From Nitrospira sp. CR1.2 (lineage in GTDB: Bacteria > Nitrospirota > Nitrospiria > Nitrospirales > Nitrospiraceae), in assembly GCA_014055495.1 (NCBI GenBank), contig WIAG01000030.1, positions 1-43,438 on the forward strand: a DNA stretch of 43,438 nucleotides, read 5' to 3'. Position numbers and translations under genes: made by a program. Positions 1 through 43,438 of this stretch are shown here, piece after piece. The notes under the pieces were generated by a model. It did no database searches, was not told where the DNA came from, and saw only the letters and a list, made by a program, of their open reading frames with translations. Every line of letters begins with the position of its first letter. Positions within the stretch are counted from its first letter, which is position 1.

Positions 1-2
1 TC

Positions 3-815
3 ATGACCCTCTACGGCGGCGACGGGGAGCTGAACCTCGATACCGTTCTGAAGACTACGGACACCATGCTCGAAGGATTTGTGAGCGATGTCATGAAGTC
101 CTCGGAAATGGCGTTGAACATCGCCACGATCATGGACGAGGTCGACCGGAGCACCAAGGCGATCACCGGCATGATCGGCGAAATCCAGTTTATCGCGGAT
201 CAGACGCGACTCCTTGCACTCAATGCCGCGATCGAAGCCGCTCGGGCGGGAGAGCATGGACGCGGGTTTGCCGTGGTCGCCGACGAGGTCACCAAACTTG
301 CCAACCGATCGGGCCAGGCCGCCAGCAGCATCAATACCATGGTGAAGGACGTGCAGCGGAGTACGAGCCAGGCGATGAGCACGGTTGAAAGCCTGGCGTC
401 GGTCGACCTCAGCAAAACGCTCTCCATCAAATATGGTCTGGATAAGATGACCCGCAATCTCGCTGAACGTAACCAATCGCTCCATTCCGCCATCATGAAC
501 TCAAAAGCGCATGCTGATGAGCTCGCGCAGGACGTGGGGAAAATCATCATGGCCCTGCAGTTCCAGGACATCACCAGGCAGAAACTCGAACACGTGATCG
601 AACCCCTCACCGAAGTGCGTGACTTGATGGATGCGCTGATTCAGGGACAGCGGCGCGACCAGGTTGCCTCCAAATTGGACTTCCTCGCGAAGCTCGACAA
701 GCGCTACACGATGGAAGAAGAACGGGCGCTGTTTCATCAATCGACGAATGGGCGGTTTGCGCAGGCGACGCGGGCAGCCGCCCCAACGGAAGATACCAAT
801 GTGACCCTGTTCTAA
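3..815 (+). CDS. methyl-accepting chemotaxis protein, 3' part (truncated by window edge)
   Basis: Receptor signalling domain that would dock CheW and CheA. The frame is open to the window edge, so the true start and any sensor domain lie upstream; 270 residues are visible. The conserved hairpin tip is clear around residues 75-97 ([19 protein letters not shown]). After the coiled coil, residues 184-196 read [13 protein letters not shown], resembling the CheZ phosphatase helix, whose catalytic Asp and Gln are four residues apart; here they are Asp189 and Gln193. The protein ends in NVTLF instead of an aromatic CheR-tethering pentapeptide. No membrane segment is seen in the visible part. cheY follows after 37 bases, so this is the upstream member of the chemosensory operon. 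The receptor call is firm; the CheZ-like role is inference. Confidence 0.9.
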
Positions 816-852
816 GTACCGCCGGATCATCTGAGTAACTAAGGAGTGCGTC

Positions 853-1224
853 ATGCCGAAAACAGTCTTAGTAGTCGACGATTCACCGACGATGCGCCAA
901 ATGGTGGCGTTTACCCTGAGTAGCGCCGGCTACCAAGTGGTGGAGGCCGGTAACGGCAAGGAGGCGGTCGGCAAGGTCAACGGCGGGACCAAACCTGACC
1001 TGGTCGTCACCGACTTGAACATGCCGGAGATGGACGGCATCTCGTTGATCAAGGAAATCCGCAAGATGCCCGCGCTCAAGTTCACGCCGATCCTCATGCT
1101 TACCACTGAAGCTTCGGATGATAAGAAAAAGGCCGGACAGGCGGCGGGCGCAACCGGATGGATCGTGAAGCCGTTCAATCCCGAGCAGATGATGGCGGTG
1201 ATCAAGAAGGTGTTACCTGCATAG
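853..1224 (+). CDS. cheY: chemotaxis response regulator CheY
   Basis: Single-domain receiver of 123 residues that takes phosphate from CheA and normally acts on the flagellar switch. All receiver residues are present: the acidic pair Asp9-Asp10, phospho-acceptor Asp54 in VTDLNMP, Thr84-Thr85 in LTTEA and Lys106 in VKPF. There is no output domain, which fits CheY. AAGGAG at 841-846 lies seven bases before the ATG and fixes the start. It sits between a receptor and cheA, as in many chemotaxis operons. A non-flagellar single-domain receiver is possible, because no motility genes are in the window. Confidence 0.93.
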   Translation: MPKTVLVVDDSPTMRQMVAFTLSSAGYQVVEAGNGKEAVGKVNGGTKPDLVVTDLNMPEMDGISLIKEIRKMPALKFTPILMLTTEASDDKKKAGQAAGATGWIVKPFNPEQMMAVIKKVLPA

Positions 1225-1303
1225 GAGCCATCAGCTGTCAGCGGTCACCGGTGAGATCCATTCATTCGGCCGATCGCTGAAGACTGAAGGCTGAAGGCAA
1301 TTT

Positions 1304-3424
1304 ATGAGCACAGACCTTTCCCATTTTAAAGATGCCTTTTTCGAGGAATCGCAGGAACACCTGACGACCATCGAAGAAGGATTGCTCCAACTCGAACAAC
1401 GTCCTGGGGACATCGACCTCTTGAATCGAATATTCCGCGGTGCGCATTCCATCAAGGGCAACAGCGGCATGTTCGGCTTCACGGCCGTGTCCCAATTCAC
1501 GCACAAGATGGAGTCGGTTCTGGACCAGCTCCGGAGCAGCCAGATGGTCGTGACGGTGGAAGTCACCGATCTCCTGCTGCAATCCCTCGATTGCCTGAAA
1601 GCGTTGATCGATTGCGCCAAATCCGGCGAGGCGCCGAACGACGAACTGGTATCCGCCTTGGGCGCGCGCCTGGAGGCCTGTCAGAACGGGGCGACCCCCA
1701 CGAAGACCGTGGCTGTGACGGCCGCACCGGTGCCTTCACACGCCACACAGGAACATCACTATACGATTACGTGGGGACCCCCTCAGTATTTGTTTCAGCG
1801 CGGCCTCGATCCCGCCCAGTTCATCAAAGAACTGGGAGAGTTGGGCCGCGTCAAGATTGCGTCCCTCGATACCAGCCGATTGCCAGGCCTCAAAGAGTTG
1901 GATCCCGAACAATGCTACTTGGGCTGGACCCTTGAAGTGGAGACGGTCAAGGAGCTGAAAGTCATCGAGGCCGTCTTCGACTTTGTCCGGGACGACAGCA
2001 CGCTCACAATCGTCGACAGACCGACGTCCGGCGCTCCGGCATCGGCCATGTCGGACGGCCCAAAACCTCTGGGAGAAATCCTTGTGGAAAGCGGGATCGT
2101 CTCACAGAGCGAGCTGAATCAGGCGCTTTCTCAACAGAAGCGCGTCGGGGAAATTCTGGTCGAACAGAAAGCCGCGACCCTCGAACAAATCTCCGAGGCA
2201 TTGAAGAAACAATCCGATAACGCGCCGGCAAAGAAGGCGGAAACGCCCTCCATACGGGTCGATACCGTCAAGATCGATCGCCTGATCAATCTGGTTGGCG
2301 AACTCGTCATTACGCAATCCATGTTGAGCGATCTCGGCTCCCGCTTTGAGATGAGTCAATTGCCGGTCCTGCTCGAACGGGTGGCGCAACTTGAACGCAA
2401 TACCCGCGAGATTCAAGAGCGGGTCATGGGTATTCGGATGGTCCCGATCGGCAATGCCTTCAGCCGGTTCCCGCGCCTCGTCCGAGACCTCTCGGGGAAG
2501 GCCGGCAAGAAGATTCATCTGATTCTGTCTGGTGAAGAGACCGAACTCGACAAGACAGTGATTGAATCCATCGGGGACCCGTTGACGCACCTGGTGCGGA
2601 ATTCAGCCGACCATGGCCTCGAAACCCCGGCGGAGCGCCTGGCGGCAGGCAAACCCGAACAGGGGATCATCCGCCTCAATGCGTTTCATGAAGGCGGCAA
2701 TATCTGCATCACCGTGGAAGACGACGGACGCGGTCTGAATCGTGAAAAAATCCTCGCCAAAGGCGTCAAGCAGGGATTGATCGCGGAGTCGGACAAATTG
2801 TCCGATGAGCAAATCTGGATGCTCATCTTCAAACCGGGTTTCTCGACCGCCGACAAGGTCACCGACGTGTCAGGCCGCGGCGTCGGGATGGATGTGGTCA
2901 AGCGCAACATCGAAGGCCTGGGCGGCACCGTCAGCATCAAGACCACGGCAGGGAAGGGCACAACCTTCACTCTGAAGCTGCCCCTCACGCTGGCGATCAT
3001 CGAAGGCATGACGGTTCGTGTCGGCAAAGATACATACATCGTTCCGCTGCTGTCGATCCTCGAATCGATTCAACCGAAGCGCGAGATGATCAAGACGATA
3101 GTCGGCAAAGGGGAACTGGTGAATGTGCGCGGTATCTATCTCCCTCTGATGCGGCTCTACGACGTGTTCCGCTTGGAACCGGAACTGTCGGATCCGACCA
3201 AGGCCATCCTGTTGATACTCGAAACCGAAGGCGAACGCGTCGCCGTGATGGTCGACGAAATTCTCGGACAACAGCAGGTGGTCATCAAGAGCATGGAGCA
3301 GAACTTCAGAAAGATCGAAGGCGTAGCCGGCGCCACCATTCTCGGGGACGGCACGGTCGGATTCATTCTGGATGTCCGCGGGCTCCTCAATATCTCTCGG
3401 AATGGGACGGCCCAAGCGGCGTAA
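1304..3424 (+). CDS. cheA: chemotaxis sensor histidine kinase CheA
   Basis: Cytoplasmic kinase of 706 residues that phosphorylates CheY and CheB in response to receptors. Domains in order: Hpt (P1) with phospho-His48 in RGAHSIKG; a region at about 150-240 resembling a P2-like docking domain; a short element at 254-303 with two copies of an LGEILVE motif; P3 dimerisation from about 315; HATPase P4 with N-box HLVRNSADHG (429-438), G1 DDGRG (473-477), F-box KPGFST (510-515) and G2 GRGVGMD (524-530); and a CheW-like P5 to the end. All catalytic motifs are intact. The 254-303 element resembles the MshEN/GspE N-terminal fold but lacks the usual Arg before LG. A GAAGG at 1293-1297 serves as ribosome site. 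Confidence 0.95.
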   Translation: MSTDLSHFKDAFFEESQEHLTTIEEGLLQLEQRPGDIDLLNRIFRGAHSIKGNSGMFGFTAVSQFTHKMESVLDQLRSSQMVVTVEVTDLLLQSLDCLKALIDCAKSGEAPNDELVSALGARLEACQNGATPTKTVAVTAAPVPSHATQEHHYTITWGPPQYLFQRGLDPAQFIKELGELGRVKIASLDTSRLPGLKELDPEQCYLGWTLEVETVKELKVIEAVFDFVRDDSTLTIVDRPTSGAPASAMSDGPKPLGEILVESGIVSQSELNQALSQQKRVGEILVEQKAATLEQISEALKKQSDNAPAKKAETPSIRVDTVKIDRLINLVGELVITQSMLSDLGSRFEMSQLPVLLERVAQLERNTREIQERVMGIRMVPIGNAFSRFPRLVRDLSGKAGKKIHLILSGEETELDKTVIESIGDPLTHLVRNSADHGLETPAERLAAGKPEQGIIRLNAFHEGGNICITVEDDGRGLNREKILAKGVKQGLIAESDKLSDEQIWMLIFKPGFSTADKVTDVSGRGVGMDVVKRNIEGLGGTVSIKTTAGKGTTFTLKLPLTLAIIEGMTVRVGKDTYIVPLLSILESIQPKREMIKTIVGKGELVNVRGIYLPLMRLYDVFRLEPELSDPTKAILLILETEGERVAVMVDEILGQQQVVIKSMEQNFRKIEGVAGATILGDGTVGFILDVRGLLNISRNGTAQAA

Positions 3425-3481
3425 GCGACAGGTGTTCGAACGACAGCGACGACGATTTCACGAACAGGGTGGGAGGACACG

Positions 3482-3991
3482 ATGGCAGAACAGGATTCCG
3501 CGAACAAAGAATTGAATCATCAAATGGGGATCAGCACCGACGGCAGTCAGTTTCTGACGTTCCAGCTTGGTGAAGAGCTCTATGGCGTCGACATTCTTCG
3601 GGTACAGGAAATCAAAGGGTATACGGCGGTCACGCGTATTCCCAATACCCCTCCTCACATCAAAGGCGTGTTGAACCTCCGCGGGACCATCGTCCCCATT
3701 GTGGAGCTTCGCACGAAGTTCGGGATGCCGACGATCGAATACACGATGTTCACCGTGATCGTGGTGGTGGTCGTGAAGGAAAAAATCATGGGACTCGTCG
3801 TGGATGCGGTCTCCGACGTGCTCGATATCGATAAGAAAGACATTCAGCCTGCGCCGCAATTCGGCGCGCAAGTCGATGTCAGCTTCCTGAACGGCATCGG
3901 CAAAGCCGGAGACAAGCTGGTCGCGCTGCTGGACATGGATCGCCTGTTGACCGACGGAGACATGACGGAATCCGAGAGAATTGCCGCTTAA
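3482..3991 (+). CDS. cheW: chemotaxis coupling protein CheW
   Basis: Adaptor of 169 residues that links receptors to CheA in the signalling array. The CheW fold is recognised from FQLGEELYGVDILRVQEI (from about residue 27), the receptor-contact stretch RIPNTPPHIKGVLNLRG, and VDAVSDVLDI. A stretch of consecutive valines near residues 92-98 (IVVVVV) forms a core strand. It is longer than minimal CheW by a polar N-terminal leader of about 22 residues and a charged tail. GGGAGG just upstream supports the ATG. It lies between cheA and the globin-coupled receptor, so all core signalling parts are co-transcribed. Confidence 0.94.
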   Translation: MAEQDSANKELNHQMGISTDGSQFLTFQLGEELYGVDILRVQEIKGYTAVTRIPNTPPHIKGVLNLRGTIVPIVELRTKFGMPTIEYTMFTVIVVVVVKEKIMGLVVDAVSDVLDIDKKDIQPAPQFGAQVDVSFLNGIGKAGDKLVALLDMDRLLTDGDMTESERIAA

Positions 3992-4016
3992 CCATCGTAC
4001 CCAGGGAGATCACGAC

Positions 4017-6335
4017 ATGGGACTAAACGTTGAATTGTTGGAATCGAGCTTCAAACTGGTCGCGCCCCAGGGCGATGCGTTGGTGACCCGCTTCTACGAA
4101 CGGCTCTTTGAGAAGTATCCGGTCGTCAAGCCCCTGTTCAAAAACGCGTCCATCAGCGAGCAGAAGAAAAAGCTGTTGGCCTCACTGGTGCTGGTCATCC
4201 AGAACCTTCGGCATCCGGAAAAACTCACCTCGGTGCTGCAGGATATGGGAGCCAGGCATGTGGCATACGGCGCCAAACCGGCCTACTACGACGCGGTCGG
4301 AGAGAATCTATTGGCTGTGCTTGGCGAATTTGCCGGCGAGGCGTGGACGCCTGAGGTCAGTCAAGCTTGGACGGACGCCTACGCAGCGATCAAGACGATT
4401 ATGCTCGAGGGAGCAAAACGAGTACCCCACACACAAGGAGAGAAGAAGATGAGCAAGGCACCGGCAAAGAGCAAAACGAAGGCCCCCGCGCAGGTCGATA
4501 TGAGCGAGTTTTACCTGGGCGCGCTTGAGCAGTCGCAGAACAACATTCTCCTGTGCGACCGCAACCTGGTCATCACCTATGCCAATTCTACGGCGAAGAA
4601 GACGCTCGTAGCTCTGGAACCGGAGATTAAAAAAGTGCTCCCGAGGTTCAACGTGAGCACGGTGGTGGGCACCTGTATCGACGATTTCCATCTGGATCCC
4701 AGCAAGCAGCGCAAGATTTTATCCGACCCGGCGAACATGCCGCACAAGGCAGACATTCAGATCGGCCCGTTGACCCTCAGCCTGCTGGTCACCGCCGTCA
4801 TGAGCCCGAACGGAGAGTATCTCGGGAATGCGTTGGAGTGGGCCGACGTCACCGATAAGCGCAAAATGGAGCAGCAAGCGGCCGCAATGAGCAAGTCGCA
4901 AGCAGTCATCGAATTCAATCTTGATGGAAGCATCGTCACGGCCAACGACAATTTCCTCAGTTGCCTTGGTTACACCCTGGACGAGATCAAAGGACAACAC
5001 CATCGAATGTTCTGCGATCCGGCATATGTCGGCACCAGCGACTACCTGGCGTTCTGGGCGAAACTGAATCGCGGAGAGTTCGATACCGGCGTCTACAAAC
5101 GGATTGCCAAGGGCGGAAGAGAGATCTGGATCCAAGCCACGTATAACCCCATTCTCAATGCCGCGGGAAAAGCGACGAAGGTGGTGAAATTCGCCTCCGA
5201 CATCACCGCGCAAAAGCAGTCGCAATTCGAAATGGAGAAGCTGGTCGCTGAGGCACAGGCCGTTCTCGGTCGGCTCGCCAACAACGACCTGACGCAGGAA
5301 ATGACCGAGACCTATCGGGGCGATCTGGATAAGGTGAAGACGAGCATCAATGCGGTCGTCCAGAACCTCACGCAGACCATCACGACCGTGCGCGAAGCGG
5401 TCCAAGCGGTATCTTCCGGTGCGGAGCAGATCACCAAGGGCAACGAAGACCTCTCCCAGCGTACGTCGGAGCAGGCCAGCGCGCTGGAAGAAACGTCGGC
5501 GTCCATGGAAGAGATGACCTCGACCGTAAAGCAGAACGCGGACAACGCAAAGCAGGCCAACCAGTTGGCGATCGCGGCGCGGGATATCGCCGACAAGGGC
5601 GGTTCCGTCACGGTCCGCGCGGTCGAAGCCATGGGCGAGATCAACAAGAGCAGCAAAAAGATCGCGGATATCATCACCGTGATCGACGAGATCGCCTTCC
5701 AGACCAATCTCCTGGCCTTGAATGCCGCGGTGGAAGCGGCTCGAGCCGGGGAGCATGGCCGCGGCTTCGCCGTGGTTGCGGCGGAAGTCCGGAACCTGGC
5801 CCAGCGGTCGGCGACCGCAGCCAAGGAGATCAAAGGATTGATCAACGAGTCGATCCAGCGGGTGACCGACGGCAGCGAGTTGGTGAATCAATCCGGCAAG
5901 ACGCTGGAGGAAATCGTCAGCTCGGTGAAGCGCGTCACGGATATCATCGCGGAGATCACGGCCGCATCCCAGGAGCAGGCTCAGGGGATCGACCAAGTCA
6001 ACAAGGCCATCATGCAGATGGACGAAACCACTCAGCAAAACGCGGCGTTGGTTGAGGAAACGACCTCGGCCAGCCAATCGATGAAGGACCAGGCCAAGGA
6101 GTTGATGAGCCAGATGGAGATGTTCATCGTCAATTCGGCTGCCGAGCATGCGCCTGTGCGTTCTTCAACGCAGACGTCCAGAACTGTAGTCAAGCCGACG
6201 GTTGCTGCCCCGAAGCCGGCCCTGAAGAAACCGAGTTTCTCGGCCAAGCCGGCGGATGCCAAGCAGCCGGTGGGTGTCGCAGCTGGTAACGGCCATGATC
6301 GTCATAAGAAGGATGACGACTTCGAGGAGTTCTAG
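4017..6335 (+). CDS. soluble globin-PAS-PAS methyl-accepting chemotaxis receptor
   Basis: Receptor of 772 residues with no membrane segment, so it should sense inside the cell. Residues 1-135 form a bacterial globin of the flavohaemoglobin/single-domain type: B10 Tyr27 (TRFYERLF), E7 Gln49 (ISEQKKK) and proximal His81 (GARHVAYG) are all in place, predicting haem binding and O2 or NO sensing. Two PAS domains follow (about 165-280 and 292-402; the second has the GQHHRMFCDP...FWAKLNRGEF pattern of Aer-like receptors), then a HAMP-like linker and the signalling hairpin (tip [19 protein letters not shown], 573-591). The tail ends DFEEF, an aromatic CheR/CheB-tethering pentapeptide. The open frame extends to a TTG at 3981 inside cheW, but AGGGAG before the ATG at 4017 fits better. 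An internal ribosome site precedes Met145. Confidence 0.93.
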   Translation: MGLNVELLESSFKLVAPQGDALVTRFYERLFEKYPVVKPLFKNASISEQKKKLLASLVLVIQNLRHPEKLTSVLQDMGARHVAYGAKPAYYDAVGENLLAVLGEFAGEAWTPEVSQAWTDAYAAIKTIMLEGAKRVPHTQGEKKMSKAPAKSKTKAPAQVDMSEFYLGALEQSQNNILLCDRNLVITYANSTAKKTLVALEPEIKKVLPRFNVSTVVGTCIDDFHLDPSKQRKILSDPANMPHKADIQIGPLTLSLLVTAVMSPNGEYLGNALEWADVTDKRKMEQQAAAMSKSQAVIEFNLDGSIVTANDNFLSCLGYTLDEIKGQHHRMFCDPAYVGTSDYLAFWAKLNRGEFDTGVYKRIAKGGREIWIQATYNPILNAAGKATKVVKFASDITAQKQSQFEMEKLVAEAQAVLGRLANNDLTQEMTETYRGDLDKVKTSINAVVQNLTQTITTVREAVQAVSSGAEQITKGNEDLSQRTSEQASALEETSASMEEMTSTVKQNADNAKQANQLAIAARDIADKGGSVTVRAVEAMGEINKSSKKIADIITVIDEIAFQTNLLALNAAVEAARAGEHGRGFAVVAAEVRNLAQRSATAAKEIKGLINESIQRVTDGSELVNQSGKTLEEIVSSVKRVTDIIAEITAASQEQAQGIDQVNKAIMQMDETTQQNAALVEETTSASQSMKDQAKELMSQMEMFIVNSAAEHAPVRSSTQTSRTVVKPTVAAPKPALKKPSFSAKPADAKQPVGVAAGNGHDRHKKDDDFEEF
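4435..4451 (+). promoter_or_regulatory. internal Shine-Dalgarno and in-frame ATG in the globin receptor gene
   Basis: AAGGAG at 4435-4440 is followed after eight bases by an in-frame ATG at 4449, exactly at the junction between the globin domain (144 codons) and the Lys/Ala-rich linker leading to the PAS domains. It is as good a start as any in the operon and could give a 628-residue receptor without the globin. It may instead be a relic of a gene fusion. Sequence supports the site; its use is inference. Confidence 0.6.
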
Positions 6336-6343
6336 CATCCAGA

Positions 6344-6378
6344 CCGCGCGGGTGGGCATGTTTTGCCCACCCGCGCGG
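6344..6378 (+). terminator. strong GC-rich hairpin after the globin receptor gene
   Basis: A perfect 15-bp inverted repeat (arms 6344-6358 and 6364-6378) with a 5-base loop lies nine bases after the stop codon. The nearest T-run is at 6394-6398, after a second GC-rich stretch, so it is not a textbook intrinsic terminator. It could end transcription, attenuate readthrough into the DUF420-cheR part, or stabilise upstream mRNA. Confidence 0.6.
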
Positions 6379-6538
6379 CTCCCTCGCGCGGTGGTTTTTC
6401 CAAGCTTGCTTCCCCGTTTGCCGCCTGTTCCCCCTCAAGAAACAGCATCACCTAACCGATAAGTAGGTGTGCGGGTGTATTCATGCCGGACCCGCTTCGA
6501 CGGCGCCGGCCGATTTCACCTCTAGCCAAGGGCGAATC

Positions 6539-7000
6539 ATGGACCTCAAGACCATCCTCTGGTATCTCGTCCTCACCAGTTTAACGGTTGCGTATCTGGT
6601 TGTGCTTGCCGGCGTTCGCGCCGCCAAATCTCACGATGTCTCGCACCATTCCCATCGCATGATCGTCGGGTGCACCATCGTCGGCATCTGGCTGGTTGCG
6701 TACGTGCTGAAACAAGCCTTGTTCGGTCGGGAGTCGTTCCAAGGTCCCGAGAGCGACTACTGGTCGGTCTACGTCCCTATCTTCGTCACCCATATGTTGC
6801 TGGCGGTCTCAACCATCGTGCTTGGCGCGTACAACCTCTACATGGGCCTGCATCGCCTCCGGTTCGGCAGTGTGGGCGCAATGGTCGCCGGTATGACCAC
6901 ACATCGACGCATGGGTAACGCCCTGGTCTGGACATTCAGCGGTACCATGATTACCGCCTATCTGGTCTACCTGATGTTATTCGTGTGGTATCGGAGCTAA
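6539..7000 (+). CDS. DUF420-family four-helix membrane protein
   Basis: Integral membrane protein of 153 residues with four predicted helices (about 7-27, 42-60, 80-101, 127-148), matching the DUF420 family in length and in the pattern HM..A...I.LG.YNL at helix 3 and THRRMGN before helix 4. Family function is not established. Histidines lie near the helix ends (36, 37, 39, 85, 105, 122), a layout that could ligate haem or metal. The frame opens at a GTG at 6467, but the ATG at 6539 follows an AGGGCGA and starts with a typical first helix. It ends four bases before cheR, so it is tied to the chemosensory operon, an unusual setting. A role in redox or quinone sensing is only inference. Confidence 0.8.
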   Translation: MDLKTILWYLVLTSLTVAYLVVLAGVRAAKSHDVSHHSHRMIVGCTIVGIWLVAYVLKQALFGRESFQGPESDYWSVYVPIFVTHMLLAVSTIVLGAYNLYMGLHRLRFGSVGAMVAGMTTHRRMGNALVWTFSGTMITAYLVYLMLFVWYRS

Positions 7001-7004
7001 CACA

Positions 7005-7823
7005 ATGGAATACGCCATCTCGAAGCTGGAATACGAAAAGATCCGCACGTTGCTGTACGACGAAAGCGGCATTTCCTTGGGAGACAGTAAACAGTCCCTG
7101 GTGGTCTCTCGCCTGACTAAACGGCTCCGTGATCTCCAAATGGACAGCTTTGCCTCCTACTACGAGTATGTGACCGAGGACACCAGCGGCGAAGAGTTCA
7201 CGCGCATGCTGGACCTCCTCTCGACGAACAAGACGGACTTTTTCCGCGAGCCCAAACATTTCGATTTTCTCCGGGAACGCATCCTACCCACACTCGAGAA
7301 GACCAGGCAGATCCGCATCTGGTCCTCTGCCTGCTCCACCGGGGAGGAGCCCTACACGATCGCCATGACCCTGTATGAAAGCGTGCGCACCCCGGAGCAG
7401 TGGAATTTCCAGGTCCTCGCGTCGGATATCTCCACCCGCGTCCTGGCACATGCCGCCAAGGGACTGTATGCGGAAGAACGGGTACGGGAGGTTCCGGCGG
7501 AGATCGTGAAGCGGCATTTCCTCCAAGGGCGGGGAGACAGCGCAGGCCTCGTGAAGGTGAAACCGCATCTGTCAAACATCATCAAGTTTCGCCGGCTCAA
7601 TCTGATGGACGATCGGTTTCCCATCAAGGCGCCGCTCGATCTGATCTTTTGCCGCAACGTGATGATCTACTTCGATCGTCCCACGCAAGAACGCCTGGTG
7701 AACAAGTTTTATCAGCACCTCAAGCCGGGCGGATACTTGTTCATCGGGCACTCGGAAAGCCTGCAGTGGGTGTCGCACCCGTTCAAAACGATCGCCCCGA
7801 CCATCTATTGGAAGGAAGCCTGA
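7005..7823 (+). CDS. cheR: chemotaxis protein methyltransferase CheR
   Basis: SAM-dependent enzyme of 272 residues that methylates receptor glutamates for adaptation. The N-terminal helical domain contains the family stretch TNKTDFFREPKHFDFLRE (about 75-92). The SAM fold follows with WSSACSTGEEPYTIA (motif I, about 105-119), CRNVMIYFD and GHSESLQ. The beta-subdomain loop (GRGDSAGLVKV) aligns without a gap to that of Salmonella CheR (GTGPHEGLVRV), which binds a C-terminal receptor pentapeptide, consistent with the DFEEF tail of the globin receptor in this operon. The ribosome site GGAG lies within the end of the DUF420 gene, implying coupled translation; cheD starts six bases after the stop. 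Confidence 0.95.
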   Translation: MEYAISKLEYEKIRTLLYDESGISLGDSKQSLVVSRLTKRLRDLQMDSFASYYEYVTEDTSGEEFTRMLDLLSTNKTDFFREPKHFDFLRERILPTLEKTRQIRIWSSACSTGEEPYTIAMTLYESVRTPEQWNFQVLASDISTRVLAHAAKGLYAEERVREVPAEIVKRHFLQGRGDSAGLVKVKPHLSNIIKFRRLNLMDDRFPIKAPLDLIFCRNVMIYFDRPTQERLVNKFYQHLKPGGYLFIGHSESLQWVSHPFKTIAPTIYWKEA

Positions 7824-7828
7824 GGGAT

Positions 7829-8446
7829 ATGCCTGCCATCGACACCGATACATTCTCCCACATCCGGCGCATGCAGGATAAACGGTTCCCGACGGAAGTC
7901 GCCTGCATTCTGCCGGGGGAATTTTTCGTCAGTCGGGAACCGATGGTGGTGTATACCGTCCTTGGCTCCTGTATTTCCGCCTGCATTCGTGATCCGATTA
8001 TCGGCGTCGGCGGGATGAATCACTTCATGCTTCCCGCGCCGAAGGAGCACCAATCCGGAGATTCCTGGGGCGGGGAGTCGACCCGCTATGGATCATTCGC
8101 GATGGAACAGTTGATCAACGAAATCCTGAAACGCGGCGGGATGAAGCATCGGCTCGAAGTGAAACTGTTCGGCGCCGGGAGAATCTACGAAGGGAATATC
8201 GATGTGGGCGCCCGCAATACCGAATGGGTGCTGCAATTTTTGAAAACTGAAGGGTATGCCGTCGCCAAGAGCGATCTCGGCGACGTGTACCCGAGGAAGG
8301 TGTACTACTTTACCGATTCCGGGCGAGTGCTGATGAAAAAGATCGAACGTGTGAAGAACCGCACCATATACGAGCGGGAATCCGCTTACCAGCACCGGAT
8401 CGAAGAGGAACCGACGGTGCAGCAAAGCGATATCACGCTGTTCTAA
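7829..8446 (+). CDS. cheD: receptor glutamine deamidase CheD
   Basis: CheD deamidates specific receptor glutamines and in some species helps CheC. The 205-residue protein carries the catalytic Cys48 in LGSCISACI and His65 in GMNHFMLP, plus [11 protein letters not shown] and KLFGAG...NI..RN, all standard family features. The open frame extends far upstream through cheR, but the ATG at 7829 follows GAGGG at 7822-7826 and gives the normal length. The C-terminal tail after about residue 165 is longer than usual and ends SDITLF, which closely matches the NVTLF end of the first receptor in the operon. That shared tail may bind a common partner, which is inference. Confidence 0.93.
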
Positions 8447-8492
8447 GGTGGCCTTGTTCGGAAGGCAGCCGCAAGACCTGAGAGGATTGGTT

Positions 8493-9542
8493 ATGGCTAA
8501 AGTTCGAGTCCTGACGATCGATGATTCCGCGTTGATGAGACAAGTGTTGGCTGAACTCTTGTCGAAGGATCCCGACATCGAAGTGATCGGCAGCGCCCCG
8601 GATCCCTATGTCGCGAGAGAGAAGATCAAGGCGCTCAACCCCGATGTGCTCACGTTGGATGTGGAAATGCCCAAGATGGACGGCCTGACCTTTCTCGAGA
8701 AGCTCATGCGTGGACGCCCCACTCCGGTGATCATGGTCAGTTCCCTGACGGAGGTCGGCTGCGACACCACCCTCCGCGCCCTGGAACTCGGCGCGGTCGA
8801 TTTTATCACCAAGCCCAAGATCGATTTACGCCAGGGCATGGACGACGTCGCCGCCGACTTGATCGCGAAGGTCAAAGGCGCAGCTATCGCCACACTACGG
8901 CGAGTGCCTGCCGCCGGCGAACCGCGTGCGGCCAAACCGACTGCGCTCAACTCGGCCATGATCAAAACGACCGACATGATCATCGCGATCGGATCCTCCA
9001 CCGGCGGTACGGAAGCCGTGAAGGAGGTGCTGCAGGTACTGCCGCCGAACACCCCTCCGATAGTGATCACGCAACACATGCCGGAGCGTTTCACCAAGAC
9101 ATGGGCCGATCGCATGAACGACCTCTGCCGCATCTCCGTAAAGGAGGCTGAAGACGGAGACAGTGTGTTGCCCGGACATGCGCTGATCGCTCCCGGCAAC
9201 TATCACATGACCCTGGTCCGCAGCGGCGCGCGCTATTCGGTGCGCATCAATCAGAATGAGCCGGTCAATCGCCATCGCCCCTCGGTCGATGTCATGTTCG
9301 ACTCCGTCGCGCAGTACGCGGGAGGCAATTCAGTGGGCGTGATCCTGACCGGGATGGGCGGCGACGGCGCGAAGGGATTGCTCAAGATGAAAGAAGCCGG
9401 GGCCTACACCATCGCGCAGGATGAGGCCTCTTGCGTCGTTTTCGGAATGCCGAAAGAAGCCATTAAGCTGGGCGCGGCCGACGTCGTGCGCCCCCTCAAA
9501 GATATTGCCGCAACCGTGCTGAGTCATGTCACCCGTGCCTGA
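8493..9542 (+). CDS. cheB: protein-glutamate methylesterase CheB
   Basis: Response regulator-methylesterase of 349 residues that removes receptor methyl groups when phosphorylated by CheA. The receiver domain has Asp10-Asp11 and phospho-acceptor Asp56 (LDVEMP), with the switch residues VSS and Lys in TKPK. A linker of about 30 residues precedes the esterase domain, which shows the catalytic serine in [10 protein letters not shown], histidine in [10 protein letters not shown] and aspartate in GMGGDGAKG. The frame is open to a GTG at 8448, but AGAGGA seven bases before the ATG at 8493 sets the start. With cheR and cheD it completes the adaptation set for the receptors here. Confidence 0.95.
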
Positions 9543-9571
9543 TCGTTCACTTTTGCCATAGAGGAGCCACG

Positions 9572-9910
9572 ATGAAAATCACGAAGGAAGTCAATAACCG
9601 GAAGGTGACCTTGAAGCTGGAAGGCAACTTTACGTACACACAGCGTAAACCCTTTCAGGAAATGTTGAAATCGGTCGCCGTCGACGGAGTCGACCAGATC
9701 GTGATCGACCTCTCACAGGTGGCGTTTCTCGACAGCGCGGCATTAGGACTGCTGATGATTTCCCACCGGCAGTTGCAAGCGGAGAAACGTGCGTTGTCGC
9801 TGGCCTATCCCCAGCCGACGGTCCGGCAGATTATCGAGTTGGCGAATTTGCACAAGACGATTCCGCTGATCGAAACGGACGCCCCGTCGATGGCCAAGAA
9901 GAGCGCTTGA
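9572..9910 (+). CDS. STAS-domain anti-sigma factor antagonist (first copy)
   Basis: A 112-residue STAS protein of the SpoIIAA/RsbV type. The phosphorylation site is in VAFLDSAALGLL, with Asp54-Ser55 as the expected switch pair. Such proteins bind an anti-sigma factor/kinase when dephosphorylated and are released when the kinase phosphorylates the serine. GAGGAG upstream supports the ATG. It is followed by a second STAS gene of nearly the same length that shares LANLH near its end and the same FLDS core, so the two look like a tandem duplication. With the PP2C and RsbW-type genes downstream it forms a partner-switching module. Its final target is not visible here. Confidence 0.88.
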   Translation: MKITKEVNNRKVTLKLEGNFTYTQRKPFQEMLKSVAVDGVDQIVIDLSQVAFLDSAALGLLMISHRQLQAEKRALSLAYPQPTVRQIIELANLHKTIPLIETDAPSMAKKSA

Positions 9911-9941
9911 GCCCGCTCCACGGTCAGGGAGAGAGCCGGGC

Positions 9942-10292
9942 ATGCAGATTACTGAGCGACGTGTCGGAAATGCCGTCATTCTCGATCTGGTCGGGGAGCT
10001 GACCTACGCCAACCGCGCCGCCTTCAAGGGGGCGGTTGATCGCGTCAAATCGACCGGGTGCCGGCAGGTGATTCTGAACATGCACGGGGTTCGCTTCCTG
10101 GACAGTTCGGCACTCGGAACCTTGGCACTCGTGGCACAAAGCCTGAGCGGCAGGCCGGGACGAATCGCGCTCCTGAACCCGCAAAGTTACGTGAAGGAAA
10201 TCATCACTCTAGCCAACCTGCATCAGATGTTGCCGGTCTACCACTCGGAGCAGGACGCCCTTGCGGCAACGACCCTGCCGGCGGCCGGTTGA
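9942..10292 (+). CDS. STAS-domain anti-sigma factor antagonist (second copy)
   Basis: A 116-residue STAS protein with the switch motif RFLDSSALGTL (Asp54, then Ser55-Ser56). It is the likely paralogue of the gene 31 bases upstream. The N-terminal strand MQITERRVGNAVILDLVGEL matches the RsbV/SpoIIAA beginning, and LANLHQMLPVY is the conserved end. Two antagonists with one phosphatase and one kinase suggest two outputs, or one that signals and one that titrates the kinase. By analogy with Pseudomonas HsbA, one could bind a FlgM-like anti-sigma factor or a diguanylate cyclase; that is inference. Confidence 0.88.
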   Translation: MQITERRVGNAVILDLVGELTYANRAAFKGAVDRVKSTGCRQVILNMHGVRFLDSSALGTLALVAQSLSGRPGRIALLNPQSYVKEIITLANLHQMLPVYHSEQDALAATTLPAAG

Positions 10293-10313
10293 AGACTCTC
10301 AGGAGCAGTGTAC

Positions 10314-11579
10314 GTGGGTGAACCCGCACCGCAGATGACACAGCCGGCCGGCGTTGGGCCGGCTGCCAAACCAACCCCGGTGATTTTGCTCGTCGACGAC
10401 GATGAAATCACGAGAATCGGCATGGCCGGTCGGTTGAAACGTTTGGGGTATCGTGTGATCGAGGCGGTCGATGGAAGCGCCGGCTTGACCGCGATCCGCG
10501 CGCACCGTCCGGACTTGGTGATCCTCGATTGGATGATGCCGGGCATGGACGGTCCCAGTGTCTGCGAGGCGATTCGTGCGGATCCCGAATTACGATCCAG
10601 CCAGGTCGTCCTCATGACCGCGCATGACCGGCCCGAGCAGATTGCCGAAGGGCTCTCGCGCGGCGCCGACGATTTTCTCAGTAAAGCCGCCAGCAAACAG
10701 GAAGTCTTGGCGCGGGTGCACGCCAGCCTCCGATCCAGCGCCCTGGTTCGTGAGATCGAACGCACCCGGGACGACCTGGATCGGTCGCACAAATTACTCT
10801 CAGCCAAACAGCACGAGTTGGAGAGCGAACTCCAGTCGGCCGCGGCCTTCGTGCGTGCGCAACTCCCCCTGCCGGGGATGCCGGCGCCGGGTATCGCCAT
10901 GCACTGGGCCTATCAACCGTCGCTTGCGTTGGGGGGCGATCTCTTCCAGGTCTGTCCCTGGGGACCGGATGCGCTCGGGCTCTATATTCTCGATGCGTCC
11001 GGCCACGGTGTCGCCGCAGCCTTGCGCGCAGTGGGACTCATGAGTTTTCTGCGCGAAGACAATCTCCTGAAAGCCGTGGGCAGTTTCGATCCCGGAGCGA
11101 TCGTGAACGAGGCCAACCGGCGTTTTCCCCTCACGCAGGACGGCGAGTATTTTACCCTCTGGGTGGGGCGACTCGATCTCGAGTCTTCCCGCTTGTCCTA
11201 TGCCACCGCAGGCCATGGGGGCGCATTTGTGCATGCCAACAGTGGCGACTCCCGATGGCTCGCCTCCGCCAGTCTTCCGTTGGGATTCGATCCTGACTCG
11301 ACGTTCGACAGCGTCTCAACGCAGCTGCAGCCGCTCGATCGTCTGTATCTGCTGAGCGACGGCATCTACGAAGCGCCGTCGTCGACCGGTGAACTCTGGG
11401 GCCGAGCTCGCCTGCAGGCCACACTCGAGGAGCATCACGCGTCCACACTCGTACACAGCATCACGGAAACCATGGCCACCGCCCATCACTGGTTAGGCGG
11501 GGACATCTTCCCCGACGATGTCGCGCTGCTCGGGCTGGAAATTCAGGACCGGTCGACCACGCACAAGGGGAGGGCATAG
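10314..11579 (+). CDS. response regulator with PP2C (RsbU/SpoIIE-type) phosphatase output
   Basis: Protein of 421 residues expected to dephosphorylate the STAS proteins when its receiver is phosphorylated. The receiver (about 22-140) has Asp28-Asp30, phospho-acceptor Asp72 (ILDWMMP), Thr102 and Lys124. A coiled-coil signalling helix (about 145-180) leads to a SpoIIE/PP2C domain with metal-binding acidic residues Asp209 (GGDLF), Asp227 (DASGHG), Asp349 (LSDG) and Asp401-Asp402 (PDDVALL), all intact. The frame begins at a GTG at 10308, but the GTG at 10314 has better spacing from AGGAG (10301-10305). The domain order matches the front of Pseudomonas HsbR. Its stop overlaps the Hpt start. Confidence 0.9.
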   Translation: MGEPAPQMTQPAGVGPAAKPTPVILLVDDDEITRIGMAGRLKRLGYRVIEAVDGSAGLTAIRAHRPDLVILDWMMPGMDGPSVCEAIRADPELRSSQVVLMTAHDRPEQIAEGLSRGADDFLSKAASKQEVLARVHASLRSSALVREIERTRDDLDRSHKLLSAKQHELESELQSAAAFVRAQLPLPGMPAPGIAMHWAYQPSLALGGDLFQVCPWGPDALGLYILDASGHGVAAALRAVGLMSFLREDNLLKAVGSFDPGAIVNEANRRFPLTQDGEYFTLWVGRLDLESSRLSYATAGHGGAFVHANSGDSRWLASASLPLGFDPDSTFDSVSTQLQPLDRLYLLSDGIYEAPSSTGELWGRARLQATLEEHHASTLVHSITETMATAHHWLGGDIFPDDVALLGLEIQDRSTTHKGRA

Positions 11580-11938
11580 TGGAATCTCAATCAATCATGG
11601 ACCTGGCTGCTGCACTCGAGCGGTTGGACGGGGACCAGGAGCTCTTTCTGACGTTGGCCGGCCTGTTCGTGGAACGCACCCCCCAAGCACTTGCCGCCCT
11701 CCGGACGGCGATGACCGCCGGCGACCTCCCGGCTCTGATCAAGGAAGCGCACAAGCTGAAGGGATCGGCCATGGAGTTCTGCGCCAAACCGGCGGTGGCT
11801 TCCGCGGCCCACCTCGAAGAATCCGCGCGCAAGGCCGCCGTACAGGAACTCGCCGCACTGGCCGAGCAGGTGCAGGCAGAGACCGCGCGACTCACGGCGG
11901 CCCTGACCACGATCATCGAAAAGGGCTTTCCCACATGA
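11579..11938 (+). CDS. stand-alone histidine phosphotransfer (Hpt) protein
   Basis: Small helical protein of 119 residues with the Hpt signature EAHKLKGSAMEF; His58 is the predicted phospho-site. It would shuttle phosphate between a kinase (CheA or an unlinked hybrid kinase) and the receivers on either side of it. The GTG at 11579 overlaps the upstream stop by one base and has GGGGAGGG just before it; an in-frame ATG at 11597 is the alternative. Its own stop overlaps the next start as ATGA, so the three genes are translationally coupled. The closest known arrangement is HptB with HsbR in Pseudomonas. There is no catalytic domain, so it cannot autophosphorylate. Confidence 0.88.
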   Translation: MESQSIMDLAAALERLDGDQELFLTLAGLFVERTPQALAALRTAMTAGDLPALIKEAHKLKGSAMEFCAKPAVASAAHLEESARKAAVQELAALAEQVQAETARLTAALTTIIEKGFPT

Positions 11939-12834
11939 CTGTGCCGGGCTCGTCCCAGACGCTGTTGACCGTCATCCCCGATGCGGACGCATTAGCCCTC
12001 ACGCTGGAACAAGCCACCTCTCGCAACCTCTCCGTCGTCACCGCTCCGGATCCGAAGGCGGCACTCGCCATGGTCGAGATGGCACGACCTGAGATCGTCA
12101 TCACCGACCTGTTCTTGCCGGGGCGTATGGGGTTGGTGCTGATTCAGGACATACACAAGCGGGCTCCCGCCACAGCCACGATTGCGTCGACCCAGACAAC
12201 GGAGCAGGGGACGATCCTCGCGGCCATACGCGCGGGCGCCACAGACTATCTGCCGCTCCCGACCAGCGGGAAGGAGATCGGCCTGGCCCTGGATCGAGCG
12301 ATCCAACGGCTCTCACGCCCGGTGGAGGCGATTCCCGGCATCGATCGACTGGACTACCGTGTGACCATCGGCACCGATCCCCACCACGTCGAAGCCTGTG
12401 TGAGCTGGTTGATGGAGCAGACCGCCGGAAACCTGCCGGAATCTCAACGCCTGCACCTCCAGGCCACCCTCATCGAACTTATCGTCAACGCCGTGGAACA
12501 TGGCAGCCTCGAAATCCAATATCACGAGAAACGCCAGGCGCTCAGCACCGACCGATTCGATGCGTTGATCGAGGCGCGCCGGCGGGACCCGCGCTTCGCC
12601 GAGCGTCGCGTGGTCGTCCAGGCCGGGTACGACCTTCGCCATCGACGACTCCACTACGCGATTGCGGATGAGGGGAACGGGTTTGCCTGGAACCGCCTGC
12701 TGACGCGGGGCGACCAGCCCTGCGACAGCCATGACGCCAACGGCCGCGGCGTGTTTCTCTCCAAGGCCTTCTTCCCCGATTTGACCTATAACGAGCAAGG
12801 TACCCAGGTGACGTTCTCCGTTCCGCTTCCGTAA
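11935..12834 (+). CDS. receiver domain fused to RsbW-type HATPase (serine kinase/anti-sigma)
   Basis: A 299-residue protein predicted to phosphorylate the STAS proteins. The N-terminal receiver keeps Asp58 (VITDLFLPG), but the switch lysine position reads YLPLP, with Pro107 in place of Lys, and the acidic cluster is reduced to IPDADAL, so it may be a pseudo-receiver. The C-terminal HATPase has the N-box LIELIVNAVEHG (about 180-191), G1 ADEGNGF (244-250) and G2 NGRGVFL (269-275), typical of RsbW/SpoIIAB-like kinases. A 30-residue charged insert lies between N-box and G1. The frame extends upstream, but the ATG overlapping the Hpt stop is the evident start. It completes the STAS-PP2C-kinase triad. 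Confidence 0.85.
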   Translation: MTVPGSSQTLLTVIPDADALALTLEQATSRNLSVVTAPDPKAALAMVEMARPEIVITDLFLPGRMGLVLIQDIHKRAPATATIASTQTTEQGTILAAIRAGATDYLPLPTSGKEIGLALDRAIQRLSRPVEAIPGIDRLDYRVTIGTDPHHVEACVSWLMEQTAGNLPESQRLHLQATLIELIVNAVEHGSLEIQYHEKRQALSTDRFDALIEARRRDPRFAERRVVVQAGYDLRHRRLHYAIADEGNGFAWNRLLTRGDQPCDSHDANGRGVFLSKAFFPDLTYNEQGTQVTFSVPLP

Positions 12835-12931
12835 GCACCGCCGCTCGCCGACTTGACGCCCCTCCGCTCCGCAGTTTATCTTCCCCTCCCTGAGACCCGC
12901 GATGCACCCCCGATTCACCACGAGGCTCTCC

Positions 12932-13171
12932 ATGACGCGTCCTGCTCGCCTGCTGTGCTCAATTATGTTGGTGTCCCTGTTGACCGCCTGCGGTAGCGCA
13001 GAGTGGGTCCATCCGACGCGCCCGAAAGACCAGTACGCCCAGGACTACAACAAGTGTCAGGCCGACACCCTGCGCGATCCCAAGCTGCAACAGGGCATTC
13101 AACTCCTGATCATTCAAGCCACCGAACGCTGCCTGCAAAAGCAAGGGTGGAGGCTGGTCGAAAAGGAATAA
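12932..13171 (+). CDS. small lipoprotein of unknown function
   Basis: A 79-residue precursor with a signal peptide and lipobox: basic start MTRPARL, hydrophobic stretch, then SLLTACGS with the lipidated Cys at residue 20. The mature part is about 60 residues with two further cysteines (near DYNKCQADT and ATERCLQK), spaced so that they could form a disulfide. The frame begins at 12902, but GAGG at 12922-12925 points to the ATG at 12932. It lies about 100 bases after the signalling operon. I do not recognise a characterised family; short cysteine-bearing lipoproteins of this kind are common and uncharacterised. Confidence 0.72.
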   Translation: MTRPARLLCSIMLVSLLTACGSAEWVHPTRPKDQYAQDYNKCQADTLRDPKLQQGIQLLIIQATERCLQKQGWRLVEKE

Positions 13172-13269
13172 CCGTTCATCGCGTCGCGCCTAGCCCCTGC
13201 GGGCATCTCCCCTCACGCAGTCCCTCTGTGCATCGTCATCCATCTCGGTCGTCCTCACCGTCCTTTTTG

Positions 13270-13298
13270 TTGACGGGTTGCGCAAGGTCCGCTATGTA
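13270..13298 (+). promoter_or_regulatory. candidate sigma-70 promoter upstream of wecB
   Basis: TTGACG (13270-13275) and TATGTA (13293-13298) are separated by 17 bases, about 50 bases before the wecB start. An overlapping TGTAAT at 13295-13300 is a closer -10 match but gives a 19-base spacer. The position after a gene boundary supports an independent transcription unit. Confidence 0.4.
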
Positions 13299-13347
13299 AT
13301 GAGGAAAGGCGGATCACCATCGCCATATCTCAACTGGAACCACACCC

Positions 13348-14451
13348 ATGAAGCGCATTGACCTGATCGCCGGAGCACGACCCAATTTCATGAAAATCGC
13401 GCCGATCATCGACGCGTTGCACGCCGCACAGGCAAGGGGCGGGAGCGCCCTACGCTATCGGCTGATTCACACCGGGCAACATTACGACAAAGCCATGTCC
13501 GGCAGTTTTTTCGAAGAACTGGGTATTCCCGATCCCGACATCAACCTGGAAGTCGGGTCGGGGACACAAGCCGAGCAGACCGCAGGCATCATGGTGGGCT
13601 ACGAAAAAGTGCTGCTGAAAGACGCGAGTGATCTCTGCCTCGTAGTGGGGGATGTAACCTCGACGATGGCCTGTTCCATCGTGGCCCGGAAAATGGGCAT
13701 CCCCGTCGCCCACGTAGAGGGCGGCATTCGCTCACTCGACTGGACCATGCCGGAAGAAATCAATCGCGTGGTGACCGACTCCATCACCAATTGGTTTTTC
13801 ACCACCAGCGACACGGCCAACGACAACCTGCGCCGCGCCGGGGTCACCGACGATCGGATTTTTTTCGTCGGCAATACCATGATCGATACGTTGCTCAAGC
13901 ACGAAGGACGGTTGCGGCCGCCGGCCTGCTGGACGTCTCTCGCCCTGAAACCGCAGCAATACTGTGTCGTGACGTTGCATCGTCCGGCTAACGTAGACGG
14001 TGAACACAAACTGCTCGCCCTGTTGCAGGCCATCGCGGACAACACCCAGGGCGTACCGGTCGTGTTTCCCGTCCATCCGCGTACCGCGAAAAATCTCCGT
14101 GAAGCGGGCAAGGCGCTCCCGTCGATGCACTACGTCGATCCGTTGGGCTATCTCGAGTTTAACTACCTCGTGAAACATGCCCGTGGCGTCATTACCGATT
14201 CGGGCGGAATTACGGAAGAAACGACCGTGCTGGGCGTGCCTTGCTTGACCTTGCGCGACAACACCGAACGACCGGAAACCGTGACGATCGGGACCAACGA
14301 GTTGATCGGCACGGATCCGAAGAAGCTCCCGCCGGCTTTGACACGTTTGATGGCCGGGCAGTGGAAGAAAGGGGCGATTCCACCGAAATGGGACGGGAAG
14401 GCAGCGGAACGAATTGTCGCCCAGTTAGGGCGGCTGCTTCTTGCATCATGA
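13348..14451 (+). CDS. wecB: UDP-N-acetylglucosamine 2-epimerase (non-hydrolysing)
   Basis: Enzyme of 367 residues that interconverts UDP-GlcNAc and UDP-ManNAc, a cytoplasmic step toward surface-polysaccharide amino sugars. Family landmarks are present in order: GARPNFMKIAPI near the N-terminus, HTGQHYD, GDVTST, HVEGGIRS with PEEINR, GNTMIDTL, VTLHRPANVD, and DSGGITEE followed by CLTLRDNTERPET, which binds the nucleotide. Length is normal. HVEGG differs from the usual HVEAG by one residue. It stands apart from the glycan cassette that starts 2.3 kb downstream. No UDP-ManNAc dehydrogenase is nearby, so the fate of the sugar is unclear. Confidence 0.92.
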   Translation: MKRIDLIAGARPNFMKIAPIIDALHAAQARGGSALRYRLIHTGQHYDKAMSGSFFEELGIPDPDINLEVGSGTQAEQTAGIMVGYEKVLLKDASDLCLVVGDVTSTMACSIVARKMGIPVAHVEGGIRSLDWTMPEEINRVVTDSITNWFFTTSDTANDNLRRAGVTDDRIFFVGNTMIDTLLKHEGRLRPPACWTSLALKPQQYCVVTLHRPANVDGEHKLLALLQAIADNTQGVPVVFPVHPRTAKNLREAGKALPSMHYVDPLGYLEFNYLVKHARGVITDSGGITEETTVLGVPCLTLRDNTERPETVTIGTNELIGTDPKKLPPALTRLMAGQWKKGAIPPKWDGKAAERIVAQLGRLLLAS

Positions 14452-14534
14452 GTGCATGTCAATGTCCACGGGCAGACGAGGACACTGAAGAGAGAGTAGT
14501 TGCATGATTTGCACCGTCAGTGCATATTATCCGC

Positions 14535-15704
14535 ATGTGGATTGCGAGGGAAGTTGAGGGGCTTATTCGGCGCATGGCGAAGCAGTTTCCCGCTGTGCTC
14601 ATCACCGGCGCGAGACAGACCGGCAAGACCTCTCTGCTGCGGCATCTCTATCCCCGTACTTCCTATCTGACTCTCGATCTCCCCGCGAATGCGGAAGCCG
14701 CGCGCACCGCACCCGACGAGTTGCTCAAGGCCTATCCGCCACCGGTGATCATCGACGAAATTCAGTATGCGCCGTCACTGCTGCGGCATCTCAAAGTCCA
14801 CATCGACCAGGATCGCTCGCCCGGCCGCTTTCTCTTGACCGGATCGCAAGTATTCCCGCTCATGCATGGCGTGTCGGAGAGCTTGGCGGGGCGTTGCGCG
14901 GTGCTGAATCTGCATACACTCGCGAGGGCCGAATTGCTCGCGGCAGGCCATGCGATCGAGGAGTGTCGCTACCTGTTTCTCGGCGGATATCCCGAGCTGC
15001 ACCGTGGGACCGATCCTGACCTGTGGTTTCCCGCCTACGTCGCCACCTATCTTGAACGCGATGTGCGCAACGTGCTGCGTGTTGCGGACCTACCGGAGTT
15101 CAATCGGTTTCTGCGCGCCTGTGCGCTGCGGATGTCTCAGATGATCAATTACTCCGACCTTGCACGAGATACCGGCATTGCTCCCAATACCGCACGTAAA
15201 TGGGCAGGGCTGCTTCAGACATCGGGAGTGGTGACCATGATCGAACCGTATTTCGGCAATCGCACCAAGCGGCTGATCAAAGCGCCCAAGCTCGCATTCC
15301 TCGACACCGGTCTGGCGGCATTTCTCGCAGGATTTCGTTCGGCACGGGAGCTGACGGCATCCACGCTCGCCGGGGCATTCTGGGAGTCGTATGTCTTCGG
15401 CCAGATTCTTCGACAAGCGGCCAGCCGCGCCGATGCCGCGCCGGTCGGTTACTGGCGCACTGCGGGAGGACCGGAGGTGGATGTGGTGATTGATCGCGCC
15501 GGTGCCCTCACCGCGGTCGAATGCAAATGGAAAGAGCATCCAGGGCCCGCGGACGCCGACGGGCTCAAAGCTCTAGAGGCCGCTGAGCCAGGACGAGTGA
15601 AGCAGAAGATGATCGTGTGTCGCACGAAAGCAGCCTATCGTCTCCCCGATGGAACCTGGGTCGTGAGCCCCTCCGATGCGCTGAAACGGTTGACTGTAAC
15701 ATGA
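14535..15704 (+). CDS. AAA_14/DUF4143 family ATPase
   Basis: Protein of 389 residues with an N-terminal AAA domain (Walker A GARQTGKT at 25-32, Walker B VIIDEIQYA, sensor-like LLTGSQVF) and a C-terminal DUF4143 region ending in a nuclease-like fold (GGPEVDVVID...ALTAVECKWKE). These ATPases are widespread in accessory DNA and their role is not settled. The VDVVI...VECKW pattern resembles a PD-(D/E)xK core. The frame extends to a GTG at 14520. The ATG at 14535 has no clear ribosome site but has TATTAT just upstream (14525-14530), which could mean a leaderless transcript. Its position next to a toxin-antitoxin pair suggests an accessory insertion. Confidence 0.85.
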   Translation: MWIAREVEGLIRRMAKQFPAVLITGARQTGKTSLLRHLYPRTSYLTLDLPANAEAARTAPDELLKAYPPPVIIDEIQYAPSLLRHLKVHIDQDRSPGRFLLTGSQVFPLMHGVSESLAGRCAVLNLHTLARAELLAAGHAIEECRYLFLGGYPELHRGTDPDLWFPAYVATYLERDVRNVLRVADLPEFNRFLRACALRMSQMINYSDLARDTGIAPNTARKWAGLLQTSGVVTMIEPYFGNRTKRLIKAPKLAFLDTGLAAFLAGFRSARELTASTLAGAFWESYVFGQILRQAASRADAAPVGYWRTAGGPEVDVVIDRAGALTAVECKWKEHPGPADADGLKALEAAEPGRVKQKMIVCRTKAAYRLPDGTWVVSPSDALKRLTVT

Positions 15705-15705
15705 G

Positions 15706-15739
15706 GCCGGGCGGCATCGGAACGCCCCGGGCGCCCGGC
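15706..15739 (+). terminator. GC-rich hairpin after the DUF4143 ATPase gene
   Basis: Arms GCCGGGCG (15706-15713) and CGCCCGGC (15732-15739) pair across an 18-base loop directly after the stop codon. No T-tract follows, so it is at best a weak or factor-assisted terminator. Confidence 0.3.
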
Positions 15740-15886
15740 AGATGCTCTCTCCCCCCTTCGCATCTATGCGCACCCTCACTCGGCATCCGAGACATCCCGG
15801 AGCGTACTGACAGGGTCGTCGGCTCGCCGACCGACAAGGGGTCCGACGCCATGGTGATCGCCCGTCTCATCATGCGCTCACATCCC

Positions 15887-15915
15887 TTGCGCGCTGCAAT
15901 GACTTACGGTACAGT
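15887..15915 (+). promoter_or_regulatory. candidate promoter of the AbrB-PIN operon
   Basis: TTGCGC (15887-15892) and TACAGT (15910-15915) are spaced by 17 bases, about 30 bases upstream of the antitoxin start. The -10 overlaps an inverted repeat described separately, which fits autorepression. Confidence 0.45.
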
Positions 15916-15939
15916 AAGGAATGTCTTTCCTTGTAAGGA
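15903..15939 (+). promoter_or_regulatory. candidate antitoxin operator
   Basis: CTTAC (15903-15907) and GTAAG (15914-15918) form a short inverted repeat across the -10, and GTAAGGA occurs twice (15914-15920 and 15933-15939), the second overlapping the ribosome site. AbrB-type antitoxins usually bind such repeats in their own promoter. Binding is inference. Confidence 0.4.
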
Positions 15940-15945
15940 GCTCCG

Positions 15946-16185
15946 ATGTCCACATCAACGTTGACGAGCAAAGGGCAAACCACGATACCGAAAGACGTTC
16001 GAGAACGGCTCAATCTCCAGCCGGGAGACCGTCTGGAATTTGTGATTGATGAGGACGGCCGCGTAGTGCTGCTCCCGGCCAGCATCGACGCCTCGTTGTT
16101 AACCGGTATACTCAAGGCGCCGGCTCGTCCGGTGAGTGTGGAAGACATGAACCGAGCGATTCGTAAACGAGGAAGCCGCCAATGA
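15946..16185 (+). CDS. AbrB/MazE-type antitoxin
   Basis: A 79-residue protein with the SpoVT/AbrB DNA-binding fold: STLTSKGQTTIPKDVRERL followed by PGDRLEFVIDEDGRVVLLP in residues 4-44. The C-terminal tail (about 45-79), ending RKRGSRQ, is the likely toxin-binding part. It should neutralise the PIN toxin encoded directly downstream and repress their shared promoter. AAGGAG (15935-15940) lies five bases before the ATG. The stop overlaps the toxin start by four bases, the usual toxin-antitoxin coupling. Confidence 0.92.
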   Translation: MSTSTLTSKGQTTIPKDVRERLNLQPGDRLEFVIDEDGRVVLLPASIDASLLTGILKAPARPVSVEDMNRAIRKRGSRQ

Positions 16186-16577
16186 TCGGTCTCGACACGA
16201 ACGTCCTGGTCAGACATCTCGTGCAAGATGAACCGAGTCAATCGCGTAAAGCCACACACGTGATCACGAAGCAATGTACGCGTGACGATCCAGGGTTCGT
16301 CAATCGCGTCGTCCTCTGTGAGTTGGTATGGGTGTTGGAAAGTGCCTATGGGTATTCCAAGGACACCATTGTGGCCGTGTTAGAGAAACTGTTGCAGACC
16401 GCCCAGTTGAAAGTCGAAGACCCGCAGACGGCATGGACGGCATTTCGCATGTATCAGTCAGGAAAGGCCGACTTCGCTGACTGCCTACTGGGTGCCACGA
16501 ACCGACTCCGCGGATGCGACGAGACCGTCAGCTTCGATCAAGCCGCGGGCAAACTCGATGGGTTCCGGCTTCTTTAG
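16182..16577 (+). CDS. PIN-domain toxin (VapC-like RNase)
   Basis: A 131-residue PIN-domain ribonuclease, predicted to cleave RNA when not bound by its antitoxin. The acidic site is complete: Asp5 (GLDTNVLVR), Glu47 (LCELVWVL), Asp97/Asp100 (ADFADCLL) and Asp119 (TVSFDQ). Length and motif spacing match VapC proteins paired with AbrB-type antitoxins. It overlaps the antitoxin gene by four bases. Nothing suggests decay, so the pair is probably functional. Confidence 0.92.
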   Translation: MIGLDTNVLVRHLVQDEPSQSRKATHVITKQCTRDDPGFVNRVVLCELVWVLESAYGYSKDTIVAVLEKLLQTAQLKVEDPQTAWTAFRMYQSGKADFADCLLGATNRLRGCDETVSFDQAAGKLDGFRLL

Positions 16578-16754
16578 CAAGTGGATGAACCGCTATCGTG
16601 TCTCGCCGGAAAAACGGCCGCATTCAACGTTGTAGATGGCACCGGCACGCGCCCGCAGGATAGCCGGCTCGCCGGCCGACATGGTGCTGACCCCGCCTCG
16701 GCAGGTGAGTTGGTCGCGACGTCTTGTGCAAAAACCGGGTGATTCCGCAGTCTG

Positions 16755-18626
16755 CTAAATCAAACGGATGCGCGTCATGAATTCATGGGGCAGGGGACCG
16801 CGGTACTCGACGCGGATCGTCGTAATCGGCTCTTTACTGCCATAACGGCTGGATTTCCACCCGGCCATCGGCTGCAGCGACCCTTCGTAGAGCCGGCTGG
16901 TCCCACCCTCGATCGTCAGCAGGAGCGGCTGTTCCAGTCCTTCCAAGCGGTACCCCCCATCGACCGGAACGACGCGGCAGCCCAGATGCCAGTTCAGTTC
17001 GAGATGGTGCGTACCGCTGCCGGTCAGCCAATCCCAAATCATCCATGACCCCGAGGTGTCGTAGGAGACGCCGCGCAAATGCACCACGCCCAGGCGCTCT
17101 TTGTAACCATAGTGTCGCGCGATGACCGTCACCTTGCCCTCCGGCGTCTCGTCTCGATAGACCAGATGTGTGTCGAATGGTTCCGACCAGGTCAAGGCTC
17201 CCTCCGGCACCGCTTGATCCAAGCCATCCACCGTCACAGTATTGTGCCCGCGCGTGCCGCGGAAATACGTGCGCCAGGCCTCGTCTCCCAGATACGTGTA
17301 GGTACCGGGATCGATCAGTATGTCCTGCGGGCCGATCTGGAGCACCATCGAGAGGGCGTCGGCATGGCCATGGGCGTAGCGCGGCGGCATCCCGAGCGGC
17401 CCGTGATCGAAGATGGCCCGCTGCGCCCCCCGTCCGCGGATGATCGAGTAGCCCGAGAGGTGAAACGTCGTCAAACCGGACGTGTGCTTCCGGGCGGGCG
17501 TCCGAAAGCGAAGGTAGGGCGACAGGGCTGTTTCGCAGTCACCGTCGCCGATGGCAGGTACCCGGTCGTCGGCCGCGGTGCGAAATTCATTGAGAAACGC
17601 GCGGCTGCGGTCGAAGGCCTGGCGGATCTTCTCAGGAAGCGGTCGTTGCTGATGATCGAATAACGCGACGAGTAACCCGTACAGGTCGCTGCTGAAGTGG
17701 AGGTAGCCGAGCCCCTGCTCCTGACTGCCGCCATCCTGACTGATGTGTCGAGGCGTGTCTTCCTCCAACAGATACAGGCCAAAGGCCAGCCAGCGCTCCG
17801 CCTGTTCCAGCTCTGTGAAGAGACTGCCGGCATGGACCAGCGCGGCGGCGCCCGCCAACGTTTCGTGCGGAATCGGTGAACGCAGGGCCAGACGCTTCCG
17901 AATCAATTCCGCATGGCCCGATACCAACGTGAGCAGCGCGCTCCACACCTGTCGGGGCTGTTGCATCCAGGGACGAATCAAGTCCAGCGCATAACAGCTC
18001 GCGATCAGGCGCAAGGCGCATTCCATGGGCGACACATAATGGACGCCGATCAGCAGGGGATTGGCCGCGACCCAGGAGAGAAATTGTGTCTCCACGGCCG
18101 CAACCGCGCGGGTACGAATGGCGGGATCGGCCTTCTGAGCGATCAACCCCAACGTCACGAGATGCTGCAGCCGAGAAGGTTCCCAGGCCAGGCGGGCATC
18201 TCCACACGGGTTCCCTGTGTCAACCGGGATGCCGGGAAAAAAACGCCGGGGCCAGGTCTGCCTCGTATCCGGGGCCTGGTGCCAGCACGATCCATCGGCC
18301 GTCCATTGCCAGGGGAAACCAAACACCGACAGGCGACCGCTCAGGAGCGCGTCGACCGAGGCCGCATCGAGGTCACAGTGCCAGGGAAGGGGAGGGAGCA
18401 CCGTATAGGCGCTCCGGCAAAACGACGTAGCCGCGGTGTCCTGTTCGGTAAACGAGCGGGATAACCAACGGCTACCCAGTTGCCGCTGTAGGCGGAAGAG
18501 GGAGAAGAGGCCTCGTTCCCTCGCCCCATGCCACCAATCCTCAGGGCGCCCTGCCGCGAGCGCCTTGGCTGACGCCTCCAGGCTGCGAGGAAGCAGATTC
18601 GACTTGAACGAGACCGTAACACGCAA
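16755..18626 (-). CDS. heparinase II/III-family protein
   Basis: Protein of 623 residues with an alpha-helical N-terminal toroid and a C-terminal beta-sandwich of the heparinase II/III family, which includes polysaccharide lyases and proteins of polysaccharide loci with unproven activity. Landmarks: HISQDGGSQEQG (294-305), RYAHGHADALS (416-426), DPGTYTY (439-445) and RGTRGHNTV (457-464), which hold the likely catalytic His and Tyr residues. No signal peptide is seen, so it may act in the cytoplasm or by an unusual export route. Translation appears to start at TTG (complement of 18624-18626), with GGAGG seven bases upstream. It is the only confident minus-strand gene and is convergent with the PIN toxin gene. 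Such proteins often accompany bi-domain oxidoreductases like the one at the window end. Confidence 0.88.
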   Translation of the reverse strand: MRVTVSFKSNLLPRSLEASAKALAAGRPEDWWHGARERGLFSLFRLQRQLGSRWLSRSFTEQDTAATSFCRSAYTVLPPLPWHCDLDAASVDALLSGRLSVFGFPWQWTADGSCWHQAPDTRQTWPRRFFPGIPVDTGNPCGDARLAWEPSRLQHLVTLGLIAQKADPAIRTRAVAAVETQFLSWVAANPLLIGVHYVSPMECALRLIASCYALDLIRPWMQQPRQVWSALLTLVSGHAELIRKRLALRSPIPHETLAGAAALVHAGSLFTELEQAERWLAFGLYLLEEDTPRHISQDGGSQEQGLGYLHFSSDLYGLLVALFDHQQRPLPEKIRQAFDRSRAFLNEFRTAADDRVPAIGDGDCETALSPYLRFRTPARKHTSGLTTFHLSGYSIIRGRGAQRAIFDHGPLGMPPRYAHGHADALSMVLQIGPQDILIDPGTYTYLGDEAWRTYFRGTRGHNTVTVDGLDQAVPEGALTWSEPFDTHLVYRDETPEGKVTVIARHYGYKERLGVVHLRGVSYDTSGSWMIWDWLTGSGTHHLELNWHLGCRVVPVDGGYRLEGLEQPLLLTIEGGTSRLYEGSLQPMAGWKSSRYGSKEPITTIRVEYRGPLPHEFMTRIRLI

Positions 18627-18976
18627 TGCCTATCCTCCACCATGACGCGCGCAGACAGATCCATCCTGAAGACCCCGTCCATCCGGCCCTGGTGGACACC
18701 GGTCGTTGGGAGGAAACAGTACCTTCGTTCGACGCATTGGTCAATGCCGAATTATCACGTACAAGGGGTCGGAAAATGAACTACGTAGGCACAACGGGGA
18801 CCTGTGCCAGACTGCGACACTGAGTCGGAGGACCGGACGGTCCAGCCATTTGGCCCTCACACCTTTTCCGCAAAATATGCTAAGAGAAGAGACTCCCCGA
18901 TCACCACGCCACTGACTAGAACTAAAATACATAGATTTCCGGCGCCGCCGCGCCGCGCGAAGGAGTCGCACAACAG
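18627..18976. other. 350-base divergent intergenic region without a gene
   Basis: This lies between the minus-strand heparinase-family gene and gmd and should hold both promoters. I see no convincing open frame. The only promoter-like match on the plus strand is weak (TTGGTC, then TACAAG about 17 bases later, near 18740-18770). The last 40 bases are very GC-rich (GGCGCCGCCGCGCCGCGCG), just before the gmd ribosome site. Confidence 0.5.
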
Positions 18977-19990
18977 GTGAAAAAAGCTCTCATTACCGGC
19001 ATTAGCGGGCAGGACGGATCCTACCTCGCTGAGTTGCTCCTCGCCAAAGGGTACGAGGTGCACGGGATCATTCGCCGGTCGAGTTCGTTTAACACCGGGC
19101 GCATCGATCCTATCTACCAAGATCCGCACGTGCCCGATGCCCGGCTCAAGTTGGTGTATGGCGACCTCAACGACGCGAGTTCGTTGAACAGGATCCTCCG
19201 GACGATTCAACCGGACGAAATCTACAATCTGGGTGCCCAAAGCCATGTGCGGGTCAGCTTCGATGTCCCGGAATACACAGCGGAGATCACGGCGCTCGGG
19301 ACGGTGCGTTTGCTGGAGGCGATTCGGGAGTCCGGTATCCGACCGAAATTCTATCAAGCCTCCTCCAGCGAGATGTTCGGCAAGGTGCAGGATATCCCGC
19401 AACGCGAGACCACGCCGTTTTACCCGCGCAGTCCCTATGGTGCGGCCAAGGTCTATGCCCACTGGATTACGGTGAATTATCGCGAGGCTTACAATCTGTT
19501 TGCCTGTAGCGGCATTCTCTTCAATCACGAGTCTCCACGGCGCGGGGAGACGTTCGTGACCAGAAAAATCACACGAGCGGCAGCTCGCATCAAATTAGGC
19601 GTGCAGAAGGAGTTGTTCCTCGGCAATCTCGATGCCAAACGAGACTGGGGGTTCGCGGGCGACTACGTGCAGGCCATGTGGATGATGCTGCAAGCCGAGC
19701 AGCCGGATGACTACGTCATCGCGACCGGGGAAACCCATACAGTGCGCGAGTTTCTCGACCGCGCATTCGGCCACGTGGGGTTGGATTGGCATGACTATGT
19801 GAAGATCGATCCGCGCTACTACCGGCCGACAGAGGTCGATCTGCTCATCGGCGATGCCTCGAAGGCCAAGCGCACGCTGGGATGGGAGCCGAAAGTGTCC
19901 TTTGAAGAGTTGGTGACCATGATGGTTGACGCGGACGTACGGGCAGAGAGGCAGACGTTGGAGGGGACGAGGGGAACAGAGCTCCAGTGA
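18977..19990 (+). CDS. gmd: GDP-mannose 4,6-dehydratase
   Basis: Short-chain dehydrogenase-type enzyme of 337 residues that converts GDP-D-mannose to GDP-4-dehydro-6-deoxy-D-mannose, the precursor of GDP-fucose, GDP-rhamnose and related sugars. The NADP site is [14 protein letters not shown] (6-19), the catalytic region is SSSEMFG with [12 protein letters not shown] (Tyr and Lys of YxxxK), and [16 protein letters not shown] is the classic Gmd signature. Length fits, apart from a slightly extended polar C-terminus. GTG start with AGGAG 11 bases upstream. In most genomes gmd is followed by fcl, but here that place holds only a broken remnant, so another reductase would be needed. Confidence 0.95.
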
Positions 19991-20048
19991 GAAGGGACTG
20001 ACCACTGAGAGACCGTGCCTGAACCATGTTGTGTCCAGGGAAGGTAGC

Positions 20049-20432
20049 GATCCACAGGTCCCCGCAGTAAGGTCAGAGTTTACTATGTGGCGATGGCTCG
20101 CAGTGACGAGAGTTTCTCTATATGAATCACGCGGCCTGCGCCATCCTCATGGATGCCGAGCATCGGGGCTCCAACGAACCCGTGAGTATCAGGACAGGAC
20201 AAGAGATTACGATTCAAGACCTGGCGCATCTGATCGCCGACGAGGTGGGATAGAAGGGGAAACTTGTGTGGGATACGGTAAGCCTAATAGCCAACCGCGC
20301 CGCTGTCTCGATACAAGGCGGGCGAAGCCGTTGTTCGGGTTCGAGGCGGCGGTCAGACTGGGCACGGGAGTACAGAAAACCATAGCCTGGTTTCAGTCCA
20401 ATCGAGAGTCATTTCGTGAGGTCGCATTTTGA
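20049..20432 (+). pseudogene. decayed C-terminal remnant of a GDP-L-fucose synthase-like (fcl) gene
   Basis: Pieces of an NAD-dependent epimerase C-terminus occur in order but in different frames. From 20049 one frame gives DPQVPAVR. From 20089 another gives GDGSQ, stop, REFLYMNHAACAILMDAEH and then TGQEITIQDLAHLIADEVG, stop (TAG 20251), KGKLVWDT. From about 20277 the first frame resumes with KPNSQPRRCLDTRRAKPLFGF and ends KTIAWFQSNRESFRE. Fcl proteins read GDGSP.REFLYVDDAA, NVGTG.EISI, and SKPDGTPRKLLD...TI.WF in these places. Two in-frame stops, at least two frame changes and loss of roughly the first two thirds show it is dead. Its place directly after gmd supports fcl identity. A 169-codon frame through the region is a by-product. 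Confidence 0.75.
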
Positions 20433-20496
20433 CCTCAATCATTGTCGCCCATCATATGGGTAGAGGCTGCGACATTCGTTCCGTGTAGAGTTCCCC

Positions 20497-21690
20497 ATGC
20501 CATCCAAAAGAGCGAATGGAACGTTGACACCAACGACGAGATCCGTTGCGATCATTCAACGAGAGATTCCACATTATCGAATAAGATTTTTTGAAGAGCT
20601 GTATGCCCAAGGCAGATCGGAAGGATATGAAATCCTGGTGTGCGCAACGTCGCACCCGATCCAAAGCGGCAATGCCCTTGCATTCCCTTATCGTATTCTG
20701 CCTGTACGCCTGTTCGGAAACAGCAAGTCGAGTGCCTATTGGATGCAGGGGCTGGAAGCCACAATTTCTGGTACCGATGTCGTGGTGGCCCCGCAGGAAT
20801 TGCAGTGTTTGACGGTTCCTTATCTGTGGGCAAAACGGAAGCGGGTGTGTAAGACCTGGATATGGTGGGGACATGGATACAATCACCAGGCGTCTGTTCA
20901 TTCATCAGTGGTGACATCTGCGAAAGAGGCCGTCAAACGGTTTATGACCAGGAGGGCAAACGGATTGATCACCTATACTGCTGGAGGCGCAGAGTACTGG
21001 CGCCAGCAGGGGATGCCAGAGGATCGGGTGATTCCCTACTACAACACCATCGATGTCGAGGGCCTCAGAAAGATCAGAGCCGAAATCACCGAAGAGCAGT
21101 TAGCGTGTCTTAGACAAACGCTGGCCGTTGAAGGCAAGCGAGTGCTGTTGTTCTCAGGACGCTTATATGCGGAGAAGAAGGTGGATTTTCTCCTAAGAGC
21201 ATTTGCAATTTTGAAACAAACGTGTCCTCGCGTGGCGCTGTTGATCATCGGGGACGGCGAAGAACGAGCTGAACTTGAGAAATTAGCCAAATATCTTGAA
21301 CTGAACGACGTACATTTCCTTGGAGAACGGGTGGACCCCAGCGAGACGGCGGCCTACTTTTTGCTCGCGGACTTAATGGTCATTCCAAGTCTCGTGGGGC
21401 TGGCAATTGTGCACGGGTTCGCATTCGGCCTTCCAATTGTCACCACCAATGTTGCTGGGCACGGTCCGGAGGTTGAGTACCTGTCGGAGGACAATGGCGT
21501 GATCAGCTCTGACAATGTGGAGTGTTATGCCGGGGCCATTGGCTCGATTCTAAGTTCATCGTCTCGATTCGTTTCCATGCAGGATGCAGCTGCTGAAACG
21601 GGTAATCGATTCTCGCTGGCGCGTGCGGCACAACGATTTATGAATGCGATCACTAATTTCGATATCCGGAGTGTAAGTCACTTGGGCTAG
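20497..21690 (+). CDS. GT4-family glycosyltransferase
   Basis: GT-B transferase of 397 residues, probably adding one sugar to a lipid-linked glycan on the cytoplasmic face. The C-terminal nucleotide-sugar domain is clear: VLLFSGRLYAEKKVDFLL (about 215-232), LLIIGDGEER, VHFLGER, and PSLVGLAIVHGFAFGLPIVTT at about 300-320, where the usual E-x7-E has lost its first Glu (GLAIVHGFAFG). The N-terminal half has IIQREIPHYRIRFFEEL, common in GT4 acceptors. The donor cannot be named. The ATG has only a weak upstream GTAGAG. It opens the visibly AT-richer part of the cassette. Confidence 0.87.
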   Translation: MPSKRANGTLTPTTRSVAIIQREIPHYRIRFFEELYAQGRSEGYEILVCATSHPIQSGNALAFPYRILPVRLFGNSKSSAYWMQGLEATISGTDVVVAPQELQCLTVPYLWAKRKRVCKTWIWWGHGYNHQASVHSSVVTSAKEAVKRFMTRRANGLITYTAGGAEYWRQQGMPEDRVIPYYNTIDVEGLRKIRAEITEEQLACLRQTLAVEGKRVLLFSGRLYAEKKVDFLLRAFAILKQTCPRVALLIIGDGEERAELEKLAKYLELNDVHFLGERVDPSETAAYFLLADLMVIPSLVGLAIVHGFAFGLPIVTTNVAGHGPEVEYLSEDNGVISSDNVECYAGAIGSILSSSSRFVSMQDAAAETGNRFSLARAAQRFMNAITNFDIRSVSHLG

Positions 21691-21703
21691 GTGAGCTAGT
21701 TTT

Positions 21704-23083
21704 ATGTATGCCGTTCTCGTAATAGTGCTACTGCTGCTTCCAATTGCTCTTGCCTTATCCTGGCCAATGACTTTGATATGCGTCTCACTTCTAACTGGAG
21801 CTGCACCTGTCACCCTGGGGAGGGGGGAACAGCTAGCGGGCGATTTAGGGCGGTTAGACCTCTATGCGATTCGGCTGCTTGGTCTTTGGGTTGCCGCTTT
21901 CGTGGTGTGCTTCCTTCATGTCGGTAAAGTCATCAGCTTGATTGTGCGTTTTAGGTTCCACGCTCTCTTTCTAGTCTTTGCGGTACTCACTCTCATGTGG
22001 GCGCCTTCATTGTTGTATGGAAGCCGCATGTTGGCAAAATTAACAGCTCCGTTTCTGTTTATGCTGATGGTCCTAGTCGTTGTTTCTACCCATGCTCATG
22101 TCCGCCGAATTGAAACCGTTCTCTTAGCAACAGGTGTCTTAGCGGTTGCGGTCGAATTAGGTACATGGCTTAGCGGATACCGCTTTGAAGGAAAAGTTGG
22201 TCTTGGCATACCAGGGCTCGGCCCCGCAGCTTCTAGTGCCCATCTAGCTGTGTTGTCCATATTTGCCTTTGCTCTCTACAGGTATTCGCGATCGGCCATG
22301 CATTTTACTTTAATGGTGGGGTTCGCAGTCGCCGCCGCCGCAGGATTCACTCGAATTACAATCGTTGGATTGTTCGTGGGCTTTTCATCGGTGTTGTTCG
22401 TATCCTCACGTGGATTCACAAAATACGTCCTGCCGTCGATAACAATAGCCGCATTACCTGCAAGCTTTCTATTCAGTGATACGCTCAGATATCGCATGTT
22501 CAAAGGAGGGCACATTCCATCTTTGGATACTATTGCCCACGACCCTTCATCGACGTTTGACTATGTGCATGGGTCCGGCCGGTTCGATGCCTGGAGCTAT
22601 GTCATAGAACATTTTTTTCTGCCAAACCCCTGGCTTGGTGCTGGGGCAGGCACAACACAACATTATTTTTATACCCACCCAGCCATCGGCTTGAATGCAA
22701 TCCATTCTGAGTATGTTCGTATCCTGGCTGAGTTAGGACTTGTTGGTTTCGCAATATTCGCGATGATGGTGATCTCTTATGTGCTCAGCCTTCGTCAGGT
22801 TTTAACCGTGAGCACAGACGCTCTCACGAAGCGAACCACTGCTGGGGCGATTGGTGCCTTGCTGTTCTATATTGTGTTCATGGCAACTGATAACGCTATT
22901 GATTATGTTACATCGTGTGGAATTTTCGTCTTTGCGATGATTGCTATTAGTCAGCGCAGCTATGACCTGGAAGGTGTTGCTGGCTTTAAGGTTGCCGAGC
23001 GCGTATCTGCGCGAGCTACCACTCAGTTTTACGACGGACAAGTGATCAAGTCGATCGAACGATTTCCGATTCTGCCGAGGTGA
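21704..23083 (+). CDS. O-antigen ligase/polymerase-like membrane protein
   Basis: Membrane protein of 459 residues with about ten to twelve hydrophobic helices and the Wzy_C/WaaL-type large periplasmic loop: RFDAWSYVIEHFFLPNPWLG, then GAGTTQHYFYTHPAIGLNAIHSEYVRILAELGLVG at about 305-345. In this family the loop Arg and His residues are needed to join lipid-linked glycans, either to each other (Wzy) or to lipid A (WaaL); sequence alone does not separate the roles. Beside a flippase and GT4 genes, a Wzy polymerase is the more natural reading. The gene is AT-richer than its flanks. It starts 14 bases after the upstream stop and ends five bases before the next ATG. Confidence 0.87.
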   Translation: MYAVLVIVLLLLPIALALSWPMTLICVSLLTGAAPVTLGRGEQLAGDLGRLDLYAIRLLGLWVAAFVVCFLHVGKVISLIVRFRFHALFLVFAVLTLMWAPSLLYGSRMLAKLTAPFLFMLMVLVVVSTHAHVRRIETVLLATGVLAVAVELGTWLSGYRFEGKVGLGIPGLGPAASSAHLAVLSIFAFALYRYSRSAMHFTLMVGFAVAAAAGFTRITIVGLFVGFSSVLFVSSRGFTKYVLPSITIAALPASFLFSDTLRYRMFKGGHIPSLDTIAHDPSSTFDYVHGSGRFDAWSYVIEHFFLPNPWLGAGAGTTQHYFYTHPAIGLNAIHSEYVRILAELGLVGFAIFAMMVISYVLSLRQVLTVSTDALTKRTTAGAIGALLFYIVFMATDNAIDYVTSCGIFVFAMIAISQRSYDLEGVAGFKVAERVSARATTQFYDGQVIKSIERFPILPR

Positions 23084-23087
23084 TAAG

Positions 23088-24251
23088 ATGAGTGTTCACC
23101 TGTCGCGTAGACAGTTCTTCCAAGCAACCTGTCTCTCTGCGATACTAACCGCCCTCCGTGCAAATCCCCTTGCATTCGCACAGCCTACAGTCATGAGTGA
23201 GAGTCGGGCAATATTTGATGAGGGGCTACATTGGGCTTCAAAAAGGGGAGCTGAAACCGTTTGCAGACGGATTAAAGAGGCAGGATTTAATGTCTTCATG
23301 CCGTGTGTTTGGCACGGGAGAGGTACGACCTGGCCTTCACAATTGGCTCCGTGGGACAGCAAGTTTCCTGTGCTTCCCGACTACGATCCACTTGAACATT
23401 TGATTGCGACCGCGCAACGCTACGATATTGAGATTCACCCGTGGTTTACCGTGATGAGAAGGGATCGCGTTTTTTTTAGAGAGTATTACGACGAGGGAAC
23501 TCCAAAAGAATGTTTCGATGTACATCGACCAGCATTTCGGGAGTTCATTTCAAAGGTTATTATTGAGGTGCTCGACAGATATCAGATCCAGGGCATTAAT
23601 CTAGACTACATACGTGCGGGCGGAGTATGTGAAAGTCCGCATTGCGTGGAAGATTACAGATCAGCAACCGGCAGACATTTACTGCTGGATACGCGGATGA
23701 GGATGATCCCCGGCAGTGTGATCCAGGAACTGTTTGATTGGCAAGAGGCCGCTGTAGGAGACATTGTCCGCAGGGTATCTTACGCGGCTCGACGTAAAGA
23801 TCAAAATATTATACTGAGTGTGGATGCCGTTCCTGGCCATCGAGTCGATCAGGTGCAAGGTCGTAATAGCATGAAATGGGCTGATGAAAATTTAATCGAC
23901 GTAGTTTATATGATGCATTATGAACCTAGCCCTGATTGGGACGCCCTGCAATCGTTTCAGGCAGCAATGAAACGCCCCGAATCTCTCGTGGTTCTTTGCG
24001 GCAATTTTGATCGACCCGATGGCACCAATAAAAATGCCACCTCTCGGTCAGGTATCGACGTTGCGCACCTCCTTCAGCGTGCTCGTGGTTATCAAAGCGG
24101 CAATGGTGTGGCGCTGTATCTGTATGGCAGACTAACTGATGGTCAGATCCAGGAATTGCGCAGAAGTACTTTTAGGAATCCGGCGAGGCCATTTTGGAAA
24201 CGAAGTATGAGTTCAGTCATATCTCCTCCTGAGAATGTTCGGGTGTTCTGA
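23088..24251 (+). CDS. Tat-exported glycoside hydrolase-like protein (GHL10/DUF187 type)
   Basis: Protein of 387 residues with an N-terminal Tat-type signal (LSRRQFFQATCLSAILTAL, then a likely cut after AFAQ at about residue 32). The rest is a TIM-barrel of the glycosyl-hydrolase-like 10 group: CRRIKEAGFNVFMPCVWHGRG, IEIHPWFTVM, GINLDYIRAGG with a conserved Asp on a strand end, ILSVDAV, and VVYMMHYEP. Family members are predicted to act on surface glycans, but most have not been assayed. Export together with its place between the polymerase and the flippase suggests periplasmic trimming or length control of the same polysaccharide. GAGG seven bases before the ATG supports the start. Confidence 0.82.
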   Translation: MSVHLSRRQFFQATCLSAILTALRANPLAFAQPTVMSESRAIFDEGLHWASKRGAETVCRRIKEAGFNVFMPCVWHGRGTTWPSQLAPWDSKFPVLPDYDPLEHLIATAQRYDIEIHPWFTVMRRDRVFFREYYDEGTPKECFDVHRPAFREFISKVIIEVLDRYQIQGINLDYIRAGGVCESPHCVEDYRSATGRHLLLDTRMRMIPGSVIQELFDWQEAAVGDIVRRVSYAARRKDQNIILSVDAVPGHRVDQVQGRNSMKWADENLIDVVYMMHYEPSPDWDALQSFQAAMKRPESLVVLCGNFDRPDGTNKNATSRSGIDVAHLLQRARGYQSGNGVALYLYGRLTDGQIQELRRSTFRNPARPFWKRSMSSVISPPENVRVF

Positions 24252-24378
24252 GCTCATTTGAGTCGAGTTGCGATCAGAGTTAATGGCTATTAACCATACT
24301 TTAATGTGGCTAGACCAATTTCTACATTACTAAGCTCGGCCTGAAATTAGTGAGAATTATTAGGCGAGGATCGTGCAG

Positions 24379-25083
24379 ATGCCTGTACTTAAAAGAATAA
24401 AAAACTTGGCTAGTTTCGGTACGTGGCCTCGGCTAAGCGCCGTATTGGGCTTATTGTCCAGCGATGATCGGCATAAATGGATACGGACAATAGGAACCAA
24501 GCCGTTACGACATGTCTCCCTTGAACAGACCTACCCATGGTTTTCCTTTCCTTCCATAAAATTCATCGAGAATTTGCTGACTCCTGAAATGAGAGTGTTT
24601 GAGTACGGCAGTGGATACTCAACACTGTGGTGGGCAAAACGAGTGGCAGACGTGATCTCGGTGGAACGGTCAAGAGAATGGCTTGACGAAGTGGAATCAG
24701 CTGTGTCGAATCATCATTGCAACAATGTCCGCCTCGCACATTTCTCCCAATTTGTTCCTGGCACTGAGGAGCAGATCTGTGCGGTTCAGAGTGCTGCCTC
24801 ACTACCAGCTCTGGTGCACGCATATAGTGCCCTTGCGGTGGGTTTTAGTCCTCCATATGACGTGGTAGTAGTGGATGATATTTTCAGAAATGAAGTAGTA
24901 GCCGCAGTTACAAGCACGATTAAACCTGGGGGCTTGCTGATCTTGGATGACTCAGAGCGTGCGAGATATAAGCCTGCGTTCACCTATCTCGATGCACTCA
25001 AATGGAACCACGCATCTTTCTACGGACCATCGCCTTATCACTTTCATGAAAAGCAAACGACTATCTGGCTGAAACCCGCGTAG
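24379..25083 (+). CDS. class I SAM-dependent methyltransferase
   Basis: Protein of 234 residues with a Rossmann-type methyltransferase core: motif I VFEYGSGYSTLWWA (about 74-87), an acidic end of strand 2 (VISVERS), YDVVVVDDIFR (motif II region) and PGGLLILDDSERA. The sequence before the core (about 70 residues) has no clear homology signal. In this setting it could methylate a sugar or cap the glycan chain, but the substrate is not evident. The frame begins at GTG 24373, but GGCGAGGA is better spaced to the ATG at 24379. The 127 bases upstream are AT-rich and hold a short inverted repeat, GTTAAT/ATTAAC (24279-24294). Confidence 0.82.
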   Translation: MPVLKRIKNLASFGTWPRLSAVLGLLSSDDRHKWIRTIGTKPLRHVSLEQTYPWFSFPSIKFIENLLTPEMRVFEYGSGYSTLWWAKRVADVISVERSREWLDEVESAVSNHHCNNVRLAHFSQFVPGTEEQICAVQSAASLPALVHAYSALAVGFSPPYDVVVVDDIFRNEVVAAVTSTIKPGGLLILDDSERARYKPAFTYLDALKWNHASFYGPSPYHFHEKQTTIWLKPA

Positions 25084-25201
25084 GGTTTGGTCCTGACGAA
25101 CCTATCGAGGTAAGCACTAGATTCCGTAGACCATTAAACAAGGAGTTCCACAAATACTTCCATCATCAACTACTGCACCCGCTATTCAACCATCCACCGA
25201 G

Positions 25202-26716
25202 TTGGCCTCTTTGGCATCAGGAGGCAGTGCCATTTTGGTTGCGTCCGTGTTTGGCAATGGTATCAGTTATTTATTCTCCATTGAGCTTGCCAGACTTCTT
25301 GGTCCAGGTGATTATGGCGTGTATGCTTTGGGGCTGACTCTTTTTAACGTTCTCGTTTTGCTCACATCCCAGAGTGTTGGCACTGCCGGTATTCGATACG
25401 TCTCTCAAGCGCTCGGACTCGATCAGGTTCACCAGGTGCGAACAACAATTCTGGCTACGTTGCTGCTAACAGTCGTTGGTAGTTGCATTTCTGCGAGTAG
25501 CCTATTGTTGCTTTCGAAACGTGTGGCGCTAAGTGTTTATGCTCAGCCAGAACTTGCTCCCGTTCTAACCATTTTTGCTCTTGCGATTCCCCTGGCCTCA
25601 ACTAGCTATGTTCTAGTTTCCATACTTCAAGCATTCCAGAGTTTGAAGTACACCACACTAGTCAGATACCTCTGGGAGCCTGTGGGAAAGACTTGTTTAG
25701 GCCTCTCACTTTTCATGCTTGGGTTCGGATTAGAAGGAGTCGTAACAGGCATAGTGATCACCTTCGTGATTGCAGTTCTGATTGGAGGGCAGGCTCTCAG
25801 GAGACAGTGGAAATTGCTGCCGCAGGCCAGCAATGAGTTGGCTATCATCGATGTAGTGAAAGTCACACGATTCTGCGGTCCGCTACTCGTCTCGAATATA
25901 TTTGGCGTAATTGCTCCACGCTCAGACATTCTCATTCTCGGGTATTGGGCTAGTTCGTACGAAACAGGTGTTTATCAATCTGCACTTCAAACCGCTGGAG
26001 TCATTGCTCTTGTCCTGGGCGCTTTCGAAACCGCTCTGGCTCCATCAATTGCGAGAGTCCTAGCTCAAAAGCATCTTGGGAGATTGTGCGACCTCTATCA
26101 GTCCGGTGCTCGCCTTGTCTTTGCTTTAACCATTCCATTATTCGTACTGATCAGCTTATTTGCAGAAGAGATTCTAGGAATGTTTGGTTCGGGGTTCTCT
26201 GTGGGTGCTGCCTGTTTAATAGTCCTTTCTGTCGGACACCTTGTAAACAGTGCCGCATCCTCACCCAACCATGTTCTTCTTATGGACGGACGATCACGTA
26301 TTGTGATGGCAAATACCATCATTGTTGGACTCATCCAAGTCGCAGCCATCAGTGTGCTTGCGCCATTCTGGGGAATGATCGGGGTTGCATTCGCAACAGC
26401 AAGTGGGCTTGTCACCCTGGCAGCATTGAGAATTGTGCAAGTTTGGCGAATCTATCGTATCCAGCCATTTACGTGGGACCTTTTCAAACCACTTTGTTGT
26501 GGCGCCTTAACGATCACGGTCGTTAGTGTGATGAGAGTTCAATTTGTCGAAATACCTATTGCTGTACTTGTATTGCTTTCAATGACTCTTTATATCGGCC
26601 TTCTAGTTATCGCGGGGGTGGCTTCTTCAGACCGGGCGATTCTCCAAAGCGTCGCACAGCGACTAGGGGTTCTAAGGGTATTTAATGGCATTCTGGAATT
26701 CACCAAGCATCCATGA
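25202..26716 (+). CDS. Wzx-type polysaccharide flippase (MATE/MOP superfamily)
   Basis: Membrane protein of 504 residues with about 12 to 14 helices that would move lipid-linked repeat units across the inner membrane. The family start is clear: FGNGISYLFSIELARLLGPGDYGVYALGLTL (about 18-48, quoted in part), with a second-half repeat around RSDILILGYWASSYETGVYQSA. TTG at 25202 is the first conventional start, but no ribosome site is seen there. A perfect AAGGAG (25140-25145) lies eight bases before an in-frame ATA at 25154, which would add 16 residues. The gene ends just before the next GT4 and shares the AT-richer composition of the cassette. Confidence 0.88.
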   Translation: MASLASGGSAILVASVFGNGISYLFSIELARLLGPGDYGVYALGLTLFNVLVLLTSQSVGTAGIRYVSQALGLDQVHQVRTTILATLLLTVVGSCISASSLLLLSKRVALSVYAQPELAPVLTIFALAIPLASTSYVLVSILQAFQSLKYTTLVRYLWEPVGKTCLGLSLFMLGFGLEGVVTGIVITFVIAVLIGGQALRRQWKLLPQASNELAIIDVVKVTRFCGPLLVSNIFGVIAPRSDILILGYWASSYETGVYQSALQTAGVIALVLGAFETALAPSIARVLAQKHLGRLCDLYQSGARLVFALTIPLFVLISLFAEEILGMFGSGFSVGAACLIVLSVGHLVNSAASSPNHVLLMDGRSRIVMANTIIVGLIQVAAISVLAPFWGMIGVAFATASGLVTLAALRIVQVWRIYRIQPFTWDLFKPLCCGALTITVVSVMRVQFVEIPIAVLVLLSMTLYIGLLVIAGVASSDRAILQSVAQRLGVLRVFNGILEFTKHP

Positions 26717-26731
26717 AACGCTGTTGTGTGC

Positions 26732-27919
26732 ATGACGACTCACAGAAGGCTCCTGATCATCGGCCCCACGCCGCCCCCTTACCATGGAGTAGCTGTGGCA
26801 ATGCAAACATTGCTTCAATCAAGTCTGGTCGATCGATTTCGAGTGTCTCACCTCGATCTTGCCGATCGCCGCGGTATCCAGCACGTCAACAAGCCTGATT
26901 TGCACGACGTGGTGTTGTTCTGTCAGCAGTGGATAAAACTTATCTCGATCCTCGCGAGGAAACGTCCTGCGGCAACCTATTTAGTCCTTTCACAATCAAC
27001 TATCGGCTTCATCCGTGACAGTTTATTGCTCTGGCCTGCATTCATAAGAGGAAGCCGCCTCGTGCTCCATCTCCATGGCGGAAATTTCCGCGAATGGTTC
27101 CTCGGTCGATCCTGGTTGATGAGGACCTATGTCCGCACGGTGCTTGGCCGAGCCACTCGCGTTGTGGTCTTAGGGGAATCGTTCAGAAATCTGTTTGAGG
27201 GTATCGTGGCAGCCCGCAACGTCTGTGTAGTGCCCAATGGTGTCGACTGTCCGAGCTCGGGGCGAACTGTACGAAGGGGAGACAGCAACCCAAGATATCG
27301 GGTGCTTCATTTGAGCACCTTGAGTCACTTGAAAGGCGCGCTCGTACTGTTGAAGGCGATTCCTTTTGTTGTGAGGCATCGACAAGATGTCGAGTTCATA
27401 TTTGCCGGCCCCTGGTCGCATGAACAAGATCAACGCTGGGCAGAGGCATTCATTGCTCAAGAAGGTGTCTCACCATACATTCGTTTCACCGGACAGGTAG
27501 ACGGGGTGGAAAAACAGGCCTTGTTTGAGACCTCCCACCTTTTTGTCTTTCCTGGTGTGCAGCAGGAGGGGCAACCATTGGTCGTCCTCGAAGCAATGGC
27601 CGCCGGCTTACCCGTGATCTATACGGATCGAGGCTGTTTAAGAGAAACAGTAGGCGGTCGTGAGTGTGGACTGGAAGTCAGGGTCAATGATGCAGCCGAT
27701 CTTGCGGACCGTATCGTATGGCTACTCGACCACCAGGAAGAGTGTAATGCCATGGGACTGGCAGGTCGAAAGCGACAACGACAGTTATTTTCACGAGACG
27801 CGCATGTTGAAAAAATGATTCAGGTGTTTGAGGGAGTTATGCGAGGTGGGGGTGATCGGCAGGCTCCGTCGACCACAACGCCTCCAAATACTAAGCATCC
27901 TCAGCAGAAACGAGCATAA
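26732..27919 (+). CDS. GT4-family glycosyltransferase
   Basis: GT-B transferase of 395 residues. The N-terminal domain begins with LLIIGPTPPPYHGVAVAMQTL, a glycine-rich acceptor loop typical of GT4. The donor domain has VLHLSTLSHLKGALVLLKAI (about 190-209), FIFAGPW, and the E-x7-E region QQEGQPLVVLEAMAAGLPVIYTD, where both glutamates are present (unlike the other GT4 here). The last 25 residues are a low-complexity Thr/Pro/Lys tail. The frame begins at GTG 26726; the ATG at 26732 is chosen. It probably adds a sugar to the same repeat unit; the donor is unknown. GC content is returning to the genome level here. Confidence 0.88.
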   Translation: MTTHRRLLIIGPTPPPYHGVAVAMQTLLQSSLVDRFRVSHLDLADRRGIQHVNKPDLHDVVLFCQQWIKLISILARKRPAATYLVLSQSTIGFIRDSLLLWPAFIRGSRLVLHLHGGNFREWFLGRSWLMRTYVRTVLGRATRVVVLGESFRNLFEGIVAARNVCVVPNGVDCPSSGRTVRRGDSNPRYRVLHLSTLSHLKGALVLLKAIPFVVRHRQDVEFIFAGPWSHEQDQRWAEAFIAQEGVSPYIRFTGQVDGVEKQALFETSHLFVFPGVQQEGQPLVVLEAMAAGLPVIYTDRGCLRETVGGRECGLEVRVNDAADLADRIVWLLDHQEECNAMGLAGRKRQRQLFSRDAHVEKMIQVFEGVMRGGGDRQAPSTTTPPNTKHPQQKRA

Positions 27920-27926
27920 ACCTCTT

Positions 27927-28721
27927 ATGGAACGTTCAACCGCTGGGACAACTGATCGACCGACGAACTCATCCATTCTACTTGGTGTTCAATTGGGAAT
28001 GGAAGGCTTGCCGGATCTCACTCGCGAAGCACTCGCTGCTGTGGACAGCAACCGGTCGCAAGTCGTGTTCGTCTGTGCCAACCCCCATTCCTTGGCCGTT
28101 GCTCAGACTGATATTAGGTTCAGGGAGGCGCTGAGCCAGGCAGAGCAGGTTGTGGCAGACGGGGTGGGGATCACCTTAATGGCTCGACTTGCCCGCGTAC
28201 GCTGTGGCCCGCGGATCACAGGCCACGACTACTTTTATGCTCTCCTAAATGCGTTGCAACAGCGTGGGCAGGGGCGAATCTTTTTCTTCGGATCCTCGCA
28301 GCGAGTACTCGATCTCATTGTGGAACGTTTTCGGCACGAATTTCCGGCACTCACACTGTGCGGTATACATTCTCCGCCGTTTGGGGCCTGGAGTGAAGAT
28401 GAGAATACTAGGATGATCCGCCTCATCAACGACGCCCAGCCCGACGTGCTGTGGGTTGGCATGACCGCGCCTAAGCAGGAAACGTGGGTCCAGACGAATC
28501 GTAAGCGCCTCCGTGTTCCGGTCATCGGGTCGATCGGAGCGGTTTTTGATTTCTATGCCGGGACGCATCCTCGGTCGCCCCGGTGGATTTGTCGACTGGG
28601 ATTAGAATGGGTGTACCGGTTCGTAAGAGAACCCCGTCGCATGTGGAGACGTAACTTCGTGTCTGCACCAAAGTTTATTGGATTGATTGTGTGGCGGCAC
28701 ATCTTGGGGTTTTCCAAATAG
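27927..28721 (+). CDS. WecG/TagA/CpsF-family glycosyltransferase
   Basis: GT26-family enzyme of 264 residues that adds the second sugar, often ManNAc or its acid, to a lipid-linked primer at the membrane. Motifs: VFVCANPHSLAVAQ, ADGVGITLMARL with GPRITGHDYF, IFFFGSSQRVLD, VGMTAPKQETWV, and the end GSIGAVFDFYAGT...RSPRW....GLEWVYR...EP.RMWRR. The frame is open upstream through the GT4 tail; the ATG at 27927, seven bases after its stop, gives the family length plus a short leader. A ManNAc transferase would fit the wecB epimerase at 13348, but that link is inference. Confidence 0.9.
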   Translation: MERSTAGTTDRPTNSSILLGVQLGMEGLPDLTREALAAVDSNRSQVVFVCANPHSLAVAQTDIRFREALSQAEQVVADGVGITLMARLARVRCGPRITGHDYFYALLNALQQRGQGRIFFFGSSQRVLDLIVERFRHEFPALTLCGIHSPPFGAWSEDENTRMIRLINDAQPDVLWVGMTAPKQETWVQTNRKRLRVPVIGSIGAVFDFYAGTHPRSPRWICRLGLEWVYRFVREPRRMWRRNFVSAPKFIGLIVWRHILGFSK

Positions 28722-29012
28722 GGCTTAGGGACATCCATCCACCTGATCAGATCGAGCCGTTCGGCTCTACTCAATGTATGAAAATGGAACAACATGATGC
28801 ATCTCGGAGCACAAAACCGGAAAGAGCGTGACACTATGATCCACATGGCGGTTATTCCATACAGTTTTAATATACGTACATGGTTTTTTTGATTTTTATC
28901 GAGAAAATGCTTGCGCAGATTTTTTGTTTTAAGTACTCTTCCACCGTAGCCGACCATCAAAATGAAAAATCGAGTCGAAGAGATTCTTCCTTTTGTGATC
29001 AAAGGAGACACG

Positions 29013-29699
29013 ATGAGCAAGGTGAAGCAAAATCTGATCGTCCGGACCATAGGGTTGGCAATAGGCGGTTTTTGCGCGTTGATCATAGTGGCGGATCCGA
29101 GCAACGCAGCAAATGTCTCATTCAATTTCAGCGGCTCAGTCGCTGAGGTCCAGGGTGGAGTGTTCACTGCCGGAGGTTCCGGTTCAAACGGCTTTGGTTC
29201 AGCACTTCCTTTGTCTGGGAATTTCACGTTTAATTCCACAAGCCCCGATCTTTTACCGGGAGATCCTATGTGGGGATTGTATGCGAACCCCGTCCAGAAT
29301 CTGACCGTTAAGATCGGTAACTACACGACAACCTTTTCGCCTGGCTCCAGCGTCATGCAGGTGATCAACAATCCTGGGTTGGGGGATACGTTCAAGCTCA
29401 CGCTCAATGGATTCTCCGGCAGCACAGTAAATGGGTTAACGCCCACAACCTTCGAGATGGAGTTGGTCAACCCGAACGGCAATGTATTCGCGAATGATCA
29501 TCTACCGACCACTCCTCCCAGCCTCTCTTCGTTCGCGTCGAATCAATGGCGTTTGGTGTTTAGTGGGGTTGGGAACAGAGTGCAGGGAGCGCTCACATCA
29601 CTTGTCCCATTGCCTGCGGCAGTATGGTTGTTCGGAGCCGGGTTGATCGCGCTAGTCGGATTGGGATCACGCGGCCTGGCTACGCGCAAAGAATCATAG
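29013..29699 (+). CDS. exported VPLPA-CTERM sorting-signal protein
   Basis: Secreted protein of 228 residues and likely substrate of the exosortase encoded next. An N-terminal signal peptide (about 1-37, ending PSNAA) leads to a Gly/Ser/Asn/Thr-rich beta-type domain with little similarity to enzymes. The C-terminus has the sorting signal: VPLPAAVWLFGAGLIALVG, then a basic tail SRGLATRKES. VPLPA is the motif paired with exosortase D. The frame opens at 28962, but AAAGGAGA at 29001-29008 places the start at 29013. The 291 bases upstream hold no gene; they contain a short hairpin (28754-28767) and T-rich runs, and no firm promoter. Confidence 0.88.
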   Translation: MSKVKQNLIVRTIGLAIGGFCALIIVADPSNAANVSFNFSGSVAEVQGGVFTAGGSGSNGFGSALPLSGNFTFNSTSPDLLPGDPMWGLYANPVQNLTVKIGNYTTTFSPGSSVMQVINNPGLGDTFKLTLNGFSGSTVNGLTPTTFEMELVNPNGNVFANDHLPTTPPSLSSFASNQWRLVFSGVGNRVQGALTSLVPLPAAVWLFGAGLIALVGLGSRGLATRKES

Positions 29700-29816
29700 G
29701 GCTTGATAGGGATTCAGCGGTCAGAGGATTCACGCGAAAGACCGGTTGTTTCGACTTCTAGCAGCTACGTTACCTCCTACGAAACTGGCGAGAGTCACCC
29801 AACTTGCCGTTCCTTC

Positions 29817-29844
29817 TCCTCTCCCCCCAGTCGGGGGGAGAGGA
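29817..29844. repeat. 12-bp inverted repeat (C/G-rich) in the apparent 5' end of the exosortase frame
   Basis: TCCTCTCCCCCC and its complement pair with a 4-base AGTC loop. It resembles short dispersed palindromic repeats seen in many bacterial genomes. It is followed after about 25 bases by the GTG chosen as the exosortase start, so it is probably untranslated leader. Confidence 0.65.
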
Positions 29845-29867
29845 CTCACATCACATCTAGGTATGCA

Positions 29868-31421
29868 GTGGCTGTCATTGGATTACTCTCTGTCGCCCTC
29901 TTGGGCTACATGTACGCCGACAGCATCGCCTTCCTAGTCGGTCAATGGGGCAGTGACGACTATGGTCATGGGATGTTTGTGCCCTTCATCAGTGCTTTCC
30001 TTCTGTGGCAGAGGCGGCACAGATTGACTAGGCTGAAGCCGGCTCCATCCTGGTTGGGGCCGCTGGTCGTTCTTGCGGGTCTTTTCCTCTACACCGCAGG
30101 CAATTTGGCCACGCTCTATGTGATATCGCATCTTTCCTTGTGGCTTCTCCTCATCGGGCTTGTACTCTCGTTTCTTGGACTCAAAACCCTGCGCGAGACG
30201 GCCTTCCCTCTCGCCTATCTCTTGACTGCCATCCCGCTCCCGGTCTTCCTCTACAACGCGCTTTCCAGCCGGCTTCAACTTTGGTCTTCTGCGCTGGGCG
30301 TGGGAGTGCTCCAATTCATCGGCGTCACCGCGTTTCGTGAAGGGAATGTAATCGATCTCGGCCCGGTACAGTTGCAGGTGGCGGAGGCCTGTAGCGGGAT
30401 TCGTTATCTGTTTCCGCTGACATCTCTGGCCCTGTTGAGTGCATACTTTTTCCGTGATCGCATGTGGAAACGAATTGTGCTGGTACTCTCGGCCTTACCG
30501 ATTTCGGTGCTGGTCAACGGTTTCCGTATCGGGATCGTCGGCGTCCTCGTGGAGTGGTATGGCCCCCAGGCGGCTGATGGCTTTCTGCACCTCTTCGAGG
30601 GATGGGTCCTGTTCCTGGCTACCTTGACTCTGCTGTTGGCGGAAATGTGGGCCCTTTCGCTTGTGCAGCCGATGCCCGGTGCTCGCGGCCTTCTTGATCA
30701 ATTCCGGATCTATGATGAGTCGGCTGTCCCGGAACCGACCTTAACAACCTCGCGGGCCACACCGGCCACGGTGTTGAGGGTTCCAGCCTATGTGGGCAGC
30801 CTCGCCCTGATCCTCCCTGTGGCGCTCTTTTCCTGGTCGATGGGTGATCGGGAGGAGCTGACGCCTGAACGCGCCTCCTTCGTCGATTTTGCCATGCGCA
30901 TCGGAGAGTGGCAGGGGAGCCCCCTACCGGTGGAGACCCAGTTCATCTCCACCCTGCGCTTCGACGATTACTTGCTGGCGGACTTTGCGGCAGCCGGCTC
31001 AAGCCCTATCACTCTCTACATAGCCTACTATCGTTCCCAGCGGAAGGGACAGTCAGCCCATTCTCCGCAAAGCTGCATTCCTGGAGGAGGATGGGAAATC
31101 ATATCCCAGAACACACTTAATTTGGCGGTGAATGGAGCAAGGGGGCAGGCGGTTGCGATCAATCGCGTCCTGATCCAGAAGGATCGGCAAAAACAGCTGG
31201 TGCTCTATTGGTTCAAGCAGCGCGATCGATTCCTGTCCAGCGAGTATCTCGTGAAGTTCTATTTGTTTTGGGATGCCTTGACGAGGCAGCGGAGCGATGG
31301 AGCTTTGATTCGCCTCTCAGCCACCGTCGAGCCGGGAGAACACGACCGGGATGTAGAACAACGTTTGTTGCGATTTGCGGGACAAATTCAGCCTCAACTC
31401 AATCGGTATATCCCGGATTGA
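29868..31421 (+). CDS. xrtD: exosortase D (VPLPA-CTERM-specific) fused to EpsI domain
   Basis: Inner-membrane transpeptidase-like enzyme predicted to cleave VPLPA-CTERM proteins. The exosortase part has multiple helices and the catalytic triad in the expected places: Cys in VAEACSGIRYLFPL, Arg in LVNGFRIGIVGVL and His in FLHLFEGWVLF. The second half is a periplasmic EpsI (DUF3485) domain (about residues 300-515: IGEWQGSPL, YYRSQRKGQS..SPQSCIPGGGW). The fusion and the VPLPA substrate directly upstream both fit XrtD. The open frame reaches a TTG at 29703, but that extension crosses a palindromic repeat and has unlikely composition; GTG at 29868 gives 517 residues. Confidence 0.9.
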   Translation: MAVIGLLSVALLGYMYADSIAFLVGQWGSDDYGHGMFVPFISAFLLWQRRHRLTRLKPAPSWLGPLVVLAGLFLYTAGNLATLYVISHLSLWLLLIGLVLSFLGLKTLRETAFPLAYLLTAIPLPVFLYNALSSRLQLWSSALGVGVLQFIGVTAFREGNVIDLGPVQLQVAEACSGIRYLFPLTSLALLSAYFFRDRMWKRIVLVLSALPISVLVNGFRIGIVGVLVEWYGPQAADGFLHLFEGWVLFLATLTLLLAEMWALSLVQPMPGARGLLDQFRIYDESAVPEPTLTTSRATPATVLRVPAYVGSLALILPVALFSWSMGDREELTPERASFVDFAMRIGEWQGSPLPVETQFISTLRFDDYLLADFAAAGSSPITLYIAYYRSQRKGQSAHSPQSCIPGGGWEIISQNTLNLAVNGARGQAVAINRVLIQKDRQKQLVLYWFKQRDRFLSSEYLVKFYLFWDALTRQRSDGALIRLSATVEPGEHDRDVEQRLLRFAGQIQPQLNRYIPD

Positions 31422-31423
31422 CC

Positions 31424-33052
31424 ATGACCAGTGCCGTCTTTTTCAGTTTCATCACCTCGCTATTTATCTGCATGGCCTTGATCCCGCCTTTGCAGCTGAA
31501 CGCCGGGCGTTGGAGCTTCATGGATCTTCCCGGTGGACGAAAGGTGCATGCGAACCCGATCCCACGGATCGGCGGGATTGCCTTCGGGTTTGCCGCGCTG
31601 CTGTCCATATTCTTCTGGGTTCCACAAGATCCAGTCATTCCGTCGGTGTTGGTGAGCGCGGCGATCATCCTGGGATTCGGCATTTGGGACGACCGTACCA
31701 ATCTGAACTACCGCACGAAACTCCTCGGACAATTATTGGCCGTCCTGGTGGTGATTATCCTCGGCCATATTCGTTTCGAGCAGATCCCGTTTTTCTACGA
31801 AGAGGAAGCACCGCTCTGGCTGACGGTGCCTTTGACCGTGGTGTTTCTTATCGGGTCCTCCAATGCAGTGAACCTTTCCGACGGCCTGGACGGATTGGCT
31901 GGTGGGTTGGCCTTTTTGAGCTTTGCCGGAATTGCCTATCTGGCTTATTTGTCGAACGACACCGCCGTGTTGGTGCTAGCGGCGGGATTTTTAGGCGGCC
32001 TGTTGGGATTCTTGCGCTACAACACCTATCCGGCCAGAATCTTCATGGGTGACGCAGGGAGTCAGCTGCTCGGGTTTTCCATGGGTGTCCTTGTGCTCCT
32101 CTTGAGCGACCCTGGGCGTGCGCCCTTTCCTGTCACGGTCGGACTGCTGGTGCTGGGATTGCCGTTTCTCGACACACTTGCGGTGATGGGGCAGCGGCTT
32201 GCAAGGGGTCGGTCACCCTTCATCGGAGACCGGAACCATGTCCACCACAAGCTGCTGGCGCTTGGGCTGTCCCATTATGAAGCCGTCATTGTCATCTATG
32301 GGATTCAAGCGGTAATGGTCGGGCTAGCCTATCTCCTGCGTTGGCAATCCGATGCCTTGATCCTGGCCATCTACGGAGGATTTGCCATGGCCATGTTCGC
32401 GCTGTTCGTGGCGACAGAGCGAGGAGGCCTTCTCCTGTCTCAGGCATCGAAGGGGCGCGTCCTCTCAGATACAAAATTGGCCCGTGCCGGCTTGTGGCTT
32501 AGTGACATGGCGCCGCGCTTTCTCGCGGTCGTGGTGCCATTGTTTTTGATCGCGAACGTATTTTTGCCAGGCCATGTCCCGATGGATGTCGGATACGCAG
32601 CCCTCAGCCTGTTTGCTGTGGTCTTGGGAGGCTTCTGGTTCATGCCGCAGTATCGATCCCATTTTGTGCGCGGGGGCCTGTACGTCGGGAGTGCGTTCCT
32701 CATGTATATGGGCGAGCAGTCCGGCATCCCGGATATCTGGCCGATCTACGTGACGCAGAACACGCTGTTGGCCCTGATTGCCATCCTGGTGCTATTGAGC
32801 ATGCGATTCAACCGCAGCAACCGGTTTCAGACCACCCCTTTGGATTACCTGATGGTGTTCTTCGCCTTGATCGTTCCGTTGTTGCCGGAAATGCGCGCCG
32901 ACATGCCGACCCTGAGCATTCTGGCAGCCAAACTCATTGTGCTGTATTTTTCGTTCGAACTGTTGCTCCATACGTTTACCGATCGAGTCAAGCAACTTGG
33001 CCTGGTGTCGTTGTGGATCCTGCTCGGACTGGGAGTTCGGGCATGGTTGTAG
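31424..33052 (+). CDS. WecA/MraY-like polyprenyl-phosphate sugar-1-phosphate transferase
   Basis: Membrane enzyme of 542 residues that should transfer a sugar-phosphate to undecaprenyl phosphate, starting repeat-unit synthesis. Motifs: KVHANPIPRIGG (40-51), FGIWDDR (85-91), NAVNLSDGLDGLAGG (147-161), RIFMGDAGSQLLG (205-217) and the cytosolic HVHH (272-275). The family is usually about 350 residues; here residues 350-542 add about five further helices (for example 367-380, 392-407, 447-460) with no familiar motif. The frame is open upstream through xrtD, but the ATG two bases after the xrtD stop is the natural start. Confidence 0.88.
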   Translation: MTSAVFFSFITSLFICMALIPPLQLNAGRWSFMDLPGGRKVHANPIPRIGGIAFGFAALLSIFFWVPQDPVIPSVLVSAAIILGFGIWDDRTNLNYRTKLLGQLLAVLVVIILGHIRFEQIPFFYEEEAPLWLTVPLTVVFLIGSSNAVNLSDGLDGLAGGLAFLSFAGIAYLAYLSNDTAVLVLAAGFLGGLLGFLRYNTYPARIFMGDAGSQLLGFSMGVLVLLLSDPGRAPFPVTVGLLVLGLPFLDTLAVMGQRLARGRSPFIGDRNHVHHKLLALGLSHYEAVIVIYGIQAVMVGLAYLLRWQSDALILAIYGGFAMAMFALFVATERGGLLLSQASKGRVLSDTKLARAGLWLSDMAPRFLAVVVPLFLIANVFLPGHVPMDVGYAALSLFAVVLGGFWFMPQYRSHFVRGGLYVGSAFLMYMGEQSGIPDIWPIYVTQNTLLALIAILVLLSMRFNRSNRFQTTPLDYLMVFFALIVPLLPEMRADMPTLSILAAKLIVLYFSFELLLHTFTDRVKQLGLVSLWILLGLGVRAWL

Positions 33053-33059
33053 GAGCGAA

Positions 33060-35438
33060 ATGAGATCGTGGTTCTATATCGTCCTGTTGACGACGGGACT
33101 CCTCGCGTGCGGCGGCCCGCAAGAACGTAAGGCGCAATACCGCGCCAAGGCGCAGGATTACATCCAGGCGGGAAATTTCCCAAAGGCGCGAGTGGCCTTG
33201 CGAAACGTCTTGAAGATCGATCCCAAAGACGCCGACGCCTACTTTCTCGTGGCCCAGGTCGAAGAAAAAGAAAAAAATTGGCGTAATGCCGTCGCCAACT
33301 ATCAACAGGTTGTCGAGCTGGTGCCGGATCACAAGGAGGCGCTGATTGTCCTGGCGAAGTACTATCTCGAAGCCAAGCTTGGGGATGAGGTGGGGAGGAC
33401 GGCCGACAAGGTGCTCGCCAGACACCCGCACGACCCCCAGGCTCAAGCCCTGAAGATCGCCTTGCTCGCGCAGCAGGGCCAGATGAACCAGGCGATGGTG
33501 CGGGCGGAGGAGCTGAGCAAACAGCATCCGACCGAGCCGGATGTCGCTATTCTGCTGGCGACGCTCTACGGTCAGACACATCGTGTGGCCGAGGCCAGGG
33601 CGACCTTGCAACGTGCCCTTCAGGCCCATCCGCATCACCTGGACCTCCTACAGAATTTACAAACCATCCTCGTCGAGGCTCACGACGAGAAAGCCACGGA
33701 ACAGGTGTTACGCCAGATCATTGAAGAGGAGCCGACGGTCTATGACCATCGATTGAAACTGGCCCGTTTTTTCGATCAGCTGCACGCGACTGATCAGGCC
33801 GAAGCCGTGCTGCGCGACGCGCTCACGATCTTCCCAGAGAACGACCAGGCCTGGTTGGCCTTGGCCGACTTCTTGAAGATGCGGCGGGGGATGGAGGCCG
33901 CGAAGCTCGCACTGCGGCAAGCCGCAAAACAGTTGCCCTATTCCACGCAGATCCCGTTCGCCCTGGCCGCGCTGTATGAGTCAAATATGGACTTGGCAGA
34001 AGCAACGCTGGTCTATGAAGCCCTGGCGAAGGACTACGAGAAAAAGCCCGCCGGGTTGGATGCGCAGGTCAAACTCGCGCAGCTCGATTTCAACGCCGGA
34101 CGGCAGCAGGACGCCGAGCGGCGACTGTCGGACGTGTTACGGAAGAACCCCCGATCGGCCCAGGGATTGATCTTGCAGGGAAAGATGGCATTGATCGGTC
34201 GAAACGGCAAGGACGCCGTGCAGGCCTTCCGGACCGTGCTTCGCGATCAGCCGGAACTCGCCCATGTGCAGTACCTGCTCGGACAAGCCTATCTGGCGAC
34301 AGGAGATTCAGCGTTGGCCCGTGAAAGTTTCGAGCGATCCCTGGCACTCCAACCTGGTTTGGTCGATGCGAAATTGGCACTCGCGACGATGGAGAGCCGG
34401 AGCGGCCAGTCGTCCAGCGCTAGGGCGCGCCTGAAGACCATCCTGACAGCTCACCCCGATCATCGGCAGGCGATGGAGCTCTTGTTTGGCTTGGACCTGG
34501 CGGCCGGCGAGTGGAGTCATGCCGCATCGATGCTGAGCCGTCTCCGGCAAGTAGAGGGAGAGACGGCCGCGATACTCATGGCGGAAGGGAAGCTCTACGA
34601 GAGCAGAAAGGATTACGCTCAAGCCATTACCGCCTATGAGCGCGCGGCGACCATGGCCGTCGATGCGCAGGGACCTTTGGTGGCCGTCGTCCAGCTCGAT
34701 CTCCAGAATAAGCAGCCCGAACGCGCCAGGCGCCGCCTGGATAGCATCATTGCCGCACATCCCGATCATCCCTTCGCCCACGGGTTGATGGGAGAGGTGT
34801 TGACGCTGATGGGACGGCGGGAGCAGGCCATGGCCCGTTTCCGAGACGCGATCCGAATCAATCCGCGCTGGCTCACCCCTTGGCTGGATGCGGCGACACT
34901 CTCGATTGCCCAGGGACAGGCAGACGATGCGGTTCGAACGCTGAGAGAGGGGTTGAACGCGAACCCTGCCAGTGAAGAGTTGCACATGTTGTTGGCGTCG
35001 GTACTGGCGAACCAGAATGCGGTCGATGAGGCCATTGCCGCCTATGACGCCGTGCTCCGCATGAATCCGCGCAATATTTTCTCGGCGAACAATCTGGCGG
35101 CACTCTTAGCAGATCACAAACAGGATGCGCCGAATCTTGAACGTGCGTTTCTCTTGAGCCGTGAGTTCGAAAAAGACGCGCCGCACCCGCTGTTTCTCGA
35201 TACGCTGGCCTGGGTGCGGTTAAAAATGGGGCATCTGGAGGACGCGCTGCGCCTCATGCGACAAGCGATCGTCAAGGCCCCGGACCTCCCGACACTCAAT
35301 TATCATCTTGGCGCGGCCCTGTATCAGTCTGGCCGGAATAGTGAAGCCAAGGTGTATCTCGCAAAAGCGCTCAAAAGCACAGAACAATTCCAAGGGCGAC
35401 GTGAAGCACAACAACTGCTCGCCCGGTCGAACGGATAG
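33060..35438 (+). CDS. TPR-repeat lipoprotein of the exosortase/EPS locus (PrsT-like)
   Basis: Protein of 792 residues with a lipoprotein signal (LLTTGLLACGG, lipidated Cys near residue 17) and about 20 tetratricopeptide repeats running to the end, visible as recurring A..YEAA...DP....A patterns. Long TPR lipoproteins of this kind (PrsT/TIGR02917 type) go with exosortase loci and probably scaffold the export machinery in the periplasm. The frame is open upstream, but AGGAG overlapping the preceding stop sets the ATG at 33060. The TPR and lipoprotein calls are firm; the PrsT identity rests on context and size. Confidence 0.88.
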   Translation: MRSWFYIVLLTTGLLACGGPQERKAQYRAKAQDYIQAGNFPKARVALRNVLKIDPKDADAYFLVAQVEEKEKNWRNAVANYQQVVELVPDHKEALIVLAKYYLEAKLGDEVGRTADKVLARHPHDPQAQALKIALLAQQGQMNQAMVRAEELSKQHPTEPDVAILLATLYGQTHRVAEARATLQRALQAHPHHLDLLQNLQTILVEAHDEKATEQVLRQIIEEEPTVYDHRLKLARFFDQLHATDQAEAVLRDALTIFPENDQAWLALADFLKMRRGMEAAKLALRQAAKQLPYSTQIPFALAALYESNMDLAEATLVYEALAKDYEKKPAGLDAQVKLAQLDFNAGRQQDAERRLSDVLRKNPRSAQGLILQGKMALIGRNGKDAVQAFRTVLRDQPELAHVQYLLGQAYLATGDSALARESFERSLALQPGLVDAKLALATMESRSGQSSSARARLKTILTAHPDHRQAMELLFGLDLAAGEWSHAASMLSRLRQVEGETAAILMAEGKLYESRKDYAQAITAYERAATMAVDAQGPLVAVVQLDLQNKQPERARRRLDSIIAAHPDHPFAHGLMGEVLTLMGRREQAMARFRDAIRINPRWLTPWLDAATLSIAQGQADDAVRTLREGLNANPASEELHMLLASVLANQNAVDEAIAAYDAVLRMNPRNIFSANNLAALLADHKQDAPNLERAFLLSREFEKDAPHPLFLDTLAWVRLKMGHLEDALRLMRQAIVKAPDLPTLNYHLGAALYQSGRNSEAKVYLAKALKSTEQFQGRREAQQLLARSNG

Positions 35439-35450
35439 GAGTCGTACATT

Positions 35451-36062
35451 ATGCAGCTGGGTTTCAAGATCGTTGAGAAAATCACGTTGGCATTGATCAT
35501 CGGCATGTTCCTGACCGTCGCTGTGAGTTGTCAGTCCATTGACCAGCGCGGCACTGCTCAGGAGGTACCCAATTCCGACCTTGGGTACCAGCTTGGCCCC
35601 GAAGATGTCTTGCTTATTTCGGTCTGGAAAGATGAACACCTGACCCGAGAGGTTGTTGTCCGCCCGGACGGGTTGATTTCCTTCCCCCTCGTCGGGGATG
35701 TACCTGCCGAAGGTCGAACGGTGGAGGAACTGCGGTTAGATCTCGCGAAACGATTGATCAAATATATTCCTGCCGTGAATCTCACGGTCGCCGTGATCAA
35801 GCCGTTGAGCTACAAGGTCTATGTTGTTGGCCGCGTGGCGAAGCCTGGCGAATTCCTTGTCGGTCACTATACTGATGTCCTCCAAGCCCTGAGCCTTGCC
35901 GGGGGACTGACACCCTTTGCGGCGGAAAACGACATCAAGGTCGTACGCCGAGTGATGGGACAACAGCAGACATTCTCGTTCCGGTATGGTGATGTGCGAA
36001 AGGGGATGGATCTCGAGCAGAATATTATCTTGCAGCGCGGCGACGTCGTGATGGTGCCGTAG
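35451..36062 (+). CDS. Wza-like polysaccharide export lipoprotein
   Basis: Periplasmic/outer-membrane export protein of 203 residues. A signal peptide with a lipobox-like end (MFLTVAVSCQS, Cys about 27) is followed by the Poly_export domain (YQLGPEDVLLISVWKDEHLTREVVVRPDG at about 46-74, in part) and one SLBB domain (YKVYVVGRVAKPGEF...LQALSLAGGLTPFA). It is shorter than E. coli Wza and lacks its extra SLBB and C-terminal helix, like the EpsD-type proteins of exosortase loci, so the outer-membrane pore may come from the beta-barrel gene next door. Start ATG 13 bases after the TPR gene, with GGAGTCG nearby. Confidence 0.9.
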   Translation: MQLGFKIVEKITLALIIGMFLTVAVSCQSIDQRGTAQEVPNSDLGYQLGPEDVLLISVWKDEHLTREVVVRPDGLISFPLVGDVPAEGRTVEELRLDLAKRLIKYIPAVNLTVAVIKPLSYKVYVVGRVAKPGEFLVGHYTDVLQALSLAGGLTPFAAENDIKVVRRVMGQQQTFSFRYGDVRKGMDLEQNIILQRGDVVMVP

Positions 36063-36065
36063 CTC

Positions 36066-37301
36066 GTGAAGGTGTCGTCGCTGAGCTGTCAGAGGGGGCT
36101 GAATGCCCTGGTGTCAGGGACAAGCATCGCCATTCTTACGTGTGCGTCCCTGGTCCTGGCCATGACTATTCCAAGTCTTGCGGCTGAATGGTCGCTCGTG
36201 CCTTCGATGAGTACCAAGGCCTATTACAACGATAACCTGTTACTGACCCCGTTGTCTCATGATCCAACCTATGGTTATTGGATATCGCCGGGAGTCGAAT
36301 TTGCGGGAAAGACCGAGCGGCTGGAGGTGAGCGGCAAGGCGGCGTTGGATTTTGTGGACTACTACGGGGGCGAGCCCAATCGATTTACAAACGTATTTCT
36401 GCCGCTCACGATGCGCTATCGTACGGAGAAGGACGAATGGGGCTTCACCGGCGGATTTACAAGGGACAATACCCTGATGGGCGAGCTGGTGACGACAGGC
36501 GTCGTCCTCCGGTTTACCCAACGTAACCTCTGGAACTTGAATCCTAGCTGGACCAGAATGATCACCGAGAAATTAGCTTTTCAGAGTTCATTTCAATTCA
36601 GCGATGCCAGTTACCAGGATGGCCTTCGTCTTGGTTTAGTAGACTATCAGGTGTACGGCGGATCAGCTGGATTTTTGTATCACCTATCGGAGCGAGATGA
36701 TGTACAGCTGGCCGGAACCTATACCCACTTTCACACGACCAATGCACCGTTCGACTTGCGGGCCTATTATCCTGGGGCCATGTTGTCCCTTACTCACGCT
36801 TTCACGGAGGGGCTGAAGGCCACTGCTTATGGAGGGCCACGATTTATCGACTCCACCACCAAATTTGCTGGTTCGAGTCAAAAACATCAAGACACCATCT
36901 GGGTTTATGGAGCTAGCCTGACTCAACAGTTCGAGAAATCGAGTTTTCAGGTGAGCGTGACGCGCGATATTTTCCCGAGCGGTTTCGGTCTGCTCCTCCA
37001 GACCGACCGAATCGGAATGCAGACGTCCTATGCGTTTTCCGAAAACCTCACAGCTTTCCTCGATGCTTCGGGATATCTCGTGTCGGGAGCGACTAATCAA
37101 GCTCGGGGAGGATCGCTTCAAGAGCAACGTCTCTTTTACCTCACACCTAAATTGGCATGGCATTTCTCGGAATGGTGGAGAGCCGAGGCTTCCTACAGCT
37201 ATCGTTGGCGCGATGTGGAGACGTTTGATGAACCGGTCATGTCGAACATGCTCATGGTCATGCTGACCTATTTCCCCCCAAAGCTGGCAATCTCGAATTA
37301 G
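36066..37301 (+). CDS. outer-membrane beta-barrel protein of the EPS locus
   Basis: Protein of 411 residues with a signal peptide (cleavage near IPSLAAEW, about residue 41) and then alternating aromatic/polar beta-strands to the end (for example RNLWNLNPSW, LDFVDYYGG, WRAEASYSYRW), predicting a barrel of about 16 to 18 strands. It resembles the outer-membrane proteins of PEP-CTERM/exosortase loci (TIGR03016 type). It probably acts with the short export lipoprotein as the exit pore. GTG start three bases after the upstream stop; the ribosome site is weak, so translation may be coupled. Confidence 0.82.
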   Translation: MKVSSLSCQRGLNALVSGTSIAILTCASLVLAMTIPSLAAEWSLVPSMSTKAYYNDNLLLTPLSHDPTYGYWISPGVEFAGKTERLEVSGKAALDFVDYYGGEPNRFTNVFLPLTMRYRTEKDEWGFTGGFTRDNTLMGELVTTGVVLRFTQRNLWNLNPSWTRMITEKLAFQSSFQFSDASYQDGLRLGLVDYQVYGGSAGFLYHLSERDDVQLAGTYTHFHTTNAPFDLRAYYPGAMLSLTHAFTEGLKATAYGGPRFIDSTTKFAGSSQKHQDTIWVYGASLTQQFEKSSFQVSVTRDIFPSGFGLLLQTDRIGMQTSYAFSENLTAFLDASGYLVSGATNQARGGSLQEQRLFYLTPKLAWHFSEWWRAEASYSYRWRDVETFDEPVMSNMLMVMLTYFPPKLAISN

Positions 37302-37329
37302 TGCCGGGCCTTAGGCAAAAGGATATTTC

Positions 37330-39099
37330 ATGGCGGGCAACCTACCATCTCAGCAACCAGAGTCGACCGTGAATCTTCGAGATTACCTGGAAATGTTTGG
37401 GCGTAGACGCACTCTTATCTTTCTCTCTGCGGGATTCCTCCTATGCCTGAGTACGTTCGCGGCGATTCTTTGGCCTCCGACCTTTAAGTCCACCGCAACC
37501 ATTTTGATCGAAGAACAGGAAGTGCCTGCTGAACTGGTGCATAGCACGATTACCAGCTACGCTGATCAACGCATCGAGACGATCAAGCAACAGGTGATGA
37601 GCCGATCCAGCTTATGGAAGGTCGTGGAACAGTATGACCTCTATGCCAATATGCGACGTGAAAGCACGACTGAAGAAGTTATCAAACGCTTCATCAAGGA
37701 TATCGAAGTCGAAGTCATCAGCGCTGATGTCATCGACAAACGCACCCAGCATGCGACCAAGGCCACCATCGCCTTCACCGTGTCCTACAATAGTGGGACA
37801 GCCGACACTGCCCAACGGGTGGCAAATGAACTCACCAGTCTGTTTCTCGGGGAGAATCTCAAGAGTCGCGAGCGGCAAGCACAAGAGACCACGACGTTTC
37901 TCAAGCAGGAGGCGGAGAGCCTCGCCGCCCATATCGAGGAGGTTGAAGCCAAGCTCTCCAAGTTCAAGCAACGCGCGGCTGGTGCGTTGCCCGAGTTAAT
38001 GCCGCTGAATCTCCAGATGATGAACCAGGCCGATCGTGAACTGATGGACCTCGATCAGCAGATCCGCAGCCTTGAGGAGCGGAAGTCGTACCTCGAAGGG
38101 GAACTAGCGACCATCAAGCCGAATACACCGATTCTTTCCGTGACCGGGGAGCGCATCCTCGATAGCGTGGAACGACTACGCAGTCTCCGGGCCGAATATG
38201 CCGGAGTAGCCGCGAATCTTTCATCGGACCATCCGGATGTGATTAAGATGAAACAGGAGATCTCTGCGCTGGAGAGGGAAACTGGGGCGAATCCAGAAAC
38301 TGAAGAGATCGCCAAACAATTGATCGATGCCAGGGCCAGGCAGGCCACACTCGCCGATCGCCTCGGTGAAAACCACCCCGACGTGTTGCAGACCCAACGC
38401 ACGATCCTGGCGCTGGAGCGGGAACTCCGGCGGCTCGGACCCTCGTCCGGAAACAAGCCGTTGCAGCGGCCGGAGAACCCCGCCTACATCAACATTCAGG
38501 CACAACTCAATTCGGTGAATGCATCGCTACAAGCCCTGAAAACCAGCCGCACGACTGTCAAGCAACGACTCCAGGACTACGCCAAACGCATCGAACGGAC
38601 GCCGGCCTTGGAACCGGACTATCTGACGCTCGCGCGTGACCGCGATACGTCAGCCCAGAAGTACCAGGACATCCGGTCCCGCTTGCTGGAAGCGAAGGTC
38701 TCGGAAGGGTTGGAGGTGCAGCGGAAGGGAGAACGTTTCTCGCTCATCGATCCCCCGGGTTTGCCGGAGAGTCCCGAAAAGCCGAATCGGAAAGCCATCG
38801 TCTTGTTGGGGGTGATTCTCGCAATGGCGGGAGGCGCCGGAGCCGCCGCCCTGGCCGAACATCTCGACCATTCCATTCGAACACCGGAACAATTGTTGCG
38901 GGTCACACAGGCCTTTCCCTTGGCGGTGATTCCGTATATGCCGAACAAGGCGGATGTCGGCCGTGCGCTGAGACGCCGGGGCAGGATCAGGATGGCCGGG
39001 TTAGGGGCCATGGCCCTTCTCCTGCTGCTGTGTCATCTCTTCTGGACCCCCTTGGACGTCGTATGGTTCGCAACCTTGAGAAAATTCGGTATCGAATGA
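37330..39099 (+). CDS. GumC/Wzz-type chain-length determinant protein
   Basis: Inner-membrane protein of 589 residues that sets polymer length and links synthesis to export. A first helix (about 28-48) is followed by the Wzz domain (PPTFKSTATILIEE), a long periplasmic coiled coil (about 170-470) and a second helix near 493-512 after the proline-rich PGLPESPEKPNRK. A third hydrophobic segment lies at about 550-570. The coiled coil contains two similar segments, SDHPDVIKMKQEISALERE and ENHPDVLQTQRTILALERE, about 140 bases apart, an internal repeat. It lacks a fused kinase domain; a separate ATPase gene follows. Confidence 0.9.
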   Translation: MAGNLPSQQPESTVNLRDYLEMFGRRRTLIFLSAGFLLCLSTFAAILWPPTFKSTATILIEEQEVPAELVHSTITSYADQRIETIKQQVMSRSSLWKVVEQYDLYANMRRESTTEEVIKRFIKDIEVEVISADVIDKRTQHATKATIAFTVSYNSGTADTAQRVANELTSLFLGENLKSRERQAQETTTFLKQEAESLAAHIEEVEAKLSKFKQRAAGALPELMPLNLQMMNQADRELMDLDQQIRSLEERKSYLEGELATIKPNTPILSVTGERILDSVERLRSLRAEYAGVAANLSSDHPDVIKMKQEISALERETGANPETEEIAKQLIDARARQATLADRLGENHPDVLQTQRTILALERELRRLGPSSGNKPLQRPENPAYINIQAQLNSVNASLQALKTSRTTVKQRLQDYAKRIERTPALEPDYLTLARDRDTSAQKYQDIRSRLLEAKVSEGLEVQRKGERFSLIDPPGLPESPEKPNRKAIVLLGVILAMAGGAGAAALAEHLDHSIRTPEQLLRVTQAFPLAVIPYMPNKADVGRALRRRGRIRMAGLGAMALLLLLCHLFWTPLDVVWFATLRKFGIE

Positions 39100-39160
39100 C
39101 CGTGGTCATCTCCTGACTTGAGGTCGTTGCACCGGTTTGCCAGTATGGAAAGGGGTCACC

Positions 39161-39985
39161 ATGGAATGGTTTCAAGCGGCGCTCGATCGCTATAAGCAAC
39201 AGCAGCACCACAGCCCTCCTAGATCCGGGCCGAGTCGAACCCAGCCCATCCGGGCGATTCCGGCAACCATCGTGTATACCAGGACGCGTTCGGTCCAGAT
39301 CCCCGAACCGGTGCTGCGTGAACAGCGCATTCTGGCGGGATTCGAAGGAGGGCCGTTCGTCGATTCCTTCAAGATCCTGCGCACCCAGGTGTTGCATCGG
39401 GTCAGAGAAAAGGGATGGAACGTCATCGGTGTGACCAGCCCCGGCGAGCGGGAAGGCAAGACCTTCACGGCTGTGAACCTTGCCGCCAGCCTGGCCATGG
39501 ATGTGACGCAATCCGTGTTGTTGGTCGATGCGAATCTCCGGCACCCCAGCGTGCATGAGATGTTCGATCTGGGTGAATGCCAGGGATTGGCCGATTATCT
39601 ATTGGACGATGTGCCGATCGAACAGTTGCTCGTGCATCCCGGCATCGGCCGGTTCGTGCTGTTGCCCGGCGGACGGACCGTGGCACATTCGGCGGAAGCC
39701 CTGACCTCTCCCAAAATGGTGGCGCTGGTCGACGAGTTTAAACATCGCTACCAATCGCGTATGATCCTGTTCGACCTCCCCCCGATTTTGCAGACATCGG
39801 ATGTCCTGGCCTTTTCGCCTTATCTGGATGCCATGCTCGTGGTGATTGAAGAAGGGCGCACAAAAGCAGAAGATGTGGAACGGGCCTTAGCGCTGATCAA
39901 GCAGTCGACGCCCGTCCTTGGGACCGTGGTCAACAAAGTGGGCCACGCGACGGCCACGGCCGCCAGCATGAAAAGGATGATATAG
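39161..39985 (+). CDS. BY-kinase-like ATPase of the EPS locus (CpsD type, no tyrosine tail)
   Basis: Protein of 274 residues from the CpsD/ParA-like family that partners chain-length proteins. Walker A is GEREGKT (95-101), Walker A' reads LLVDANLRHPS (120-130), where the usual DADLR has Asn for Asp, and Walker B is MILFDLPP (201-208). Active bacterial tyrosine kinases end in a tyrosine cluster; this one ends ATATAASMKRMI and has none, so it may act as an ATP-dependent regulator or rely on another protein. The frame begins at 39137; the ATG at 39161 follows AAAGGGG. The 61 bases upstream hold nothing else. Confidence 0.85.
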   Translation: MEWFQAALDRYKQQQHHSPPRSGPSRTQPIRAIPATIVYTRTRSVQIPEPVLREQRILAGFEGGPFVDSFKILRTQVLHRVREKGWNVIGVTSPGEREGKTFTAVNLAASLAMDVTQSVLLVDANLRHPSVHEMFDLGECQGLADYLLDDVPIEQLLVHPGIGRFVLLPGGRTVAHSAEALTSPKMVALVDEFKHRYQSRMILFDLPPILQTSDVLAFSPYLDAMLVVIEEGRTKAEDVERALALIKQSTPVLGTVVNKVGHATATAASMKRMI

Positions 39986-39992
39986 GCCATCG

Positions 39993-41393
39993 ATGTATAA
40001 GAGCTTCTACCGCCTCCACAGCAAACCGTTTTCGTTGCTGCCGGACAGCGAGTTTCTCTATCTCGGCTCCACGCACCGCACCGCCTACAGTCTGTTGGAG
40101 TACGGTCTCCTCACCGAAGCCCCATTCATGGTGCTGACCGGCGATCCCGGCACGGGCAAGACTTCGCTGCTACACAAGTTGATCGGGGACAATCGCGACC
40201 TCTACTCCATCGGGTTCCTGACCAATGCCCGCTACGATGTGGACTATCTGCTGCCGTGGATCCTGCTGGCCCTGGGGCTCAATACGAAACAACTCGATCC
40301 GGTCGAGGCGCAACATCTGTTCGCGAAGTTTCTGGCGGAGGAAGCGCTCCGGAAGCGCCGCGTGGTGCTCATCATGGATGAGGCGCAAAACCTGGGCGTG
40401 AAGCTCTTGGAAGAGTTGCGACTCCTGTCCAATTTGAATCGAGAGAAATCGCTGCAACTGCAGATCATTCTGTCCGGCCAACCGGATCTCCAGACCCTGC
40501 TCCGGCGAGTGGACATGACGCAATTTGCGCAGCGCGTCGTGGTGGATTACCACATTCAGCCCTTCACGGAAGACGAAGTGGCGCAGTACATCCATCACCG
40601 GATCCAGTTATCCGGTGGAACCAGACCACTCTTCAGTCCCCAGGCTTGCGCACTGACCTATCGGTTGAGTCAGGGTAATCCGCGCCTGATCAATCAGGTC
40701 TGCGAAATGGCGTTGACCTACGGTTTCGCTCAGCAGGCTCCGCGCATCACGGCCAAACTGCTGGCGCAGGCCGCGCTCGACCGGAGAAAAAATCGGATTC
40801 TCCCTCTGTCCGAGCTTGAGGATCTGGCTAGCATCGCGGCGGCTGAGGGAGAAGAGACGCCGGAGCGTCCGGAGCAGTTCACCCAACCGCTGTCCGCTCC
40901 TGAGCCACGACCGGCCGGCAGCGACGAAGTGGTAACCGAGTCCGCAGAAGCTGCGTATCAGCAGGGGATGGCACTCCGAAAGGCCCAAAAATTCATAGCG
41001 GCCATTGCGCGGTTCCAGCAAGCGGCGCAAGATCCCGCCTATCATTTGCGGGCATTCGGCCAGATCGGACTCTGTTATCGCGCGCTCGGCCAGGTGCCTC
41101 AGGCCGTGGCCGCTTTTCGAAAAGCCTGCACCGATTACAACGCGCCGCGCCAACAGAGTCTGAGCGTCCGCTACCTGTTGGGACGGACCCTGGAACAACT
41201 GGGCGACAGGCCTGAAGCCCTGGAACAGTACCGGCTGATTTTTCGTACGGACCGCACATTCAAGGATACGGCCGCCAGACTCTCCAACCTTGAAGACGAT
41301 CGGACTGCCAATAGGGGACAGACCCGCGGCCAGTCCTGGGGGATCGGCCTGGCCTGGAAACAGGTTCGCCAACTCTTAAAAGGCAACGAGTAA
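39993..41393 (+). CDS. ExeA-like AAA ATPase with C-terminal TPRs
   Basis: Protein of 466 residues. The N-terminal AAA domain is of the ExeA/GspA type common in exosortase EPS loci: FSLLPDSEFLYLGSTH, Walker A GDPGTGKTS (50-58), Walker B VVLIMDEAQNL, sensor LSGQP, and GNPRLINQVCEMA. After a linker, residues 325-440 form TPR-like helices (AAYQQGMALRKAQKFIAAIARFQQA and similar), a part not usual in short ExeA proteins. It could bring ATPase action to the export complex or to the long TPR lipoprotein. It starts seven bases after the BY-kinase-like gene. Confidence 0.87.
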   Translation: MYKSFYRLHSKPFSLLPDSEFLYLGSTHRTAYSLLEYGLLTEAPFMVLTGDPGTGKTSLLHKLIGDNRDLYSIGFLTNARYDVDYLLPWILLALGLNTKQLDPVEAQHLFAKFLAEEALRKRRVVLIMDEAQNLGVKLLEELRLLSNLNREKSLQLQIILSGQPDLQTLLRRVDMTQFAQRVVVDYHIQPFTEDEVAQYIHHRIQLSGGTRPLFSPQACALTYRLSQGNPRLINQVCEMALTYGFAQQAPRITAKLLAQAALDRRKNRILPLSELEDLASIAAAEGEETPERPEQFTQPLSAPEPRPAGSDEVVTESAEAAYQQGMALRKAQKFIAAIARFQQAAQDPAYHLRAFGQIGLCYRALGQVPQAVAAFRKACTDYNAPRQQSLSVRYLLGRTLEQLGDRPEALEQYRLIFRTDRTFKDTAARLSNLEDDRTANRGQTRGQSWGIGLAWKQVRQLLKGNE

Positions 41394-41432
41394 TCGATTC
41401 AGCACTTGGTTTATGCGTATCGCAAGGAGATC

Positions 41433-43438
41433 ATGAAACAAATCATTCAAAACTATCGGTCTGGGATACTGAAGGTCGATGATGTTCCTCCGCCTTGCCT
41501 GCGTGGAAGCGGCATCTTGCTACTGAATGAGTCCTCGCTCATCAGCCCGGGAACTGAAAAATCGACCGTGCAGGTCGCGCAGAAGAATCTCGTGGGAAAG
41601 GCTATGGACCGGCCGGATATGGTGAAAAAGGTCTTGGCGGCGGTTAAGAAGGATGGTTTGGCGGACACAGTGAAACGTGTCTTTCAACGCCTGGATACCC
41701 CGGTGGCGTTGGGCTATAGCTGCGCGGGCACCGTCGTGGATGTGGCTCAGGATGCAGGCGCCTTCACGATCGGCGACCGCGTGGCCTGCGCGGGGCAAAA
41801 CTATGCGTCTCACGCCGAAATGGTCTACGTCCCGAAACATCTCTGCGTGAAGATCCCCGATGCCGTCGATTTCGAAGATGCGTCGTTTGTCACACTCGGC
41901 GCAATCGCACTCCAGGGCGTCCGCCAGGCGGAGCCGAGGCTGGGCGACCGCATCGCGGTCATCGGTCTTGGGCTGTTGGGCCAACTGACGGTGCAATTGT
42001 TGAAAGCCTCCGGCTGCCGCGTGCTGGGTTCTGATCTCGATCCTTCCAAACTGGAATTAGCGCGTCAGTTCGGTGCGGACCTGGCTGTCGATTCCGGCGC
42101 GCTGCCTGAAGCATCGGCGACCTTTTCCGAAGGCCATGGCGTGGATGCCGTGATCATTACAGCAAGCACCAAAGACAACGGCCCCATCGAAATGGCCGGC
42201 GCGATCGCTCGCAAGAAGGGGCGGGTGGTGGTGGTCGGTGCCGTCGGCATGAATGTGCCTCGAGAACCCTATTACAAAAAAGAATTGGATTTGCGCCTCT
42301 CCATGTCGTACGGACCGGGCCGGTACGACAGCCGGTATGAAGAGCAGGGGCAGGACTATCCTTTCGCGTATGTTCGCTGGACAGAGCAACGCAACATGCA
42401 GGCCTTTCTCGAACTGGTGGCAGAACGCAAGGTGCTCCTCAAGCCCTTGATCACCCATCGGTTCCCGATCGAACAGGCCGAGTCCGCCTATGCCCTCATG
42501 ATGGAGGGGAAGCAGCCGTACATCGCCATGGTCATTACCTATCCCTCCGATCGCACCCGCTCCTTGCCGCGCACCATCACCATGGGGAAGGGACAGGCCA
42601 GTCTGGCCGTGACGATGGGGATCATCGGCGCGGGCAACCATGTGAAGGATATGCTGCTGCCACCGCTGCAGACCTTGAACCGTGTCGCAATTCGCGGCAT
42701 CTGCACTGCCTCAGGTATCAGCGCGAAGACCCTTGCCGGAAAAATCGAGGCCGCCTACTGCACCAGCGACGCCCAGTCGATCCTGGACGACAAGGCAATC
42801 AACTGCGTCCTGATCGGCACGCGCCATGACAGCCATGCATCTCTCGTGGTCAAGTCGCTGCTGGCGGACAAACACGTGTTTGTCGAAAAGCCGCTCTGTC
42901 TCACCGAGGACGAGCTGCAGGAGATTCGCGCCACGTATGAGAAGAAATCTGTGGACGGCTTGCACCTGATGGTGGGGTTCAATCGACGATTCTCTCCCCA
43001 TGCAAAAGAGGCTCGCAACTTTTTCGCCTCGCGAACCAACCCGCTCGTGATGCTCTACCGCATCAATGCGGGGCGCATTCCCCCAGACCATTGGATACAA
43101 GATCCTCAGGTGGGAGGCGGACGCATCGTTGGAGAGGTCTGCCATTTTGTGGACTATATGCAGGCGCTGTGCGACGCGCTCCCAACCTCCGTCTTTGCCG
43201 GTCGAGTCGGGCGCCACAGTTCCGGCATCACGGACGATCAGTGCAGTATCACACTGACCTTCAGCGACGGATCGATCGGCACGATCGTCTATACCGCTGA
43301 AGGTAATGCCGCACTTCCCAAGGAACGATTTGAGGCGCACGCCGACGGTAAATCCCTCGTGATTGATGACTTCATAGACACATCGTTGTACGAAGGTTCC
43401 CACCACCGCAACTTCAAGACACCGAAGCGAGATAAGGG
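41433..43438 (+). CDS. bi-domain oxidoreductase (MDR alcohol dehydrogenase + Gfo/Idh/MocA), 3' end beyond window
   Basis: The frame is open from the ATG to the window end, giving 668 codons so far. The first half is a medium-chain dehydrogenase (LGYSCAGTVVDV, GDRVACAGQNYASHAE, NAD motif VIGLGLLGQ, then VVVVGAVG). The second half starts at about residue 385 with a Gfo/Idh/MocA Rossmann fold (TMGIIGAGNHVKDMLL) and has VFVEKPLCLTEDEL and GFNRRFSPHA. Such fused proteins occur in polysaccharide loci, often beside heparinase-family genes, and are thought to make a modified nucleotide sugar; the substrate is unknown. AAGGAGA at 41424-41430 supports the ATG. Confidence 0.88.
   Translation, partial: MKQIIQNYRSGILKVDDVPPPCLRGSGILLLNESSLISPGTEKSTVQVAQKNLVGKAMDRPDMVKKVLAAVKKDGLADTVKRVFQRLDTPVALGYSCAGTVVDVAQDAGAFTIGDRVACAGQNYASHAEMVYVPKHLCVKIPDAVDFEDASFVTLGAIALQGVRQAEPRLGDRIAVIGLGLLGQLTVQLLKASGCRVLGSDLDPSKLELARQFGADLAVDSGALPEASATFSEGHGVDAVIITASTKDNGPIEMAGAIARKKGRVVVVGAVGMNVPREPYYKKELDLRLSMSYGPGRYDSRYEEQGQDYPFAYVRWTEQRNMQAFLELVAERKVLLKPLITHRFPIEQAESAYALMMEGKQPYIAMVITYPSDRTRSLPRTITMGKGQASLAVTMGIIGAGNHVKDMLLPPLQTLNRVAIRGICTASGISAKTLAGKIEAAYCTSDAQSILDDKAINCVLIGTRHDSHASLVVKSLLADKHVFVEKPLCLTEDELQEIRATYEKKSVDGLHLMVGFNRRFSPHAKEARNFFASRTNPLVMLYRINAGRIPPDHWIQDPQVGGGRIVGEVCHFVDYMQALCDALPTSVFAGRVGRHSSGITDDQCSITLTFSDGSIGTIVYTAEGNAALPKERFEAHADGKSLVIDDFIDTSLYEGSHHRNFKTPKRDK

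Follow-up and report, generated by a model that had tools for sequence, protein, structure and literature searches.

What do the five genes immediately downstream of cheB in Nitrospira sp. CR1.2 encode as a system, and which kinase drives it? In the 43,438-nt stretch of contig WIAG01000030.1 that we analyzed (i.e., the window), cheB is followed by genes for two STAS proteins, a receiver-PP2C phosphatase, a free Hpt protein, and a receiver joined to an RsbW-type kinase (Table 1). The initial annotation likened this block to the Pseudomonas HptB-HsbR-HsbA system with its enzymes split and proposed that CheA or hybrid kinases could thereby set both CheY and a serine-phosphorylation switch. We favor, with a probability of roughly 0.6, a reading in which the five genes form a split HptB-HsbR-HsbA-like switch of the FliA regulon, with a hybrid kinase acting through Hpt on the receiver-PP2C protein and opposed by a mainly constitutive kinase.

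Table 1. Features of the module and of the presumed transcription unit upstream of it (positions in the window)
Feature	Position	Strand	Evidence and remarks
Sigma-28 (FliA)-like promoter, TCAAG-N16-CCGATA	6435-6461	+	77 nt 5' of DUF420; conserved island
DUF420 membrane protein, at the head of the unit	6539-7000	+	PF04238, 3.7e-25; position conserved
CheR receptor methyltransferase	7005-7823	+	Pfam
CheD receptor deamidase	7826-8446	+	Pfam
CheB receptor methylesterase	8493-9542	+	Pfam
STAS1, anti-sigma-antagonist type	9572-9910	+	PF01740, E = 1e-16; candidate phosphoacceptor Ser55
STAS2, core antagonist	9942-10292	+	Pfam STAS, 1e-17; predicted Ser55
Receiver-PP2C (SpoIIE-type) phosphatase	10308-11579	+	Pfam receiver, 6e-26; SpoIIE/PP2C, 3e-36; phosphoacceptor Asp74
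Free Hpt phosphotransfer protein	11579-11938	+	Pfam, 2e-10; conserved His58 (predicted)
Degenerate receiver and RsbW-type serine kinase	11935-12834	+	Pfam receiver, 3e-13; HATPase_c_2, 3e-11
Small lipoprotein beside the kinase	12902-13171	+	Adjoins the kinase in g1, g3, and part of g6

The module genes were called by ORF and Pfam scans, which confirmed a near-gapless run after cheB: the gaps from cheB through STAS1 and STAS2 to the phosphatase gene are 29, 31, and 15 nt, and the last three genes overlap by 1 and 4 nt. A kinase ORF starting at 11518 proved to be an out-of-frame artifact; the true start is the ATG at 11935, in an ATGA overlap with the Hpt gene. The phosphatase, STAS antagonist, and RsbW-type kinase are encoded together with intact catalytic and phosphoacceptor residues, including all four metal-binding Asp motifs of the PP2C protein and the N, G1, and G2 boxes of the kinase (AlphaFold2 model pLDDT, 86). 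Both STAS proteins exceed the TIGR00377 cutoff, and the FxDS motif of STAS1 is invariant (28/28). By gene content, the block is a partner-switching module in which the STAS proteins are predicted to undergo serine phosphorylation and dephosphorylation. STAS2 has been lost jointly with the kinase in one genome (G004), and a lone STAS2-like protein adjoins the kinase at three loci (L058, L061, and L062). Membership of the lipoprotein gene in this unit is uncertain.

The order STAS-(STAS)-receiver/PP2C-Hpt-receiver/kinase is conserved in the Nitrospiraceae genera g1, g6, g21, and g3, and near-identical gene spacing recurs in relatives; given this conserved order, the arrangement is not due to chance, and a survey of relatives, which the initial annotation had suggested as a check, recovered the same-order block across the family. 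The initial annotation correctly recognized the component proteins, their split architecture, and the similarity to HptB-HsbR-HsbA. The P. aeruginosa system (PA3345 to PA3347) comprises the same parts (i.e., Hpt, receiver, PP2C, RsbW-type kinase, and STAS antagonist), and a free Hpt beside the module and clustering with flagellar and chemotaxis genes are also found in Nitrospira; the likeness to HsbR is one of parts and gene arrangement. HsbR is a single chain with one receiver, whereas every surveyed locus with both enzymes encodes them separately, and in the Nitrospira module, the phosphatase and the kinase each have their own receiver. The Nitrospira module also has a second STAS protein, and we found no hsbD-like gene next to it.

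CrsR-CrsA of Shewanella oneidensis pairs a receiver-PP2C-kinase/anti-sigma protein with an antagonist and acts on RpoS (PMC6482189). An RpoS-like sigma factor is also encoded by the CR1.2 genome, but CrsR is a fused chain where the Nitrospira proteins are split, and sigma binding here would be conjectural. The SypE-SypA system of Vibrio fischeri has a single fused protein, belongs to a biofilm locus, and is not known to include a free Hpt. SypE is a serine kinase/phosphatase response regulator acting on the STAS protein SypA (PMC8256260). The phosphatase has its best NCBIfam match in RssB, a Pseudomonas-type receiver-PP2C protein with the same domain order (133.6 bits against a family cutoff of 700), and retains all of the metal-binding Asp motifs. 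For the kinase, the best sequence and fold match and nearest solved structure is Leptospira LvrC (PDB 9qih), in which a receiver is likewise joined to an RsbW-type Bergerat domain. In LvrC, the receiver has the canonical residues and is a phosphorylation target of LvrB (PMC13269768), whereas in the Nitrospira kinase most of these residues have been lost.

This loss bears on the proposal that both receivers take a phosphoryl group. The Hpt gene does lie between the two receiver genes, as had been pointed out, and the PP2C receiver is canonical (DDDTK or EDDTK in 59 of 61 sequences, the others being partial, and thus D(E)DDTK in every complete ortholog) and strongly constrained (dN/dS, 0.01 to 0.06). 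The kinase receiver, in contrast, reads IPDTL in the window instead of DDDTK; across the family, the second Asp is retained in 6/61 sequences and the Thr/Ser in 16/61. Because this degeneration is family-wide, it is unlikely that both receivers are phosphorylated.

The module appears to be part of the flagellar late-gene (FliA) program. A sigma-28-like promoter sits between the cheA operon and DUF420 as a conserved island within an otherwise unconserved gap of about 200 nt in most genus members (it is absent before DUF420 in G014 and G007). The pattern is expected by chance 0.13 times per window and matches 19 sites across the genome, compared with 5 for the reversed pattern; it also precedes fliC, flgM, fliW, both che operons, an HD-GYP/hybrid-kinase pair, a second HD-GYP gene, and a second receiver-kinase gene. 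DUF420, cheRDB, and the module thus presumably form one unit with its own conserved promoter. The promoter is the stronger evidence for a unit separate from the cheA operon: a terminator scan found 6 sites compared with 5.8 in shuffled sequences, and no homologous terminator was recovered in relatives, so we do not rely on a transcription stop there. Within the unit, the module is not predicted to be transcribed apart from cheB. Outside the genus, FliG is encoded by 48 of 51 module bearers (the exceptions are G133, G193, and G208) and by 9 of 21 nonbearers; the module clusters with motAB, cheRDB, and fliC, and a FlgM gene is present in 28 of the 29 genus genomes. A link to motility is likely.

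A candidate phosphoryl donor belongs to the same presumed regulon. The flgM/fliA locus encodes a hybrid kinase (PAS-PAS-HisKA-HATPase-REC-REC-Hpt) together with an HD-GYP protein, and this pair is 34 to 36% identical, over the full length, to the pair located between the STAS and kinase genes in order-level relatives (i.e., G050 and G060, the only two genomes with HD-GYP in that position). A hybrid kinase gene lies between the PP2C and Hpt genes in G030. In the related genome G025, however, the hybrid kinase is encoded about 50 kb from the module, and since the CR1.2 genome encodes 15 Hpt domains, several donors are possible.

In P. aeruginosa, hybrid kinases feed the Hpt protein. In the scheme that we propose for Nitrospira, Hpt would be phosphorylated by a hybrid histidine kinase, the likeliest candidate being the PAS-PAS kinase of the flgM/fliA locus, and would in turn phosphorylate the PP2C protein on its receiver. 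The phosphorylated receiver would switch on the phosphatase, leading to dephosphorylation of STAS2 and probably STAS1, while the RsbW-type kinase, its receiver largely worn out, would act on the same serine(s) in a roughly constitutive manner. Which partner the STAS proteins bind would then depend on whether they are phosphorylated. The module contains no output gene; we infer that the output may be FlgM/FliA, an RpoS-like sigma factor, or c-di-GMP/EPS. Likely partners would be FlgM, borrowed from the Pseudomonas model, whose binding would release FliA, and/or a sink of the kinase itself (e.g., the RpoS-like sigma factor), resulting in a choice between swimming and settling. In a more elaborate version, which we consider distinctly unlikely, the hybrid kinase, HD-GYPs, split switch, second receiver-kinase, and FlgM would all be made under FliA and feed back on FlgM/FliA; the kinase receiver would be a phosphorylation-independent dock sensing the PP2C receiver or Hpt, so that one phosphoryl group balances two enzymes, with STAS2 serving the kinase/sigma side and STAS1 a second target.

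Among the alternatives, a local posttranslational output, in which the targets of the STAS proteins would be the motor/stator, CheB/CheD, or sigma-28-controlled HD-GYPs and not a sigma factor, is unlikely but arguable. STAS-type proteins can bind nonsigma targets such as HsbD (PMC5085249), an HD-GYP gene occupies the module in G050 and G060, and, although cheRDB lies upstream in most bearers, the module directly follows motAB-DUF420 where cheRDB is missing. However, binding to such targets would be conjectural here, cheRDB is dispensable for module retention, and the HD-GYP insertion is limited to those two genomes. Quite improbable, in our view, is control of the neighboring EPS/biofilm genes (wecB and an exosortase/EPS cluster; 13.3 to 41.4 kb), as in SypE-SypA, which acts on biofilm formation. 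The gene wecB lies a few hundred nucleotides downstream in most genus members, and the cluster follows in the window, but g6, g21, and g3, as well as G001, G006, and G013, retain the module with no wecB found behind it, and a promoter of the sigma-28 type argues for membership in the flagellar regulon.

Very improbable as the general input is the CheA of the same cluster, which would phosphorylate Hpt and/or both receivers such that chemoreceptor signals control CheY and the serine switch jointly. The module immediately adjoins cheRDB, and their shared presumed transcript in most genomes makes some coupling to receptor adaptation possible; this CheA is present in 40 of 52 other Nitrospirales with the kinase. 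Yet the module is not confined to genomes with its CheA. Within the genus, the kinase occurs in 27/29 genomes and this CheA in 15/29; it is missing from 12 of the 27 kinase bearers, 7 of which also lack the second flagellar CheA. With 12/52 absences elsewhere in the order, the module is retained without this CheA in 24 genomes altogether, many of the genomes being drafts in which some absences may be assembly gaps. At four loci (L045, L048, L050, and L054), a CheR (26 aa) or CheB (about 25 aa) remnant adjoins an intact module after motAB-DUF420; read from the sequence, these remnants mark deletions ending at the module, and those of L045 and L054 lie on unbroken contigs. CheA changed state at least six times on the module tree, and the module genes are under purifying selection in CheA-less genomes (dN/dS, about 0.06 to 0.2 in CheA-less pairs). 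Because the module is kept without CheA, has a separate promoter, and carries hybrid-kinase genes within it in relatives, the evidence does not support CheA as the built-in input that had been envisaged, and the distribution, promoter, and degenerate kinase receiver led us to reject it as a necessary input; a phosphotransfer role is possible in genomes that encode it. The least probable alternative is a classic RsbU-RsbV-RsbW system acting on a SigB/SigF-type sigma factor: the enzyme classes and TIGR00377 matches agree and LvrC has been proposed as an anti-sigma factor, but of the five sigma factors with region 3 (i.e., FliA, RpoH-like, RpoS-like, RpoD-like, and a fifth, RpoD-size one of 623 residues), the first four, which were scanned, reach 85 to 128 bits against the TIGR02980 cutoff of 234.

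Nitrospira species are widespread nitrite oxidizers, often living in flocs and biofilms. Our literature search found neither a published account of this block nor a description of a swimming/settling switch in Nitrospira. As judged from its genes, the block is a complete, conserved HptB-HsbR-HsbA-like module outside the Proteobacteria, split into single-function proteins. Relatives that lost the neighboring chemotaxis genes kept the switch, and this repeated natural loss makes the inputs and outputs of such switches testable piecewise.

To judge from its genes, the module after cheB is a real, conserved, split HptB-HsbR-HsbA-like switch that appears to belong to the Nitrospirales flagellar regulon. 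The five-gene partner-switching block described in the initial annotation was borne out by the order of the open reading frames, their tight spacing (three gaps of 29, 31, and 15 nt followed by 1- and 4-nt overlaps), and the residues in place. Both STAS proteins carry an FLDS motif, the Hpt protein carries HKLKGSA, the phosphatase has all of the PP2C motifs (GGD, DASGHG, SDG, and PDD), and the kinase has N, G1, and G2 boxes; these are the residues that a partner switch requires. A kinase start at 11518 was rejected as an artifact. The upstream chemoreceptor has an N-terminal globin domain (PF00042) with PAS and HAMP-like parts and is possibly a heme-based oxygen sensor.

Features of the window (nucleotide positions unless stated otherwise)
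Feature	Position	Remarks
cheY, cheA, cheW	between 853 and 3991	
MshE-type motif	residues 255-303 of CheA 1304-3424	also in second CheA (L084:15390-17282)
Chemoreceptor, globin-PAS	3981-6335	after cheY-cheA-cheW
Long inverted repeat, GC rich	6343-6391	between receptor gene and sigma-28-like site
Sigma-28-like site	6435-6461	5' of DUF420
DUF420, cheR, cheD, cheB, STAS1, STAS2, receiver-PP2C, Hpt, receiver-kinase		gene order 3' of chemoreceptor
Receiver-kinase start	11935	
Small lipoprotein-like gene	12902-13171	beside kinase in several genera
Exopolysaccharide/exosortase locus	18977-41393	

The window is contig C118 in a genome of 4.06 Mb, and the 78% identity of its kinase to a Nitrospira defluvii MAG locus identifies the organism as a Nitrospira. 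An orthologous kinase occurs in 27 of the 29 genomes of the genus and in about 50 more Nitrospirales genomes (296 sampled from the phylum), beyond which scores fall sharply. The STAS-(STAS)-PP2C-Hpt-kinase order recurs in genera g1, g6, and g21, usually with cheR-cheD-cheB directly 5'; genus g3 has the same order, but with motAB 5' and a hybrid kinase within the module. STAS2 and the kinase are both lost in G004, which keeps STAS1, PP2C, and Hpt, and the single STAS proteins of G030, G050, and G060 are STAS2-like; therefore, STAS2 is likely the core substrate, while STAS1 may act on a second target. The lipoprotein-like gene is still there in G004, although the kinase is lost.

The initial annotation proposed CheA or hybrid kinases as the input; CheA in that role is disfavored by the retention of the module without the window's CheA in 12 genomes of the genus and in 12 of the 52 bearers of the module kinase outside it. 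Of the three CheA types in the genus, that of the window (≥86% identity) is found in 15 of 29 genomes and a second one, about 45% identical, in 21; a long type of about 1,100 residues, which we infer to serve pili, is present in nearly all. Seven of the 12 CheA-less genomes also lack the second type. In G020 and G012, unbroken contigs show the module directly after motA-motB-DUF420; deletion ends retain a 26-residue CheR stub (L045) or C-terminal CheB stubs of 25 to 29 residues (L048, L050, and L054). The tree of module proteins implies at least six changes in CheA state (some nodes weak). In CheA-less pairs, purifying selection still acts on the module genes (dN/dS, about 0.06 to 0.2). FliG occurs outside the genus in 48 of 51 bearers tested versus 9 of 21 non-bearers (raw counts, relatedness ignored). 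The module thus tracks flagella rather than the window's CheA. The che-I operon is carried by each of two similar contigs of draft genome G007 (C158 and C160; L085 and L086), possibly a duplication or an assembly artifact.

Phosphorylation of both receivers, as had been suggested, is not favored either. The PP2C receiver has D/E-D-D-T-K in 59 of 61 cases (the others are partial; dN/dS, 0.01 to 0.06). The kinase receiver (dN/dS, 0.13 to 0.35) keeps the phosphoacceptor Asp, but nearly all cases lack the second pocket Asp, most lack Thr/Ser, and those of the window's species and its near kin lack Lys as well; the two order-level relatives still have the canonical set. Because the PP2C receiver is canonical and constrained and the kinase receiver is degenerate, the phosphatase is the most likely target of phosphate, the kinase being regulated otherwise or not at all. 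A second receiver-HATPase kinase (G000:C42:90234-91172; L064:10235-11173), which stands alone, has the canonical residues in its receiver; a sigma-28-like site lies 114 nt 5' of its gene.

The approximately 200 nt 5' of DUF420 are poorly conserved, except for CTCAAGAA and CCGATA, which are spaced as in the consensus of a sigma-28 promoter. The site is kept in CheA-less G020, G003, G001, and G006, similar sites lie 5' of the unit in other genera, and a functional promoter is predicted here. The pattern has 19 matches in the genome versus 5 for a reversed control and precedes fliC, flgM, and fliW, as well as the second che operon and a receptor gene that is probably the first of the window's che operon. 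Further matches lie 5' of a CZB-like protein, an HD-GYP/hybrid-kinase pair, one more HD-GYP gene, and a second receiver-kinase. Several of all these names were assigned by eye; about nine matches lack such a neighbor and may be chance. A terminator-like match overlaps the inverted repeat, with terminator scans at chance level.

Gene neighborhood points to hybrid kinases as feeders of the module, as in Pseudomonas. In the window's genome, the HD-GYP and hybrid-kinase genes are no more than about 7 kb away from flgM, and the hybrid kinase has orthologs in 27 of 29 genus genomes. The two proteins are full-length relatives (34% and 36%) of a G050 pair located between STAS and kinase. The order-level relatives G050 and G060 have STAS, DUF3391-HD-GYP, a hybrid kinase with a terminal Hpt domain, and the kinase as neighbors within a chemotaxis cluster. 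The hybrid kinase between PP2C and Hpt in G030 is a different one, similar in its catalytic half. In G050, a receiver-PP2C and a second receiver-kinase directly follow a FliA-like gene (assigned by eye).

In P. aeruginosa, unphosphorylated HsbA binds FlgM, phosphorylated HsbA binds HsbR or the diguanylate cyclase HsbD, and HsbR binds RpoS (PMC5085249, PMC6482189). The P. aeruginosa genes also adjoin chemotaxis genes, so che linkage by itself is not new. The module probably works like this system but has no HsbR-type fused chain; a FlgM step is putative here. Besides FlgM and FliA, the window's genome encodes an RpoS-like sigma factor (327 bits versus a cutoff of 394); none of the four sigma factors scanned there exceeded the cutoff for a SigB/F/G type. 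The kinase model (mean pLDDT, 86; pTM, 0.61) best matched Leptospira LvrC, a proposed receiver-controlled anti-sigma factor (PMC13269768).

The exopolysaccharide/exosortase locus encodes a GDP-mannose dehydratase, a glycosyltransferase, Wzy-like, flippase, and EpsH-DUF3485 exosortase proteins, a TPR protein, a polysaccharide export protein, a ParA-like ATPase, and a 589-residue protein (Wzz-like by eye). Both flagellar CheA types have an MshE-type c-di-GMP-binding motif (43 to 49 bits versus an NCBIfam cutoff of 38); MshEN-CheA fusions are already listed (PMC5013675). Control of Nitrospira CheA by c-di-GMP, beside HD-GYP genes with FliA-type promoters, is an interesting possibility.
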